This document shows positions 1-64,000 of a DNA stretch of 64,000 nt, piece after piece. The notes under the pieces were generated by a model. The model was not told where the DNA came from and made no database searches. It saw only the letters and a list, made by a program, of their open reading frames with translations. The number at the start of each line of letters is the position of its first letter. Position 1 is the stretch's first letter. The DNA comes from an uncultured Bacteroidota bacterium (GTDB lineage: Bacteria; Bacteroidota; Bacteroidia; Flavobacteriales; Flavobacteriaceae), in the NCBI GenBank assembly GCA_902598305.1, contig CACKBL010000005.1:62001-126000 (forward strand), in the 5' to 3' direction. Made by a program: the position numbers and the translations under genes.

Positions 1-1665
1 TTCGAGTGATGGATTTATCTCAACTAATTTTTCAAATTTTTCTGTCGGTGTAAATAATATATTTTTTTTAATTGACTTATTTGAATCAATCTTTACCTTA
101 ATAAAATCATTTTTTAGTGATTTTCTAATATATTCTGTTAGTTTTGGAAGCTCATACTCTAATTCTTTTTTATTAATGTCTGAAATTACAGTATATTTTA
201 CCTCATTATTATTTTTTTTTGGTCTACTTATTTTCAGCAAAGAGGCTATATTAAATTCTTTATTTTGTAATTTCATATCATGATAAGTATTCCAGCATCT
301 TTCCAAATCCTCTTGTGTAAAATTACTTTCATTCCCTATACTTTTCGATTTCGATAAATCACCACTTGTTTTTCTTTTTTTAAATGTTCTTTTTTTTTCA
401 ACACTTGCTAGTGAAAAGGAAGAGACTTCTTTAAATCCTGAACCTAACTTTGGAGTTTTCTTTTTTAATTCATCTTTGTTGATTTCTTCTTTAGAGTCAT
501 ATTTAGGAATTGAATTTTCTAAGGAATTTTTATTAGTCCTCTCATTTTTATCATTTTCAATAATTATTAGTTTTTCATCATTTTTTAAGGTTTTTTTTTT
601 AAGAATATTTTCTCCCTCTGCTTTTATGGATGAAATCTCCATTAAACACAATTCGGCATGAATTCTTTTATTATCAATATTTTTAAAATTTATTTCAAAT
701 GAATTTGTGATATTGAGTGCTTTTCTAATCCAATCTAAATCAACTCTTTTTGATTGATTATAATAGAAGTTTTTTAAGTTTTCGCTTGTTTCAATTAATT
801 TAAATGTGTTTTCATTCTTGCAGAAAAAAAGATTCCTAAAATGATTTGAGAGGCCAATAATAAAATCTATTTCACTATATCCATTTGCTATTATCTTATC
901 AATGCCTATTAAAACTTCTGAAATATTTTTTTCAATAATTTTGTCACAAATATTCAAGTATAGTTCAGATCCGATTATATTTAAGTTCTTTGAAACTTTA
1001 TTAATGCTTAAATTGTTGTCACAAAAGTTTATCATCCTGTCTAATATTTGCAAACCATCTCTTAAAGATCCATCTGAAGACTCTGCTATTAGAAATAGAG
1101 CCTCATCATCGAATTTAATTTCTTGTTCCAATAAGATAGCCTCCAGTTTCTTTTTTATATCTAAAACACTTATCCTCTTAAAATCATAAATTTGGCATCT
1201 TGACAAGACAGTAGGTAAGATTTTTGATTTTTCAGTAGTAGCTAGTATAAAAATGACATGTTCAGGTGGTTCCTCTAACGTTTTAAGAAATGCATTAAAT
1301 GCATCTATTGTTAACATGTGTGCTTCGTCAATTATATATATTTTATAATTACCAATCCTTGGAGGTACCCTTACTTTTTCGTTCAAATTTCTCATGTTTT
1401 CAACCCCATTATTCGAAGCAGCATCTAGTTCGAAAATATTAAATGAGTAATCATTATTTTCATCTTCATCTAAATTTATTTTCTTAGCTAAAATTCGTGC
1501 ACAAGTCGTTTTGCCAACCCCTCGCGGACCAGAAAATAATAAAGCTTGGCCTAGCTTACCTTTATTTATTGCATTTTCAAGAGTGCTAGTAACAGCTTCT
1601 TGTCCAACAACATCCTTAAATGTTTTTGGCCGATATTTTATTGCAGAAATTTTATATTCACCCAT
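1..1665 (-). CDS. dnaX: DNA polymerase III subunit gamma/tau (3' part beyond window)
   Basis: Clamp-loader ATPase of the replisome, which loads the beta clamp onto primed DNA. The frame is open from ATG at 1665 down to base 1, so 555 codons are visible and the end lies outside the window. It starts MGEYKISAIKYRPKTF. Walker A GPRGVGKTT is at about residues 46-54, Walker B IIDEAH follows, and the sensor/arginine-finger motif SRC is present. The four-cysteine zinc module found in proteobacterial DnaX is absent; the segment after Walker A runs directly into LDEDENNDYSFNIFELDAASNNG, as I recall for Bacteroidota homologues. The region after about residue 360 is lysine- and serine-rich and low in complexity, as expected of the tau linker. 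The ORF track omits this gene because it has no stop inside the window. It is divergent from rnpB. Confidence 0.96.
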   Translation of the reverse strand, partial: MGEYKISAIKYRPKTFKDVVGQEAVTSTLENAINKGKLGQALLFSGPRGVGKTTCARILAKKINLDEDENNDYSFNIFELDAASNNGVENMRNLNEKVRVPPRIGNYKIYIIDEAHMLTIDAFNAFLKTLEEPPEHVIFILATTEKSKILPTVLSRCQIYDFKRISVLDIKKKLEAILLEQEIKFDDEALFLIAESSDGSLRDGLQILDRMINFCDNNLSINKVSKNLNIIGSELYLNICDKIIEKNISEVLIGIDKIIANGYSEIDFIIGLSNHFRNLFFCKNENTFKLIETSENLKNFYYNQSKRVDLDWIRKALNITNSFEINFKNIDNKRIHAELCLMEISSIKAEGENILKKKTLKNDEKLIIIENDKNERTNKNSLENSIPKYDSKEEINKDELKKKTPKLGSGFKEVSSFSLASVEKKRTFKKRKTSGDLSKSKSIGNESNFTQEDLERCWNTYHDMKLQNKEFNIASLLKISRPKKNNNEVKYTVISDINKKELEYELPKLTEYIRKSLKNDFIKVKIDSNKSIKKNILFTPTEKFEKLVEINPSLE

Positions 1666-1670
1666 TAGCT

Positions 1671-1678
1671 CAAAAATA
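1671..1678 (-). promoter_or_regulatory. Bacteroidota -7 element of dnaX
   Basis: TATTTTTG on the minus strand matches TAnnTTTG exactly. It ends only 5 nt before the dnaX ATG, so the predicted transcript would have almost no leader. No good -33 TTTG lies at the usual distance (the closest is about 25 nt away). Confidence 0.5.
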
Positions 1679-1742
1679 TAAAAAGCTTGTTTAATTTTTT
1701 TATCAAAATTTAAAATTCGATAAAAATTGTTAACAATAATTA

Positions 1743-1750
1743 TAAATTTG
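1743..1750 (+). promoter_or_regulatory. -7 promoter element of rnpB
   Basis: TAAATTTG is an exact TAnnTTTG match. It ends 4 nt before the predicted first base of RNase P RNA (GCAGGTC, 1755), which calibrates the element-to-start distance in this genome. A 10-bp palindrome, TTGTTAACAA, lies at 1727-1736 just upstream. Confidence 0.65.
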
Positions 1751-1754
1751 CAAT

Positions 1755-2041
1755 GCAGGTCTTCTTATCGCTCTAAATTTAGAGAGGAAAGTCCGGACAC
1801 CGAAGAGCAGTATAGCGGGTAATACCCGTCGATTATCGATACGATAATTAGGACTAGTGCAACAGAAAGTATGTACAGGAAAGCTGTAGTGAAATCATGT
1901 AAACTCTATGCGGTGCAACGCCAAATATATCTGCATTTAAGAGTTGCTCGTTCTTTGTAGAGGGGTAGGCGGTTTGAGTTTTTGAGTAATTAAAAACCTA
2001 GATAAATGATAAGACTTGACAGAATCCGGCTTATGACCTGC
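1755..2041 (+). ncRNA. rnpB: RNase P RNA (bacterial type A), compact
   Basis: Catalytic RNA that removes the 5' leader from pre-tRNAs. The conserved 5' block GAGGAAAGTCCGGAC, the central ACAGAAAG and GTGAAA segments, and the 3' block GACAGAATCCGGCTTA are all present. The 5' GCAGGTC pairs with the 3' GACCTGC to form helix P1, which fixes the ends. The resulting length of about 287 nt is shorter than the roughly 377-400 nt of the E. coli and B. subtilis RNAs, so some peripheral helices are probably lost. A run of T follows at once and probably ends transcription. It is divergent from dnaX and convergent with rsmD. Confidence 0.95.
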
Positions 2042-2047
2042 TTTTTT

Positions 2048-2581
2048 TTATTTAAAAAAACTTAGTGAATTTGTTCCATATGTTCTAGTGTCAAATAAAT
2101 GCTTATAATTCCTAAATATATTTTTCTTATGGTGCTCAATAATTAGGATTCCATTTTTTTTTAAAATTTTTTTTCTAAAGATTAAATCTATCAAATCCTG
2201 TATTTTTTCTTTCGTGTGTGAATATGGAGGATCAGCAATAATTAGATCAAACTTTAATTTCGTTATATATAAAAATTTGAGAGTAGTAGAATTAATTATA
2301 TTTAATTTAATGTCAAGTGTTTTTGAAAAATCATGTATAAATTTTACACACTTAATGTTCTTTTCAACTGATGTTATTTTTCTAACACCTCTCGAGGCTA
2401 GCTCATAGCTGATGTTACCACTTCCAGAAAAAAGATCCAAAGCATTTATTTCTTCAAAAACGAAATGCTGATTCAAAATATTAAATAGTGACTCCTTTGT
2501 TCTATCAGTGGTAGGTCTTACATTTTGAAGATTATTATAATTTATTTTTTTCCCTTTAAATTTTCCTGAAATTATTCTCAT
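2048..2581 (-). CDS. rsmD: 16S rRNA (guanine(966)-N2)-methyltransferase
   Basis: Uses S-adenosylmethionine to methylate G966 of 16S rRNA during 30S assembly. The SAM-binding motif ALDLFSGSGN and the catalytic DPPY motif (LIIADPPYS) are visible. I start it at MRIISGKFKG (ATG at 2581) instead of the longer track ORF at 2623, because RsmD proteins normally begin with this R-I-I-x-G-x-x-x-G stretch and the result (177 aa) has the usual length. The gene overlaps the end of the upstream DUF3822 gene by 26 nt, which suggests translational coupling. Confidence 0.93.
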   Translation of the reverse strand: MRIISGKFKGKKINYNNLQNVRPTTDRTKESLFNILNQHFVFEEINALDLFSGSGNISYELASRGVRKITSVEKNIKCVKFIHDFSKTLDIKLNIINSTTLKFLYITKLKFDLIIADPPYSHTKEKIQDLIDLIFRKKILKKNGILIIEHHKKNIFRNYKHLFDTRTYGTNSLSFFK

Positions 2582-3365
2582 AATTATAAAAATAATTGAA
2601 AAATGGAGCTGGGTGATTAACATCTATCTCCAAATTTTCTGGATAAGTAAATTTTGTTTGTGTATGAAATTCTCTAAAAGCATCATAATACTTTTGATAA
2701 TTTAGAAATTTCCCCAAAAAAATGACTATAAATTGATTTTGTTTAAGATAGAATTGCTCCAAAACAAAAAATAAATAATATAAAAATTCCTCTTCATCTT
2801 TGTGGGGGAAGGAATTATAAAGCAGCAACTGGGAGCCTTGATAAATAAATAAATCAAAATAGTCTTTTCTAAGATGAATAAATACCTTTTTTTTTAAATT
2901 TTCGGTAGAGATTTTTGTTAAATAGGGGATTAGCTCAGCTGCAAAATGAGTTATTTCTATGTTGACTTCCAAATCTTTTAAAAGAAGTCCCAACTGCTTG
3001 CTTTTAGAAAAAACAAATACTTGATTACTTGATTTAATAATTTTTGCTTCAATTATTTTATTTATTAAATCATCTTCAGATAAAGATAAATACAGATTTT
3101 TATTTTTTTCTTCAAAGAGTTTCTGTGGTACAATCACTCCTGCATTGTCAAATAAAATACATTTGTTATTCTTTTTTTTAATATTATGATATTTAAACCA
3201 AGTACTAAGAGTTTCTGAATTAATGTTTTTTTTTTCTAAATCGAAATAAAGTGTTTGATCTAAAGTACAAAATGCAGCTCTATCTTTAAAAATTAGTATA
3301 GATAGGTCATCTGAAGTTATTTTTTTATCAATTTGTAGCATCAAAAATTGTTGGCCAATTTCCAT
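2556..3365 (-). CDS. DUF3822 family protein
   Basis: A soluble protein of up to 269 aa with no signal peptide or membrane segment. Length, gene order (directly upstream of rsmD) and the pattern of short hydrophobic strands match DUF3822, a family of unknown function largely restricted to Bacteroidota and thought to have an actin/hsp70-like ATPase fold. I did not find a convincing phosphate-binding motif by eye. The track start overlaps the upstream gene by 38 nt; the internal start MLQIDKK (3341) would reduce this to 14 nt and is equally plausible. Family assignment rests on context as much as on sequence. Confidence 0.7.
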   Translation of the reverse strand: MEIGQQFLMLQIDKKITSDDLSILIFKDRAAFCTLDQTLYFDLEKKNINSETLSTWFKYHNIKKKNNKCILFDNAGVIVPQKLFEEKNKNLYLSLSEDDLINKIIEAKIIKSSNQVFVFSKSKQLGLLLKDLEVNIEITHFAAELIPYLTKISTENLKKKVFIHLRKDYFDLFIYQGSQLLLYNSFPHKDEEEFLYYLFFVLEQFYLKQNQFIVIFLGKFLNYQKYYDAFREFHTQTKFTYPENLEIDVNHPAPFFNYFYNYENNFRKI

Positions 3366-3975
3366 TTGTACTGACGTTGGAAAGAGAGCCTAAAATTATA
3401 TCTGGCCCATTAACACCGTCAACTGAAATTGTCTCATTTTCCTGTTTTAATAAATCTTTGTTTTGATCATACAAAACAATATTTTTTGAAACTTTGACCT
3501 CAAAAACAGGAACCTTGTAGCCATTCTTGTCAATTATCATTGATTTTATTTTAAAAACACTATCCTCTACACCCTCTACTGGAAGAAAAGCCATTCTTTT
3601 ATATTCCTCATTTCCTTTGAACAAAGAATCTTTAACATTTACAGTTCCCAGAGTGTCAATGACAATAATCTCTCTAAGCATATCTATTCTATATACTCGA
3701 TCGTACTCTAAATATGATGAATCTCTTTTTTCAATTAAGGTAAAAATACCCGTATCAATAAATTTAATTAGACTATCAAAATTATCAGAGAAAACACCTT
3801 TTACGTCTTTATGGGCAATTTGAGCTTTCCTAATTAATTTTAATTTATTTATAACCTGAGCGTATCTTTTATTTTTAATTTCATTGAACTCAATAGGTCC
3901 ATTGATTGAGTCATAGATTTTATAACTAAAAAAAATAATTAATATCCAAAGAAAAGCGAGAATACCTTTTTTCAT
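3328..3975 (-). CDS. Conserved membrane-anchored protein of unknown function
   Basis: 215 aa. Residues about 4-20 (GILAFLWILIIFFSYKIY) form one N-terminal transmembrane or uncleaved signal segment. The rest is a hydrophilic, strand-rich domain predicted to lie in the periplasm. There are no cysteines and no known catalytic motif. The segment NKLKLIRKAQIAHKDVKGVFSDNFDSL resembles the start of pilin-like or 'gelling' domains (helix followed by a KGxYxxxFDxL pattern), but this is only an impression. It precedes DUF3822 and rsmD and overlaps the former, so the three genes are probably co-transcribed. Confidence 0.75.
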   Translation of the reverse strand: MKKGILAFLWILIIFFSYKIYDSINGPIEFNEIKNKRYAQVINKLKLIRKAQIAHKDVKGVFSDNFDSLIKFIDTGIFTLIEKRDSSYLEYDRVYRIDMLREIIVIDTLGTVNVKDSLFKGNEEYKRMAFLPVEGVEDSVFKIKSMIIDKNGYKVPVFEVKVSKNIVLYDQNKDLLKQENETISVDGVNGPDIILGSLSNVSTNGNWPTIFDATN

Positions 3976-4029
3976 TTTAGATTTTTAGACGTTTTGGACA
4001 AATCTACAATTTTTTTTTATTCTTCAATG

Positions 4030-4065
4030 TTTGTTTAATTACAAATTTAAAATAGATTATATTTG
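4030..4065 (+). promoter_or_regulatory. Promoter of kdsB (TTTG-N24-TATATTTG)
   Basis: TATATTTG at 4058-4065 is an exact -7 match. TTTG at 4030-4033 could be the -33 box but the spacer is 24 nt, a little long. The element ends 5 nt before the kdsB ATG, which predicts a leaderless or nearly leaderless mRNA when calibrated on rnpB. Confidence 0.5.
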
Positions 4066-4070
4066 GTTAA

Positions 4071-4814
4071 ATGAGAGTGATTGCTATAATTCCTGCGAGA
4101 TTAAACTCTAAACGCTTTCCTAGAAAATTAATGGAAAAAATTAACGGTACACCCTTGATTTTAATGACTTATCAAAATTTATTATCTATGAATATTTTTG
4201 ATGAAATAATAGTTGCTACTGATAGCTTGGAAATTTCGGACATTATTAAAAACAATGGAGGTGAAGTTTTTATTAGTAAAAAAGAACACTTTTGTGGAAG
4301 TGACAGGGTGTCTGAGGCATCTGGGAACTTCAAATCTGACATTGTAATTAATGTTCAAGGTGATGAACCATTTGTAAAATTAAAGAGTATTAAAAAAATA
4401 ATTGATTTTTTCAGTTATAAAAAAAATAAAAATATTCCTGTTGTTTCACTTATATATAAAACAAATAATATTGAAATAATTGATGATGAAAATTGCGTAA
4501 AAGTTGTTACTGATAAAAATAATTTTGCAATGTATTTTTCAAGAAGTAAAATTCCTTTTATAAGAAATATTGATAAAAGTTTTAATTTCTTCATTCATGT
4601 CGGAGTTTATGGATTTTTAAGTCAATCTATTATTGAATTTTCAAGTTTAAAACCAAGTAAACTTGAAAAGATAGAAATGTTAGAATGTATTAGATTTATT
4701 GAAAATGGAAAAAAAATTAAGATGATTCCTATTGACTATCCAACAATAGGAATTGACACACCCAATGATTTAATAGAAGCGAAAAAATATTTAGAATCTA
4801 TTAAACATGTTTAG
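4071..4814 (+). CDS. kdsB: 3-deoxy-manno-octulosonate cytidylyltransferase
   Basis: Makes CMP-Kdo from CTP and Kdo, the activated sugar for the inner core of lipopolysaccharide. The N-terminal nucleotide-binding loop IIPARLNSKRFPRKL, the metal-binding INVQGDEPF motif and C-terminal PTIGIDTPNDLIEAKKYL are typical. At 247 aa it has the usual length. Together with kdsC at 40.2 kb it shows that this cell makes a Kdo-type lipid A core. The stop overlaps the start of the next gene by 8 nt, so the acyltransferase is likely co-translated. Confidence 0.96.
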   Translation: MRVIAIIPARLNSKRFPRKLMEKINGTPLILMTYQNLLSMNIFDEIIVATDSLEISDIIKNNGGEVFISKKEHFCGSDRVSEASGNFKSDIVINVQGDEPFVKLKSIKKIIDFFSYKKNKNIPVVSLIYKTNNIEIIDDENCVKVVTDKNNFAMYFSRSKIPFIRNIDKSFNFFIHVGVYGFLSQSIIEFSSLKPSKLEKIEMLECIRFIENGKKIKMIPIDYPTIGIDTPNDLIEAKKYLESIKHV

Positions 4815-5352
4815 CTATATATGTGAAATTCTTACTTTTAAAATATTTAAATTTAAGGTGAAAGGCAATTTCCCAATCAATAAAAAGCTTATTGTTTTAG
4901 TTTTTCCTCATACCAGTAACTGGGATTTTATTATTGCTATTGGAGTAAGGAAGTTACTTCGTGAAGAAATTAACTTTGTGATAAAAAAAGAATACTACAA
5001 TTTTTTTACTACTAATTTTTTTAATAGCCTTGGTGGAAGACCGATTGATAGAGGTGGTAAAATGAATTCAGTTGAAAAAATTTCACAAATGTTTGAAAAC
5101 AACGAAGTTTTTAGAATTGCTATAGCTCCAGAGGGAACCAGAAAATTAGTATCTCAATGGAAAACTGGTTTTTATCATATTGCCTTGAAGGCCAATTGTA
5201 AGATACTACCAGTTGCATTTGATTGGAAAAAACGTGAGGTTAAAATATTTAATGTTTTTTCAGCAACTTGTAACTTCGAAAATGATTTAAAACTTTTAAA
5301 ATCCTTATTTAAAGGAGTTGAAGGAAAAATCCCAGAAAACAGTAAGCTTTAG
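4807..5352 (+). CDS. PlsC-like 1-acylglycerol-3-phosphate acyltransferase family protein
   Basis: 181 aa, membrane-associated acyltransferase. The HX4D catalytic motif is HTSNWD, followed by GRPIDR and the acceptor-binding motif PEGTR, in the order found in the LPLAT/PlsC superfamily. The protein is short for a true PlsC (often about 240 aa) but typical of the flavobacterial short group that starts with a few hydrophobic residues. Overlap with kdsB suggests a role in the outer membrane, perhaps in lipid acylation, but the substrate cannot be read from the sequence. It ends convergently with yebC, only 3 nt apart. Confidence 0.85.
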   Translation: MFSYICEILTFKIFKFKVKGNFPINKKLIVLVFPHTSNWDFIIAIGVRKLLREEINFVIKKEYYNFFTTNFFNSLGGRPIDRGGKMNSVEKISQMFENNEVFRIAIAPEGTRKLVSQWKTGFYHIALKANCKILPVAFDWKKREVKIFNVFSATCNFENDLKLLKSLFKGVEGKIPENSKL

Positions 5353-5355
5353 AAT

Positions 5356-6063
5356 TTATTTAAGGTTACTAAATACATTAAGAACATCATTATCTTCCTC
5401 TATTAAATTAATAAGTTTATTTACTTCCTCTTTGTTTAATTTATCTAACTCTAAAGTGTTTGTTGGAATTCTCTCAAATTCTGATGATAAAATATTAATA
5501 GATTTGCTTTCTAATTTATGTTGAATTAAACCAAAGTTATCAAAAGGTGCATAAACATATACCTCATCATCAACAGTAAAAAGTTCGTCTATACCGTAGT
5601 CAATTAATTCTAATTCAAGTTCTTCCAAATCTAAACCTTTTGGATTAAATTTAAAATTACATTTATGCTCGAACAAATATTCTACAGAACCTGAAATACC
5701 AAGAGATCCTCCAAATTTATTAAAATAACTTCTTATGTTGGCAACTGTTCTATTATTGTTATCGGTTGCGGTTTCAATTAATATTGCTATTCCATGAGGT
5801 GCATATCCTTCAAAAAGGATTTTTTTGTAGCCAATTGTGTTAGAATCATTTGCTTTTTTAAGTGCTCTTTTAATATTTTCTTTTGGCATATTGGCACTTT
5901 TGGCGTTTTGTATTAACGCTCTTAGTTTTGAATTTGTTTTGGGGTCAACTCCTCCTTCTTTAGCACAAATCGTAATCTCTTTAACAATCTTTGTAAAGGT
6001 CTTTGCCATTGAGGACCACCTTTTGATTTTTCTACTTTTTCTAAATTCAAATGCTCTTCCCAT
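5356..6063 (-). CDS. yebC: YebC/PmpR (TACO1) family protein
   Basis: Soluble protein of 235 aa. I start it at MGRAFEFRKSRKIKRW (ATG at 6063) because the family begins with this basic helix; the track ORF adds 14 residues that overlap the upstream gene. The signature AKSANMPKENIKRALKKA and EGYAPHGIAILIE are clear. Family members have been described both as transcription regulators and as factors that help ribosomes through difficult sequences; which applies here is not shown. It overlaps the upstream epimerase-like gene by 17 nt in the gcvT-epimerase-yebC cluster. Confidence 0.93.
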   Translation of the reverse strand: MGRAFEFRKSRKIKRWSSMAKTFTKIVKEITICAKEGGVDPKTNSKLRALIQNAKSANMPKENIKRALKKANDSNTIGYKKILFEGYAPHGIAILIETATDNNNRTVANIRSYFNKFGGSLGISGSVEYLFEHKCNFKFNPKGLDLEELELELIDYGIDELFTVDDEVYVYAPFDNFGLIQHKLESKSINILSSEFERIPTNTLELDKLNKEEVNKLINLIEEDNDVLNVFSNLK

Positions 6064-6883
6064 TTTTCTGCTTATCAGTATGTGAATCAGACAAAACCTC
6101 ATCACATGTAATCGTTAAATGACTTGGTAATTTGTTTTCTCTAGGTAAAACTGCAATATAGTGTAAGTCATTTATTGTAAATACTTGTTTAAACACTATT
6201 TTATTAAAGTTTCTGTGAATTGCTAATTTTTTAAAAAACTCATGATGACTAATCAAATCCGTGCTTCCTAAATGAAAAATTCCATTCAATCCTTGATTAA
6301 TGATGTAATGAATTTGTTGACATAATTTTAAAATACTATTAACATTAATTATTGAATTTGGAAAAACTTCAAATGGTTTTTTATCTAGCATTTTATCCTT
6401 CATCTCTTTAATTCTTGGGCAGTTTACACCAAATATCATTGGAAGTCTAGCAATAACAAAATTTTTAGTTTCCATTCTCAGAATTGCATTTTCAATCTTA
6501 ATTTTAAAAATACCATATTTACTTTCTGACAATGTCTTATCGTATTCGTATGAGGGGTAATTGTGAAATGAATCAAAAACATTTGATGATGATAAAAAAA
6601 TCAACTTAAAATTGAATTTTTTCGAATAACTAATCAATAAATTATGTAAAGTGATTTGATCTTCAAAAGGTCCTCTTAATGAGGAAATTATGATACTTGG
6701 TTTTATTTTAGATAAAAGTTTTTCTATGTTATCTTTTTCGATATCGTACTTAAAAAAATGCTTATTCTTTTTAAAATTAATATTTGAGTTATAGGTGCCA
6801 AATGTTTTGAAGAAAGGGCTTAAATCCTTGTATAATGAGTACCCTATAAATCCACTTCCACCAAGAATTAAAATATTATTCAC
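6047..6883 (-). CDS. NAD(P)-dependent sugar-nucleotide-binding (RmlD-like) oxidoreductase
   Basis: 278 aa Rossmann-fold protein. The glycine-rich loop GGSGFIG is at residues 8-14. The central region has LIFLSSSNVFD in place of the usual xSTxxVY and a YEYDKTLSESK helix, which carries the YxxxK active-site spacing (YDKTLSESK is near this pattern but the exact catalytic Tyr and Lys are unclear). It resembles RmlD-type dTDP-4-dehydrorhamnose reductases in layout, but substrate use is unknown. It starts immediately after the gcvT stop and overlaps yebC, so it lies in one transcription unit with both. Confidence 0.78.
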   Translation of the reverse strand: MNNILILGGSGFIGYSLYKDLSPFFKTFGTYNSNINFKKNKHFFKYDIEKDNIEKLLSKIKPSIIISSLRGPFEDQITLHNLLISYSKKFNFKLIFLSSSNVFDSFHNYPSYEYDKTLSESKYGIFKIKIENAILRMETKNFVIARLPMIFGVNCPRIKEMKDKMLDKKPFEVFPNSIINVNSILKLCQQIHYIINQGLNGIFHLGSTDLISHHEFFKKLAIHRNFNKIVFKQVFTINDLHYIAVLPRENKLPSHLTITCDEVLSDSHTDKQKNGKSI

Positions 6884-7969
6884 TTAAGATTTAATAAAAG
6901 GTAAAGAATAAATTTTAGCCTTAAATATTTTTCTGTTGTTGTCGACAAAAACTTCTTCACCATAATTTAGCTTATCTTTTAAAATAAAACCTATTCCAAT
7001 TGGTGTTTTTAGAGTTGGCGAAAAAGTTCCTGATGTAATCCTTCCTATTTTCTCTTTGTCTGAATTAAGGATTATGTTTCCTTTTCTAGGAATGATTCTT
7101 TCCTCAGACTTAATTCCGGTAATCATGTACTTACATCCTTTTTTTATATCCTCTTCGATAAAGCTACTTCCATAAAAATTTGTCTCAGTTCTAGTAATCC
7201 AACTTAAACCAGCCTCAATAGGAGATGTATTTTCATCAATTTCATTTCCATACAAGCAATAACCCATTTCTATTCTTAATGAATCTCTAGCTGCAAGACC
7301 AATCGGCAAAATATTAAATTCATTTCCTTCATTGAACAGTGCATCCCATATCCGCTGAACATTTTCATTATCGCAATAAATTTCGTAACCTCCAGCGCCA
7401 GTATAACCAGTTGATCCAACAATCACTTTTTTTATTCCAGCTATATTAGTCACACAGTTCATATAATTTTTTAAAGTCCCAAAATTAAAATCAGAAATTT
7501 TATTTAAAAGATTGGTTGAATTTGGACCTTGAACTGATAAAAGAGAAATATTTTCTGAAATATTTTTCAAGACAGCATTAAATTTTTTATTTAATGAGTT
7601 TAGATGTTCCCAATCTTTTTCAATATTAGATGCGTTTACAACTAATATATACTTATTTTCCTCTAATTTGTAAACTATTAAATCATCTATAATCCCTGAA
7701 TTTAAGTTTGGGAAGTAATTATATTGAGCTCCGCCAATGAATAATTTCTTGATATCATTACTGCAACAATATTGTAAAAAATTTTCAGCATTTTCACCTT
7801 CAACTAAAAACTCACCCATGTGTGAAACGTCAAATACTCCTACACTATTTCTTACACAATTATGTTCATTGATTATGCTCCCATAAGAAATTGGCATATT
7901 GTAACCGGCAAAACTTGTCATATTAGCCCCTAATGATTTATGAATTTCGTAAAGCTTTGTTTTTTTCAT
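6884..7969 (-). CDS. gcvT: Aminomethyltransferase (glycine cleavage T protein)
   Basis: 361 aa. Transfers the aminomethyl carbon from the lipoylated H protein to tetrahydrofolate, releasing ammonia. Motifs include SFAGYNMPISYGS, VFDVSHMGEFLVEG, STGYTGAGGYEIYC and RDSLRIEMGYCLYGNEI, all characteristic of GcvT folate-binding domains. Length is standard. It is the first gene of a minus-strand group with the epimerase-like gene and yebC. No glycine riboswitch is possible in the 47-bp gap to thrC, which is too short. Confidence 0.96.
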   Translation of the reverse strand: MKKTKLYEIHKSLGANMTSFAGYNMPISYGSIINEHNCVRNSVGVFDVSHMGEFLVEGENAENFLQYCCSNDIKKLFIGGAQYNYFPNLNSGIIDDLIVYKLEENKYILVVNASNIEKDWEHLNSLNKKFNAVLKNISENISLLSVQGPNSTNLLNKISDFNFGTLKNYMNCVTNIAGIKKVIVGSTGYTGAGGYEIYCDNENVQRIWDALFNEGNEFNILPIGLAARDSLRIEMGYCLYGNEIDENTSPIEAGLSWITRTETNFYGSSFIEEDIKKGCKYMITGIKSEERIIPRKGNIILNSDKEKIGRITSGTFSPTLKTPIGIGFILKDKLNYGEEVFVDNNRKIFKAKIYSLPFIKS

Positions 7970-8016
7970 TTAATGTTTTTTTCAAAATATAATTTGATTT
8001 AAAACTACTTCTTAAA

Positions 8017-9315
8017 CTATCTTGACAATAAAAAACTTTTTAACTGTTCATAATTTTTTATACCAATTTTATTTTTTTTCTTTTTTTTAAGTTTTAAAAT
8101 ATGTTTAGGAATTTTTATTTTTTCATTTATTGAATTCTCAACAGTATCCAAAAATTTAATCGGATGTGCTGTTTCTAAAAAAATACCAATTTTATTTGGG
8201 TTATTGGCTAAATATTTTTTTAAACCTAAGTATGCTGTAGCTCCATGGGGATCTAATAAATACTTGGATTTGTGATATAGTTTTTGAATTCCCGAAATGG
8301 TTTCTTTATCTGTAAACTTGTACGCTGTTAATTCCTTTTTTAGTTTGTCAAATTTATTATCATATAAGTTAAGAATTCTAACAAAATTACTCGGATCACC
8401 CACGTCCATTGCATTTGTAATTGTAGATATAGTTTTTTGTTTTTTGTATTTGCCAGTTTTCATAAATTTAGGAACTGTATCGTTCTCATTTGTTGTAGCA
8501 ATAAAATGAGAAACAGGGAGTCCCATTTTTTTTGCTAGCATTCCTGCACAAAGATTACCAAAATTTCCACTTGGAACAGAGAAAACTACTTTTAAGTTTT
8601 CAGTATTTAAATTTTTATATGCAATAAAGTAATAAAGCATTTGAGGTATCCATCTTGCAATGTTTATGGAATTCGCTGATGTTAATAATAATTTTTTATT
8701 TAAATCTGAATCAAGAAAACTTTTTTTAACCATTTCTTGGCATTCATCGAAATAACCATCAATCTCTAATGCTGAAACATTTTTTCCAAGTGTTGTAAGT
8801 TGAGATTCCTGAATTTCACTTACTCTTCCTTTTGGATAAAGAATTACGACGTCTACTCCATCAACTCCCAAAAACCCGTTAGCAACAGCTCCCCCTGTGT
8901 CTCCTGAAGTTGCAACAAGTACAGTTATTTTACGTTTTAAATTTTCAGTTTCAATAAAATAATTCATACAACCAGACATAAATTTTGCACCAACGTCCTT
9001 AAATGCCATGGTAGGTCCATGAAACAATTCTAAACTATACAAGTTTTTTTCAATTAATACTGTTGGGAAATCAAAATCAATAGTATTCTTAATAATTTTA
9101 AATAACCTTTCTTTTGGTATTTCATTTTTTGTATAGTTCTTAAGAACTTCATAGGCCAATGAAAAGGTGTTCATTTTTTTTAAGTTCTTCCAAAAATCAT
9201 TACTTAACTTGTCGATTTGAACCGGAAAATAGAGTGTTTTGTCTGGAGCTAGTCCTGTAAATAATGCCTTTTTAAAACTTACAATGTCTTTACTATTTCC
9301 TAAGCTTAAATACAT
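8017..9315 (-). CDS. thrC: Threonine synthase
   Basis: 432 aa PLP enzyme that converts O-phosphohomoserine to threonine. The PLP-lysine motif FHGPTMAFKDVG, the ATSGDTGGAVA phosphate loop and SVPSGNFGN are visible. The length and motifs match the longer (E. coli-like) thrC class. It lies 2 nt after thrB, in the order thrA-thrB-thrC. Confidence 0.96.
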   Translation of the reverse strand: MYLSLGNSKDIVSFKKALFTGLAPDKTLYFPVQIDKLSNDFWKNLKKMNTFSLAYEVLKNYTKNEIPKERLFKIIKNTIDFDFPTVLIEKNLYSLELFHGPTMAFKDVGAKFMSGCMNYFIETENLKRKITVLVATSGDTGGAVANGFLGVDGVDVVILYPKGRVSEIQESQLTTLGKNVSALEIDGYFDECQEMVKKSFLDSDLNKKLLLTSANSINIARWIPQMLYYFIAYKNLNTENLKVVFSVPSGNFGNLCAGMLAKKMGLPVSHFIATTNENDTVPKFMKTGKYKKQKTISTITNAMDVGDPSNFVRILNLYDNKFDKLKKELTAYKFTDKETISGIQKLYHKSKYLLDPHGATAYLGLKKYLANNPNKIGIFLETAHPIKFLDTVENSINEKIKIPKHILKLKKKKKNKIGIKNYEQLKSFLLSR

Positions 9316-9317
9316 TA

Positions 9318-10238
9318 TTAATTTATTATTTCAATTCCGCTTGTATTTATCGGAGACAAAAACAAACTATATGTAGTGTTTTTTTTATCAGTAATTTCTT
9401 TTATCCTTTTCAAAACCAATTCTGCATTTTTTTTCCCCTTACAAATTGAAAAAATTGAGGGGCCAGCACCAGATATTCCTGAACCAAGTGCATATTTTGA
9501 TGCACTATCTACAATCTCTTTATAATTGGGTATAAGTTTTATTCTTTGAGGTTCTATAATTACATCTTTAATTGTTTTAGATAATAATTCATAATTTTTC
9601 GAATACAATGAAGCCACAAACCCGGCTAGATTACCCCATTGCACAACTGCTTTTTCCAATTCAATTTCTTTATTTATTATTAATCTTGCATCTTTAGTTT
9701 TCAATTCAATATAAGGGTGGGTTATCACAACAAATAACTCATTTAAAGAAGGGAGAGTTACGATGTCCAAAGGGTTAATGGATCGAACTAATGTAAAACC
9801 CCCAAAAATTACTGGTGATAGATTGTCAGCGTGTTTTGCTCCACTTGCAATTTCTTCACCATACATTGCAAACTTTACTAATTCTAATTTTGAAAATTTA
9901 TTTCCTGTTAATTGATTAATTGCGAAAGCTGTACCTGCAGCACTGGCTGCACTGCTGCCAATTCCACTTCCTGGTTTTATATGTTTTATAATTTTTATTT
10001 TAAAACCATATTTAAAATTTAATTTTTTAATCATTTCGAATGCAACTGCTCCACAAACATTAAGCTTTGGATCTGTTGGAATTGACCAACCGTTAACATG
10101 TTCAATTTCAACTCCTTGGGTTTGTTTTATTTCAACCGTCATTTCATCACAGGGATATCCAAGACAGAATCCTAAAACATCATATCCACAAGAAACATTA
10201 GCAACTGACGAAGGGACGCTAATACTTATTCTACTCAT
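9318..10238 (-). CDS. thrB: Homoserine kinase
   Basis: 306 aa GHMP kinase that phosphorylates homoserine. The ATP-binding loop PGSGIGSSAASAAGTAFAIN is intact, preceded by VPSSVANVSCGYDVLGFCL (motif 1) and followed by GSGISGAGPSIF (motif 3). It overlaps the stop of thrA by 4 nt and is followed by thrC after 2 nt, so the three are one operon. Confidence 0.96.
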   Translation of the reverse strand: MSRISISVPSSVANVSCGYDVLGFCLGYPCDEMTVEIKQTQGVEIEHVNGWSIPTDPKLNVCGAVAFEMIKKLNFKYGFKIKIIKHIKPGSGIGSSAASAAGTAFAINQLTGNKFSKLELVKFAMYGEEIASGAKHADNLSPVIFGGFTLVRSINPLDIVTLPSLNELFVVITHPYIELKTKDARLIINKEIELEKAVVQWGNLAGFVASLYSKNYELLSKTIKDVIIEPQRIKLIPNYKEIVDSASKYALGSGISGAGPSIFSICKGKKNAELVLKRIKEITDKKNTTYSLFLSPINTSGIEIIN

Positions 10239-12676
10239 CTCTTTCCTATTCTTATTATGTCTCCAAATATGCCTGAGGCAGTTACTGCTGCACCAGCACC
10301 AGCTCCTTTAATTATGAGAGGATTATCTTTATATCTAGATGTATAAAAAAGAATGATATTGTCGCTACCCTCAATATTAAAAAAGTCATGACCAGGATGA
10401 ATTTCTTTTAAACCAACTTCAGCTTTATCTTTGTCAAGTTTTGCTACATATTTGAGTGAGGACTTATTGTCCCTAGCACTTTTTAAATATGAATTAAAAT
10501 GTGTTGCATTTTTTTTAAGAGATTCTAAAAATAAATTGGAATCCTCTATATCATACACCTCCTCAGGGAGAAATGAATTTATTTTAACATCATCAAGTTC
10601 AATCTCAAGTCCGCTTTCTCTAGCAAGGATTAAAATTTTCCTTGCCACATCAATTCCACTTAAGTCAATTCTTGGATCGGGTTCAGTTAAACCTTTTTTC
10701 ATCGCATCTTGTACGATTTTGTGGAATGAATCGTCAGTCTTGAAATTGTTGAAAATATAATTTAAACTACCAGATAAAATTGCTTCAATTTTTATTATTT
10801 GATCACCTGAAGCAATTAAGTTTGAAAGGGTATCAATAACAGGTAATCCGGCTCCAACATTTGTTTCAAAAAGAAAAGGACTATTAAATTTTCGAGATAC
10901 AGTCTTTAGGGTTTTATAGTTCATAAAACTGTCTGCACAAGCAATTTTATTACAGGTAACAACTCCTATATTGTTTTCCAAATATCTTTTATATTCTTGT
11001 GAAACCCTATCATCTGCTGTGTTGTCAATAAAAATACTGTTTCTAAGGTTCAGCTGTTTAACTTCTTTAAATAAATTATCAAGATCTGTTTTTTCAGCAT
11101 TATCCAGTTCTTTTCTCCAATTTTTTGTATCAATACTATTTGGATTAACGAGAGTTTTTTTTGAATTTGCTATAGCTATAACTTTTATTCTCAATCTTAG
11201 ATAACTTTCCAAATATTTTTTTTGCTTTCGTATTTGTTCAATAAGTTTTGAACCAACATTTCCGACCCCAACAATGAATAAGTTTAGTGTTTTAATGTAC
11301 TTTTCAAAAAAAGCTTCATGAAGAGTATTCAAAGCCTTTTTAGTATCATTTTCGTTAATTATTATTGAAATATTTCTTTCAGATGAGCCCTGGGCTATTG
11401 CTCGAATATTAACATTATTTAACCCTAGAGAACTGAACATCTTCCCGCTTATTCCTTGGTGATCTTTCATTTTATCACCAACAATTGCAATATTTACCAA
11501 GTTCTCTTCGAGTTTAATTGGATCAATCTTTTTTAATTGTATTTCAGATAAAAATTCTTTTTCAATTAATTTTTTTCCTTTTTTGGCATCCTCTTTCCTT
11601 AATGCAACACATATAGAATGCTCAGAGGAGGCTTGAGTAATCATAATAATGTTAATATTACTATTAGAAATTACTTCAAAAAATCTTTTTGAATAACCTG
11701 GAATGCCAATCATACCACTTCCCTCAATGCACAAAATCGAAACTTTATCTATAAAAGTTATGCCCTTAACTATTTGACCATTACTTTTTTTAACTGAGTT
11801 ACTTATTAAAGTTCCTTTATTTTCTGGTGAAAAAGTATTTTTTATTTTTAATTCTATTTTTTTATTAATGAGTGGTTGAACGGTTGGGGGATAAATTACT
11901 TTTGCTCCGAAATGCGATAATTCCATTGCCTCATGGTACGAAATTTTTTTAATGGGTCTAGCCTGAGAAACAATCTTTGGATTTGCTGTATAAACACCGC
12001 TCACATCCGTCCAGATTTCTAGTGATTTAGCATTTAATAAATTTGCTATTATTGATGCTGAAAAATCAGATCCACCCCTTCCTAAAGTAGACAAATCACC
12101 ATTTTCATTCTTACATATAAAACCAGGTATTACATTTATATGAAAGGAGTTTTGATTAAAAAGTTGTTTAACCTTTTTCCTTGTTTTGCCCCAGTCTATT
12201 AAATGGTTTTGAATATCTCCACTTATATAAATCAAATCGTTTCCATCAACTAATCTTGAATTTAATTTTTCACTAATAAAAATTTCATTTATTAGTTTAC
12301 TTGAAAGTATTTCTCCAGTAACAATTATTTTCGAGTAAATATTTGGAGTAATCTCCTTGACTAGGGATATCCCTCTAAGAAGTTTTTCTGCTTTACGAAG
12401 TTCATTTTTAATAAAAGTAATTAATTCTCCTTCGCTTTTTTTTGAAATAAATAGATTTATAATGTCAAGGTGTTTTATAAAAATTTCATCAATTTCTAAT
12501 TTAAATTTTAAGTCACCTTCTTTTGCCTTGTTCATGCAATTGTTAAGTAAGTTTGTAACCCCAGAGATTGCAGAAACCACAACTACACATTTAGTTTCAT
12601 TTTTGACAATATCAATTATGTTGTTAATACAAAGTTGATTTGCAATTGAGGTGCCACCAAATTTTAATATTTTCAT
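10235..12676 (-). CDS. thrA: Bifunctional aspartokinase/homoserine dehydrogenase
   Basis: 813 aa fusion that carries out the first and third steps from aspartate to threonine. Residues 1-about 290 are the kinase (KFGGTSIAN at the start; GRGGSDFSASIIA). Residues about 310-450 are tandem ACT domains for allosteric control. From about residue 465 comes the dehydrogenase with the NAD loop VGVGNVGSKL, TCNKIACA and the catalytic-domain signature GLTEPDPRIDLSGIDVARKILILARE. Length matches E. coli ThrA (about 820). The 141-bp leader has an imperfect hairpin (see findings) and no obvious Thr/Ile-rich leader peptide. Confidence 0.96.
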   Translation of the reverse strand: MKILKFGGTSIANQLCINNIIDIVKNETKCVVVVSAISGVTNLLNNCMNKAKEGDLKFKLEIDEIFIKHLDIINLFISKKSEGELITFIKNELRKAEKLLRGISLVKEITPNIYSKIIVTGEILSSKLINEIFISEKLNSRLVDGNDLIYISGDIQNHLIDWGKTRKKVKQLFNQNSFHINVIPGFICKNENGDLSTLGRGGSDFSASIIANLLNAKSLEIWTDVSGVYTANPKIVSQARPIKKISYHEAMELSHFGAKVIYPPTVQPLINKKIELKIKNTFSPENKGTLISNSVKKSNGQIVKGITFIDKVSILCIEGSGMIGIPGYSKRFFEVISNSNINIIMITQASSEHSICVALRKEDAKKGKKLIEKEFLSEIQLKKIDPIKLEENLVNIAIVGDKMKDHQGISGKMFSSLGLNNVNIRAIAQGSSERNISIIINENDTKKALNTLHEAFFEKYIKTLNLFIVGVGNVGSKLIEQIRKQKKYLESYLRLRIKVIAIANSKKTLVNPNSIDTKNWRKELDNAEKTDLDNLFKEVKQLNLRNSIFIDNTADDRVSQEYKRYLENNIGVVTCNKIACADSFMNYKTLKTVSRKFNSPFLFETNVGAGLPVIDTLSNLIASGDQIIKIEAILSGSLNYIFNNFKTDDSFHKIVQDAMKKGLTEPDPRIDLSGIDVARKILILARESGLEIELDDVKINSFLPEEVYDIEDSNLFLESLKKNATHFNSYLKSARDNKSSLKYVAKLDKDKAEVGLKEIHPGHDFFNIEGSDNIILFYTSRYKDNPLIIKGAGAGAAVTASGIFGDIIRIGKR

Positions 12677-12711
12677 TAAATAGGTTTATTAAAACTTATT
12701 CCATACATGTA

Positions 12712-12768
12712 ATTAAATACAAAATATTATATCCATAATATGTTAAAAAATTTTGTATTAATTAAATA
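12712..12768. repeat. Inverted repeat between clpC and thrA
   Basis: Arms ATTAAATACAAAAT and ATTTTGTATTAAT face each other across a 27-nt AT-rich spacer, 36-93 nt upstream of the thrA start and just past the end of clpC. It could be the clpC terminator, an operator for thrA, or chance in AT-rich DNA. No T-run follows tightly, so a classic terminator is doubtful. Confidence 0.35.
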
Positions 12769-12817
12769 CTAGACTGCAAAAGTAATTTAATTGTTTTGTT
12801 TTTTAAAAAAAAATGAA

Positions 12818-15346
12818 TTAGCGACCTGTGTTAAGGAATAATTTAGGATTCTTATTATCGAGATCAACCTTGATTATGTCATTTTCTTTAATGGAGTCAG
12901 TTACTATTTCTTGTGCAATTAAGTCCTCTAGATATTTTTGAATAGCTCTTTTTAAGGGTCTGGCTCCATACTTTTTATCATATCCCTTGTCAACAAGAAA
13001 TTCTTTAGCTTTTCTTGAAATTTTTATTTCAAAACCTAGCTTTTTAATTCTATTGATAACTTTTTCAAGCTCAATGTCAATGATTTTCAACATATCCTTT
13101 TTGTCAAGACTATTGAAAATGACTATATCATCTATACGATTTAAAAATTCGGGAGAAAAGGTTTTTTTGAGAGCATTTCTAATTACACTTTTTTCATATT
13201 CTTCCGATTGTGCTTTTTGAGACGAAGTTTCAAAACCTACACCATTTCCAAAATCCTTAATTTGTCTTGCTCCAATATTGGAAGTCATAATTATAATTGT
13301 ATTTTGAAAATTCACTTTTCTCCCTAAGCTATCGGTTAAAAATCCATCATCTAGAACTTGAAGCAGCATGTTAAAAACATCTGGGTGAGCTTTTTCTACT
13401 TCATCAAGTAGAATTACAGAATAAGGTTTTAGTCTAACCTTTTCACTAAGTTGTCCGCCCTCTTCGTAGCCAACGTAACCTGGAGGAGCACCAATTAGTC
13501 TTGATATAGCAAATTTTTCCATGTATTCGCTCATATCGATTCTGACTAAATTTTCTTCTGAATCAAATATTTCTGTTGCTAAAATTTTAGCTAGTTGTGT
13601 TTTACCGACTCCAGTTTGACCCAAAAAAATGAAAGAGCCTATTGGTTTTTGTGGGTCTTTTAGACCAGCTCTATTTCTTTGAATTGCTTTAACAACCTTT
13701 TCTACAGCTTGTTCCTGGCCAATTAAACTTGAATTTATTTTTTCGCACATTCCAGAAAGTTTACTCTTTTCAGTAGAAAGTATTTTGCTAACTGGAATTC
13801 CTGTCATCATTGAGACAACCTCTGATATGTGTTCTTCTGTAACTTCAATTCTATTTAATTTTGATTCTTCTTCCCATTTTTCTTGAGCTAAAATTAAATT
13901 TCTTTCAACTCTTTTTTCATCATCACGAAGTTTAGCAGCTTCTTCGTATTTTTGTTTTTTAACGACACTATTTTTATTATTTCTTACAATTTCTAGCTGT
14001 TCTTCCAAGTCAATTACTTCTTTTGGAACCTTCATGTTTTTAATATGTACTCTTGAACCTGCTTCGTCAAGAGCATCTATTGCCTTATCGGGTAAATATC
14101 GGTCTGTAACATATCTACTTGTCAATTCTACACATGCATCAATTGCGGATTTAGTGTAAGTTACATTATGATGATTTTCATACTTTTCTTTTACATTATT
14201 GAGAATTTCGATTGTTTCTGTTTCAGATGTTTGTTCAATAAGAACTTTTTGAAATCTTCTTTCCAGGGCTCCGTCTTTTTCAATATTTTGCCTGTATTCG
14301 TCTAGAGTTGTAGCTCCAATGCACTGTATTTCACCTCTCGCTAGAGCTGGTTTGAACATGTTTGAAGCATCTAAACTGCCTGTTGCCCCTCCAGCACCAA
14401 CAATTGTATGAATTTCGTCTATAAAAAGGATAATATCATCATTTTTTTCTAATTCATTAACAACTGCCTTCATTCTCTCTTCAAATTGCCCTCTATATTT
14501 AGTACCAGCTACGAGGCTCGCTAAATCGAGGGTTATTATTCTTTTTCCATAAAGAACCCTTGATACTCTTTTTTGAATTATCCTTAGGGCTAATCCTTCA
14601 GCGATGGCTGATTTTCCAACTCCTGGCTCACCAATTAATAAAGGATTATTTTTCTTTCTCCTGCTTAAAATCTGAGAAACCCTTTCAATTTCTTTTTCTC
14701 GGCCAACAACTGGATCTAATTTATCCATTTCTGCAAGTCCAGTTATGTCTTTTCCAAAATTATCAAGGACTGGGGTTTTAGATTTTCTTGATTTGCTAGA
14801 TTCAGATGTTGGAACAAATGGGTTTTGTTTTTCGCCGCTTTCAGAATCATCTTTTTCCTCTGGAAAAGAAGAATCAGAAATCTCTAGGTACTCAGAATCA
14901 TTTGTTAGTAATATTTTGAATTGTTCTTTTACCAAATCATAGTTAATGTTAAATTTACTCAAAAGTTTTGTGGTTGGATCATTTTCGTTTCTTAGAATAC
15001 AAAGTAATAAGTGAGCAGTATCAATTAAATTACTTTGAAATAATTTTGCTTCCAAGAACGTAGTTTTAAGAGCTCTTTCAGCCTGTCTTGTTAAATGAAG
15101 GTTTCTTTTAGTATTTTCAACTCTTTCGTTATTCAATAAGGCTGGGTTTAAAATTTCTACTTTTTTTCTAAGATTGTCTAAGTCGATATCGATAGCATTA
15201 AGAATTGTGATTGCTTTTCCACCTCCATCGCGTAACATTCCGAGAACTAAATGTTCAGTTCCTATATGATCATGACCTAGTCTTAAGGCCTCTTCCTTGC
15301 TGAAAGAAATAACATCTTTTACTCTTGGAGAAAAATTATCATCCAT
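12818..15346 (-). CDS. clpC: ATP-dependent Clp protease ATP-binding subunit ClpC
   Basis: 842 aa AAA+ unfoldase that feeds ClpP. In order: two N-terminal Clp repeats (residues 1-145), a charged linker, AAA module 1 with GEPGVGKSA and [12 protein letters not shown], a middle coiled coil with a UVR-like segment ([16 protein letters not shown]), AAA module 2 with [12 protein letters not shown] and [14 protein letters not shown], and a C-terminal ClpB-D2-small domain. The UVR-type middle segment, about 50 residues, marks it as ClpC, not ClpB. It is divergent from gyrA across a 214-bp spacer that holds promoters for both. Confidence 0.95.
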
Positions 15347-15472
15347 AAATAAATATTTTAAAAACTAATTCCAAAGATTGTACCATAGTTAAATATTTGG
15401 CTAATAGACAAAAAAAAAAATTAAAATCAAAGAAGATGCATCTCATTTAAAAGATGATTTTTCAAATATAAA

Positions 15473-15480
15473 ATGTTAAT
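15473..15480 (-). promoter_or_regulatory. Candidate -7 element of clpC
   Basis: TATATTTG on the minus strand, an exact TAnnTTTG match, lies 126 nt before the clpC ATG. No clear -33 box is seen at the usual spacing. The rest of the 214-bp clpC-gyrA spacer shows no RNA gene or repeat. Confidence 0.35.
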
Positions 15481-15531
15481 AAATAGATAAGAAATAATTT
15501 TCTCAATCCCAATAAACACTATGTAAATAGA

Positions 15532-15539
15532 TAAATTTG
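15532..15539 (+). promoter_or_regulatory. -7 element of gyrA
   Basis: TAAATTTG, an exact match to TAnnTTTG, ends 21 nt before the gyrA ATG, which would give a leader of about 16-17 nt. A matching -33 TTTG is not evident. Confidence 0.45.
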
Positions 15540-15560
15540 TATTATTAAATTCTTTATAAA

Positions 15561-18215
15561 ATGACTGAAGGAGAAAAACTTATACCAATCAATATTGTTA
15601 AGGAAATGGAGTCTTCGTATATCGATTACTCTATGTCTGTCATTGTGTCACGTGCTTTACCAGATGTGCGTGACGGATTGAAACCTGTCCACAGAAGAGT
15701 TTTGTATGGAATGCATGAAATGGGTATAAGAGCGTCTTCATCATATAGAAAATCTGCTCGAATAGTTGGAGAAGTTCTAGGAAAATATCACCCTCACGGA
15801 GATTCTTCAGTCTATGACACAATGGTTAGAATGGCTCAAGAGTGGAGTCTAAGATACATGCTTGTTGATGGCCAGGGTAATTACGGATCAATTGACGGTG
15901 ACAGCCCCGCTGCTATGAGATATACAGAAGCTAGAATGCAAAAAATTTCTGAAGATTTGTTAGCGGATATTGATAAAAACACTGTTGATAAACAACTAAA
16001 TTTTGATGATACTTTAGAAGAACCAGTAGTTTTACCAACTAAAATACCTAATCTTTTGATAAATGGAGGTTCAGGAATCGCTGTCGGTATGGCAACCAAT
16101 ATGCCTCCTCACAACCTGATGGAGGTGGTAGATGGTATAGTAAAGTTTATCGATAACATTTTTATTAAAAAGATTGGTTTATCAGAAAAAGTTTCGATCA
16201 CAGATGAAGAAGTAATTGAAATTTTAAAAAATGAATATTTAGAAGACGGGAAAAATTGGAATCATAAAGATTTAGAAATAACTAACAGAAAAGAAGAATT
16301 AATCGTTGAAAAGCAATTAAAAAACGACATCGATGAATTAATCAAACATGTTAAAGCTCCAGATTTTCCAACTGGAGGTGTTATTTATGGTTATGAAGGG
16401 GTTAGAGAAGCTTTTCACTCTGGAAGAGGAAGAGTAGTAATTAGAGGTAAAGCCACAATTGAAGAAATTGATTCTAAAGAATGTATTGTTGTGACAGAGA
16501 TTCCATACCAGGTCAATAAAGCAGAAATGATAAAAAAAACTGCTGAATTGGTAAATGAAAAGAAAATTGAAGGTATATCAAATATTAGAGATGAATCTGA
16601 CAGAAAGGGTTTAAGGATTGTTTACATCTTAAAAAGAGATGCCATACCAAACATAGTTTTAAACAAACTATATAAATTTACACCACTACAATCTTCCTTT
16701 AGTGTAAACAATATAGCATTAGTTAATGGTAGACCAAGATTATTAAACTTAAAAGAATTAATACACTACTTTGTCGAACATAGACATGAAGTTGTAGTCA
16801 AAAGAACAGAATTCGAATTAAAAAAGGCCGAAGATAGAGCTCATATATTAGAGGGGTTGATAATTGCATCGGACAATATCGATGAGGTTATTAGCATAAT
16901 TAGAAAATCTAAAACTCCTGAAGAAGCAAGAGCAAATTTGTCCTTAAAATACGAACTTACTGAAATTCAGTCTAAAGCTATTGTAGAGATGAGACTTAGA
17001 CAACTTACCGGTCTTGAGCAAAACAAGTTAAGAGAGGAGTTCGATGAACTTAAAAATACAATTTTAGATTTAAAAGATATTTTAAGTAAAAAGGACCGTA
17101 GAATGGAAATTATTAAAACAGAGCTATTAGAGGTAAAAGAAAAATATGGCGACGAAAGACGGTCTGAAATTCAGTATGCTGGAGGTGATTTCAGTGAAGA
17201 AGATATGATTCCAGATGATAAAGTTGTTGTAACAATTTCTCATGCTGGGTATATTAAAAGAACACCATTGGTAGAATATAAAATACAAAATAGGGGTGGA
17301 GTAGGTCAAAAGGCTTCTACCACTAGAAATGAAGATTTTTTAGAACATATGTTCGTGGGTACAAATCACCAATATATGTTGTTTTTTACACAAAAAGGGA
17401 GATGCTTTTGGATGAGAATTTTTGAAATACCTGAAGGGTCAAAAACCTCTAAAGGAAGAGCAATTCAAAATTTAATTAATATTGAACAAGACGATAAAGT
17501 AAAAGCGTTTATCAATACACAAGATTTAAAAGATACTGAGTATGTAAATAGTCATTTTGTTGTAATGGCGACAAAGAAGGGACAAATAAAGAAAACTTGC
17601 TTAGAAAAATATTCGCGTCCAAGAATTAATGGAATCAACGCTATCACAATTAAAGAAAACGATGAACTATTAGAAGCTAAATTAACCAACGGTAATAGTG
17701 AAATATTAATGGCAGTTAAGTCAGGTAAGGCTATTAGGTTTGAAGAAAGTAAAACAAGACCGATGGGAAGGAGTGCATCTGGTGTTCGGGGAATTAAATT
17801 AAAAGATGACAATGATAAAGTAATTGGGATGGTATCAGTTAACGATATTTCAACTGATATTCTAGTAGTATCTAAAAATGGATATGGTAAAAGATCGAGT
17901 TTGGAGGACTACAGAATTACAAATAGAGGAGGTAAAGGCGTAAAAACTATATCAATTACTGAAAAGACCGGTTCTTTAGTATCTATCAAGAATGTAAGTG
18001 ATGAAAATGATTTAATGATAATTAATAAATCCGGAATTGCTATAAGAATGAGTGTTGAAAAATTAAGAGTAATGGGAAGAGCAACTCAAGGGGTAAAATT
18101 AATTAATTTAAAGGGTGAAGATACCATAGCCGCTGTAGCTAAAGTTATTAAGGAAGAAGAAAGCGACGATGACTCACAAGAAAACTTGCTTGAAAATGAG
18201 GATTTGAGTGTATAA
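15561..18215 (+). CDS. gyrA: DNA gyrase subunit A
   Basis: 884 aa subunit of the type II topoisomerase that introduces negative supercoils. The breakage-reunion domain shows [16 protein letters not shown] and the catalytic tyrosine in [10 protein letters not shown] (residue 121). The quinolone region [10 protein letters not shown] has serine at the usual position, so no resistance substitution is seen there. About 45 residues after residue 200 (around [43 protein letters not shown]) form an insertion relative to E. coli GyrA. The C-terminal beta-pinwheel contains the GyrA box-like NRGGVGQK (QRGGKG type) and an acidic tail. Confidence 0.96.
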
Positions 18216-18247
18216 ATTACTTAAATTGGTCTCTCTAATTTAAAAAA

Positions 18248-19489
18248 ATGAACAAAATATTTACACTTACATTTCTATTTTACTTTTCTTTATTGTATCC
18301 TCAAAAAAAAGAACTTAAACTGGCCCAAAAATTATTTAAGCAAGAAAAAGTTTCCGAATCTAAAGATGCCCTCCTATCTAACAGCGATTTAATTCTTAAT
18401 TCAAATGATACAAAGTTAATTACACAATATCATTTATTAGTAGGACAAATCGCAAAAGGTGAAAAGGAATTTGCAAAAGCATTTGATAATTTTAAATTGG
18501 CAGAAGGTAATAAAGCTATCAAAGAAGTTTTAAAATCTGAACTTGAATTTCTTCTTTATGAAATTCAAAATTATGCTAATGAACTTTACAATTCAGGGAA
18601 TTACAAGGGGGCAGCTTCTAGTTATAATTTAGCGTATAAAATGTCACCAAATAAAACGGACCTATTATATTACGCGGCAGTGAGTTCAATTAATGGAAAT
18701 GATTATAAGACTGCTCTTACATATTACGAAAAACTAAAAGAATTGAAATATACTGGAATTATAACAAAATACTATGCAACACCAGTAGAGACTGGTTCTG
18801 AAAAAGAAATTTCAGAGGTTGAATACTCTTTATTTCAAAAATCAAAAGATTATGAAAATGTTAGACAAGAAGATACCAAATCTGTGTATCCGAATATTAT
18901 AAAATCAATTGCCTTACTGTATGATAATTTAGGGATGCAGGATAAGGCAATTCAAGCTGTTGAGGAGGCTAGGAGCGAGAATCCAACAGACGTTGATTTA
19001 ATTCTAACAGAAGCGAATATAAATTTCCGTTTAGGTAACAATCAGAGGTATTCTGAGTTAGTTTCAGAGGCACTTAAACAGGATCCAAGCAATGCAACAT
19101 TATATTATAATCTAGGTGTCGTTAGTTCGGAATTAGGAGAAAATAAAGATGCCGAAAATTATTACAATAAAGCCATTGAACTTGATCCAAAAATGCAAAA
19201 CGCATATCTGAACTTAGTATCATTGATTTTAGAACAAGAAGGTACGATTGTAGAGGAAATGAATTCTTTAGGGACGTCAAGAGCTGAAAATAAGAAATAT
19301 GATGAACTTAAGTTAAAACGTGAATCTATTTATATGGAATGCGTACCTATTTTACAAAAACTTATTGAAATTGACTCAAAAAGTAATATTGATGCTATCG
19401 AAACTTTGAAGAATATCTATGCAACGGTAGGTGATACTGAAGGTTTTTCTGAAATGAAAGCACTATTAAAAGAAATTGAGTCTAAATAA
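18248..19489 (+). CDS. Secreted tetratricopeptide-repeat protein
   Basis: 413 aa. A short N-terminal signal (IFTLTFLFYFSLLYPQ) is followed by TPR helices from residue about 20 to the end; the clearest units are around YNSGNYKGAASSYNLAYKMSPN and NATLYYNLGVVSSELGENKDAENYYNKAIELDPK. TPR arrays act as protein-binding scaffolds; the partner is unknown. It lies 32 nt downstream of gyrA on the same strand and may be co-transcribed, an arrangement I have the impression is common in Flavobacteriia. Confidence 0.85.
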   Translation: MNKIFTLTFLFYFSLLYPQKKELKLAQKLFKQEKVSESKDALLSNSDLILNSNDTKLITQYHLLVGQIAKGEKEFAKAFDNFKLAEGNKAIKEVLKSELEFLLYEIQNYANELYNSGNYKGAASSYNLAYKMSPNKTDLLYYAAVSSINGNDYKTALTYYEKLKELKYTGIITKYYATPVETGSEKEISEVEYSLFQKSKDYENVRQEDTKSVYPNIIKSIALLYDNLGMQDKAIQAVEEARSENPTDVDLILTEANINFRLGNNQRYSELVSEALKQDPSNATLYYNLGVVSSELGENKDAENYYNKAIELDPKMQNAYLNLVSLILEQEGTIVEEMNSLGTSRAENKKYDELKLKRESIYMECVPILQKLIEIDSKSNIDAIETLKNIYATVGDTEGFSEMKALLKEIESK

Positions 19490-19568
19490 TGACATTTTAC
19501 TTTTATTATCTATTTCTTGATATAAAACTTGATTTAGATTTTTTTTAGATTATTAAAATTATTTAACA

Positions 19569-21590
19569 ATGTTAAAAAAGTTTTTGGAGATCAGTCCTTT
19601 CCTTTACAAAACTTTCATTTTAATAGTCTCAGCTAGTATTATAGTTTATTTTTTACCTTTAAATACTCAGTATTCTATTCAGTTTTCTGAGGGTAAAAGA
19701 TGGACTGGTAGTACTTTATATGCTCCTTTTGATTTTCCAATAATTAAATCAGCTGAAGAATTACTGATAGAAAAACAGTCTATAGAATCAAAATCAACTC
19801 TATACTTTGATATAAATGCAGGCGTATCTGAAGTAATTTTAAATAATTATTCTAATAAATTTGATAAATTTTTTCAGAATGAAAATGACTCTGTAAGTTA
19901 TAAACGTGGATTAGTTATTTTAAATTCTTTTTTAAAAAGAGGAATACTTCCTTTAGAATTTAACATTACGACCCCAAAAAGGATTTCATTAATTTCTTAT
20001 AACACGGAGAAGATAACAGAAGCTGATTCTTTGTTTAAATTGGAAAATCTTTTATATGAAATCAATAAAAATTTAACTGATGAAAATAAGCTGAAAGAAA
20101 GAAATTTTTATAATCTATTCTTTGATATCTTACAACCTAACTTATCATATAATAAGGATTTAACTGAAGAATATATAAATGAACTTAATTCATCAATATC
20201 CCAAACAAGAGATTTGGTTTCAAAAGGTGAAGTTATAATTGAAACCAATCAAATTGTAGAAGGAGAAAAATTTAATAAGTTAAAATCTTTAAATTATCAG
20301 TTTTCCTCTAAAAGTGACAATAAAAAGATAAATCAATCAATTCTGATAGGTTATTTTTTGTTAGTCTCAACTTTACTCTTTCTTTCATTGATTTATATAT
20401 ACAAATTTAGATATAACGTTTTTGAAGATGATAATAAAATGACTTTCATTTTTTTAAATATATCTCTAACAGTAATTATGTCATCGATTTTGGCAGATTT
20501 TGATTCAAGATTTATTTATGTTGCACCAATTTGTATTTTTCCATTATTAACAAAAACATTTTTTGACTCAAGACTAGCCTATTTCATCCATATCATTTCG
20601 GTAATTATAATAAGTTTTACCGTTTTCAACGGATTTGAATACATTTTTGTTCAAATTTTAGCTGGGATTGTAGCAATTCTCAGTACTTCTCAAATTTACA
20701 AAAGAGCAAATCTATTTATATCAGTAGCACAAATTACGTTTATGTATTTTTTAGGATATATTATTTTTTATCTTTTAAGTTCTGGTAATATCGAAAAAAT
20801 TGATTTTTTCCAATTTGGATATTTTCTTGCAAATGGAATGCTTACACTTTTTGTTCTTCCACTAATTTATTTCTATGAAAAAATCTTTTTTCTTGTATCG
20901 GATGTTTCTCTTTTAGAATTATCTGACACTAACTCTCCTCTTCTAAAAGAATTATCAGATAAAGCCCCTGGTACATTTCATCATTCATTACAAGTAGCAA
21001 ATTTATCTGAAGCTTGCGCTAGTAAAATTAAGGCAAATGCATTACTAACTCGTGTGGGAGCACTTTACCATGACATTGGTAAAATAAAAAAACCAAATTT
21101 TTTTTCTGAAAATCAAAAAGGTAGCATTTCTCCTCACGATGAACTAAGTCCTCACGAAAGTGCAAAAATTATCATAGATCATGTATCTGATGGTATTAGT
21201 TTAGGAAAAAAAAATAAACTTCCGGATAGGATACTTGACTTTATTAGAACACACCATGGTACTTCAAAGGTTTATTATTTTTATAAAAAACAAATTGAAG
21301 TAAATCCTAATTTAGATATCAAAAAATTTATTTATCCAGGACCCAAGCCCTTTTCTAAGGAAACTTCAATAGTCATGATGGCAGACTCAATCGAGGCAGC
21401 TTCAAAGAGTCTAAAAGAACCTTCTTTTGAAATATTAGAAGAGTTTGTCCATAAAATTATTAATCAACAAATGGATGAAGGACAATTTATAAACTCAAAT
21501 ATTACATTTTCAGAAATTGAAGCAGTAAAAAAAGTTCTTGTAAGAAAATTAGTTAATATTTATCAATTGAGAATTGAGTATCCTAATTAA
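19569..21590 (+). CDS. 7TM-HD family phosphohydrolase (PgpH-like c-di-AMP phosphodiesterase)
   Basis: 673 aa inner-membrane protein. One N-terminal membrane helix is followed by an extracytoplasmic 7TMR-HDED domain (about residues 40-250), then seven membrane helices (about 255-450), and a cytoplasmic HD domain. The HD residues are FHHSLQVANLSEAC and LYHDIGKIKKP, with later H in RTHHGT and D in MMADSIEAA. Homologues called PgpH hydrolyse cyclic di-AMP, and I infer the same here. Its upstream gap of 79 bp shows no strong promoter. Confidence 0.88.
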   Translation: MLKKFLEISPFLYKTFILIVSASIIVYFLPLNTQYSIQFSEGKRWTGSTLYAPFDFPIIKSAEELLIEKQSIESKSTLYFDINAGVSEVILNNYSNKFDKFFQNENDSVSYKRGLVILNSFLKRGILPLEFNITTPKRISLISYNTEKITEADSLFKLENLLYEINKNLTDENKLKERNFYNLFFDILQPNLSYNKDLTEEYINELNSSISQTRDLVSKGEVIIETNQIVEGEKFNKLKSLNYQFSSKSDNKKINQSILIGYFLLVSTLLFLSLIYIYKFRYNVFEDDNKMTFIFLNISLTVIMSSILADFDSRFIYVAPICIFPLLTKTFFDSRLAYFIHIISVIIISFTVFNGFEYIFVQILAGIVAILSTSQIYKRANLFISVAQITFMYFLGYIIFYLLSSGNIEKIDFFQFGYFLANGMLTLFVLPLIYFYEKIFFLVSDVSLLELSDTNSPLLKELSDKAPGTFHHSLQVANLSEACASKIKANALLTRVGALYHDIGKIKKPNFFSENQKGSISPHDELSPHESAKIIIDHVSDGISLGKKNKLPDRILDFIRTHHGTSKVYYFYKKQIEVNPNLDIKKFIYPGPKPFSKETSIVMMADSIEAASKSLKEPSFEILEEFVHKIINQQMDEGQFINSNITFSEIEAVKKVLVRKLVNIYQLRIEYPN

Positions 21591-21606
21591 AATATTTTTC
21601 TCATAT

Positions 21607-21638
21607 TTTGATTTCATATTTCTAATTCTTTAACTTGC
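21607..21638 (+). promoter_or_regulatory. Promoter of tRNA-Ser (TTTG-N20-TAACTTGC)
   Basis: TTTG at 21607-21610 and TAACTTGC at 21631-21638 are separated by 20 nt, the usual Bacteroidota spacing. The -7 element departs from TAnnTTTG at the last two positions. The predicted start lies about 8 nt before the tRNA. Confidence 0.55.
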
Positions 21639-21650
21639 GGTTTCTAAAAA

Positions 21651-21734
21651 GGAGAGGTGGCAGAGTGGTAATGCAGCAGATTGCTAATCTGTGAACGCGC
21701 AAGTGTTCCCCGAGTTCGAGTCTCGGTCTCTCCG
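21651..21734 (+). tRNA. tRNA-Ser (GCU)
   Basis: Acceptor stem GGAGAGG pairs with TCTCTCC with one G-U pair. Anticodon loop TTGCTAA gives anticodon GCU, reading AGC/AGU. The variable arm is long (class II), as for serine. The T arm is CCGAG-TTCGAGT-CTCGG. CCA is not encoded. Confidence 0.96.
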
Positions 21735-21745
21735 CACAAAAAATT

Positions 21746-21772
21746 AAATCCCATTAGATTGGGATTTTTTTA
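21746..21772. terminator. Hairpin terminator after tRNA-Ser
   Basis: Stem AAATCCCA / TGGGATTT around a 6-nt loop, followed by T7. The T-run overlaps the stop codon of the convergent metalloprotease gene, so the hairpin may serve both directions. Confidence 0.85.
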
Positions 21773-23218
21773 TTCAACAATGATTTCACCATACATGCCA
21801 TTATGTAATGAGCATTGATAATAAAAGGTTCCTTTCTTTGAAGGTGTCCAGATAACTGCTCCACTTTCAGTACCATTGTTGTCTGCACCAACGACCAAAT
21901 CTTCTATCCCTAATCCCTGTTCGGTTTTTAAATAAAATGGGTGCCCAAATGCATCAACCTCAAAGGTAAGTTTGTCGCCTAACTTAACCGTTATTTTTGG
22001 ATCTCTTCCCTCAACAATTCCCTTTGCATCCTTACCATTTAAAATATAATCATCTGAATCTGGGGATGTAACGTTGATTGTATAGTTTTCACTAGATAAC
22101 TGAAATATATCGTATAAGTTTAAATTTTCGCTTGGTAAAACTGTTTCAATGTCATTTGAGTAATTTGAGATTGAAGAATAAAAATTCTCTAATGAAATAG
22201 AAAAAACCTCTTCAAATATATTTTTCCAATTTTCATCGTTAGGATTTTTTTGTAAAAAATTTCTAAAAACTAATTCAAAGGCCTTTTCCTCAGAGATATT
22301 ATTTTTCTGTAATTCTTTTACTAGAACTAATGTGATAAAGACAGAAGAAGAATAGTTTATGTCACCTAAGCTGTCATAATTTTCGAAAATTTCAGGGGAA
22401 GTTAAAACTTCAATATTAACCCTGTTTTGGTCAAATTTGAAATAATTATATGAATAGTTTTGTTGAATATAAATTGATTCAAAAGAAGCTGCAGTTCCTT
22501 CCGACAACCACTTTATCCGAAAATCACCGTCATAAAAATTTTTTGATATACTCATTTGATAAGCATGAAACATTTCATGAGGTATAACTGAATATCTATG
22601 CATTGATTCAAAAGTAAACTCATCTTCTGGGATTTCTAAAACCATATATCTTTCTACATCATTTCCGCATATACAAGCTCCACCTTGATTTCCAATAATT
22701 GACGAATAAGGTTTGTTTGCATTGCTATTCCAAGCATAGATATCTAATTCTGCATAATTTGTTGCCATTACTGGTATTATAATATCTAAGCTATCCATTA
22801 TATTATTGTATTCATTAGTCCAGTCTTCAGGTAGGCTGTTGTGGATATTTTTATTAAAAACAACTTTGTTGTTTGAACTATTCTCGGGGATTTTCTCAAA
22901 GTTTGCTGTTAATGTTATATCTGAATTTACTGTTATCGTGATTTCCATTGAAGTTTCATTGCTTCCAGTCCAGCCAATAAATTCATAACCATCATTAGGA
23001 GTAGCAGTTATTCTTAAAACAGTCCCAGCTTTATAAGGACCTGACTCTGTATTCCCGCCATTTCTTGTAAATATGTTAATCCTTCCACCTACTGATGAAC
23101 TAATTGAAACATCATACGTTACAACTGGGTTGGTTTCAAGTTGGTTTGAAGAGTCCGAATCATCTTTGCTGCAAAAAAAAATAATAAAAGATAATATTAG
23201 AATTAATCTTTTTTTCAT
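21770..23218 (-). CDS. Lipoprotein metallopeptidase with InlB repeat and C-terminal cupredoxin domain
   Basis: 482 aa. The signal ends FFCSKDDSD, a lipobox-type cysteine. Residues about 33-110 form one divergent InlB B-repeat (GGRINI...GYEFIGWTGSNE...LTANF). A zincin-like domain follows, with HEMFHAYQ (HExxH) and the downstream glutamate in WLSEGTAASFE, a gluzincin arrangement. The last about 105 residues form a cupredoxin domain: HPFYLKT, YYQCSLHNGMYG supply the expected His-Cys-His-Met copper ligands. A secreted peptidase joined to a blue-copper domain is unusual. The N-terminal repeat is nearly identical in DNA to that of the lipoprotein gene at 54.2 kb. Confidence 0.82.
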   Translation of the reverse strand: MKKRLILILSFIIFFCSKDDSDSSNQLETNPVVTYDVSISSSVGGRINIFTRNGGNTESGPYKAGTVLRITATPNDGYEFIGWTGSNETSMEITITVNSDITLTANFEKIPENSSNNKVVFNKNIHNSLPEDWTNEYNNIMDSLDIIIPVMATNYAELDIYAWNSNANKPYSSIIGNQGGACICGNDVERYMVLEIPEDEFTFESMHRYSVIPHEMFHAYQMSISKNFYDGDFRIKWLSEGTAASFESIYIQQNYSYNYFKFDQNRVNIEVLTSPEIFENYDSLGDINYSSSVFITLVLVKELQKNNISEEKAFELVFRNFLQKNPNDENWKNIFEEVFSISLENFYSSISNYSNDIETVLPSENLNLYDIFQLSSENYTINVTSPDSDDYILNGKDAKGIVEGRDPKITVKLGDKLTFEVDAFGHPFYLKTEQGLGIEDLVVGADNNGTESGAVIWTPSKKGTFYYQCSLHNGMYGEIIVE

Positions 23219-23335
23219 TTTTTAATTATTTTTTTTGACGAAAGCAGAAGTAAATTTTTTTTAAAATATTTATAATGAATTAAAATTTAGAAATTTTACT
23301 TTGCAAGTTATAAAATATAAACATAGGAGTGTAAG

Positions 23336-23409
23336 TAGCGAGGGGGAGACTTGAACTCCCGACCTCCGGGTTATGAATCCGACGCTCTGACCACCTGAGC
23401 TACCTCGCC
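23336..23409 (-). tRNA. tRNA-Met (CAU)
   Basis: Read on the minus strand as GGCGAGGTAGCTCAGG..., with anticodon loop TTCATAA (CAU), T arm GGGAG-TTCAAGT-CTCCC and discriminator A. The acceptor stem begins with a G-U pair and lacks the three G-C pairs typical of initiator tRNA, so elongator Met is most likely; an Ile2 (lysidine) tRNA cannot be ruled out by anticodon alone. Confidence 0.93.
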
Positions 23410-23521
23410 ATCGAAACCTGTGCAAGATATAAAAATGCTCGAAAAAAAAGGATTAAAAAAATCAATTTAAAATTTACCATGTAAACAATTTTTCGATATA
23501 TTGCTATTGAAACTACTTATA

Positions 23522-23914
23522 ATGACCAACAAAAAATTATTCAGTTTAGAGTTCAATTTTCATTGCTCACCTCAATTATTGTTTCAATATTTATCTACTC
23601 CATCAGGTTTATCAGAGTGGTTCGCTGATGATGTAAATTCAAGAGGTGAAGATTTTACCTTTATTTGGGAAGATAGTGAGGAATATGCTAAGCTTTTGTC
23701 AAAAAAAAATAATGAATTAGTAAAATTCATGTGGGTAAATGATGAGGAAGATTATCAAAAATATTTTTTTGAATTTTTAATTACTGTAGATGAAATAACA
23801 AAAGATGTTTCACTTACTGTCACCGACTTTTCAGATGATGATGAATTGGAAGAGTCAAAAATGTTGTGGACAAATTTGGTTGGTGATTTAAAACAGGTAT
23901 TAGGAGCTGTATAG
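23522..23914 (+). CDS. START-like (SRPBCC superfamily) protein
   Basis: 130 aa acidic cytoplasmic protein. I start at MTNKKLFSLEF (23522); the track ORF adds seven residues with no support. The pattern FNFHCSPQLLFQYLSTPSGLSEWFADDV is the N-terminal helix-grip signature of AHSA1/START-like proteins, and the C-terminal helix KMLWTNLVGDLKQVLGAV closes the cavity. Small START-like proteins of this type are widespread in Flavobacteriia and have no assigned ligand. Confidence 0.85.
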   Translation: MTNKKLFSLEFNFHCSPQLLFQYLSTPSGLSEWFADDVNSRGEDFTFIWEDSEEYAKLLSKKNNELVKFMWVNDEEDYQKYFFEFLITVDEITKDVSLTVTDFSDDDELEESKMLWTNLVGDLKQVLGAV

Positions 23915-23934
23915 TTTTTTTTTAAATTTAAAAT

Positions 23935-24480
23935 TTAATTGTCTTGCAAATTTTCTGGTGCATTAGACCAGATATAAGAATCACCTTCCATTTTCTTTGT
24001 TAGTTTATTCCACAGATTTTCACGAGATTTTTCAAAAATATTTTTTGAATAGTCTTTATTTATTTTCCAAAAATTTTCATCTATCTCGTCTTTTAGTTGT
24101 TGATCACTCCATCCTGAGTAACCTAAGAAAAACATGACATTTTCCTCATCTAATTCGCCATTTTCAGTTTTTGAAATAATTTCATCAAGGTCAAGACCAT
24201 AGCTCAGGTATTCTGTTATTTTTTTACTGGATTTCAATTTCAATTCGGACTTGTGAATACAAAATAGTTTGTCTTCAGAAACTGGTCCTCCAAAAAATAG
24301 CTTGAGTTTTCTGCTTACTCCAGAAAAAATATTTGAAAGATTAATTTCTAATGGCTTGTTTAAAATAAAGCCCATTGGATTTTTATTTTCTTTATCACAA
24401 ATTAAAATAACAGACCTCCTAAATATAAAATCTTCTGCTAAAGACACATCAGAAATTAGAAGATAACCTTTGGATATCAA
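23935..24480 (-). CDS. YqgE/AlgH family protein (UPF0301)
   Basis: 181 aa. The family signature is clear: MISKGYLLISDVSLAEDFIFRRSVILIC at the start, NPMGFILNKPL, FFGGPVSEDKLFCIH and LGYSGWSDQQLKDEI. Function is not settled; some members were named AlgH for an effect on alginate production in Pseudomonas. It lies downstream of the HU gene but is separated from it by a strong terminator. Confidence 0.92.
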   Translation of the reverse strand: MISKGYLLISDVSLAEDFIFRRSVILICDKENKNPMGFILNKPLEINLSNIFSGVSRKLKLFFGGPVSEDKLFCIHKSELKLKSSKKITEYLSYGLDLDEIISKTENGELDEENVMFFLGYSGWSDQQLKDEIDENFWKINKDYSKNIFEKSRENLWNKLTKKMEGDSYIWSNAPENLQDN

Positions 24481-24489
24481 AGCATAAAA

Positions 24490-24522
24490 TTTATAAAAAA
24501 AAAATCTCCCGAAGGAGATTTT
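24490..24522 (-). terminator. HU-gene terminator with UUCG tetraloop
   Basis: On the minus strand the stem AAATCTCC / GGAGATTT closes a C(UUCG)G tetraloop, a very stable loop, followed by a run of eight more T. It lies 18 nt after the HU stop codon and 22 nt before the yqgE start. Confidence 0.9.
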
Positions 24523-24540
24523 TCGAAATTACTTATTTTA

Positions 24541-24813
24541 TTAATTTACTGAACCTGATAATTCAGCACCTGCTTTAAATTTAACAACATTTTTAGCAGC
24601 AATTTTAATAGTAGCTCCAGTTCTTGGATTTCTTCCATCTCTAGCAGCTCTTTTTGAAACCGACCATGATCCAAATCCTACCAGTGATACTCTACCACCA
24701 CCTTTTAGTGCTCCTCCCACGTTACCTAGAAAAGATTCTAAAGCTTTTTTGGCTGCAGCTTTTGAAATGTCTGCATCAGCAGCCATTGCATCAATTAATT
24801 GTGTTTTGTTCAT
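24541..24813 (-). CDS. HU family DNA-binding protein
   Basis: 90 aa nucleoid protein, the usual length for HU. The sequence shows MNKTQLIDAMAADADISKAAAKKALESFL (dimerisation helices) and the DNA-binding arm GFGSWSVSKRAARDGRNPRTGATIKIAA with the intercalating NP pair. Its own promoter and a strong UUCG terminator show it is a single-gene unit. Confidence 0.96.
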   Translation of the reverse strand: MNKTQLIDAMAADADISKAAAKKALESFLGNVGGALKGGGRVSLVGFGSWSVSKRAARDGRNPRTGATIKIAAKNVVKFKAGAELSGSVN

Positions 24814-24845
24814 AATATTTAATTTAAATTAACATTTTAGTTACA

Positions 24846-24875
24846 CAAATATATAGTGTTTATGCGAAGTCCAAC
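24846..24875 (-). promoter_or_regulatory. Promoter of the HU gene (GTTG-N18-TATATTTG)
   Basis: On the minus strand GTTG and an exact TATATTTG are separated by 18 nt. The predicted transcript would have a leader of about 28 nt before the HU ATG. Confidence 0.65.
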
Positions 24876-24938
24876 GAATTTTAACGACTAAATGGTGATA
24901 ATTGTTGATAACTAAGCATTATTGTTTATAAAACACAA

Positions 24939-25880
24939 TTATTTAGCTCTTAAAAACGATTTTAAATGGTTTCCATTTAAAATTTCCCTAGATTTCATCC
25001 TTTTCTTATTAGGTATTTGAATTTCATGACATATTAAAATCCCTTCATAATGTGTAATTATAATTTCATCCTTTAACAATAAAATATTTTCAGGGTTTGA
25101 TTCATTTTTAGAATATTTGATTGAAGCACTGAAAATTTTTAAAATAATCCTATTTTCTTTGTTTTCCAACTCTGTCCATGCACCAGGATACGACGACAGT
25201 CCTCTGATTCTTGACTCAACTTTATCTAGAGTTTCTGACCAATCAATTCTTGTATTGTCCTTATTTAATTTTGGGGCTAAACTTAAATTTTTGATAGATT
25301 CTTGTTCATGTCCATCATTGCCCTTCTTAATTTCATTCAATGTTGAAATTATTATCCTTTTGCTTACTAAAATCATTTTCTTTTTTAAGCTATCATATGT
25401 TTCGGATTTATCTATTTTAATTTTTTCGATTAAAATGATTTTACCACAATCAATTTTGTCATTTATATAAAAGGTTGTAATTCCTGTTTCAGTTTGTTGG
25501 TTAATTATCACCCAATTTATAGGGGCAGCTCCTCTATAATTAGGAAGAATTGAGGCATGTAGATTAATTGTTCCAAGCGGGGGTATTTCCCATACTAATT
25601 TTGGTAATTTTTTGAATGCTACCACAATAAACAAGTCTGCTTTTAAAAGTTTTAATCTTGAAATAAAATCAGTCTCGGTGAATGCTTCAGGCTGTAATGT
25701 CTTTATATTGTTATCCGAACAAAAATTCCTAACGGCGCTCCTACTTATTTTTCTTCCTCTTCCAGATTTTTTATCTGGATTTGTTACAACACATTCAAGA
25801 ACAAAATTTGAATCATAAATTTCCTTTAAGCTGTGAACAGCAAAATCAGGAGTTCCAAAAAAAACTATTTTAAGACTCAT
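24939..25880 (-). CDS. fmt: Methionyl-tRNA formyltransferase
   Basis: 313 aa. Formylates Met-tRNAfMet for translation initiation. The start LKIVFFGTPDFAVHSLKEI, catalytic INLHASILPNYRGAAPINW (Asn-His) and TGITTFYINDKIDCGKII are typical, and a C-terminal tRNA-binding domain follows. Length is standard. It follows the small ATPase gene by 7 nt. Confidence 0.96.
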   Translation of the reverse strand: MSLKIVFFGTPDFAVHSLKEIYDSNFVLECVVTNPDKKSGRGRKISRSAVRNFCSDNNIKTLQPEAFTETDFISRLKLLKADLFIVVAFKKLPKLVWEIPPLGTINLHASILPNYRGAAPINWVIINQQTETGITTFYINDKIDCGKIILIEKIKIDKSETYDSLKKKMILVSKRIIISTLNEIKKGNDGHEQESIKNLSLAPKLNKDNTRIDWSETLDKVESRIRGLSSYPGAWTELENKENRIILKIFSASIKYSKNESNPENILLLKDEIIITHYEGILICHEIQIPNKKRMKSREILNGNHLKSFLRAK

Positions 25881-25887
25881 TAGGTTA

Positions 25888-26430
25888 TTATATTTTTTTA
25901 CAAAATTTGATTATAAAATTAAGTCTTTCACTTAATTTCTTAAACGGTACATTAACCGTTTTAAAATTGTTTTGATAGTTTTTCTTTAGGATATTATGAA
26001 TTTTTATTGATTCATTAAAATCTTCATACCTTGAAAAATCTTTTCTGTAAATGTTTTTGTTTGGTTTAACCAAAAATACGAGGTCATACTTAAAATATTT
26101 AAGTTGTTTCTCAAGATTTATATTTCTTTTACCAATAAATTCAAGGTAGGATGTTACATCTAACAAACTTCTATCAAAAAATACTTTATTATACTTTTTC
26201 TGAGTTATAGAGTCTTTATACTGCTCTTCTCTTTTTTCCCATAATATATTGCTAAATTTGATTGGATTTTTAACAAATAAATTATGACCATGATTTTTTT
26301 TACCCTTATCAATTAAATCTCTCGAGATTTCATCATAACAAAAATACCCCAGTCCTTTTAATGCATTAATTATAGTTGTCTTACCACCCCCAGGGCCACC
26401 ACTAATTACAATTTTAGATGTGTCTATCAA
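25888..26430 (-). CDS. AAA-type NTP-binding protein (AAA_28-like)
   Basis: 180 aa. The P-loop GGPGGGKTT is at residues 11-19, and VFFDRSLLDVTSYLEFIG carries the FDR-x-LxD motif seen in small predicted kinases/ATPases of this type. The C-terminal half is lysine-rich. Function is unknown; such single-domain proteins are found beside fmt in many Flavobacteriia, as far as I recall. It is divergent from the DUF493 gene across 32 bp. Confidence 0.85.
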   Translation of the reverse strand: MIDTSKIVISGGPGGGKTTIINALKGLGYFCYDEISRDLIDKGKKNHGHNLFVKNPIKFSNILWEKREEQYKDSITQKKYNKVFFDRSLLDVTSYLEFIGKRNINLEKQLKYFKYDLVFLVKPNKNIYRKDFSRYEDFNESIKIHNILKKNYQNNFKTVNVPFKKLSERLNFIIKFCKKI

Positions 26431-26462
26431 TTTTATAATTATTTTTATAAAAATAAATTTAT

Positions 26463-26753
26463 ATGACTATTTCACAAAATTCAGATGAATTTTACAAGAG
26501 ATTCTTGAAAAAATTAGAAATTTCTCATTCATGGCCAGGCATGTACATGTTTAAATTTATTATGCCTTCCAATTCTTCTTATATTGAAGAACTGATTTTA
26601 ATTTTTAAGGATCTTGAAATTAATATTTCCAGGAAATATTCTTCAAATAAGAAATTTTTGAGTATTTCAATTAATACTAAGTTGAATTTTCCTGAAGAAG
26701 TAATTAATATTTACAAAAAAACCAGCCATTTTAAAGGTCTTATTAGACTTTAA
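26463..26753 (+). CDS. DUF493 (YbeD-like) protein
   Basis: 96 aa with a ferredoxin-like ACT-type fold expected. The pattern FYKRFLKKLEISHSWPGMYMFKFIMP, then a strand-helix segment ending SIRVN-like SISINTKLNFPEEVINIYKKTSHFKGLIRL, fits DUF493. E. coli YbeD is the prototype; its role is still unclear. Confidence 0.82.
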   Translation: MTISQNSDEFYKRFLKKLEISHSWPGMYMFKFIMPSNSSYIEELILIFKDLEINISRKYSSNKKFLSISINTKLNFPEEVINIYKKTSHFKGLIRL

Positions 26754-26775
26754 TAAAATTTTTAATAAAAAATGT

Positions 26776-26783
26776 TACTTTTG
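26776..26783 (+). promoter_or_regulatory. -7 element upstream of the DUF4290-murA pair
   Basis: TACTTTTG, an exact TAnnTTTG match, ends 33 nt before the DUF4290 start. The -33 region only has TTTA-like sequence. Confidence 0.5.
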
Positions 26784-26816
26784 TGATACCTCTATAAATA
26801 TCCAATAAAAACTTTT

Positions 26817-27461
26817 ATGGAACCACTTCAATATAATTCTGATAGACCTGACTTGATTATTCCTGAATATGGAAGGCATATTCATCTTATGGTTGAGCAA
26901 ATAATTGATATAAAAGATAAAGAAGAAAGAAACAAAAAGGCTAAAGCAGTAATTGATGTTATGGGAAATTTAAATCCTCATCTGCGAGATATTTCTGATT
27001 TTCAGCACAAGCTCTGGGATCAACTTTTTATTATGTCAAATTTCAAGCTTGACGTGGATAGTCCTTTTGAAAAACCTGAAGCGGAATTGTTAGCTAAAAA
27101 ACCAAAACCAATGGATTACCCTAATAATCCACCTAAATATAGGTTTTATGGTAGTAACCTTAAAAAAATGATTGATGCAGCAATCAAGTGGGAGGAAGGA
27201 GAAATGAAAGACGCTTTGGTATATAATATTGCTAATCATATGAAAAAGTGTTTTTTAAACTGGAATAAAGACACTGTTGATGATAACGTTATTTTTGATC
27301 ATTTAAGTGAGCTTTCTGAAGGCAAATTATCAATTAAAGAAGACCTTTTACCACTCACATCTACAGATGTTCTCTTGAAAATGAAATCAAAAAATGGAAA
27401 TGGACCCAGGAATAAATCAATGAATAAGCCGAGAAAAGGTCGGAATAGAAAACGATATTAA
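26817..27461 (+). CDS. DUF4290 family protein
   Basis: 214 aa cytoplasmic protein found mainly in Bacteroidota. Characteristic stretches are LIIPEYGRHIHLMVEQ at the start, NLNPHLRDISDFQHKLWDQLFIMS, and DYPNNPPKYRFYGSNLKKMI. The C-terminal 25 residues are strongly basic (NGPRNKSMNKPRKGRNRKRY), which suggests nucleic-acid contact, but this is inference. It lies 6 nt upstream of murA and is almost certainly co-transcribed. Confidence 0.88.
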   Translation: MEPLQYNSDRPDLIIPEYGRHIHLMVEQIIDIKDKEERNKKAKAVIDVMGNLNPHLRDISDFQHKLWDQLFIMSNFKLDVDSPFEKPEAELLAKKPKPMDYPNNPPKYRFYGSNLKKMIDAAIKWEEGEMKDALVYNIANHMKKCFLNWNKDTVDDNVIFDHLSELSEGKLSIKEDLLPLTSTDVLLKMKSKNGNGPRNKSMNKPRKGRNRKRY

Positions 27462-27467
27462 AGTATA

Positions 27468-28781
27468 ATGAGTTCATTTGTTATTGAAGGTGGTCAATCA
27501 CTAAAAGGAAGGATAAAACCTCAAGGTGCAAAGAATGAAGCTTTACAAGTTATAAGCAGTGTCCTTTTAACAGCTGAAGAAGTAACAATTGAAAACATAC
27601 CAAATATAATTGATGTAAATCGTTTAATTGAAATTTTAAAGTTTATTGGGGTAAAAATTAATAAACTTAATTCTGGAGAATATTCATTTAAAGCAGATGA
27701 ACTGAACTTAGAATTTTTAAAATCAGACAAATATAAAAATTTGGCAAAATCAATAAGGGGATCTATTATGATAGTTGGTCCGCTACTAGCAAGATTCGGA
27801 TTTGGGTCTATTCCAAGACCAGGTGGAGATAAAATAGGTAGAAGAAGATTGGATACACATTTTGAAAGTTTTAAAAAATTAGGTGCCGAATTTAGTTATG
27901 ATAGAAAAGAAAGTTTTTTTAATATAAAGGCAAAAAAACTGAAAGGATCCAATATTTTACTTGATGAAGCCTCAGTTACGGGCACTGCAAATATTGTCAT
28001 GGCAGGTGTTCTCGCCGAAGGAAAAACCACTATTTATAATGCTGCATGTGAACCTTATATTCAACAATTATGTAAATTATTAAATAGGATGGGGGCAAAG
28101 ATCTCAGGTATAGGTTCAAATTTCTTAATTATTGAAGGTGTAAGTAAATTAAATGGTGCCAGTCATAAAATATTGCCTGATATGATTGAGATAGGAAGTT
28201 GGATTGGTCTTGCGGCCATAACGAAAAGTGAACTTACAATTGAGAATGTAAACTGGGAGTATTTAGGTCAAATACCAATGATTTTTAAAAAACTTGGTAT
28301 AAGAATAGAAAAAATAGATGATAATATTTTTATACCTAAACATAAAAATGGATATGAAATTCAAAGCTATATAGATGGTTCAATTTTAACTATCGCTGAC
28401 GCTCCTTGGCCCGGTTTTTCTCCTGACTTAATAAGTATAGCATTGGTGGTTGCAACTCAAGCTAATGGGAGTGTCTTAATTCATCAAAAAATGTTTGAGA
28501 GTAGACTTTTCTTTGTTGATAAGTTAATTGACATGGGTGCTAAAATCATACTTTGTGACCCTCACAGAGCAACAGTCAATGGGCATAACTTTAGATCAAA
28601 TCTAAAAGCATCAGCTATGACATCTCCTGACATAAGAGCTGGAATTGCTCTTTTGATAGCCGCTTTATCGGCAGATGGAACGAGTAAAATTGAAAACATC
28701 GAGCAAATTGATAGGGGTTACGAGAATATAGACGAAAAGCTAAGAAAGATTGGCGCTAAAATTGAAAGGGTTGAGAGCTAA
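27468..28781 (+). CDS. murA: UDP-N-acetylglucosamine 1-carboxyvinyltransferase
   Basis: 437 aa. Transfers enolpyruvate from PEP to UDP-GlcNAc, the first committed step of peptidoglycan synthesis. LKGRIKPQGAKNEALQVIS carries the KN pair of the UDP-GlcNAc site. The active-site loop reads NAACEPYIQQL with cysteine at the fosfomycin-attack position, so the enzyme is expected to be sensitive. RAGIALLIAALSADGTSKIENIEQIDRGYENID closes the protein. Length is typical. Confidence 0.96.
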   Translation: MSSFVIEGGQSLKGRIKPQGAKNEALQVISSVLLTAEEVTIENIPNIIDVNRLIEILKFIGVKINKLNSGEYSFKADELNLEFLKSDKYKNLAKSIRGSIMIVGPLLARFGFGSIPRPGGDKIGRRRLDTHFESFKKLGAEFSYDRKESFFNIKAKKLKGSNILLDEASVTGTANIVMAGVLAEGKTTIYNAACEPYIQQLCKLLNRMGAKISGIGSNFLIIEGVSKLNGASHKILPDMIEIGSWIGLAAITKSELTIENVNWEYLGQIPMIFKKLGIRIEKIDDNIFIPKHKNGYEIQSYIDGSILTIADAPWPGFSPDLISIALVVATQANGSVLIHQKMFESRLFFVDKLIDMGAKIILCDPHRATVNGHNFRSNLKASAMTSPDIRAGIALLIAALSADGTSKIENIEQIDRGYENIDEKLRKIGAKIERVES

Positions 28782-28782
28782 C

Positions 28783-29076
28783 CTAATTTCTTTTTCTTTT
28801 TGATATTTTGTTTAAAGTAATTTGTCTCTGACTATTTGATTTAAATCTTAATTTGTCTCCTGATGACATACTACTATGCTTCGTTGACCTTCCTTGAACT
28901 CTTTTTCTCCACATTTTAAAACTTTTTTCCTTCAGTTCTTTTCTCATCAATTTAATAACATCTTTTTCAGCAATACCAAATTGTTTTTTAATAACATCAA
29001 ACGAAGTTCTATCTTCCCAAGCCATCTCAATGATTCTATCCAGCTCACGGTGACTAAAAACGATTTTATTTTTCAT
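28783..29076 (-). CDS. TIGR03643 family protein, photolyase-associated
   Basis: 97 aa, basic. The start SHRELDRIIEMAWEDRTSFDVIKKQFGIAEKDVIKLMRKELKEKSFKMWRKRVQGRSTKH resembles a helix-turn-helix-like segment followed by a conserved basic stretch, as in the TIGR03643 family. Members are usually found near photolyase or cryptochrome genes. The tail is lysine/arginine-rich. This is the last gene of the minus-strand light-repair group, 29 nt after the photolyase-related gene, and ends convergently 1 nt from murA. A DNA-binding role is plausible but unproven. Confidence 0.82.
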   Translation of the reverse strand: MKNKIVFSHRELDRIIEMAWEDRTSFDVIKKQFGIAEKDVIKLMRKELKEKSFKMWRKRVQGRSTKHSSMSSGDKLRFKSNSQRQITLNKISKRKRN

Positions 29077-29105
29077 TTTTAATTTTAATTAGCATGTATG
29101 AAAAT

Positions 29106-30602
29106 TTAATTATCAGAATTGTCAATTGATAACAAGTAATCTTCTGCACACTTTAGATAGTTTGTTTTTTTTAAAATATCCATTTTGTCAAAGCTTCTTA
29201 CGAGAATTCTCATTCTTGGGTTTTTTTCAAAAAACTCTCTTTTTTTGTCTATAAAATTCCAAAAAAGTGAATCCCAGATGGTACACCAATCTCCTTTTTT
29301 GTAATTACTCATTTTAAGTATATAGTTACTACCGCTTATGTAGGGTTTTGTGGACATAAGGCCTCCATCAGCGAATTGACTCATTCCATAAACGTTTGGA
29401 ACCATTACCCAATCATAGGCATCAATGAATAACTCCATAAACCATTTATAGACTTCGTCCGGGTCAAATTCACATAAAAGCATGAAATTTCCCATTATCA
29501 TAAGCCTTTCAATGTGGTGCGCATATGCTGTAGTATTAATTTTCTTTATTGTGTCGTCAACCGGGTCTATACCAGTATTTCCATCATAAAAAGATTTACT
29601 AATTTTTCTTTTAAAGCCCCAAAAGTTTTTTGTCCTTTCTTCAACCCCTTTGCAAAAGTAAATACCCCTTATAAACTCTCTCCAGCCAATAATTTGTCTT
29701 ATAAACCCTTCACATGAATTAATCATTATATTATTTTTTTGATAAAAATCAATTGACTCCTTAACAATAAATTCAGGTGTGATTAATCCGCTGTTAATTA
29801 GTGGCGAAAGTAAGCTATGATTTAAAAAAGACTCTTCTTTAACAATTGAATCCTCGTATGGGCCAAATTCGTTAAACCTATCTTTAAGAAACTTTAAAAA
29901 CCATAATTTTGCACTTTTGTGATCAGTAGGATAAATAAATTTAACATTGATTAATCCTGGATTTTGACTGTAATTTGTATTAATGAAACTTACAGATTCA
30001 GAAAAAAGTTTATCATCTACATCTGCAAATTCTATTTTAGGCGGATTTTTGTCTTTTGGATATTTTTCCCTATTCATCACATCATATGTCCAATCCCCCC
30101 CTGTTGGTTTTCCGTTTTGTTCGATTAGAATATTAAATTTTTTTCTTTGTGATTTATAGAACGAGGTTTGAAAAAACTTTTTTTTGTCTTTTTTAAAAAA
30201 CTCGTTTAGTTCAGATTTTTTAGTTATAAAACTTGGATTTTCATGAATAATTAGTTGGATTTTATTTTTTTTACAAAAATTTGAAATTCTTTTTTGGATA
30301 TAATAATCATCGGGATCTATTATTTCAATTTTGTTGAGATTAATACATAGATTTTCAAGTAAATTTCTTATGTCAGATTCTGTTTCGGTTGATTCAATAT
30401 ATTTTACTTTTCTGTCGTGCAACTCCAAATAACGCTGATAATTTTTCATCGTAAGCCTGTGGAAAAGTATTTTTTGCTTGTGAAATTTAAATTGATTGAA
30501 AAAAAGAAATTCTTCAACCAAAATAAATTCATTTTGGTTTTTCATTAAGGGAGAATTTTCAAAAAGCTGATTTGGAAATAATATGTTCATATTTTCATTC
30601 AT
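29106..30602 (-). CDS. Photolyase-related protein (PhrB-like cryptochrome/photolyase family)
   Basis: 498 aa, the length of the prokaryotic (6-4) photolyase/cryptochrome group. FAD-domain motifs include CEGFIRQIIGWREFIRGIY, YAHHIERLMIMGNFMLL, DAYDWVMVPNVYGMSQFADGG and STKPYISGSNYI. Well-studied members hold a 4Fe-4S cluster with a C-x2-C pair after the MSDY motif; here MSNYKKGDWCTIWDSLFW shows a deletion at that place and only one cysteine, so the cluster may be absent. It overlaps cryptochrome DASH by 8 nt. It probably repairs (6-4) photoproducts or senses light. Confidence 0.88.
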   Translation of the reverse strand: MNENMNILFPNQLFENSPLMKNQNEFILVEEFLFFNQFKFHKQKILFHRLTMKNYQRYLELHDRKVKYIESTETESDIRNLLENLCINLNKIEIIDPDDYYIQKRISNFCKKNKIQLIIHENPSFITKKSELNEFFKKDKKKFFQTSFYKSQRKKFNILIEQNGKPTGGDWTYDVMNREKYPKDKNPPKIEFADVDDKLFSESVSFINTNYSQNPGLINVKFIYPTDHKSAKLWFLKFLKDRFNEFGPYEDSIVKEESFLNHSLLSPLINSGLITPEFIVKESIDFYQKNNIMINSCEGFIRQIIGWREFIRGIYFCKGVEERTKNFWGFKRKISKSFYDGNTGIDPVDDTIKKINTTAYAHHIERLMIMGNFMLLCEFDPDEVYKWFMELFIDAYDWVMVPNVYGMSQFADGGLMSTKPYISGSNYILKMSNYKKGDWCTIWDSLFWNFIDKKREFFEKNPRMRILVRSFDKMDILKKTNYLKCAEDYLLSIDNSDN

Positions 30603-31896
30603 TTAGCCACAAATTTTGAAATTTCATGTTAGGATCGTATTTTTCTGACTGCCATTTAATGTTGAATTTCCTGTCCCTTGGATCATTTCCAACACCAGAT
30701 ACATACATCCAATTTCCATAATTGCTATGTACATCATAATCTATAAGCATTGATTCGAAATATGAAGCACCGATTCTCCAATCCAATTTTAGTTCCTTTG
30801 CAAAATAACTAGCAACATTTTGTCTTCCCCTATTACTCATCCATCCAGTATTTTTTATTTCCAACATATTTGAATTCACAAATGGTTCTTTTGTTTTTCC
30901 GTTAATCCATTCATATACTTTGGTTTTTGATTTATCCCAATTATATTTTCTGTTCAAAATACCTTCAATACTAAAAATCTTGTCTCTATATTTCATTGAT
31001 ATGTACTTAAAATAGTCTCTCCATATAAGTTCAAATACCAACCAATATGTGGATTGGTTTTTGATTACCTTATTTTCATATTTTTTTATTTCCCAATAAA
31101 TCATTTTTGGGGATACAGAACCGTTTGCTAACCAAGAAGAGAACTTAGAACTATAATCAATTCCAATCAATCCATTTCTAGTATGTTTATAAACAGATAA
31201 CTTTTTTGTTTCCCATAAATAATTATTGATTCTCTCAATACCACTTTTGCCCCCCCCTTTAAATGGGAATGCGCTTCTTTTGTCAAGTTTAAATTCCTTA
31301 AAACCTAAATCATTTAAACTTGGAATTTTGTATTTCTCGGATAGTCTATTCTTTGATTCCAACCTATGCGGATTATCCGCCAAACTCCTAACTTTTAAAT
31401 CTTTTTCACATTTTTTTCTAAATAACGTGAAAACATTGGGGATATCGTCAATTTTTTTTTTCAAATCGTTGGGGTGATATAAAAATTGTTCGAAAGAATA
31501 GTTCACTTTTACATTACTATCAATCTTATTTAAAACTTCTTTTTCTTCATTGATTTCGTCACGAGTCCATTCTCTTTGAATGAAAATTTCCTTGACATTT
31601 AATTTTTTTATCTTTTTTATAAGATTTTGACCATCTGGACAATTGTCAATTATTAAACTAATATTCAACTTATCTAACTCAAGTTGCAAATCATTTACTG
31701 ATTCAATCATAAATTTACTTCTGTAAATACCTGTTTTTTTAAACCCCATATTTAATTCTTTAAATAAATTAGGATTAAAATTGAAATAAGCGACAACTTG
31801 TCTATTGCTATCAATAGCTTTTGAAAGTCCCTGATGATCTCTTATTCTAAGATCGTTTCTATACCAAACTAGAGAAACACCTAACGAGCTCGACAT
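30595..31896 (-). CDS. Cryptochrome DASH
   Basis: 433 aa. N-terminal photolyase alpha/beta domain starts [22 protein letters not shown]; the FAD-binding domain shows [87 protein letters not shown]. This NRGRQN...GVGNDPR.R.FN pattern identifies the DASH class, which repairs cyclobutane dimers in single-stranded DNA or signals blue light. The start overlaps the DUF2256 gene by 16 nt and the end overlaps the next photolyase-related gene. Confidence 0.94.
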
Positions 31897-32015
31897 CTTT
31901 TACTACAGTATTTGACATTATTCCAGTTGTTTTCCCATTTTTTTCTCCAACTAAATGGTCTTTTACAAGCTGGACAAATTTTAGATGGTAAATTTGCTTT
32001 TTTAACACCATTCAT
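31881..32015 (-). CDS. DUF2256 family small zinc-ribbon-like protein
   Basis: 44 aa, too short for the ORF track. The translation begins [20 protein letters not shown] and carries CPAC...YCSKRC, four cysteines suited to bind one metal, with many Arg, Lys and Trp residues. This is the DUF2256 pattern (LPSKxCxxCxRPFxWRKKW...W..VKYCSxxCR). DUF2256 genes are typically found next to photolyases. It starts directly after the CPD photolyase stop (no gap) and overlaps the cryptochrome DASH start by 16 nt, so it is translated within the group. Function is unknown. Confidence 0.88.
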
Positions 32016-33314
32016 TTAAGCAACAGCAGCTTTGAAGGTTTCTAAACATCTATTTCGAGCAAACTTATGATCAATAATTTCTTTAGGGTATAAGCTACTT
32101 TGAAATTCGGGAACCCATTTTTTAATGTATTTAAAATCTTTATCGAATTTTTTAATTTGCTCTTTTGGATTAAAAATCCTAAAATATGGAGAAGCATCTA
32201 CACCACATCCTGCCACCCATTGCCAATTACCTACATTACTAGACATTTCATAGTCTAACAATTTTTTTGCAAAATACTTTTCTCCCCATCTCCAATCAAT
32301 TAATAGATGCTTACAAAGAAAACTTCCAACTAGCATTCTTACCCTATTATGCATAAATCCTGTTTGATTTAATTCTCTCATGCCGGCATCGATTAAAGGA
32401 TAGCCTGTATTTCCCTCACACCATTTTTTAAATTCTTCATAATTATTAAGCCAATTTATATTATCGTATTTAGGTTTAAAGGATTTTTCTTGAGTGTATG
32501 GAAAATGCCATAGTATTTGCATAAAAAACTCCCTCCAAATCAATTCTTTTAAATATGTATTGTTTGAGTATTTAAGTGCTTTCTCCACTAGTTTTCTAAT
32601 ACTTACAAATCCAAATCTCAAGTGAGCACCAATTCTAGAGGTACTATTTAAGTAAGGAAAGTTTCTGGTTTCTTCGTATTTTTCAATTGTTTTGGAATCA
32701 ATATTAAATAATGGAATATCAAATTCTTTTTCATCAAAACCAATTTCTTTTAATGTAAGGTAGGGTAATTCTAGACTAGCTAAAGAAGTTAATTTAGTTT
32801 CAGATTTACAACTTTCAAACCCCGTTGCGTTTAATTTTTCAATCCATTTTCTAGAATAAGGTGTATATACTTTATATGGATTACCATCATCCTTGACCAC
32901 TTCATCTTTTTCAAAAATAACTTGATCTTTGAAAGATTTATAAGTAACGTTTCTTTTTTCTAAAAATGATTTTATTGATTTATCTCTTTCTATAGCATAT
33001 GGCTCGTAATCACGATTTGCAAAAACAGTTTTGATTTTATATTTTCTTAAAAGTGATTCAAAAACGGCCTTAGGATTTCCAAGATACATTCCAACATTAC
33101 ACCTGTTCCCCAACATGGCATCGTTTAATTTAACTAAGGCCGCATGAATCATTTTTATTCTTAAATCGTTTTTTTCGAGTTTATTGATTATCTCAGTGTC
33201 AAAAATAAAGATTGGAATTACCTTTAAACCTGATGAAAGAGCACCATTTAAACCTAGATTATCATCTAATCTTAAATCTCTTCTAAACCAAAAAACTGAA
33301 AAATTTTCTTCCAT
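32016..33314 (-). CDS. phr: Deoxyribodipyrimidine photolyase (CPD class I)
   Basis: 432 aa. Uses FADH- and blue light to split cyclobutane pyrimidine dimers. The start VFWFRRDLRLDDNLGLNGAL is the antenna-domain signature; the FAD domain has RIGAHLRFGFVSIRKLV, LIWREFFMQILWHFPY, NQTGFMHNRVRMLVGSFLCKHLLIDWRWGEKYFAKKLLDYEMSSNVGNWQW. All the usual tryptophans of the electron-transfer chain region are present by eye. It follows the SDR gene with no gap. Confidence 0.94.
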   Translation of the reverse strand: MEENFSVFWFRRDLRLDDNLGLNGALSSGLKVIPIFIFDTEIINKLEKNDLRIKMIHAALVKLNDAMLGNRCNVGMYLGNPKAVFESLLRKYKIKTVFANRDYEPYAIERDKSIKSFLEKRNVTYKSFKDQVIFEKDEVVKDDGNPYKVYTPYSRKWIEKLNATGFESCKSETKLTSLASLELPYLTLKEIGFDEKEFDIPLFNIDSKTIEKYEETRNFPYLNSTSRIGAHLRFGFVSIRKLVEKALKYSNNTYLKELIWREFFMQILWHFPYTQEKSFKPKYDNINWLNNYEEFKKWCEGNTGYPLIDAGMRELNQTGFMHNRVRMLVGSFLCKHLLIDWRWGEKYFAKKLLDYEMSSNVGNWQWVAGCGVDASPYFRIFNPKEQIKKFDKDFKYIKKWVPEFQSSLYPKEIIDHKFARNRCLETFKAAVA

Positions 33315-34010
33315 TTAATTAACTTTAACACTACTTATACCACCGTCAATGTTAATAATTTGACCAGTAATCCACTTTGATTTTTCATCAAGTAAATATT
33401 GAGTAAGCTGAGCAATTTCTTTTGCAGTACCAATCTTATTCAAAGGGTGTCTAGCTGCAGCTTTTTCAATTTTATCTTCAGTGTTTAAAAACTTATTTGC
33501 AAGGGGTGTATCAACTATTGATGGCGCTATGCAATTGACTCTGATTTTTGGAGCGAATTCAGCTGCCAGTGACTTTGTTAATCCTTCTAGTGCAGATTTT
33601 GACGAAGATACCGAAGAATGGAAAGGCATTCCTGTTTTAACAGCAACAGTACTATAAAAGATTATACTTGAGGAAGGACTTTGCTGAAGTCTATTTAAAA
33701 TTATTTGCAATGTTTTTATAGCGCCTATAAGATTTAATTCTAAGTCGCTTCTAAAAGTTTCAAGTTTCAAACTTCTAAAAGGTCTCAGGTTAATTGTACC
33801 TGGGCAATAAACGAAACCATCAATTTGGTTAGGTAACAATCCAGGGTCAAGATCGTCTTCAAGAACATCGTATTTTATGTGTCTAATATTCTCATTAGAT
33901 TCATTTAATTCATTTCTCGAGGTTGAAAAAACAATGTTTTCTTTTGACAACAGTTCCGAAATTTCTTTTCCAATTCCTGAAGAACCTCCAATAATTAAAT
34001 AATTTTTCAT
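33315..34010 (-). CDS. Short-chain dehydrogenase, photolyase-linked
   Basis: 231 aa Rossmann-fold protein. The NAD(P) loop is GGSSGIGKEI, the catalytic serine lies in FYSTVAV, and the YxxxK tyrosine position is occupied by FHSSVSSSKSALEG, i.e. S-x-x-x-K in place of Y-x-x-x-K. The loss of the catalytic tyrosine suggests altered or no dehydrogenase activity. It overlaps the START-like gene by 4 nt and abuts the photolyase. Such SDRs recur beside photolyases in marine Bacteroidota; their substrate is unknown. Confidence 0.86.
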   Translation of the reverse strand: MKNYLIIGGSSGIGKEISELLSKENIVFSTSRNELNESNENIRHIKYDVLEDDLDPGLLPNQIDGFVYCPGTINLRPFRSLKLETFRSDLELNLIGAIKTLQIILNRLQQSPSSSIIFYSTVAVKTGMPFHSSVSSSKSALEGLTKSLAAEFAPKIRVNCIAPSIVDTPLANKFLNTEDKIEKAAARHPLNKIGTAKEIAQLTQYLLDEKSKWITGQIINIDGGISSVKVN

Positions 34011-34471
34011 TTATTTATATTTCCAAATTTATTTTCGAGTACCTTATATCTGTAATCAAAAATTTGATTTAATTTTTTTTTAATAAAAAGAGGATGAGCC
34101 ATTCTGCCGAGTATACCAAAAGGCAGCCTGTAATCTACAATATCGATCATTTCAACTCCGTCTTTAATTTTGTTAAAAAAATGTTTGTGATGCCAAAGCT
34201 TATAAGGTCCATATCTTTGTTCGTCAACGAAATATGTTTCTTTTTCAACATGGGTGATTTCAGTCACCCATCTTAAAGGTATCCCAAAGAGAGGTTTGAC
34301 AATGTATTTTATAATTTGACCAGGAAACATATCTTTATCTGCACCTTCTAAAATTTTAAAACCCATGTAGATTGGTGTTATTTCTTTTAAATTAGAGGGA
34401 TTAGAAAAGAAATTCCAAGCTTCTTTAATGCTAATGGGTAAATGTTGAATCCTTTTAAGTCTATATACCAT
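34007..34471 (-). CDS. SRPBCC/START-like ligand-binding protein, first gene of the photolyase group
   Basis: 154 aa. I start at MVYRLKRIQHLPISIKEAWNFFSNP (34471), three residues inside the track ORF, because the promoter lies directly upstream. This N-terminal pattern with NLKEITPIYMGFKI and the C-terminal GRMAHPLFIKKKLNQIFDYRYKVLE is that of the SRPBCC group sometimes labelled cell division inhibitor SulA-like. A hydrophobic ligand pocket is expected. It overlaps the SDR by 4 nt, so the pair is coupled. Confidence 0.84.
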   Translation of the reverse strand: MVYRLKRIQHLPISIKEAWNFFSNPSNLKEITPIYMGFKILEGADKDMFPGQIIKYIVKPLFGIPLRWVTEITHVEKETYFVDEQRYGPYKLWHHKHFFNKIKDGVEMIDIVDYRLPFGILGRMAHPLFIKKKLNQIFDYRYKVLENKFGNINK

Positions 34472-34477
34472 GGAGAG

Positions 34478-34507
34478 CAAAAATATAAAATGTTTAATAA
34501 ATTCAAA
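34478..34507 (-). promoter_or_regulatory. Promoter of the photolyase group (TTTG-N18-TATTTTTG)
   Basis: On the minus strand TTTG and TATTTTTG are separated by exactly 18 nt, a full match to the Bacteroidota housekeeping promoter. The element ends 6 nt before the ATG at 34471, predicting a leader of about 2 nt. I see no operator-like inverted repeat overlapping it. Confidence 0.7.
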
Positions 34508-34576
34508 AAAAAGTTAAACAAAAGAAGAAAATGATTTTTCTAAAATTGATTAACTTTAACACTAAAACTTTAAAAT

Positions 34577-35407
34577 ATGAATCTAAGATCTTTCTCATTT
34601 GCTTTTTTAATTTATTCAGTTGTCTTTTCTCAAGTACAGACTCCTGCACTCAGTCCTAAATCAGAATTAACCCAAATAGTTGGCTTTACTGAGGTGAAAA
34701 TTGAATTTTCTAGACCATCAATGCGTGGTAGAAAAATCATGGGAAATTTGGTCAATTATGGAGATATCTGGCGAACAGGAGCTAATAGTAACACAAAAAT
34801 CACAATTAATGATAATCTTATGTTTGGTGAAAATATTCTTCCTGCTGGCACTTATTCCATTTTGACTAGACCTGGAAAAAAAATGTGGGAAGTGTTCTTT
34901 TATACTGAAGACTGGTCCTTACCAAAAGCTTGGGATCCTGAAAAAATCGCTCTTAAATTAGATATACCAGTAAAAAACGCTAATCAGATCGAAACATTTT
35001 CAATTTGGATAGGTGATATTTCAACTGATTCAGCTTCACTAAACTTAGCATGGGAAAATTCTAGAATTGAAATGCCTTTTACCGTATCTACTGATGAAAA
35101 AACCATGGCATCTATAAAAGAAACTATGAAAGGTAATCCTGGACACAGAGACTATTATAGTGCCGCCTCATATTATTTAACTACAGGTAGAGACTTAAAG
35201 AAAGCTGAAAAGTGGATAATAAAGGCTGTGAAGGAAAAAGAATACTACTTTTACTATAGAACTAAAGCTGAAATTCACGCAGGGTTAGAGAAGTTTAAGT
35301 CGGCTATAGAAGCAGCAAATAAATCTATCAAACTTGCAGAAAAAAGAGGTACAAAAAACTTAATTAGTTTAAATAAAAAATCTATTGAAGAGTGGAGTAG
35401 AAGGTAA
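34577..35407 (+). CDS. DUF2911 secreted protein
   Basis: 276 aa. A signal peptide (SFAFLIYSVVFSQVQ) leads into the DUF2911 domain: LSPKSELTQIVGFTEVKIEFSRPSMRGRKIMG, WRTGANSNTKI, and LPAGTYSILTRPGKKMWEVFF. The last about 90 residues add TPR-like helices (DYYSAASYYLTTGRDLKKAEKWIIKAVKE). Function is unknown; family members are exported proteins of Bacteroidota. It is divergent from the photolyase group. Confidence 0.88.
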   Translation: MNLRSFSFAFLIYSVVFSQVQTPALSPKSELTQIVGFTEVKIEFSRPSMRGRKIMGNLVNYGDIWRTGANSNTKITINDNLMFGENILPAGTYSILTRPGKKMWEVFFYTEDWSLPKAWDPEKIALKLDIPVKNANQIETFSIWIGDISTDSASLNLAWENSRIEMPFTVSTDEKTMASIKETMKGNPGHRDYYSAASYYLTTGRDLKKAEKWIIKAVKEKEYYFYYRTKAEIHAGLEKFKSAIEAANKSIKLAEKRGTKNLISLNKKSIEEWSRR

Positions 35408-35417
35408 TTTATTTATT

Positions 35418-37067
35418 TTACTCTTTGGTTAATTTTTGAAGGATATAAGCTAACAGAATAGTTAAAAATGATCCTATAAAATTTAACCACAAATAGCCTA
35501 TAACATCTAAATAAAAAATGATAAAGATTAATATTTGAGTTGATAAGGCAGAATTAAAAATGTTTTTTGCTTGTATTTTTTTAAAGAATAATCCTACTAA
35601 AAATATTCCCAATATTGTTCCATAAAATATTGAACCTATGATGTTCACTAATTGAATTAAATTTTCCGCCAATGTTGCTGTTAAGGCAAATATAATTGCA
35701 ATGAGACCCCATATGAAAGTCATAAATTTTGACATCTGCAAATCACTGTAATTACTTTTTACTTTGAAATTATTTCTGTAGATATCTAAATAAGAGCAGG
35801 CCGCTAGAGCGTTAAGCTCTGAAGCAGTAGAACTCATAGCCGCACACAATATAACTGAAATAAGAAGACCTATTATTCCACTCGGAAGGTTATTTACTAT
35901 AAAATTTATAAATACATAATCTTTGTCATTGACCTCCAATGATGGAGAAACTTTTGAAATAAGGCTTTTTGCGTCATTCCTAATTAAAGATTCTGATTCT
36001 TGCAATTTTTTTATTTCTTGAATCCCATTTGATTTAGAAAATGTTTTCATCAAAAAAAATTTCTCTTCTTGAATTTCTTTGTGTTTTTGTTCAAGAATTT
36101 CAAATTCAGTATTAAATTTTGAATTTCTAACCTTTTCTAAAGCGGCTGTATTAAAATTGATGGGTGAAATATTAAATTGATAAAAAACAAATACAGAAAC
36201 GCCTATAAACAATATAAAAAATTGCATAGGAACCTTTAAAATTGCATTAAAAAAAAGTCCTTTTTGACTCTCCTTTAAACTCTTTCCTGATATATATCTT
36301 TGGACTTGGCTTTGGTCGGTTCCAAAGTAAGATAATGCTAAAAATAGACCACCAGTTATCCCACTCCAAAATGTGTATCTACTTTTAAAATCCAAATCGA
36401 AATTAAGAATGTCAAGCTTCCCGTTAGCCCCAGCAATTTCTAATACTTCGTTAAAACTAAATTCTTTTGGTATCCCTTTAAAGATATAATAGATGGTAAT
36501 AAATAGACCGATAAAAATTACAAACATTTGTTGTTTTTGAGTCACGTTTACAGCTTTGGTACCACCAATAAGGGTGTAAAATGTAACCAAAGATCCAATT
36601 ATAATAATTAGTAGATACAAGGGCCACTTTAGAATTAAACTCATAATTATTGCAGGGGCATAAATAGTTATCCCAGCAGCAAGTCCTCTTTGTATTAAAA
36701 AAAGTAAGGAAGCTAGGGTTCTAGTTTTTTTATTAAACCTCTTTTCTAAAAACTCATAGGCTGTGTAAACTTTTAATTTGTGATATATAGGAAGAAAAAA
36801 CATCGATATTATTATTACCGCAAAGGGTAGTCCAAAGTAAAATTGAATAAATCCCATTCCATCGCTATAAGCTTGTCCTGGTGTAGATAAAAATGTTATT
36901 GCACTTGCCTGTGTGGCCATTACGGATATGCCTATAGTCCACCATCTACTCTTATTATTTCCTTTGAAGTATTCTTGAAGATCTTTGTTTTTGATATTTT
37001 TCCATATTCCATACAAAACAATGAAACCAACAGAAAAAACTAAAACAACCCAATCTAAAATCTCCAT
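35418..37067 (-). CDS. Sodium:solute symporter (SSS family)
   Basis: 549 aa inner-membrane transporter with about 13 helices. The family features include the N-terminal GNNKSRWWTIGISVMATQASAITFLSTPGQAYSDGMGFIQFYFG and YFGTDQSQVQRYISGKS. An insertion of about 75 mostly charged residues (LEQKHKEIQEEKFFLMK...) sits between helices and should be outside the membrane. The ATG overlaps the stop of a 31-codon ORF (TAATG), so its translation is probably coupled to that ORF and the PIG-L gene before it. The likely substrate is a sugar or amino-sugar, by context only. Confidence 0.92.
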   Translation of the reverse strand: MEILDWVVLVFSVGFIVLYGIWKNIKNKDLQEYFKGNNKSRWWTIGISVMATQASAITFLSTPGQAYSDGMGFIQFYFGLPFAVIIISMFFLPIYHKLKVYTAYEFLEKRFNKKTRTLASLLFLIQRGLAAGITIYAPAIIMSLILKWPLYLLIIIIGSLVTFYTLIGGTKAVNVTQKQQMFVIFIGLFITIYYIFKGIPKEFSFNEVLEIAGANGKLDILNFDLDFKSRYTFWSGITGGLFLALSYFGTDQSQVQRYISGKSLKESQKGLFFNAILKVPMQFFILFIGVSVFVFYQFNISPINFNTAALEKVRNSKFNTEFEILEQKHKEIQEEKFFLMKTFSKSNGIQEIKKLQESESLIRNDAKSLISKVSPSLEVNDKDYVFINFIVNNLPSGIIGLLISVILCAAMSSTASELNALAACSYLDIYRNNFKVKSNYSDLQMSKFMTFIWGLIAIIFALTATLAENLIQLVNIIGSIFYGTILGIFLVGLFFKKIQAKNIFNSALSTQILIFIIFYLDVIGYLWLNFIGSFLTILLAYILQKLTKE

Positions 37068-37162
37068 TAATTAAATTTTTTCATGATTATAAAAAAAACT
37101 ATCCAATAACTAACATTGATAATAACAATGAACAAATATTCTTTTTTATCAAAAATTTTCAT
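37067..37162 (-). CDS. 31-aa single-helix membrane microprotein between PIG-L and symporter
   Basis: Unannotated ORF beginning MKIFDKKEYLFIVIINVSYW and ending in MKKFN. It has charged ends and one central hydrophobic stretch of about 18 residues. Its ATG overlaps the PIG-L stop as TAATG, and its stop overlaps the symporter ATG as TAATG, so all three frames are joined without a spare base. Some sodium symporters have small accessory membrane proteins, and this could be one. No homology can be tested here. Confidence 0.6.
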   Translation of the reverse strand: MKIFDKKEYLFIVIINVSYWIVFFIIMKKFN

Positions 37163-39615
37163 TATTCGAGTGAAATCAAATTAATTAGTAAACGATAAGC
37201 CCCTGTAACTCCCGATGGTATTTGCCTAAAAAAACTTAAGCCAGTGTAAATTATTTTCCCTTTTCCATAATTTCCAATTAAAAGAGAACCTAGTTTTTCA
37301 TTTTCATTTTTATCGTTCATGGATAACATAGGGATAAAGTTTTTATCCCATTTGTTCGGAAAGTATAGCCCCCTTTCTTGAACCCAATTCTCAAAATCTT
37401 CAGAAGTAATTTTATGAGGAAAATTTAAAGCCCTATGAAGAGGATTCAGTATTTTAACGGTAGAATCTTCCTCAGTAACTCTGTCCCTTGATAAATTTAA
37501 GTAAAAGGGTGTCAGTTTTTTTGTTAATAAATTTCTAGTAGTATTATATTGAATCAATAAATTACCCCCTCTTTTAGCATACTCAAAGAGAAGCTCATTA
37601 TTAGAACTTAACTCATCATGAACATTGTAAGCACGAATACCTATTATAATCGTGTCAAACCTCTCTAAATCAACATTTTCAATTTCGTTGATATCAATTA
37701 ACTCTATATTTACTCCTATCGATTTCAAATTTTCATAAACTAAATCTCCCGCACCCATTATATATCCCACTTTTTTTCTTGGAAGTACTAAATCCAGTTT
37801 TTTTATTTTTGGATAAAATGGCTTTACAATGTATTGCTTGGGGATATGATTATAATCAATGTTAAAAATTGATAAACTCTCATCAGCAAGTATTTTATCA
37901 TCAGAAACAACTGATACATACAAAATTCCATCTTTAGAATTATCAGTGGGTCTGATTTGAAACTCAATATTTTTAGTCTTTCCCTTCTCAGTTAAGTATA
38001 AGTCAACATGGTTTTTATCTATTTCCCAACCAGCAGGAGAGTTTAATTTTATTTTTCCTTTAAATCCATTTGAAAGATTTTTTACCTCAATTATTATTTT
38101 TTCCTTTTCTGTATCTGTGAATAAATATTTATTTTTTTTAAAATTTACTGCAATTTTTGGAACCACGTAAAAAGGATTGATAACCTCACCTTTTATAGGA
38201 TTATTGAATCTTTGTGTCACTTCGACTTTATAGTCCAGAAATGTATCAAAAATCCTCAATTCTATTGGAAGTGAAACTTTTTCTGATATGGGTTGGTTTG
38301 TATATTTTTTATCTATTATAAACCTTCCGTTTTTTTTACCTTTAATTAACCAATATGGTGTATTAAATTCATTTGGCAATTTGAACTTAATATTGTCTTG
38401 ATAGAGTTCATATGGGCTTATTAAAGAGCTTTTTAATTGATTGTTAATTTTAGTAATATTTATTGGGTAGCTACTGTTATTTAGAATTTTAAAATCTAAA
38501 TTGATTTCTTCATCTTTATTTCCATAATCGAAATCCGTATTTGTAATCATTTTAATACCCAAACAGAGCTTTATTATTTCTTTAACTTCTTTTAATTTCC
38601 TTATTTTCCAAACAGAATTTTCAAGTCTCTTAATTTCATTGAAAACTTCTAAAAGATTTTTAACTGATTTTTCAGGTTTTTCGAAATCAAACTTTGCAAT
38701 TATTTGGTCAATTAAGATTTTTATTCTTTTTCCACCCTCTAGTCGGTTCCATGTAGTGTCTATACCTTCGAAAATACGATTAGAATTATTTTTAAGTCCA
38801 CCAATTAATTCCAAAAATTCTGATTCTTTTTCTAAGCTTGGAGATCTTCCAAAACCTTGAGATTTATGTTGTGATCTGCTAAGTGCAGAAATTTCACTAT
38901 TCGTTCTACCAGTTAAAAAATTGTATTTGGTTATATCAATTTTTATAAAATTATCCTTGTTAATTGAGTTAAACTTTTCTCTACTACCATATCTCCACCA
39001 TGAAATATTTACATATTGTCTAAAAGGTTTCCACAATTGTAAAGAATCCAACTGAGATGAATAAAAATTTGGATTATCACTTATAATAAAAGCTTCTTTA
39101 CTTAAAATCGCGGAAGATGTGTGATGGCCATGTGTTTGTCCGTCTCTTCTATGGTCAAATCTATTAATGATTATGTCTGGTTTAATTTCTCTAATTAATC
39201 TTACTACTTCTTCTAGAATGATATTCTTTGGCCATATTTTTAATGTCTCTTCGGAGTTTTTGGAGAATCCAAAATCTATAGCTGAGGTAAAATATTGGCT
39301 ACCACCGTCTATTGCTCTTGCTTGTAAAAGCTCACTTGTTCTAATAACTCCTAATAAATCATTTAATTCTGTACCAATTAAATTCTGTCCGCCGTCTCCT
39401 CTTGTTAATGATAGATAGGATGTGTGAGCATGCAATTCATTTGAAAGATATGAAATTAGAGACGTGTTTTCATCATCTGGATGTGCAGCTACATACAAAA
39501 CTGAACCTAAAAAGTTTAATTTTTTAAGTTTTAAATAAATTTCATTGCTTGATTGAGAATAAAATTTAGAGATACAAAATAGTACAAATAGTATAAAATA
39601 TTTAGGCTTATTCAT
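37162..39615 (-). CDS. PIG-L family deacetylase, secreted multidomain
   Basis: 817 aa. A signal peptide ends near SKFYSQ. Residues about 35-290 are the LmbE/PIG-L N-deacetylase domain: zinc ligands AHPDDE (45-49 region) and DGQTHGHHTSSAIL. About residues 360-600 hold a beta-rich, NEW3-like domain, and the C-terminal 200 residues (MGAGDLVYENLKSIGVNIELI...GGNLLIQYNTTRNL) resemble a glutamine-amidotransferase-like fold. The enzyme probably removes acetyl groups from an amino-sugar in the periplasm. It is translationally joined to the microprotein and symporter downstream. Confidence 0.87.
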   Translation of the reverse strand: MNKPKYFILFVLFCISKFYSQSSNEIYLKLKKLNFLGSVLYVAAHPDDENTSLISYLSNELHAHTSYLSLTRGDGGQNLIGTELNDLLGVIRTSELLQARAIDGGSQYFTSAIDFGFSKNSEETLKIWPKNIILEEVVRLIREIKPDIIINRFDHRRDGQTHGHHTSSAILSKEAFIISDNPNFYSSQLDSLQLWKPFRQYVNISWWRYGSREKFNSINKDNFIKIDITKYNFLTGRTNSEISALSRSQHKSQGFGRSPSLEKESEFLELIGGLKNNSNRIFEGIDTTWNRLEGGKRIKILIDQIIAKFDFEKPEKSVKNLLEVFNEIKRLENSVWKIRKLKEVKEIIKLCLGIKMITNTDFDYGNKDEEINLDFKILNNSSYPINITKINNQLKSSLISPYELYQDNIKFKLPNEFNTPYWLIKGKKNGRFIIDKKYTNQPISEKVSLPIELRIFDTFLDYKVEVTQRFNNPIKGEVINPFYVVPKIAVNFKKNKYLFTDTEKEKIIIEVKNLSNGFKGKIKLNSPAGWEIDKNHVDLYLTEKGKTKNIEFQIRPTDNSKDGILYVSVVSDDKILADESLSIFNIDYNHIPKQYIVKPFYPKIKKLDLVLPRKKVGYIMGAGDLVYENLKSIGVNIELIDINEIENVDLERFDTIIIGIRAYNVHDELSSNNELLFEYAKRGGNLLIQYNTTRNLLTKKLTPFYLNLSRDRVTEEDSTVKILNPLHRALNFPHKITSEDFENWVQERGLYFPNKWDKNFIPMLSMNDKNENEKLGSLLIGNYGKGKIIYTGLSFFRQIPSGVTGAYRLLINLISLE

Positions 39616-39659
39616 ATGTTATAAATTTAGTCTTTAATCCCATAATTTATTGCTTATAT

Positions 39660-40241
39660 CTACAATTTTTGAAGGACATCTATAACTTGACTAACTGGAA
39701 GTCCAATGACATTTGTATAGCTTCCTTCGATTCTTTTTACACCTATAATTCCTATCCAATCTTGTATTCCGTAAGCTCCTGCTTTGTCTAAAAAGACAAA
39801 TTTTTTTAAATAATAATTAATCTCACTATTTGATATTTTTTTAAAAAAAACAAATGTTGATTCAGAAATTATTGTTTTTTTTTCTTTTTCTCTAAAACAA
39901 ACAGAAGTAATTACCTCATGTTTCTTATTAGAAAGTTTCTCTAAAAATTTTTTAGCTTCCATTAGATCTTTTGGTTTTCCGAGGTGTTCATTTTGGGCCC
40001 AAACTATTGTATCAGCAGTAATTATAATCTCATCATCTTTTACTTCCTTAAATTCTAGAGCTTTTTTTTCAACTATATACTCTGTTATTTCACTCCCCTT
40101 TAGCTTGACAGGATAATCTTCATTTATAGGAAAAGCTCTAATTTTGAATTTTACACCAGCATCTTCGAGCAATTGTTTTCTTCTAGGAGAGTTAGAACCT
40201 AAAATAATTTTTTTGCCTTTATTAAGTTCTATGTAAGCCAT
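39660..40241 (-). CDS. maf: Maf family nucleotide pyrophosphatase
   Basis: 193 aa from MAYIELNKGKKIILGSN (ATG 40241); the track ORF starts 15 residues earlier inside kdsC. LGSNSPRRKQLLEDAG is the substrate loop, TADTIVW carries the catalytic acidic residue, and GSYTNVIGLPVSQV is the C-terminal signature. Maf proteins hydrolyse dTTP/UTP and modified nucleotides. It overlaps kdsC by 13 nt. Confidence 0.93.
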   Translation of the reverse strand: MAYIELNKGKKIILGSNSPRRKQLLEDAGVKFKIRAFPINEDYPVKLKGSEITEYIVEKKALEFKEVKDDEIIITADTIVWAQNEHLGKPKDLMEAKKFLEKLSNKKHEVITSVCFREKEKKTIISESTFVFFKKISNSEINYYLKKFVFLDKAGAYGIQDWIGIIGVKRIEGSYTNVIGLPVSQVIDVLQKL

Positions 40242-40738
40242 TTGTTTTGAACCCTTAGGGTTTGTTCTATAATATCTCTTACGCACCCCTGTCCACCATT
40301 TTTTTTTGATACGTAGATAGAAATCTGTTTCACATCTGGAACAGCATCATTAGGACAACAAGGGACTCCAATTTTTTTCATTACAGGGATATCAGGTATA
40401 TCGTCTCCCATATACACTATTTCATTTTTATTGAGGTTGTATTTTTTTATTAGCTTCTCATAGGTATTGTTTTTTTTATGCTCTCCTAAAAAAATCTCGT
40501 CAATCCCTAAGTCTTTTAGTCTTTCCTTGACCCCTTTGTTTGTCCCACCTGAAATAATAAAAATTTTAAAGCCTTTATCTAGAGCGTATTTTATGACAAA
40601 ACCATCCTTTGTGTTCATTTCTCTTAACATTTTACCTTTCGAGGTGACCAATATTTTTCCATTTGTTAGAACACCATCCACATCTAGAATGAAGGTTGTG
40701 ATTTTTTTAAGTAATTCTTTGTAATTTTTATTTTCCAT
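40229..40738 (-). CDS. kdsC: 3-deoxy-D-manno-octulosonate 8-phosphate phosphatase
   Basis: 169 aa HAD phosphatase that releases Kdo from Kdo-8-phosphate. The nucleophile motif LDVDGVLTNGKI, IISGGTN, and YMGDDIPDIPVMKKIG match KdsC, which is a capless HAD of about 170-180 aa. It overlaps both neighbours (maf and DUF2520), so the three are co-translated. Together with kdsB it supplies Kdo for lipopolysaccharide. Confidence 0.93.
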   Translation of the reverse strand: MENKNYKELLKKITTFILDVDGVLTNGKILVTSKGKMLREMNTKDGFVIKYALDKGFKIFIISGGTNKGVKERLKDLGIDEIFLGEHKKNNTYEKLIKKYNLNKNEIVYMGDDIPDIPVMKKIGVPCCPNDAVPDVKQISIYVSKKNGGQGCVRDIIEQTLRVQNKWLT

Positions 40739-41486
40739 TATTAGCTATTATCCCCTCTGTTAATATAGAGTATATTTTTTTTGAATTTTTAGATTTGATG
40801 AAATTTAAATGTTTTTTAATAGTATTTAAGTCTTTTCTTATACCAGGGCCAGTCTGTATTTTAGAAGGATTGTTTTTTTCTATTTTTTCTATAGTCTCTC
40901 TAATTAAAGGGAAAAAAATTTCAAATGGTATTTTGTTCTCAGCGCAAATATCATAAGCTATGCTAAATAAATAATTAGTGAAATTACACGCAAATACAGC
41001 TGAGACATGCAAAGCTAGTCTTTGTTTTGAATCGAAATTATAGCACTTTGATCCAATAATTTTTACCAACTTTTTTAATTTTTGGTTATTAATATTCTTA
41101 TTTCCTTCTATACAAATTGGTATTTTTTTAAAATCACATAATTTATCTTTTGTCAGCGTTTGAAGTGGATAGAGTACACCAAAATTTTTGTGAATAGAGA
41201 GAACTTTCATTTCTGTACTTCCAGAGGTATGTACTATCAGTCCATCTCTTCCCTTAAGTTCATTGCTGACTTTTTCAATTGAGTCGTCATTTGTGGAAAT
41301 GATGTATATATCAGATTTCTTTATTTCATTTATATTATTGGTGATAAAAATTTTCTTCCTGTGACTTAAAATTTTTTCTATTGACCTGTTAAATAATGAC
41401 ACCATTTTAATTTCCTTTTTTTTTCTAAGTGCTTCAAACATATTTATTCCTACGTTCCCGGCCCCAATAATTGAAATTTTCATCAT
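40728..41486 (-). CDS. Rossmann-fold and DUF2520 domain protein (ProC-like)
   Basis: 252 aa. The NAD(P) loop is IGAGNVGINMFEAL at the start, followed by STNDDSI, LIVHTSGSTEM and a C-terminal helical DUF2520 half with KQRLALHVSAVFACNFTNYLF. The protein resembles pyrroline-5-carboxylate/6-phosphogluconate dehydrogenases in fold; its substrate is unknown. The order DUF2520-kdsC-maf is, as I recall, common in Flavobacteriia. Start may be MMKI or MKI (41483). Confidence 0.88.
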   Translation of the reverse strand: MMKISIIGAGNVGINMFEALRKKKEIKMVSLFNRSIEKILSHRKKIFITNNINEIKKSDIYIISTNDDSIEKVSNELKGRDGLIVHTSGSTEMKVLSIHKNFGVLYPLQTLTKDKLCDFKKIPICIEGNKNINNQKLKKLVKIIGSKCYNFDSKQRLALHVSAVFACNFTNYLFSIAYDICAENKIPFEIFFPLIRETIEKIEKNNPSKIQTGPGIRKDLNTIKKHLNFIKSKNSKKIYSILTEGIIANNGK

Positions 41487-41561
41487 TTAAAAAAATATTT
41501 TAATGTTATATTCCTATTGGGTAAATTTATAAATAACTTTCCTTTATAGTTTGATTCAATG

Positions 41562-41569
41562 TATCTTTG
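41562..41569 (+). promoter_or_regulatory. -7 element of ccsBA
   Basis: TATCTTTG, an exact TAnnTTTG match, with a TTTC about 20 nt upstream (41538-41541). It lies inside the long form of the ccsBA ORF, which supports the later start at 41587. Confidence 0.5.
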
Positions 41570-41586
41570 CACTTTTATCTAATTTA

Positions 41587-44500
41587 ATGAGAAACTTTTA
41601 TTGGAAATACTTAGCTTCCAATCGTTTAACAGCTATTTTGTTTATAATTTTTCCAACTTCGATGGCGCTTGGAACTTTTATTGAAAGTTGGTATTCAACT
41701 GATACAGCAAAAATATGGATATACAATGCATGGTGGTTTGAACTGATAATGTTACTCTTTGTTATCAATTTTGCAGGAAATATTTTTAAGTATAAATTGT
41801 TTAGACGTGACAAATTTGCCATTCTTGGCTTACACTTATCCTTTATTCTTATTTTGGTTGGTGCATTCGTAACAAGATATATAGGTTATGAAGGAGTGAT
41901 GCCTATTAGAGAAGGAGATTCTACTTCTAAATTTCTATCTGACAAAACATATCTTACTGTTTTAGTTGACGGTGAGATTGAAGGCAAAGTTTTTAGAAAG
42001 AAAATTAAAAAGGAACTTCTATTATCCGAACATGTTCAAAACGATTTCGAAATCGAGCAAAATTTTAAGGATATAAAATTCAATATTAGCTACATGAATT
42101 TTATGGAAAATGTTACTGAGGACCTTGTTTTAGACCCAGATGGAGATAAATACATAAAAATAGTTGAGGCAATCGACGGTACGAGACATAATCATTATAT
42201 TAAAGAGGGTGAAGTCTCAAATATTCACAATGTGCTTTTTACGCTCAACAATCCCATTAAAGGAGCTATAAATATTGAGGTAATTGATGGGGAGTATTTT
42301 TTAACTAGTCCTTTTAAAGGAAGTTTTTTAAGAATGGCTGATCAGTACTCTGACAATATTGTTCCAGAAAAAAAAGAAAACCTTCAATTTAGAAGTCTCT
42401 ATACTATTTCTAATTATCAATTTGTAATTCCTGAACCTGTCTTACGTGGAAAATTTGATGTTGTAAAACTTGATCAGGAGCAGGAAAATCTTCAAGATTT
42501 ACTGAAGGTAAGGGTAGGGGTAGGCGATGAATTCAAGGAGGTCAATTTACTTGGAGGAAAAGGTTTTTCTGAAAGAAATAAAAAAATATCATTAGGAGCT
42601 CTTGACTTTTATCTGTCTTACGGATCTGTTGAAATGAATCTTCCTTTTGAAATTAAATTAAACGATTTTATTGCTGAAAAGTATCCAGGTACAGAAAATA
42701 GTTACTCTTCTTTCGAAAGTAAGATTACAGTTAGGGATAATGATAATTTTGATTATAGGATTTACATGAATCATGTACTTGATCACAAAGGATATAGATT
42801 CTTTCAATCGTCATTCGACCCAGATGAGAAAGGAACTATCCTTTCAGTTAATCACGATAAATGGGGAACTATACTAACCTACTTGGGATACATGACTCTT
42901 TATGCGAGTATGATAGGGATATTCTTCCTTGGAAAAACTAGATTTAAACTTCTTTCGAGGAAAATTGAAAAAATAAAACACCAAAAATCGTTGCTAACCT
43001 TACTTTTTCTTTTTGTCTCTCATTTTTCATTTGCTCAAAACAGATTTCTACAGGTAGATAAAGTGATTGATTATGACTCGATAATTATTGCTGATGCTTT
43101 TCCAATTAAGCAAGCTGAAAAGTTTGGTTCTTTAGTTATACAAGATTTAGGTGGTAGGATGAAGCCTGCCAATACATTTTCATCAGAACTTGTTAGAAAA
43201 GTAAGTAAGAAAGATGAATATAAAGGATTAAATTCAGATCAAGTTTTATTATCGATTCTTAACGGTCCAGCCGTATGGTTTAATACACCAATTATTTACT
43301 TAAAAAGAGGAAATGATTCTTTAAGAAACCTAATTGGGGTTCCAAAGAAAACAAAATACGCACCTCTTGTATCTTTTTTTGATAAAGAGGGTAATTATAA
43401 AATCTCAACACAACTTGAAAAAGCTTATAGGGCTGGAATTCCCAATCAGTTTCAAAAAGATTTTATAGAGGTAGATAAGCGTGTTAATTTACTATATTCA
43501 GCATTGGAAGGTAAGATTCTTAGGATTTTCCCTGTTCCAGGAGATCAAAATAATAAATGGGTTTCCTATCCTGAAATTCAGGACACAAATTTCAAAGGGC
43601 CTGATTCATTGTATGTAAATAATGTACTTCCTCTTTACTTTCAGTCCCTAAGATCGGCTAAAAAAAGTGGTGACTACACAAATGCAGATAATTTGCTAGA
43701 AAGTCTAAAAGGATATCAAAAACGATATGGTGAGATGATTGTACCTTCTGATAGTAAAATCAAATCAGAAATTTTGTACAACAAATATGACGTTTTTAAA
43801 AAAATTTTTAGTTGGTACTTGTATACCGGTCTGTTACTTTTTTTATTTCTGATAATTCAAATTTTCAATCAAAAAAAAGTATTTGGTTACTTAATAAATT
43901 TTTTTAAAGTAGTTATTTATTTGCTATTTGCACTTCACACTGCTGGTTTAATTTTTAGGGCCTATATCTCTGGTCATGCTCCGTGGAGTGACGCATATGA
44001 GTCAATGATTTATGTTTCTTGGGCAACTATGCTATTTGGAATTTTGTTTGGCAGGAAGTCAAATCTCACCCTTGCAGCTACAACATTTGTTGTATCCATG
44101 ATTTTGATGATTGCTCACTGGAATTGGATGGATCCATCGATAGCAAATCTTCAACCTGTTCTTGACAGCTATTGGTTAATGATTCATGTTGCTGTAATAG
44201 TTGGTAGTTATGGTCCTTTTGCTCTTAGTATGATAATTGGAATTGTGGTTCTTTTTCTGATGCTTTTGACGAATAGAACTAATAAAAAGATAATGCACTT
44301 GAATATTAATGAACTCTCAATTGTAAATGAACTTTCTATGACCGTTGGACTGATTATGTTAACTATTGGAAACTTTTTAGGTGGAATGTGGGCAAATGAA
44401 AGTTGGGGAAGATATTGGGGATGGGATCCAAAGGAAACGTGGGCCCTTATAAGTATTATGGTTTATGCATTTGTTATTCATATGAGATTTATACCAAGTT

Positions 44501-44721
44501 TGCGAGGAAAATGGATTTTTAATCTCGCAAGTGTAGTCTCATTTGCAAGTATTTTGATGACCTATTTCGGTGTGAATTTTTATTTGGTTGGTTTGCATTC
44601 ATATGCAAGTGGAGACAAAATTATTACTCCTAATTTTGTCTATTATTCAATAGCATTTGTCGCTTTACTAGCAACAATATCTTATTATCCTTATAAAAAG
44701 TACTATTTAAAACTTAAATGA
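41587..44721 (+). CDS. ccsA: Cytochrome c biogenesis protein CcsBA (fused ResB-CcsA)
   Basis: 1044 aa from MRNFYWKYLASNRLTAI (ATG 41587); the track start at 41551 would lie upstream of the promoter. The N-terminal ResB/CcsB part has four membrane segments and a large periplasmic region; the C-terminal CcsA part has the haem-handling WWD motif, WGRYWGWDPKETWALIS, with flanking histidines (LHTAGLIFRAYISGHAPWSDAYES and HMRF). The fused protein exports haem and attaches it to c-type cytochromes. A fused CcsBA is typical of Bacteroidota. It is divergent from the DUF2520 gene. Confidence 0.93.
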   Translation: MRNFYWKYLASNRLTAILFIIFPTSMALGTFIESWYSTDTAKIWIYNAWWFELIMLLFVINFAGNIFKYKLFRRDKFAILGLHLSFILILVGAFVTRYIGYEGVMPIREGDSTSKFLSDKTYLTVLVDGEIEGKVFRKKIKKELLLSEHVQNDFEIEQNFKDIKFNISYMNFMENVTEDLVLDPDGDKYIKIVEAIDGTRHNHYIKEGEVSNIHNVLFTLNNPIKGAINIEVIDGEYFLTSPFKGSFLRMADQYSDNIVPEKKENLQFRSLYTISNYQFVIPEPVLRGKFDVVKLDQEQENLQDLLKVRVGVGDEFKEVNLLGGKGFSERNKKISLGALDFYLSYGSVEMNLPFEIKLNDFIAEKYPGTENSYSSFESKITVRDNDNFDYRIYMNHVLDHKGYRFFQSSFDPDEKGTILSVNHDKWGTILTYLGYMTLYASMIGIFFLGKTRFKLLSRKIEKIKHQKSLLTLLFLFVSHFSFAQNRFLQVDKVIDYDSIIIADAFPIKQAEKFGSLVIQDLGGRMKPANTFSSELVRKVSKKDEYKGLNSDQVLLSILNGPAVWFNTPIIYLKRGNDSLRNLIGVPKKTKYAPLVSFFDKEGNYKISTQLEKAYRAGIPNQFQKDFIEVDKRVNLLYSALEGKILRIFPVPGDQNNKWVSYPEIQDTNFKGPDSLYVNNVLPLYFQSLRSAKKSGDYTNADNLLESLKGYQKRYGEMIVPSDSKIKSEILYNKYDVFKKIFSWYLYTGLLLFLFLIIQIFNQKKVFGYLINFFKVVIYLLFALHTAGLIFRAYISGHAPWSDAYESMIYVSWATMLFGILFGRKSNLTLAATTFVVSMILMIAHWNWMDPSIANLQPVLDSYWLMIHVAVIVGSYGPFALSMIIGIVVLFLMLLTNRTNKKIMHLNINELSIVNELSMTVGLIMLTIGNFLGGMWANESWGRYWGWDPKETWALISIMVYAFVIHMRFIPSLRGKWIFNLASVVSFASILMTYFGVNFYLVGLHSYASGDKIITPNFVYYSIAFVALLATISYYPYKKYYLKLK

Positions 44722-44839
44722 CTTTTTAAGTAATAGAGGATTTACAACTATCAATCAATTTCATTTTGTATCTTTTCTATACAATCAATACTTAATTCGT
44801 TATTTTTATTTTTTATAGACTATTAAAATAAATTCAATT

Positions 44840-45043
44840 ATGAATAAAAAGAAAAAATGGTTTTTGTATTCTGTTGTGTCACTTCTTATTTTTGGATTAG
44901 GACTCTCTCTTCTAGGTGAGGCGATTATAATGAAGTATCAAAATTCTGAAAATTGGGTTATCCTAGGAACGGTTTCCCTTGTAGTTACAAATTCAGGCTT
45001 GTGCTTGTTTGGGCAAGCTGTTATCGAAAAAACCAAAATTTAA
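44840..45043 (+). CDS. Small membrane protein, two helices
   Basis: 67 aa. Basic N-terminus (MNKKKKW) then two hydrophobic stretches (FLYSVVSLLIFGLGLSLLGEAII and WVILGTVSLVVTNSGLCLFGQAVI) with the similar ends GEAII and GQAVI, which suggests a short internal duplication. No known family is recognised. It ends convergently with the metalloprotease gene, overlapping by 4 nt. Confidence 0.65.
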   Translation: MNKKKKWFLYSVVSLLIFGLGLSLLGEAIIMKYQNSENWVILGTVSLVVTNSGLCLFGQAVIEKTKI

Positions 45044-47361
45044 GTTTTTGTCAATAAATACAGATAGTCATAATGAGCTTTGAAAGATTTATTTGTATTT
45101 CTTTTAAATTTCTTATTCAAATTTTTCTTAAGGCTAATTATAAACGACTTTATGCTTGGGTGAAGTTGTTTATCATCTATCAATTCAAGCATTTTCTCAA
45201 CAAAATATACTTGTAAATTTTGCTCTGAAGTATCTGGATTTAAATTGCTAAAAATATTTTTTTCAATTTCATATATAACATCTTTGGAATTTAGCCCAAG
45301 CCCTTCAACTGTTGAGTTAGAAGAAAGAATTTGATTTAATTTTCTAGATGATAATAGTCTGTTTAGTGAACTTTTTTGGATATTTTCAATTCGCTCCATA
45401 ATTCCGTTAGACCTTATTTTTGAGGTTATTTTTTTAGGAGTTAACCAATATTGACTTTTCCATAGATTTTCATAAAGGAATAAAATAGCATCTATCTGTT
45501 TCTCTTTAGAAACATTTTTGTAGGTATTCATATTGTTTTTCTTTCTTGAATTTCTTGTTTCGAAGACACCTCCTACAATATTTAGTACATGATACATATA
45601 TCTTCTGTAAACATAAATTGCCTCTAAATAAATTTCTTCCAAATCTTTATAATCTATATTCTTAGTTTGTGTCCATTCGGGTAATTGATCCATCACAATT
45701 TTTAAATTTTTAATACCGTATGTAGTTGCATTTATAGGGTCATCTCCGATATTCTCTGTTTGAGAATTCGGATCTAGCCCGCCATAGCCAAACATGTACT
45801 TTGGATTAAGAGATTTTTGGTCTACAATATCCTCTAAAATTGATTTGATTTCTAAAGAATTTTTGTTATCAAAATACCTGTATCCCCAATTTATCGAGTA
45901 TTTGTCGTAGGGTCCAATTTTTCTAATGAAGCGAATATTTTTATCTCCTGGTTGGGCTACATAATTGTATCTCGCATAATCCATTATTGTTGATGCTATA
46001 CCGTATTTCTGAGTAAAAGTTCCAGATCTAAGAGAATCAACAGGATATGCGCTACTAGCCTTCATATTGTGTGGAAGACCCAGTGCGTGTCCAACTTCAT
46101 GAGAAATAACTCTTCTCATCATTTCCCCAATCTCGCTTTCAGGGGTATCAAGTGTTCTGGCTTTTGGATTGGCAGCTCCAGTTTCTATTAGATATCTATT
46201 CCTATATGACCTTAGGTGATTATGGTACCATATAACATCACTTTCAAGAATTTCTCCTGTTCGAGGGTCATATACTCTTGGACCGGTGGCATTTCTTGTT
46301 TTGGATGCAACATATCGTACGGTTGAGTACCTAATATCTTCTGGACTAAAATTTGGATCCTCATCTTTTGAAGGGGGATCTTTTGCAACTACAACATTTT
46401 TGAATCCTGCCTCCTCAAAAGCCTCATTCCAGTCTTCAATTCCTTGTTTGAAGTATTTTCTCCACTTGATTGGGGTTGCTGGATCTAAATAATAAATTAT
46501 TTGTTTCACAGGTTCTGAAAGTTCTCCATTATTGTAAGCCTCTGGGTTTTTAGGTTCCAACCTCCATCTCTGGGCAATTCTATAAGAGTCTGACTTAAGT
46601 TCTTGTGAGCTATAATTTGTTTTTTCAACACTGAACCAACCAACCCTGTGATCTGTATACCTAACTGGCATGGGATTCTTGGGTAACTCAATAAAAGAAT
46701 GATTTATTTGAAATGAAAGTGTTTTCGAATTGTTGCCTCTTGGTGGGTTAGAGGCTTCAAAGGTCAAAGTATGTCTTATTTCCAAATTTTGTGGGTAGCT
46801 ATTGGCTGAATCTATGGAACTTCTATTCTTGTCAGCTCTTCCAATTTTGTATCTATCACGTTCGGTTTTTCTAATAATATTAAATCCTGGAGAATCTTTT
46901 AGAAAGAAAGAACTGACATCAATTAAGTATCGATTTTTTTCAGTATTTAAAATTTTGAAAGATGCTATAATAGGGCTTAAGTTATTTTTTGTAACACTAA
47001 TACTTATTGGATCAATTTCGTTTGCAATATTAGAGAAGCTTTCTTGCCTTAAATAGATCTTTTCTCCTTTTTTTTCAAACTTAACAACCTGCTCTGAAGT
47101 TTTGGATCCAGCATTAATATATCCGGAATAATTAGATGGCAGTTGTACAAATCGCGTGACGACCAAAATCTCCTTTTTAAGTATTGAGTCCCTTAATTCA
47201 AGGTATAACTCATCATTATTGTCAAGATATGATGTGATGATACCCACACTTTTGATTTTTTTCTGTGTTAAAGAATCAATTGAAAGTTTTTTACTTTTTT
47301 TTTGAGAATAAAGATTTGTAATTATAAAAAAAGTAAAAATTGTTGTTAAAAATCTTTTCAT
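45040..47361 (-). CDS. Secreted zinc metalloprotease (metzincin, DUF5117/DUF4953 type)
   Basis: 773 aa with a signal peptide (FFIITNLYSQ). The zinc motif is HEVGHALGLPHN, a metzincin HExxHxxGxxH form, with a downstream Met-turn candidate (TIMDYARYNYV). The segment DPATPIKWRKYFKQGIEDWNEAFEEAGFKNVVVAKDPP and APSDPRYSTVRY-like EDIRYSTVRYVASKT match the large secreted zinc-dependent metalloproteases common in Bacteroidota. It probably degrades extracellular protein. Confidence 0.9.
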   Translation of the reverse strand: MKRFLTTIFTFFIITNLYSQKKSKKLSIDSLTQKKIKSVGIITSYLDNNDELYLELRDSILKKEILVVTRFVQLPSNYSGYINAGSKTSEQVVKFEKKGEKIYLRQESFSNIANEIDPISISVTKNNLSPIIASFKILNTEKNRYLIDVSSFFLKDSPGFNIIRKTERDRYKIGRADKNRSSIDSANSYPQNLEIRHTLTFEASNPPRGNNSKTLSFQINHSFIELPKNPMPVRYTDHRVGWFSVEKTNYSSQELKSDSYRIAQRWRLEPKNPEAYNNGELSEPVKQIIYYLDPATPIKWRKYFKQGIEDWNEAFEEAGFKNVVVAKDPPSKDEDPNFSPEDIRYSTVRYVASKTRNATGPRVYDPRTGEILESDVIWYHNHLRSYRNRYLIETGAANPKARTLDTPESEIGEMMRRVISHEVGHALGLPHNMKASSAYPVDSLRSGTFTQKYGIASTIMDYARYNYVAQPGDKNIRFIRKIGPYDKYSINWGYRYFDNKNSLEIKSILEDIVDQKSLNPKYMFGYGGLDPNSQTENIGDDPINATTYGIKNLKIVMDQLPEWTQTKNIDYKDLEEIYLEAIYVYRRYMYHVLNIVGGVFETRNSRKKNNMNTYKNVSKEKQIDAILFLYENLWKSQYWLTPKKITSKIRSNGIMERIENIQKSSLNRLLSSRKLNQILSSNSTVEGLGLNSKDVIYEIEKNIFSNLNPDTSEQNLQVYFVEKMLELIDDKQLHPSIKSFIISLKKNLNKKFKRNTNKSFKAHYDYLYLLTKT

Positions 47362-47500
47362 TTCGAAGGTTTAATTTTAAATCTACAAAAACTTGAGTCA
47401 AGTTTAAAAAGAAAATAGCTTTTCAAATTATAATTTATTTCTATATTTTGATAATTTGTAATAAATATATATAACTACTGTAAGTTTATTAAAAAATATC

Positions 47501-48955
47501 GTGAATTTAAAAACTCTAACCTTGCTATTTAAATACCTTTTTAAGTCAATTTTATTTGTATTTGCTTTTATCAATATTAGTTGTAATAAATCTGTTGATG
47601 ATCAAGATGATCTAAATTTTTTTGAAAATAAAATTGAAACAGGCCAACTACCTTATATTTCTGTTAAAAGTGATGAAATGATTCAAAATGAACCAAAAGT
47701 TCCTGGAGACATATATATCAAAGAAAATGACAGTATAACCCATTCGAGTCCAATTGGTGTAGAATACCGTGGTTCAACATCATTTCGTTTGACAGATAAA
47801 AAATCATACGGATTTGAAATATGGGACGAAAATAATGAAGATTCAGAAATGGAAATTTTAAATTTTCCCGAGGAAGAGGATTGGATCTTGATGGGACACG
47901 TCTTCAGATCCAGTGATCAAAGAGTTTTTGATCCATCTTTAATGCACCACTACATTGGTTATGAGCTTTCAAGATCAATTGGAATGTATGCGAGTAGATC
48001 AAAATTTGTTGAATTAGAAGTCAATGGCGATTATAAGGGCGTTTATATCCTAATGGAGAAATTAAAAAGGGATAAGAATAGAATCGATATTAAAAAATTG
48101 AAAGAAGACATTACGGGAGGCTACATATTAAAAATTGATAAAACAGCTGGTGGGGACGTAATAGAAGGAACCCAGCCATTGAGTTATTTTGAAAATAATT
48201 GGGATGATGACGCCAGGTATTCAGAATCCATTTCATTTAGATCTGATTATGACATAAATGGGGTTAAAATTTCTTTCCCACCATTTGACCCTCCATATCA
48301 TCCTGCTCAATATTTAGAAACTTATTTTTTGTATGAATATCCAAAAGCTGATGATATTACAGATGAGCAAAAACAATACATTCAAAACTATATAAGAGAT
48401 TTTGAAAATTCATTATTTAATATAGATAATACTGCAAGTGAGAGGGATTACAATAATTATATTGATATTAATAGTTTTGTGGATTATTTTATTCTAAATG
48501 AACTTACTGGTAACATAGATGCCTACAGACTAAGCACCTATATTCACAAAAATAGGGGTGGAAAGCTTAAAATGGGTCCAATTTGGGATTTAAATATTGG
48601 ATATAACAGACAAGATAGAGTTCCTTTTACCGATTGGATTGCCAATTATAACCAGTATGTTCCAAGAGATGCTTGGATGGTTCCATTTTGGTGGGAAGTA
48701 TTTTTGGAAGATGATTATTTTAAGCAAAGATTAAAAGAAAGATGGACACAGTATAGAAGCAATCAATTTTCTAATCAAACTGTTTTAAATTTGGTTCAAG
48801 AGACTGCAGATTATTTGATTGAAAATGGTTCTATAGACAGAAATTACCAAAGATGGATCGGAATCAGTATTGACTATTTGCAAGTAATCGATGCGCTAAA
48901 AAGCCATCTTCAAGAGAGACTCTTATGGATGGACCAAAAAATCAATTCTATGTAA
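47501..48955 (+). CDS. CotH-type kinase family lipoprotein
   Basis: 484 aa from a GTG start. The signal ends FINISCNKS, a lipobox cysteine. The CotH pattern is visible: SPIGVEYRGSTSFRLTDKKSYGFEIWD, GDYKGVYILMEKLKRDKNRIDIKKL, NSFVDYFILNELTGNIDAYRLSTYIHKNRGGKLKMGPIWDLNIGYNR. CotH proteins are atypical kinases; secreted Bacteroidota members often lie with surface-polymer genes and their targets are unknown. Transcription ends at a strong bidirectional hairpin. Confidence 0.9.
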   Translation: MNLKTLTLLFKYLFKSILFVFAFINISCNKSVDDQDDLNFFENKIETGQLPYISVKSDEMIQNEPKVPGDIYIKENDSITHSSPIGVEYRGSTSFRLTDKKSYGFEIWDENNEDSEMEILNFPEEEDWILMGHVFRSSDQRVFDPSLMHHYIGYELSRSIGMYASRSKFVELEVNGDYKGVYILMEKLKRDKNRIDIKKLKEDITGGYILKIDKTAGGDVIEGTQPLSYFENNWDDDARYSESISFRSDYDINGVKISFPPFDPPYHPAQYLETYFLYEYPKADDITDEQKQYIQNYIRDFENSLFNIDNTASERDYNNYIDINSFVDYFILNELTGNIDAYRLSTYIHKNRGGKLKMGPIWDLNIGYNRQDRVPFTDWIANYNQYVPRDAWMVPFWWEVFLEDDYFKQRLKERWTQYRSNQFSNQTVLNLVQETADYLIENGSIDRNYQRWIGISIDYLQVIDALKSHLQERLLWMDQKINSM

Positions 48956-48960
48956 AACAA

Positions 48961-48987
48961 AAAAGCCCTCTAACTGAGGGCTTTTGA
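48961..48987. terminator. Bidirectional hairpin terminator
   Basis: Perfect 10-bp stem AAAAGCCCTC / GAGGGCTTTT around TAACT, with A and T tracts at the two sides. It serves the convergent CotH and 257-aa protein genes. Confidence 0.92.
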
Positions 48988-48988
48988 A

Positions 48989-49762
48989 TTAATTATTATA
49001 GGCGTCTGCGAGAAATATTATTTCACATACTGCATTATCAAAACCCTTTCTTGATTTGTATCCCGTGTCCATTGCTTTCTGGGTTGTAAAATCAGTTTTT
49101 AAATTTGATTTTAAATCTGTTGGCATATTAAATATAATATGAGTTAAGTTCTTGTATGCATTATCACTTCTTTTGGTAATTTTATTAAATCCCCAATATT
49201 TGTGGCTACCTTCCAATATTCTTTTTTCCCACATTGGTCTAAAAACTTCCATTTCGTATTTTTCATATTCGTCATTAAGAGCTTCAGCAGGGAAAATATA
49301 GACAGTTTCGCCTCTGTTTGCTTGCCCAGGCTTTGTATAATAAATATTTTCAAGAGTATAAGATCTAGTGTCTTTCCTAGGTGCACCTAAGGTTTCTAGT
49401 TTCTTTTCTATTGATCTTGAAGACATTTTTCCCTTGTAAACCTTTTTAGCAATAGCATTCCAATCCATACCAGATTTCATCTGAGCTTCGTCTTTAAAAA
49501 TATTTAAAATAATGTAATCGCCAATCCCTTTGTTTTCAAGTTCGCTTAAATCACCTCCTGATTTTCTTTTCATTATGTACCATCCAAGCTGCTTACCCAT
49601 TTTTACAGCTTCTCTTTTTATAGGTTCCGCAAACTTTTCAACTGCTTCATATTGAGCATTCATGCCATCTTTGACTTGAACTATATCCATTACAATTACT
49701 TGAGAATAAGAACTTGCGAAAATGAATAGTCCAGAAAATAAAGTAAATAAAAATTTTTTCAT
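48989..49762 (-). CDS. Secreted protein of unknown function
   Basis: 257 aa. A signal peptide (FLFTLFSGLFIFASSYS) precedes VIVMDIVQVKDGMNAQYEAVEKFAEPIKREAVKMGKQLGWYIMKRKSGG. That first 60-residue unit and the second half (ETVYIFPAEALNDEYEKYEMEVFRPMWEKRILEGSHKYWGFNKI) both have the strand-helix pattern of dimeric alpha-beta barrel (ABM/EthD-like) domains, so it may be a tandem ABM-fold protein. No catalytic motif is recognised. A TAAATTTG promoter element lies at 49789-49796. Confidence 0.75.
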   Translation of the reverse strand: MKKFLFTLFSGLFIFASSYSQVIVMDIVQVKDGMNAQYEAVEKFAEPIKREAVKMGKQLGWYIMKRKSGGDLSELENKGIGDYIILNIFKDEAQMKSGMDWNAIAKKVYKGKMSSRSIEKKLETLGAPRKDTRSYTLENIYYTKPGQANRGETVYIFPAEALNDEYEKYEMEVFRPMWEKRILEGSHKYWGFNKITKRSDNAYKNLTHIIFNMPTDLKSNLKTDFTTQKAMDTGYKSRKGFDNAVCEIIFLADAYNN

Positions 49763-49788
49763 TTTGAATTTGTTTTATAGTTAGATTC

Positions 49789-49796
49789 CAAATTTA
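49789..49796 (-). promoter_or_regulatory. -7 element of the 257-aa secreted protein gene
   Basis: TAAATTTG on the minus strand, exact TAnnTTTG match, 26 nt before the ATG at 49762. No clear -33 TTTG. Confidence 0.45.
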
Positions 49797-49803
49797 TAAA
49801 ACT

Positions 49804-51828
49804 TTACCATATATATACTCTCTTTTCTTTTGAAAGAAACATACTATCTTCTTCTGTTGTATTAAAAGCTTCATGAAATTCGTCCATATTACGAACACTT
49901 TGATTTACTCTATAGTACCCTGGTGAATGTGGATCAATTCGAAGATAGTTTTTTTGAGCTTCCTCCCTTATTTTTGTGCGGAAATTATTTGCAAATGAGA
50001 TAAAAAATAATTGCTCGGGAGTGTAACCATAAATTGAATCTGGTGTTTTGTTACTTTTCCTATAGATTTTATAAGCATCATATGCCGCTCTAAGTCCACC
50101 CAAATCTCCTATATTTTCCCCAAGGGTAAATTTTCCATTTATAAAGTTTCCAGGTAAGACCTCAATCTCACTGAATTGATCTGCTAATTTTTCGCCTAAT
50201 TTGTTAAATCTTTCCAAGTCCTTTTCTGTCCACCAATTTCTAAGATTTCCAACTTCATCGAAGTCAGCTCCTGAGTCATCAAACCCGTGAAGAATTTCAT
50301 GTCCAATTACACTTCCTATTGCACCATAATTAACGGCAGGGTCAGCATACATATCAAAAAACGGAGGTTGTAAGAATGCTGCTGGAAAAATTATTTCGTT
50401 AAAAATTGGAACATATCCAGCGTTTACTGTTTGTGGAGTTAATAGCCATTGAGTTTTATCAACGGGTTTTCCAAAATCTGACAAATTATCAAAGAAGTTA
50501 TATTCAGCAATATTAATCCTAGCTTCAAAATAATTAGAACTGTTTTCGTCTTTAATTAAACTAAGTTTAGAATAGTCCTCCCATTTATCTGGAAACCCTA
50601 CTTTAACTTTCATTTTTCTAAGTTTATTAATAGCATTAATTTTGGTTATACTGTCCATCCATTTAAGATTTTCTATCCTTTTGGTGTATGCAATTTTCAA
50701 ATTATCAATTAATTCTATCATAATATCTTTAGCTTCTTGAGTAAATTTATCTGAAACATAGACTTTCCCAAGTGCGTCTCCAAGACTACTATTGACTACT
50801 TGTACGGCTCTTTTTTCCAGTGCCCTTTGACTTACAGAACCATTTAAGACTTTTCCATAAAACTCCCAATTAGCCCTGTCAATCTCCATACTTAAACTAG
50901 AGGCGGAACCATCAATTATAGTCCACTTAAGGTAGGATTTTATGTCATCAATGGATTCTGTTTGAAGTATTTGATTTATTGATTTAAAATAATTTAAATC
51001 TGATAGTACCAATGAATTGATTTCTTCTAACCCTGCACTATTAAATATTTTTTTCCAATTTAAGGGTAAATATTCATATAGTTCTTCAATTTGCACTGGG
51101 TTGTATGTCTTTGAGGCATCCCTTCTTGATACTTTATCTAAACGTATGGAAGCAATTTTTTTTTCAAATTCAATTATTCTAGAAGATTCTTGCAAGCTTT
51201 CGGTCTCTGAGAAGCCAACCAGGTTAAACATTCTTTCAATGTGCTTTTTGTATTCTCCAAGAATCTTTTTTGAATTCTCATCTTTCTTTAAGTAATAATC
51301 TCTTTCAATACCTAAAACTCCTGGATACATTTTTAAAATATTTAGATTACTGTCCTTTGAATCCGCAGTTACTCTGTAATAAAATAAAGCGAAACTCCCT
51401 TTGGGATAAAAGTCAATTAATAAATCCTCAATTTGATTAATGGATTTTATTTTATTTACACTTTCGATGTACTTTTTAATTGGTTTAACACCCTGTTTGT
51501 TTCTCTCCAAGGTGTCAGTATACAAATTATATAGTAAGACAGCTTTTCCTTCATCAGATTTTGAATCAATATTTTTATCAATGCTTGATTTTTTCATTAT
51601 ATCAAGTAAGTTTTGACTGGTTTTTTCTCTTAGTTCATCGAAACTTCCCCAACGGACTCTATCATCTGGTATTTTAGTATTTTTTGACCATATTCCATTT
51701 ACATGGTTAAATAAATTATCTTGAACTCGAGTATTTTTATCAATTAAATCTACTCTAAATGAAGATTTAGGTTTTTCCACCTTTGTACAGCTAAGTACAA
51801 GTAAAAATAAAATGTAACTTTTTTTCAT
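49804..51828 (-). CDS. M13 family metallopeptidase lipoprotein
   Basis: 674 aa from MKKSYILFLLVLSCTKVEKP (ATG 51828), which restores a lipoprotein signal with the lipobox cysteine; the longer track ORF would start upstream of the promoter. Neprilysin-like motifs: zinc HEILHGFDDSGADFD, the third ligand GENIGDLGGLRAAYDAY, and the substrate-binding NAGYVPIFNEIIFPAAFLQPPF. M13 peptidases cleave short peptides on the cell surface or in the periplasm. Confidence 0.93.
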   Translation of the reverse strand: MKKSYILFLLVLSCTKVEKPKSSFRVDLIDKNTRVQDNLFNHVNGIWSKNTKIPDDRVRWGSFDELREKTSQNLLDIMKKSSIDKNIDSKSDEGKAVLLYNLYTDTLERNKQGVKPIKKYIESVNKIKSINQIEDLLIDFYPKGSFALFYYRVTADSKDSNLNILKMYPGVLGIERDYYLKKDENSKKILGEYKKHIERMFNLVGFSETESLQESSRIIEFEKKIASIRLDKVSRRDASKTYNPVQIEELYEYLPLNWKKIFNSAGLEEINSLVLSDLNYFKSINQILQTESIDDIKSYLKWTIIDGSASSLSMEIDRANWEFYGKVLNGSVSQRALEKRAVQVVNSSLGDALGKVYVSDKFTQEAKDIMIELIDNLKIAYTKRIENLKWMDSITKINAINKLRKMKVKVGFPDKWEDYSKLSLIKDENSSNYFEARINIAEYNFFDNLSDFGKPVDKTQWLLTPQTVNAGYVPIFNEIIFPAAFLQPPFFDMYADPAVNYGAIGSVIGHEILHGFDDSGADFDEVGNLRNWWTEKDLERFNKLGEKLADQFSEIEVLPGNFINGKFTLGENIGDLGGLRAAYDAYKIYRKSNKTPDSIYGYTPEQLFFISFANNFRTKIREEAQKNYLRIDPHSPGYYRVNQSVRNMDEFHEAFNTTEEDSMFLSKEKRVYIW

Positions 51829-51843
51829 AGTACAAATAACAGT

Positions 51844-51878
51844 CAAAGGTAATTTTTTTAACAAATTTAATGTTCAAA
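51844..51878 (-). promoter_or_regulatory. Promoter of the M13 peptidase gene (TTTG-N23-TACCTTTG)
   Basis: On the minus strand TACCTTTG (51844-51851) with TTTG (51875-51878) 23 nt upstream. The -7 element ends 15 nt before the chosen ATG, supporting the shorter start. Confidence 0.5.
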
Positions 51879-51899
51879 AATTATATTATATTTAGATAA

Positions 51900-51977
51900 A
51901 TGCTAGCTCTGATAAGTCTTTTATCGATTATTGCTGTCGGATTGGTTTATTATATAATTATTTCTAAAAATAAATAA
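51900..51977 (+). CDS. 25-aa hydrophobic microprotein upstream of the SMP-30 gene
   Basis: Candidate ORF MLALISLLSIIAVGLVYYII ending ISKNK, a single predicted membrane helix with a basic tail. Its stop overlaps the next ATG as TAATG. Hydrophobic short ORFs arise easily by chance in AT-rich DNA, so support is limited to the coupling and the neat helix-plus-lysine end. Confidence 0.35.
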   Translation: MLALISLLSIIAVGLVYYIIISKNK

Positions 51978-52960
51978 TGAAAAATATTGCGGTATACTTA
52001 TTAATTTTAGTTCACTACACGGTTAATGCTCAAGTTAATTTTATAGGGGAAATTGAAAAACTCAATCCTAATCTTGATAATTATGTTGATGAGTACTCTA
52101 AAATAGAAATTTTAGCTAGAGGCTTTGAGTGGTCCGAAGGTCCAGTTTGGGTAGATAAAATCAATTCTGTTTTATTTTCAGATGTACCTGAAAATAAAAT
52201 TTACAAATGGAATGAAAATGAGGGTTTATCAGTTTACATTAATCCTAGTGGGTATAGTGGAAAAGTTCCAACTAGTAAAAAAGATGGATCAAATGGACTA
52301 ATTTTAAATTCTAAAAATGAGCTATTGATATGCAAGCATGGAGATAGGGAAATCGCAAAGCTTAAAAGATGGGGTAGTGGTGAGCTTGAAACTGTCGTAA
52401 ACAAATTTCAAGGGAAGCGTTTCAATAGTCCAAATGACATGGTTTTTACAAAAAATGGAGATCTGATTTTTACCGACCCCCCATATGGGTTGAAAAACAG
52501 AAATTCTGATAAGTTAAAGGAATTGAAGATTAACGGTGTTTATAAATTGGATACAGATGGTAAACTAACTTTATTGGTTGATAACTTAACTTATCCCAAT
52601 GGTGTAGCTCTTTCAAATGATAATAAAGTAATGTATGTTAATATTTCGGATTCTACTAATCCAAGAATTATGGCCTACGACATTCACGAAGAAATCGTGA
52701 AAAATGAGCGTGTTTTTTTTGATGGCAGAAAATTAGCTGAAAAAGAAGTTGGTCTTTTTGACGGAATTAAAATTCATCCTGATGGTACTATTTTCTCAAC
52801 TGGTCCCGGAGGCGTGCTTATAATTAGTAATGATGGGACTCATTTGGGAACGATAAAAACAGTTGAAAGGACGGCAAATTGTACTTTTGATTCAAACTAT
52901 GAGTATCTTTATATGACCACAGATATGTATTTGACTCGTGTGAAGTTGAAAACAAATTAA
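51977..52960 (+). CDS. SMP-30/gluconolactonase (LRE) family protein, secreted
   Basis: 327 aa with signal peptide (IAVYLLILVHYTVNAQ). Six-bladed propeller features: ARGFEWSEGPVWVDKINSVLFSDV (metal-ligand Glu), NSPNDMVFTKNGDLIFTDPPYG (Asn) and ISNDGTHLGTI. Family enzymes open sugar lactones such as gluconolactone. Position at the edge of the glycoside-degradation region fits sugar oxidation or a related hydrolase. It ends convergently with the GH43-like gene, overlapping by 4 nt. Confidence 0.9.
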   Translation: MKNIAVYLLILVHYTVNAQVNFIGEIEKLNPNLDNYVDEYSKIEILARGFEWSEGPVWVDKINSVLFSDVPENKIYKWNENEGLSVYINPSGYSGKVPTSKKDGSNGLILNSKNELLICKHGDREIAKLKRWGSGELETVVNKFQGKRFNSPNDMVFTKNGDLIFTDPPYGLKNRNSDKLKELKINGVYKLDTDGKLTLLVDNLTYPNGVALSNDNKVMYVNISDSTNPRIMAYDIHEEIVKNERVFFDGRKLAEKEVGLFDGIKIHPDGTIFSTGPGGVLIISNDGTHLGTIKTVERTANCTFDSNYEYLYMTTDMYLTRVKLKTN

Positions 52961-54105
52961 TTACTTTCAAAAATACTTAAATCCCACTTTTCTTTCCATT
53001 CTAGCTCAACTAATTTATTGTTTTTTATTTTCAAAGGAAGCCATATATATTTGCCTTCGATTGGATTTTCAGGTTTCCATCTGTCTGCCATAAATATATA
53101 TGCATCTTTTATACCTTGAACAGGAAGTATATATGTACTTTGAGAATAGTATGTTGTCAGTGAGTCTTTGCTAATACAAGGATTTCCAAGTTCTTTCCAA
53201 GGTCCAAAAATGCTGTCCGCACTCGCTGATCTTGCAGCATTGGGATTCCATCCAGTACAGCCAGAAGAAACTATAAAGTATTTACCCGAAGAAGTTTTCA
53301 TCATGGTTGGTGCTTCATTAAACTTACTAGGGAAGAACCTTTTATATTTTCCAGAATGGGTAAGGTAATTTTCTGAAAGCTGAGATATATGTAAAGTGCT
53401 GTTATCTTCTGAGGAATATATATGATATGCTTTATCATCATCATCAACAAAAAGGGTCATATCTCTTGCCATTTGCCCAATTTCAAAATCTCTCCCAAGG
53501 AGGTTTAGACTATCAACATGTTTGGGCAGATGTTCAGGTCCACCTCCATATATTTTCTTTACATCACTGGATATGGGTTTTTTATGAAAATCTTGCACAT
53601 TTAGCGGCCAAACACCAGCATTCGGTCTTATAGATTCGATAAAAGTAAATGGTCCAAATGGACTATCTGAAATAGCAACTCCACTTCTAGCCGCCTCATA
53701 ACCTCTATTAATGGGTTCTAGGTGAAACCACATTACAAACTTCTTATTTTTTTTATTATAAATCACTTTGGGTCTTTCAAGTATACACCCTTTATAAATA
53801 TCAGAGGATGGATCATTTTTGTTGACTTTCAAGACAATGCCCTCGTCGTTCCAATCATATAAATTTACAGAGGTATAAAGATGAACTCCTACTTGGGCGG
53901 TATTTCCAATTTCACCTTCTATTTTATGTTCACCGTACCAAAAGTATTTATTTTGATGATATAGGATTCCTCCACCGTGAGCATTAATATGGACTCCATT
54001 ATTATCTAACCAAAATTCTCCTGGATAAAATGATTTTTCTGATTTATTTTCCGAATTACAACTTGTAAATAAAACTAAAAGTGACAAAAATAATTTTTTA
54101 AACAT
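52957..54105 (-). CDS. GH43-like glycoside hydrolase lipoprotein
   Basis: 382 aa. The signal ends VLFTSCNSE (lipobox). Five-bladed propeller features of GH43: NNGVHINAHGGGILYHQNKYFWYGE (general-base region), ARDMTLFVDDDDKAYHIYSSE (second acidic residue), and FNEAPTMMKTSSGKYFIVSSGCTGW with the acid Glu in EAPTM. This group resembles GH43 subfamily 34-like enzymes, some of which act on beta-galactosides, but substrate is only a guess. It is divergent from the InlB-repeat lipoprotein gene. Confidence 0.85.
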   Translation of the reverse strand: MFKKLFLSLLVLFTSCNSENKSEKSFYPGEFWLDNNGVHINAHGGGILYHQNKYFWYGEHKIEGEIGNTAQVGVHLYTSVNLYDWNDEGIVLKVNKNDPSSDIYKGCILERPKVIYNKKNKKFVMWFHLEPINRGYEAARSGVAISDSPFGPFTFIESIRPNAGVWPLNVQDFHKKPISSDVKKIYGGGPEHLPKHVDSLNLLGRDFEIGQMARDMTLFVDDDDKAYHIYSSEDNSTLHISQLSENYLTHSGKYKRFFPSKFNEAPTMMKTSSGKYFIVSSGCTGWNPNAARSASADSIFGPWKELGNPCISKDSLTTYYSQSTYILPVQGIKDAYIFMADRWKPENPIEGKYIWLPLKIKNNKLVELEWKEKWDLSIFESN

Positions 54106-54157
54106 GCTTGATTTTTTTTTGGTAAAATTAATAATATTAATCTATATGAAACTTTAA

Positions 54158-54192
54158 TTAAACTATTATAAACATCAGTTTTAATAGTTTAA
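54158..54192. repeat. Perfect 11-bp inverted repeat, candidate operator
   Basis: TTAAACTATTA and TAATAGTTTAA are separated by 13 nt in the spacer between the divergent GH43-like and InlB-repeat genes. No T-run follows, which favours an operator over a terminator. Confidence 0.45.
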
Positions 54193-54219
54193 CTAATTAT
54201 ATTTACATAAATACCAATA

Positions 54220-55668
54220 ATGAATTTTAGCAATCTTACATATTACAAATTACTTTTTTTATTTAACCTTATTATTTTTTCCTGTAGTAAAGGCGATTCT
54301 GACTCCCCAAATCAAGTTGAACCCACTTCTGTTGTAAAATACGATGTTTCCATTAGTTCATCAGAAGGTGGTAGCGTGAATACACAGTCAGGCACTTATA
54401 CTGCTGGCACTGTTTTAAAGATAACTGCTACTCCTAATGATGGTTATGAATTTATTGGCTGGACCGGAAGCAATGAAACTTCAATGGAAATTACGATAAC
54501 AGTAAATTCCAATATTCAATTAACTGCAAATTTTCAATTGATTCCAAACCCTGAATTCACCGTTACAACTACTGCTGGTGTTGGTGGTATCGTCTCAGAA
54601 GGTGGCACGTTTTCTTCAGGCACAGTAATCTCAGTGGTTGCTACACCTTCGGAAGGTTATGAATTCGTTGGTTGGACTGGAAGTAGTGAAATATCAAGCG
54701 TATTGACAATTACCATTTCTTCTAATTTGAATTTGACAGCTAATTTTCAAGAAATTCTCCCGGAGTCGAATTATTACAGCAGTGGTAATTTAATAGCAAA
54801 TAATAATATATCAGAGTGGTTTGATAGATCAATTGATGTTTACGGAATAAGATTGTTGGTAGCGGGTGAAGCAGGGGGGCAGCCCAAAGTATCAGATGAA
54901 TTTGCTAAAAAGGTTGCGCAGGTTTTCAAACTCTTAATCAACAAAGATGCGCCTGGAATTAATCAAGTAGCTCAAGAAAAAATGATTAAGATTTTGCTTG
55001 GAGAAACTGGATTTCATCAAGGTTTCCAAACCGGACAAAGGATAGGATATGGTAATGCTGACCAATATTCTCCAAATCCTCTAAAAGATGGTGGTTGTTC
55101 AGGTTATTCTGGACTATGTTCACTGGAAGATTCTATGGTTTTAAGAGATATGATATGGTATATGAGTCCCGATAATTCCCAAAGAAAAGGAGATAACGAT
55201 ATAGTTGAAGTATTTGAACATGCTCTTCACACTCTACAATCACTTGGAACGCGTGGTGCAGTTGACGGTTCATTATCTGCCCTAAATATGTCTGAGGAAG
55301 AGGATATATCAGGAACTGAACTTTTTCTAGCTATGAAAGAAGCTGTTGACAATGGTGTTTTTGGGATAGATGACTATGGTGGAGATATTAATAATCAAGA
55401 CAGATGGCCCTTACTTTTAGTTGAATATCAATACCTTCTAACTTTCGGCATGTGGGAGGTTGGTAAAGAATTATGGGAAGGAGGCTCATTAGCCCCAGAA
55501 TGGAGTGATAGTGCTAATACACCAAGTGGAATTCAGCAAAACAATCCCCTAGGATATAATCTTTTCAACAATTATTTAGCACCCGTTCTTTCCAAACCAG
55601 ATTTATCAGTATTAAGGTCAATGTTCCAGGATAACGATGGAGGTCAATCGGGTTATGTACCTGATTAG
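54220..55668 (+). CDS. Lipoprotein with two InlB-type repeats and an unidentified C-terminal domain
   Basis: 482 aa. The signal ends LIIFSCSKGDSD. Two divergent InlB B-repeats follow (about residues 45-108 and 112-177), each with GYEF(I/V)GWTGS and LTANFQ. The C-terminal 300 residues begin around NNISEWFDRSIDVYGIRLLVAGEA and contain EVFEHALHTLQSLGTRGAVDG, EMGK-like WEVGKELWEGG and a cysteine pair (GGCSGYSGLCS). EHALH could be an unusual metal site but it is not HExxH. I do not recognise the family. The first repeat shares nearly identical DNA with the metalloprotease gene at 21.8-23.2 kb. Confidence 0.75.
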   Translation: MNFSNLTYYKLLFLFNLIIFSCSKGDSDSPNQVEPTSVVKYDVSISSSEGGSVNTQSGTYTAGTVLKITATPNDGYEFIGWTGSNETSMEITITVNSNIQLTANFQLIPNPEFTVTTTAGVGGIVSEGGTFSSGTVISVVATPSEGYEFVGWTGSSEISSVLTITISSNLNLTANFQEILPESNYYSSGNLIANNNISEWFDRSIDVYGIRLLVAGEAGGQPKVSDEFAKKVAQVFKLLINKDAPGINQVAQEKMIKILLGETGFHQGFQTGQRIGYGNADQYSPNPLKDGGCSGYSGLCSLEDSMVLRDMIWYMSPDNSQRKGDNDIVEVFEHALHTLQSLGTRGAVDGSLSALNMSEEEDISGTELFLAMKEAVDNGVFGIDDYGGDINNQDRWPLLLVEYQYLLTFGMWEVGKELWEGGSLAPEWSDSANTPSGIQQNNPLGYNLFNNYLAPVLSKPDLSVLRSMFQDNDGGQSGYVPD

Positions 55669-55689
55669 TTTTAATTATAATTTGTGAAT

Positions 55690-57261
55690 TTATTCTTTTA
55701 TGAAATAAGGCAATCTTGTAAGAGGGACGTCGATAGTAATTGATTTTCCACCTTTATAAACTTTTCCTGCATCGGATTTCCAAGTCCCTTTAGGAAGAAT
55801 TACTTTTCTTGAACCTTCTCCTTTTGACAAAAAGGGAGCAACCAAAATATTGTTTCCTAGCATAAATTGATCTGTAATTTCAACGTATCCCTTGTGAGGA
55901 TAAACGTATTCCATAGAGCGAACTATAGGTTCTCCGGTAGTTGAAGCCTTTTTAGCTAAGTTTAAAATAGTTTCCTTGAATTTATTTCTTAGATTGACAG
56001 CATCTAAAACAGCTTTAAAATGTCTTTCATCGAGTATTCGCCAGGGAGCAACTGAAAACTGCATCATTGGCATAAGTGCGTGTACCTGTGTAGAGCGAAC
56101 AACAAGTTCTTGATCGATAGGTGCATCATCCAAAAATGAAGTAAACTGACCACCGCCAATCATATCAGGACAACTAAAAGGATAACCCATAATTCCTTCT
56201 AGTAACATATGAGGTATTAATTTATTTAAATCTTCCCAATCATGGCTTTTGTCGTGCAATCTTTGAACCAGAGGTTGACCTCCCATTTTCCACGTTGCTC
56301 TATATTCATTGTAAGGGTAGCTTAATCCAATTTTGGCGAATAATTCAGTATGTGTATTAGGATTTACTTCTTTTAATGATTTTATTCCTTTGTAAAATCT
56401 TCCATCCCCTGCATCTAACTTGAATCCATCAACACCAAACTCATTTATTAAATTGTTTAATACTCCTTTAAACCATTTTTCACTCTCAGGATTAGTAAGA
56501 TCTAAAACAGCACTCACTCCATTCCACCACCTAACCATGGCTGGTTTTTCTGTCTTATCAAACATAAATAACCTTTTTTTCTCAAGTTCCCTGTAAATAT
56601 CTGAATCAGCACTAACAAATGGACACACCCATAGCATTACTTTAAAGCCTAATTCTTTTAATTCTTTCATCATTGCTTTTGGATTAGGAAATCTCCCCTG
56701 ATGAAAATTCCATTTTCCATAATCTTCTTGCCAGTTATCATCAATCATAATAATTCCAGGAGGCATACCGGTATCAATTATAGCTTTTGCATATTCAAGA
56801 ATGTCTTTCTGGTTTTGGTTGTAGGTTAATTCAATCCAAGTGTTGTATTGAGGAACCGAGAAAAAAAGATCAGGCGGCATTTTACCGGATGGTGGAAAGA
56901 AATTTTCACTAGCATACAAGTAGGCGTCCCTTAAACTTTTACCTGCTTTTTTGTATTCTAGTGGAGCATAAGATTTGTCAAATAGTATTTTTTCTTTTTT
57001 AACTCTAAATCTAAATGGTTCCTCGGACCAAACTAATTCACCACTGGTTGACAATAATAATGGTTGTAGTTGATTGTAATAACTTGTTCCGTATAACTGT
57101 GCTTCATAACCATTTTTGAGAGGCATTTTATGACCTTCGATTAGAATACCCGCATACCAGTCGACATTTTTTTTAATTTCTACCTCTAAATTCTCATATA
57201 AATCTTGGCTATTTGTTTTTTGTAATAAAAAAATTAATATAAAAATTAAGTATTTATCCAT
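55690..57261 (-). CDS. Glycoside hydrolase family 31 protein
   Basis: 523 aa, secreted (FILIFLLQKTNSQ). The TIM-barrel motifs are MIDDNWQEDYGKWNFHQGRFPNPKAMMKELKELGFKVMLWVCPFVS and FGVDGFKLDAGD, where the Asp is the expected nucleophile of GH31. It is shorter than many GH31 enzymes (often 600-800 aa) and fits the shorter alpha-galactosidase/alpha-glucosidase-like groups; exact specificity is open. It is divergent from susC. Confidence 0.9.
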   Translation of the reverse strand: MDKYLIFILIFLLQKTNSQDLYENLEVEIKKNVDWYAGILIEGHKMPLKNGYEAQLYGTSYYNQLQPLLLSTSGELVWSEEPFRFRVKKEKILFDKSYAPLEYKKAGKSLRDAYLYASENFFPPSGKMPPDLFFSVPQYNTWIELTYNQNQKDILEYAKAIIDTGMPPGIIMIDDNWQEDYGKWNFHQGRFPNPKAMMKELKELGFKVMLWVCPFVSADSDIYRELEKKRLFMFDKTEKPAMVRWWNGVSAVLDLTNPESEKWFKGVLNNLINEFGVDGFKLDAGDGRFYKGIKSLKEVNPNTHTELFAKIGLSYPYNEYRATWKMGGQPLVQRLHDKSHDWEDLNKLIPHMLLEGIMGYPFSCPDMIGGGQFTSFLDDAPIDQELVVRSTQVHALMPMMQFSVAPWRILDERHFKAVLDAVNLRNKFKETILNLAKKASTTGEPIVRSMEYVYPHKGYVEITDQFMLGNNILVAPFLSKGEGSRKVILPKGTWKSDAGKVYKGGKSITIDVPLTRLPYFIKE

Positions 57262-57344
57262 GTTTTTTTCTCAAATAAAATCTAATATAATAACTTATTA
57301 TTTAAGCGTATATTTTACGTCTAATATTCCTATGTCCTATTTTA

Positions 57345-57354
57345 TAAGTACTTA
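57345..57354. repeat. 10-bp palindrome in the susC leader
   Basis: TAAGTACTTA, a perfect palindrome, sits about 87 nt upstream of the susC ATG in the 179-bp GH31-susC spacer. It could be a regulator site; a near-consensus -7 element (TAGCTTTA) lies at about 57362-57369. Confidence 0.3.
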
Positions 57355-57440
57355 CAGTTTTAGCTTTAAAAAAAATATTTCTTACAATTTTATCTTGTCA
57401 AAAATTTATTACATTTAAAAAAAATTAATCAAATATTTAT

Positions 57441-60400
57441 ATGAAAAATAGTTTAAAGTTGGTAATCATCCTTTTTTTGGGTGTTTTCCAAATGGCTTTA
57501 GCTCAAAATACCATTAGCGGAACGATTCGTGACGCAAACGGTCCTCTACCAGGAGCTAATGTGATTGAAGCAGGGACTAATAATGGCGTTAGCACTGACT
57601 TTGACGGGAATTTTGAAATTTCTGTTTCCGATGGTGCAAGTCTTGAAATTAGTTATACTGGATATTTTACTCAAACTATAGAAGTTGGAAATCAATCTAG
57701 CTTTGATATTTTGATGGAAGAAGATACAGAACAATTAGATGAAGTAGTTGTCACCTCTCTAGGTTTTACTGAAAAAAGGGACAAACTTGGATCTACTTAT
57801 TCTGTTGTAAGCACAGGTGCCGTTCAAAGGTCTGGTGAAGCTACTTTTGCTAATGCATTAAGCGCAAAAGCGGCAGGTTTAAGTGTTACAAGATCAAGTG
57901 GAGATCCAGGAGCTGGAAGTAGAATTCGTATCCGTGGTGCAAATACCATTTTAGGAAGTAGTGAACCATTAATAATTGTCGATGGATCACCATTAAATAG
58001 TAGTATTACTAAAATTGTGAATGGAGGTAGTTCAAGTTCAGGTGCTGTCAATTTTGGATCTAGATTAAATGATCTTAATCCAGCTGATATTGCTTCTGTA
58101 CAGGTCTTAAAAGGGGCATCTGCTGCTGCTCTATGGGGTAGTAGAGCCGCAAACGGGGTAATTGTAATTACTACTAAAGAAGGACAGTCTGGAAAAGCTA
58201 AAATAACTTTCTCTACCACTTACTCTTTTGATGAAATATCAGAACGTATACCAAGACAAAGTGTTTGGGGACAAGGACAAAACGGAAGTTACTCTCCAAC
58301 CAGAGCTGAGTCGTGGGGTGATTATATACCCGATAGAGCTGGAGGAGCCGATATTGTCAATACAACTGGTGGGTTTTTTACTTCCCAAAATGGGAATGTA
58401 TATTACCCTATAACTACTAAAAACTCTAGAGAAACTTTTATTGAAGAAAACTTCAATGCTGCTTTTCAAACTGGAACATTTATTCAAAACGACTTAAATA
58501 TAAGTGGTGGTAATGACAAGAACACTTACTATTTTAGTTTGACAAATTTACAGCAAGAGGGTATTATTCGTGGTTCCACATATGATAGAACCAATATTCG
58601 ATTCAATTACAATGCAAAGCTTAACGATATAATGGATTTATCCAATAAGGTTGCTTATACGTACACGAGTTCAAACATGACTCAAGGTAATTCAAATGTT
58701 GGTGGAATTCAATTAGGTCACCTTAGAACTCCAGCTGACTTTGACAATAGAGATTACATAGGAGTTTATACAAATTCTTCTGGAGAAGAATTCCCAAGAA
58801 GACATCGTTCTTACAGAAGATACCTTGGAAATAACGAGAACCCTATTTACAATAACCCACTTTGGACAACAAAAGAGCAACTATCTTTGAATCAGGTTAA
58901 CAGAATAACCGTTACGCCTCAACTTACAATCAAACCAAAAGAATGGTTGCAATTTATCACAAGAGCAAATATTGACTTTGCTGATGATAGACGAACCTTC
59001 TTCTTCCCAAGAGGAAGTGCCGGATCTTCAATTACTATAAACAGGAGGGTAGGTTCATATTTAGAAGATGAAATTGCTACTCGTGATTATAATATTGATT
59101 TTATTGGGCGTGGAGAGTTTAGCTTAACTGACAAAATAGATTTAACTGCTATAGTTGGATGGAGTTTAAATGATAGAAAGTATAATAGAAGTTCAGGTAG
59201 TATATCTGACTTTTTAGTAAATGCGACTAAAATGACAACTGCATTAAATAGTTCTCAAGAATCATCCACTTTTGAAAATATTAAATCTTTCACTAGGTCT
59301 AACAGAGGGTATGCAGTTTTAAATTTTGGAATAAATGATGAATTATTTGTAAATATGACAGGAGCTGTTGAAGCATCATCTACTATCAAGGGTTCGTTCT
59401 TTTACCCTGCTGCAGATGTTGCTTGGGACTTTACAAATAGTGCACTCAACTCAAGTATTATTTCATTTGGAAAATTGAGAGCTTCTTATGGTATTGTGGG
59501 TGTTCAGCCAGCACCTCACAGGTTTGATACTCTAGCAGAGGGAGGTTTTTCTTATTCTACTTACTCGGATCCTCTCGTTATCGATTCTTTCGGAGGTGGG
59601 TTCAGATTGGATAACAATTTAGGTAATCCTGATCTGAAGCCAGAAATGAAAACAGAATGGGAAATTGGAACCGATTTAAGGTTTTTTAATAACGATTTGA
59701 CTTTTTCATTTACATATTATAATAATAAAATTGAAGATATTTTGTTAAATGTTAGCTTATCTCCATCTTCAGGTTTTTCAACTCAGTATGGTAACTTTGG
59801 TGCTATGAAAAATAAGGGGTATGAAATTGATTTAGGATGGAATGCTATACAGAAGCAAGATTTAAATCTAAACACTACTCTTAATTGGTCTAGAAATGTT
59901 AACGAAGTAACTGACTTATATGGAACATCAGTTGTAAATATGTCTCCTGGGGCATCAGTTCAATCGGTTGCTCTTGTTGGTTCTCCACTTGGTACTTTAT
60001 TTGGAACTGGATCTAGAACCAATCCTGACGGAAGTTTTGATCTTGATGAAAATGGTTTTCCTCAAATAACCTCAAGTTTCGTGGTATTAGGAGACCCTAA
60101 TCCAGATTGGCGTGCAGGTCTTGGACTCAATTTATCTTATAAAAAGTTCAATCTTAACGTTGTTTTAGAACATTCTCAAGGTGGTGAGTTTTCACCACGT
60201 ACATTGCATGTTCTTAAGCGTTTTGGAACTACTACTGAGACTGCAAACAGAGTTACATTAACTGAACCACTAGTAAACGTTAAAGGAACTACATTTCCTG
60301 CTGGTACCACAATCCGTGGAAATATAAAGAATTTTGGAGGTGGAAACGTTTTACTTGACGAGCAGTGGTACAGAAGAGATATTGGAGGTGGATTCGGCGA

Positions 60401-60677
60401 CAACCAAGCCTACAACTTTTCTATCTATGATGCAACATGGACTAAGCTGAGAGAAATATCTCTTAGTTATACTTTAGATTCTCCAAGTTTAAAGTCCACA
60501 ATTGGGCTTAGCAGCGTTAGATTTACATTAACAGGTAGAAATCTAATCAATATAAATAATATCCCAGGGATAGACCCAGAGGTGAATCAATATGGTACTG
60601 GTAACGCACTTGGTTTAGATTATTTCACGAATCCTCAAACCCAATCAACACTATTGGGCGTAACCTTTAACTTTTAA
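57441..60677 (+). CDS. susC: SusC-family TonB-dependent outer-membrane receptor
   Basis: 1078 aa. Signal peptide (VIILFLGVFQMALAQ), then a carboxypeptidase-D-like regulatory domain (ISGTIRDANGPLPGANVIEAGTNNGVSTDFDGNFEISV), TonB box region (DEVVVTSLG), a plug domain (SGEATFANALSAKAAGLSVTRSSG...GSRIRIRGANTI) and a 22-strand barrel ending in LLGVTFNF. The aromatic C-terminus is typical of outer-membrane proteins. It imports oligosaccharides with the SusD partner, whose gene begins 1 nt later. Confidence 0.95.
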   Translation: MKNSLKLVIILFLGVFQMALAQNTISGTIRDANGPLPGANVIEAGTNNGVSTDFDGNFEISVSDGASLEISYTGYFTQTIEVGNQSSFDILMEEDTEQLDEVVVTSLGFTEKRDKLGSTYSVVSTGAVQRSGEATFANALSAKAAGLSVTRSSGDPGAGSRIRIRGANTILGSSEPLIIVDGSPLNSSITKIVNGGSSSSGAVNFGSRLNDLNPADIASVQVLKGASAAALWGSRAANGVIVITTKEGQSGKAKITFSTTYSFDEISERIPRQSVWGQGQNGSYSPTRAESWGDYIPDRAGGADIVNTTGGFFTSQNGNVYYPITTKNSRETFIEENFNAAFQTGTFIQNDLNISGGNDKNTYYFSLTNLQQEGIIRGSTYDRTNIRFNYNAKLNDIMDLSNKVAYTYTSSNMTQGNSNVGGIQLGHLRTPADFDNRDYIGVYTNSSGEEFPRRHRSYRRYLGNNENPIYNNPLWTTKEQLSLNQVNRITVTPQLTIKPKEWLQFITRANIDFADDRRTFFFPRGSAGSSITINRRVGSYLEDEIATRDYNIDFIGRGEFSLTDKIDLTAIVGWSLNDRKYNRSSGSISDFLVNATKMTTALNSSQESSTFENIKSFTRSNRGYAVLNFGINDELFVNMTGAVEASSTIKGSFFYPAADVAWDFTNSALNSSIISFGKLRASYGIVGVQPAPHRFDTLAEGGFSYSTYSDPLVIDSFGGGFRLDNNLGNPDLKPEMKTEWEIGTDLRFFNNDLTFSFTYYNNKIEDILLNVSLSPSSGFSTQYGNFGAMKNKGYEIDLGWNAIQKQDLNLNTTLNWSRNVNEVTDLYGTSVVNMSPGASVQSVALVGSPLGTLFGTGSRTNPDGSFDLDENGFPQITSSFVVLGDPNPDWRAGLGLNLSYKKFNLNVVLEHSQGGEFSPRTLHVLKRFGTTTETANRVTLTEPLVNVKGTTFPAGTTIRGNIKNFGGGNVLLDEQWYRRDIGGGFGDNQAYNFSIYDATWTKLREISLSYTLDSPSLKSTIGLSSVRFTLTGRNLININNIPGIDPEVNQYGTGNALGLDYFTNPQTQSTLLGVTFNF

Positions 60678-60678
60678 A

Positions 60679-62109
60679 ATGGTAAACATGAAAAATATAT
60701 ATAAAATTTTAGTTTTCTTTTCATTGATTTTGATAGCACATTCATGTGAGGATATCGTAGAAGGAATTAATGAAAACCCAAATGATTTGACTCTTTCAGA
60801 TGTTGAAGAGCGATTATTTTTAACTGGCGGTGAGTTAGCAAACATTCAACTTCAATGTGGTCATTTAAACCGTGTTAGTGGAATGTATTCTGGACAACTT
60901 ATTGGTTTTGCAGCATTATACTCAAATATTTATGGATATAATTTATCTACTGGAGAAGCAAATGATGAATGGAGACACTTATATGTTGGTGTAACAACTA
61001 ACATGCGATACATTATTGAAAATTCAGATAGTGAACTTCTTCGAGGCATTGCGATGATTATTGAAGGACATGCTTATGGAACTGGTGCATCTCTTTGGGG
61101 TGATATTCCATATTCTGAGGCAGGAAATTCTGAAATTGAGGATCCAGTTTTTGATCCACAAGTTCAAGTTTATGCACAGGCCATAGCAAGACTAGATGAA
61201 GGAATAGCAACACTTGGTAGTGCTCCTGCTGGCCAGATTCCAGAAGATATTTTATTCGGTGGTGATAAAGCTAAATGGATTGCCGCTGCAAATACATTAA
61301 AAGCAAGATTTTATCTTCATCAAAAAGACTACTCTAATGCATTGACAGCCGCTCAAAGTGGTATTTCTAATGCTAGTGGTGATATGAGATACAGACCAGG
61401 GAGTTCTGTTTCTGGAGATACAAATCTTTTCTGGACTATCCTTGCTGGATCAAGAGCAGGAGATTTAGGTAATAACTCTGATGACGGAACAGAAAGTTAT
61501 TTACTACAAATCTTGGATGCTACTAACGCTTTGTCTAGAAATCATGCAAAAACAGACGAAACAGCTCGAAGAGCGTATTATATGATTGACGCTTCTGGTA
61601 CAAGTAATGCAGGAATTATTGAAGAACGTGAGCCTCAAAATATGGTAACTTATTTTGAAAATAAACTCATTATGGCTGAAGCTGCAGGTAGGTCTGGTGG
61701 TGTTGCTGCTGGTCTTCCACATTTAAACGATGTTCGTGCTTGGCTTAACAGTGGTGGTCATCTTAATTCCAGCTTTTCTGGATTAACCTACAATTATGAG
61801 CCTTTTGTAGCGGCAGATTTCGATTCTGGTGGAATTGAAAATGCTGATGGTATTAGCGCTGACAGTGCTTTTCTTCGTGAGGTTATGGAGGAACGTTACG
61901 TGTCAGGCTTCGGAATGCATATGCCTTACAATGACGCACGAAGGTTACGTAAGTCAGATAGTGCAATTGCTGTTCCTTATATAATGGTTGATGCAGACAA
62001 TACCCGTAAGCCTGAAAGAATGCCTTACGCACAAAATGAATTAAATTCAAATTCAAATGCACCAGCTGAAGATCCTGGTATTTTTGTAAAAACACCTGTT
62101 AATCAATAG
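60679..62109 (+). CDS. susD: SusD/RagB-family glycan-binding lipoprotein
   Basis: 476 aa. The signal ends ILIAHSCEDIVEG (lipobox). N-terminal NENPNDLTLSDVEERLFLTGGELANIQLQ and helical pairs such as GHAYGTGASLWGDIPYSEA and WIAAANTLKARFYLHQKDYSNALTAAQSGI give the TPR-like SusD fold. It caps the SusC barrel and binds the glycan. Start may be MVNMKN (60679) or MKN (60688). A strong terminator follows 9 nt after the stop. Confidence 0.94.
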   Translation: MVNMKNIYKILVFFSLILIAHSCEDIVEGINENPNDLTLSDVEERLFLTGGELANIQLQCGHLNRVSGMYSGQLIGFAALYSNIYGYNLSTGEANDEWRHLYVGVTTNMRYIIENSDSELLRGIAMIIEGHAYGTGASLWGDIPYSEAGNSEIEDPVFDPQVQVYAQAIARLDEGIATLGSAPAGQIPEDILFGGDKAKWIAAANTLKARFYLHQKDYSNALTAAQSGISNASGDMRYRPGSSVSGDTNLFWTILAGSRAGDLGNNSDDGTESYLLQILDATNALSRNHAKTDETARRAYYMIDASGTSNAGIIEEREPQNMVTYFENKLIMAEAAGRSGGVAAGLPHLNDVRAWLNSGGHLNSSFSGLTYNYEPFVAADFDSGGIENADGISADSAFLREVMEERYVSGFGMHMPYNDARRLRKSDSAIAVPYIMVDADNTRKPERMPYAQNELNSNSNAPAEDPGIFVKTPVNQ

Positions 62110-62118
62110 ATTAATATA

Positions 62119-62154
62119 AATTAGGGTTTGACTTATTCAAACCCTAATTTTTTT
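62119..62154 (+). terminator. Strong susCD terminator
   Basis: Stem AATTAGGGTTTGA / TCAAACCCTAATT around CTTAT, then T-run. The track start of the next gene (62128) falls inside this hairpin, which is a further reason to place that start at 62173. Confidence 0.93.
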
Positions 62155-62172
62155 AAAGCTAATTTTTGGGAT

Positions 62173-63774
62173 ATGACTTTATCGACAAGTAAAGGTCTGC
62201 TTACTGTTCTTATTTTATTTTTTCTTTCTTGTGAAAAAACAAGTCAAAGTCCTTTTAAAAACTCTGTAATATCTTCTGCACATCCCCTTGCGTCTAGAAC
62301 TGGGAAAGAAATTTATAAGAAAGGTGGAAATGCATTTGATGCTTCTGTTGCTGCTGCTTTTACTTTATCAGTAGTAGAGCCAAGCATGAGTGGACTTGGT
62401 GGCAGAATTCAGGTTATATATAAATCTTCAGAAGGAACTATTGCAGGTATTGACGGATCTACTGAGGTCCCTGGAAATTATGTAGATAAAAATGAGAGGT
62501 TTAAATACGGTTATCCTACTATTGGAATACCTGGAGTTGTAGCTGGTCTTCTTTCTTTGCATGAGGGAAAAGGGAATTTACCGCTAGACGAAGTTATCGC
62601 ACCTGCTATAAAATATGCAAATGAGGGATTTAGATTACTCCCAGGGGAGGCAAATCGTCAACAAAGTGTGAAAGATGAATTACAAGAATTTGAGGGAACA
62701 CGTCACCATTTTATGATTAATGATTCTCTAAGTTACAAAGCAGGTGATTTATTTGTACAAAATGATTTGGCAAAAGTTTTAGAATCTATTGCCAACAATG
62801 GAAAGGCTGGTTTTTACGAAGGGGAAATTGCAAATAAAATAGTTGAGGATCTTCAATCTAACGGTTCTATATTGAGTTTAGAAGATTTGAAAAATTATAA
62901 TGCTCTAGAAAGTAAAATCCTAACAGGTAATTACGGTGAAAAAAATATTCATAGTCTATTTCTACCATCATTTGGTGCTATAACTATTCAAATTCTTCAA
63001 ATTCTGGATCATTTAAAACTTCCAGAAAATGAAAATGAATGGGCCTTACAACACGGAAGAGTTACTGAAAAAGCATATCAGTTTAGGGATTTACAAACTG
63101 ATTCAATTAAATTAAAAGGAATCATTTCTTATGAAAAAGCGAAGCAGTTAGCAAATGAAATATTTAATAAACAAAAAGAAATATTATCAGTTGCTGACGA
63201 AATGCCTATTTCATGGACATCGATTGATGGTCATACAACTCATTTAACGACCGCTGACAAATGGGGTAATGTAGTAGCATTAACTCAGACGATAGGACCA
63301 ACCATGGGTTCAAAGGTTGCTTCCAAAGGATTGGGATTTTTGTATGCTGTAACGTTAGGTGGTTATCTTGGAAACTACAAACCCGGCGATCGCGCAAACT
63401 CTCATATTTCACCAATTTTAATAGAAAAAAAAGGTAAGATTTTATTGGCTCTTGGTGCTGCTGGTGGCAGCCGTATTATTCCTGCTGTTACTCAAGTAAC
63501 GGATCGGTATTTCCGTCAAAATCATTCTCTAGAAATTTCATTAAAATTACCTCGTGTATATCCTTATAACGACAGCTTATGGGTTGAAAATCACACTGGT
63601 ATTGAGAAATTAAATGCTTCATTTGTAGATAAAAAATTACCAATTAAATATATTGATGAAATTGCCCGATTTGGTCGTGTTCATGCAATAGCATTAAGAG
63701 GACAAAAGTGGATTGGATGTGCCGATCCTGACTGGGAAGGTACAACGGAATATTTTCCATCCAATGAAGAATAA
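62173..63774 (+). CDS. Gamma-glutamyltransferase-like (Ntn hydrolase) lipoprotein
   Basis: 533 aa from MTLSTSKGLLTVLILFFLSCEKTSQ, which gives a clean lipobox. GGT features include KGGNAFDASVAAAFTLSVVEPSMSGLGG, the self-cleavage Thr in HTTHLTTADKWGNVVALTQTIG (Thr355 by this start) and GAAGGSRIIPAVTQV. The arginine that binds the glutamyl carboxylate in E. coli GGT (FREMAP) is replaced by GSTEVP here, so the natural substrate may not be glutathione. It follows the susD terminator by 19 nt and is probably read by leak-through or its own promoter. Confidence 0.87.
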   Translation: MTLSTSKGLLTVLILFFLSCEKTSQSPFKNSVISSAHPLASRTGKEIYKKGGNAFDASVAAAFTLSVVEPSMSGLGGRIQVIYKSSEGTIAGIDGSTEVPGNYVDKNERFKYGYPTIGIPGVVAGLLSLHEGKGNLPLDEVIAPAIKYANEGFRLLPGEANRQQSVKDELQEFEGTRHHFMINDSLSYKAGDLFVQNDLAKVLESIANNGKAGFYEGEIANKIVEDLQSNGSILSLEDLKNYNALESKILTGNYGEKNIHSLFLPSFGAITIQILQILDHLKLPENENEWALQHGRVTEKAYQFRDLQTDSIKLKGIISYEKAKQLANEIFNKQKEILSVADEMPISWTSIDGHTTHLTTADKWGNVVALTQTIGPTMGSKVASKGLGFLYAVTLGGYLGNYKPGDRANSHISPILIEKKGKILLALGAAGGSRIIPAVTQVTDRYFRQNHSLEISLKLPRVYPYNDSLWVENHTGIEKLNASFVDKKLPIKYIDEIARFGRVHAIALRGQKWIGCADPDWEGTTEYFPSNEE

Positions 63775-64000
63775 ATGCTCCTTTTTTTTAGTATTTTTTA
63801 TTTTTTCTTTTGGATATACTCAAGAAAAGGCAAAATTACTCATGATAGGAAACAGCTTTACCTTTTACTATAATTTGCCGATGACGATTGAGCAGTTTTC
63901 AAAATATAAAGGATTAAACTGGGAAGTTCATCAGTCTACTGCAGGAGGAGCTTCCTTTAAGCACCACTGGAATAGTGAAAAGGGATTAAGTAGTATAAGG
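63764..64000 (+). CDS. SGNH/GDSL-like secreted hydrolase, 5' part
   Basis: 79 codons are visible and the gene runs off the window. A signal peptide (CSFFLVFFIFSFGYTQ) is followed by LLMIGNSFTFYYNLP, the GNSFT block-I motif of DUF4886-like SGNH hydrolases. It overlaps the end of the GGT-like gene by 11 nt. Family members include esterases acting on acetylated sugars, which would fit the SusCD neighbourhood. Confidence 0.8.
   Translation, partial: MKNKCSFFLVFFIFSFGYTQEKAKLLMIGNSFTFYYNLPMTIEQFSKYKGLNWEVHQSTAGGASFKHHWNSEKGLSSIR

Follow-up and report, generated by a model that had tools for sequence, protein, structure and literature searches.

Photolyases are commonly treated as single, self-sufficient enzymes. 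When expressed in E. coli, the (6-4) photolyases Agrobacterium PhrB and Synechococcus SePhrB carry FAD and an Fe-S cluster (PMC3204975, PMC9178010), and (6-4) photolyases that are free of Fe-S are already known as subgroup M, which includes PromaPL (PMC9178010, PMC9426592). At the level of gene organization, the accessible parts of two reports describe a photolyase-related proximity gene cluster that is enriched in proteorhodopsin-bearing marine Flavobacteriia (PMC5932025) and the Pseudomonas LitR/PplR light-induced regulon, which pairs phrB and cryB with folE, folX, and folM (PMC9758184). DUF2256 belongs to the metal-binding TRASH clan (PMC4047054). Our search of the open-access literature found no functional paper on DUF2256, TIGR03643, or DUF2805; the wider literature may differ.

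Composition and layout of the operon

The operon analyzed here lies in a 64,000-nucleotide stretch of DNA from an uncultured member of the Flavobacteriaceae (the window) and consists of seven genes, all on the minus strand, between positions 28783 and 34471 (Table 1). Profile searches agree with the identities given to all seven genes in a preliminary description of the sequence, and the tight spacing noted there is borne out by junctions of -4, 0, 0, -16, -8, and +29 nt, in order from the SRPBCC gene. The start of the DASH cryptochrome gene overlaps the DUF2256 gene by 16 nt, and a similar overlap is found in Polaribacter and related loci. Cassettes of a related kind are found again in Polaribacter, Winogradskyella, Aureisphaera, and others, which indicates that the arrangement is not due to chance; a flavin reductase gene occurs among such cassettes. 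The three photolyase/cryptochrome paralogs do form part of one unit, as had been claimed, and they are the only PF03441 genes found in the genome (88% complete, 1.8 Mb, 26 contigs).

Table 1. Features of the seven-gene operon and its upstream site (positions in the window)
Feature	Positions	Strand	Basis and remarks
Promoter-like site, Bacteroidota type	34478..34507	-	TTTG-N18-TATTTTTG, directly ahead of the ATG at 34471
SRPBCC-like ligand-binding protein, 154 aa, ATG start	34007..34471	-	Sub-threshold PF03364 match; neighbors of orthologues
Photolyase-linked SDR	33315..34010	-	Has the Rossmann motif; Val in place of the catalytic Tyr; His at Lys-7
CPD photolyase, class I-like, 432 aa	32016..33314	-	PF00875 and PF03441
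DUF2256 zinc-ribbon protein, 44 aa	31881..32015	-	PF10013; CxxC...CSxRC, WRKKW core
DASH-type cryptochrome	30595..31896	-	TIGR02765; start at ATG 31896 or GTG 31880
Prokaryotic (6-4) photolyase, Fe-S-free clade ("PhrB-like"), assigned from sequence	29106..30602	-	PF04244; PhrB alignment
TIGR03643/DUF2805 (PF10985) protein, 97 aa	28783..29076	-	TIGR03643 score; predicted helix-turn-helix-like core, basic tail

The preliminary description had also placed a consensus promoter ahead of these genes. The site at 34507 to 34478 fits the Bacteroidota promoter consensus, but its motif has 5 matches in the window versus 5.1 expected, which is no rarer than chance, and it is the position of the site rather than its motif that suggests a promoter role. 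A scan for sigma-70 promoters showed no enrichment, a terminator scan found none, predicted RNA folding at the operon's 3' end was unremarkable, and an Rfam search of the window returned only RNase P and tRNAs.

The CPD photolyase contains general photolyase domains and is not placed in the 8-HDF type, with a TIGR03556 score of 345.7 bits versus a curated cutoff of 884.6, while the DASH cryptochrome scores 472.9 bits against TIGR02765 (curated cutoff, 317.05). The third paralog scores 164 bits against PF04244 (cutoff, 22.1) and 27.2 bits against PF03441 (cutoff, 27), aligns over ~450 residues with Agrobacterium PhrB (4dja, E value of 4e-72; 5kcm, E value of 3e-72), and keeps the PhrB HH motif (YAHHIERLMI in the window protein versus YAHHIQRLMI). 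All four Fe-S ligand cysteines are missing, which places the protein outside the FeS-BCP subtype. Among 86 distinct sequences that we gathered, 54 have all four of these cysteines, 31 have none, and 1 has an incomplete set, and the two types fall on opposite sides of one branch with a support of 100, in a tree that was midpoint rooted and built from a quick search and is therefore silent on which Fe-S state came first. Judged by its sequence, the window protein is a prokaryotic (6-4) photolyase of the Fe-S-free clade.

Co-occurrence of the two small proteins with (6-4) photolyases

DUF2256 tracks the (6-4) photolyase family PF04244 rather than photolyases in general, and the association is strong. 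The window protein scores 76.4 bits against PF10013 (gathering cutoff, 25) and has the CxxC and CSxxC zinc ligands. We surveyed 367 genomes, 118 from Bacteroidota and 249 from Pseudomonadota. In the Bacteroidota, DUF2256 is present in 33 genomes (robust matches, with two further weak matches set aside), PF04244 is present in 34, and 32 have both (p = 2e-25). In the Pseudomonadota, the corresponding values are 68, 69, and 59 (odds ratio of 112, p = 1e-36), which leaves nine genomes with DUF2256 and no PF04244; the two genes are within 5 kb of each other in 34 of the 59 pairs, and in 21 they are separated by more than 20 kb or located on different contigs. A genome scan of DUF2256-bearing loci found PF04244 in 73 of 80 (37 within the stretch retrieved around the locus, plus 36 of the 43 remaining genomes). 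The association is also seen when only photolyase-positive Bacteroidota are considered (p = 5e-15) and when presence is shuffled within families (20 shared versus 10.7 expected, with 0 of 200,000 shuffles reaching 20), a comparison restricted to listed genomes and to families in which presence varies. Because it survives both of these tests, relatedness is reduced, although not removed, as an explanation.

In the Bacteroidota sample, DUF2256 accompanies 11 of the 12 (6-4) photolyases that are Fe-S-free and 18 of the 19 that are of the Fe-S type. Its retention in 11 of the 12 Fe-S-free genomes rules it out as an Fe-S assembly factor. Caulobacter vibrioides and Synechococcus elongatus both carry DUF2256 and PF04244, and the control genome of E. 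coli gave no DUF2256 match. Acinetobacter plasmids carry DUF2256 and TIGR03643 with no annotated photolyase nearby. IMG/VR contigs contain both small genes, and the INPHARED phage records gave no match to either. Long open frames that resembled DUF2256 fusions in six genomes showed no partner domain; in these, DUF2256 ends a GC-rich frame and has its own likely start.

The TIGR03643 protein scores 111.4 bits (curated cutoff, 66.55), and it too follows PF04244, which is present in 23 of 24 Pseudomonadota genomes with DUF2805 (p = 1e-13) and in 28 of 32 Bacteroidota genomes with a high-scoring TIGR03643 copy. The link of both small proteins to photolyases that the preliminary description had pointed out thus extends far beyond the window, and both follow PF04244 even where the genes are unlinked. 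For TIGR03643 the picture is less simple: it is frequently not adjacent to photolyases, and it is also common in large phages, where no photolyase lies within 4 kb of it. It was found in 79 IMG/VR contigs (54 distinct proteins), and the few that were inspected carry phage-type endolysin, tail-fiber, exonuclease, or thymidylate synthase genes. A flavodoxin-like reductase is near TIGR03643 in 32 of the 79 contigs and is often immediately adjacent. Because TIGR03643 occurs in large phages and is often unlinked to photolyases, its role is not tied to photolyases alone.

Possible roles of the accessory genes

The SDR has the classical nucleotide motif GxxxGxG (as GGSSGIG) and departs from the catalytic YxxxK motif. 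All 44 members of its subfamily have Val or Ile in place of the tyrosine, and Ser, Lys, and a His that precedes the Tyr position by three residues are invariant among them. We count as this photolyase-linked subfamily only homologues that score above 180 bits with the A3 profile; the SDR homologues of our first 80-locus survey are a mixture of several SDR subfamilies. Of the 118 Bacteroidota genomes, 24 to 25 contain the subfamily, in most cases close to DUF2805, CPD photolyase, or SRPBCC. Among Pseudomonadota it is rare, with 4 of 249 genomes carrying it, and in all 4 it lies within ~1.1 kb of DUF2256. A Vibrio SDR that adjoins DUF2256 reads with the classical YxxxK and was excluded from the subfamily.

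Genes for PTPS, FolE, and the SDR are contiguous, in that order, in two sample genomes, and FolE is near the SDR in Polaribacter and its relatives. Given that GTP cyclohydrolase I and PTPS genes neighbor its orthologues, the SDR does seem to belong to a cofactor (pterin) arm, and the pigment or cofactor arm proposed in the preliminary description gains support from gene neighbors on the SDR side. The SRPBCC-like protein has only a sub-threshold match, to Polyketide_cyc, and its orthologues adjoin the same SDR and CPD photolyase in five of the sampled genomes and loci. FolE and PTPS were not found in the window, and the pterin link of this organism is therefore by analogy; it is from gene neighbors only that a pterin arm appears most likely.

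Our analysis establishes the operon, its protein families, the co-occurrences, the lost residues, and the gene neighbors, and from these we infer the biochemistry and contacts of the helpers. We tentatively favor, at somewhat less than an even chance, a co-expressed and complete light-dependent DNA repair unit in which a CPD photolyase, a DASH cryptochrome, and an Fe-S-free (6-4) photolyase would be made together with their helpers. DUF2256, as a very small TRASH-clan zinc ribbon, would be a dedicated in vivo partner of the (6-4) photolyase; instead of helping to build the enzyme, it would dock either on the photolyase itself or on some other protein or DNA at the lesion. TIGR03643 would serve the same photolyase family as a DNA-binding accessory with a helix-turn-helix-like core, and the SDR, with SRPBCC as a carrier or cyclase, may supply or recycle reduced pterin, to serve as an antenna or reductant, through chemistry in which the usual SDR tyrosine plays no part. 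Since the two small proteins nearly always accompany the (6-4) photolyase family, the enzyme probably has helpers; since recombinant (6-4) photolyases from E. coli carried their cofactors, such a partner is not strictly required in vitro. Co-occurrence of DUF2256 and PF04244 is not a demonstration of contact. More doubtful is the general proposal that prokaryotic (6-4) photolyases are multi-part in cells, with DUF2256 as a near-obligate partner for recruitment or lesion handover, TIGR03643 as a second DNA-binding partner, and the Tyr-less SDR supplying a pterin through an unusual mechanism. Should (6-4) repair in the cell require these two tiny conserved proteins, photoreactivation across much of the sunlit ocean would depend on them, and the Tyr-less SDR would be new chemistry or a new sensor within one of the largest enzyme superfamilies.

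The preliminary description had suggested that the accessory proteins mature, load, or modify a chromophore, and DUF2256, TIGR03643, the SDR, and SRPBCC might indeed make, carry, or insert FAD, a lumazine/pterin antenna, or an Fe-S cluster. The FolE and PTPS neighbors of the SDR, the flavin reductase of the related cassettes, and the tightly overlapping operon genes are all consistent with this. However, DUF2256 is kept in genomes with Fe-S-free enzymes, and photolyases made in E. coli carried cofactors (PMC3204975, PMC9178010), so that maturation suits the SDR arm better than it suits DUF2256, for which the suggestion is weakened; for the four proteins together we consider it unlikely. DUF2256 might instead behave like the gyrase inhibitor YacG, binding gyrase or another DNA-processing machine and pausing it at UV damage for as long as the photolyase is at work. 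Both are small TRASH-clan zinc ribbons of the CxxC...CSxRC form, and the AF2 model of DUF2256 (pLDDT of 83.5) has the YacG-gyrase complex 4tma as its top structural neighbor (Foldseek E value of 0.27, probability of 0.87), with YacG chains of 4tma making up 4 of the top 5 matches. When DUF2256 is compared with E. coli YacG by hhalign, all four Cys fall into register (E value of 4e-4, probability of 36%). The structural match is not significant, however, nor is the resemblance of the model to an FCS zinc finger; YacG has a longer C-terminal tail that DUF2256 lacks, and gyrase binding would leave the specific tracking of (6-4) photolyase unexplained, which makes this role quite improbable.

TIGR03643 might be a transcription regulator of the repair genes and not a repair accessory at all. 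Its core (approximately residues 9 to 60) is modeled by AF2 as a short helical bundle of the helix-turn-helix type, with pLDDT values above 90 in blocks (11 to 60), and is followed by a basic tail that is not confidently modeled. The best match of the model among PDB folds is not significant (E value of 0.8), the weak matches are frequently helix-turn-helix proteins, often sigma-factor region 4 and repressor domains, and a sequence search of solved structures with DUF2256 and TIGR03643 gave nothing significant. On this basis the core is predicted to be helix-turn-helix-like, and the earlier statement that the operon has no visible regulator may be wrong for that reason. Yet the core residues hardly vary between distant phyla and phages, which is unusual for regulators with differing operators, and the gene is last in this operon and often unlinked elsewhere, so we regard regulation as decidedly unlikely. 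That the whole association merely reflects a common sunlit lifestyle or joint horizontal transfer, with no functional contact, is the least probable of these explanations; plasmid copies of the small genes do exist, but the association holds within photolyase-positive genomes, within families, and for unlinked genes.

Comparison with described systems

The published photolyase-related cluster of marine Flavobacteriia very probably includes this cassette, and the accessible part of that report does not name DUF2256, TIGR03643, the SDR, or the tie to (6-4) photolyase (PMC5932025). New here are the tracking of PF04244 by DUF2256, even when the genes are unlinked on the chromosome, and the retention of DUF2256 in genomes with Fe-S-free (6-4) photolyases; for TIGR03643, the predicted helix-turn-helix-like core, the co-occurrence with PF04244, and the presence in large phages; and the Tyr-less SDR subfamily that is linked to GTP cyclohydrolase, PTPS, and DUF2256.

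As far as the available text goes, the LitR/PplR regulon resembles the operon and its relatives in combining photolyase, cryptochrome, SDR, and pterin genes, with light induction of varied degree, but it has another regulator and another gene set, in which DUF2256 and TIGR03643 are not named (PMC9758184). Compared with the FeS-BCP/PhrB and CryB proteins, the window (6-4) photolyase shares the PhrB alignment and HH motif and differs in having no Fe-S ligands and a deleted CxxC loop. It is closest in kind to subgroup M and PromaPL, which are likewise PF04244 proteins that have lost all four Fe-S cysteines; the window protein would be a Bacteroidota member of this type, by a likeness of family and cysteine loss rather than of a common tree.

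Additions to flavobacterial cassettes and their flank

The larger flavobacterial light-repair cassettes (L139, L162, L173, L198 and others; L numbers denote loci and contigs gathered for comparison) also contain an AarF/ABC1 kinase, a TetR_C_23 regulator, a flavin reductase and a DUF2867 epimerase-like protein, together with a glutathione peroxidase and TspO, both of which were named from sequence alone. A family of 142 aa, which has no match in Pfam, directly precedes TIGR03643 in large cassettes from L139 and nine further Flavobacteria loci. A gene similar to the DUF2911 gene of the window is present in 3 of the 80 loci from the genome scan for DUF2256.

Positions of genes in and beside the compared loci
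Gene	Position	Remark
DUF2911	window 34577-35407	flanks cassette
DUF2911-like	L192:338-1180	resembles the window's DUF2911 gene
142-aa family	L139:12499-12924	precedes TIGR03643
Second DUF2256 paralogue	L176:7589-7747	Psychrobacter; divergent, next to normal copy

DUF2256 in other bacteria

In the sphingomonad loci L124 and L185, shikimate kinase and 3-dehydroquinate synthase (aroK-aroB) are followed immediately by DUF2256. The Psychrobacter genome that bears two DUF2256 paralogues has no match to PF04244, the prokaryotic (6-4) photolyase family.

TIGR03643/DUF2805 on plasmids and viral contigs

On an Acinetobacter nosocomialis plasmid (L133/L299), DUF2256 and TIGR03643 adjoin in convergent orientation, and no photolyase is annotated across the 50 kb read; a dozen Acinetobacter records have comparable TIGR03643 plasmid matches. 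Many large, low-GC viral contigs in IMG/VR, of up to 380 kb, also bear TIGR03643/DUF2805 (L336-L414). A photolyase almost never lies within 4 kb of it in these contigs, and a flavodoxin-like NAD(P)H reductase (PF02525) is close to it in 32 of the 79, frequently as the immediate neighbour.
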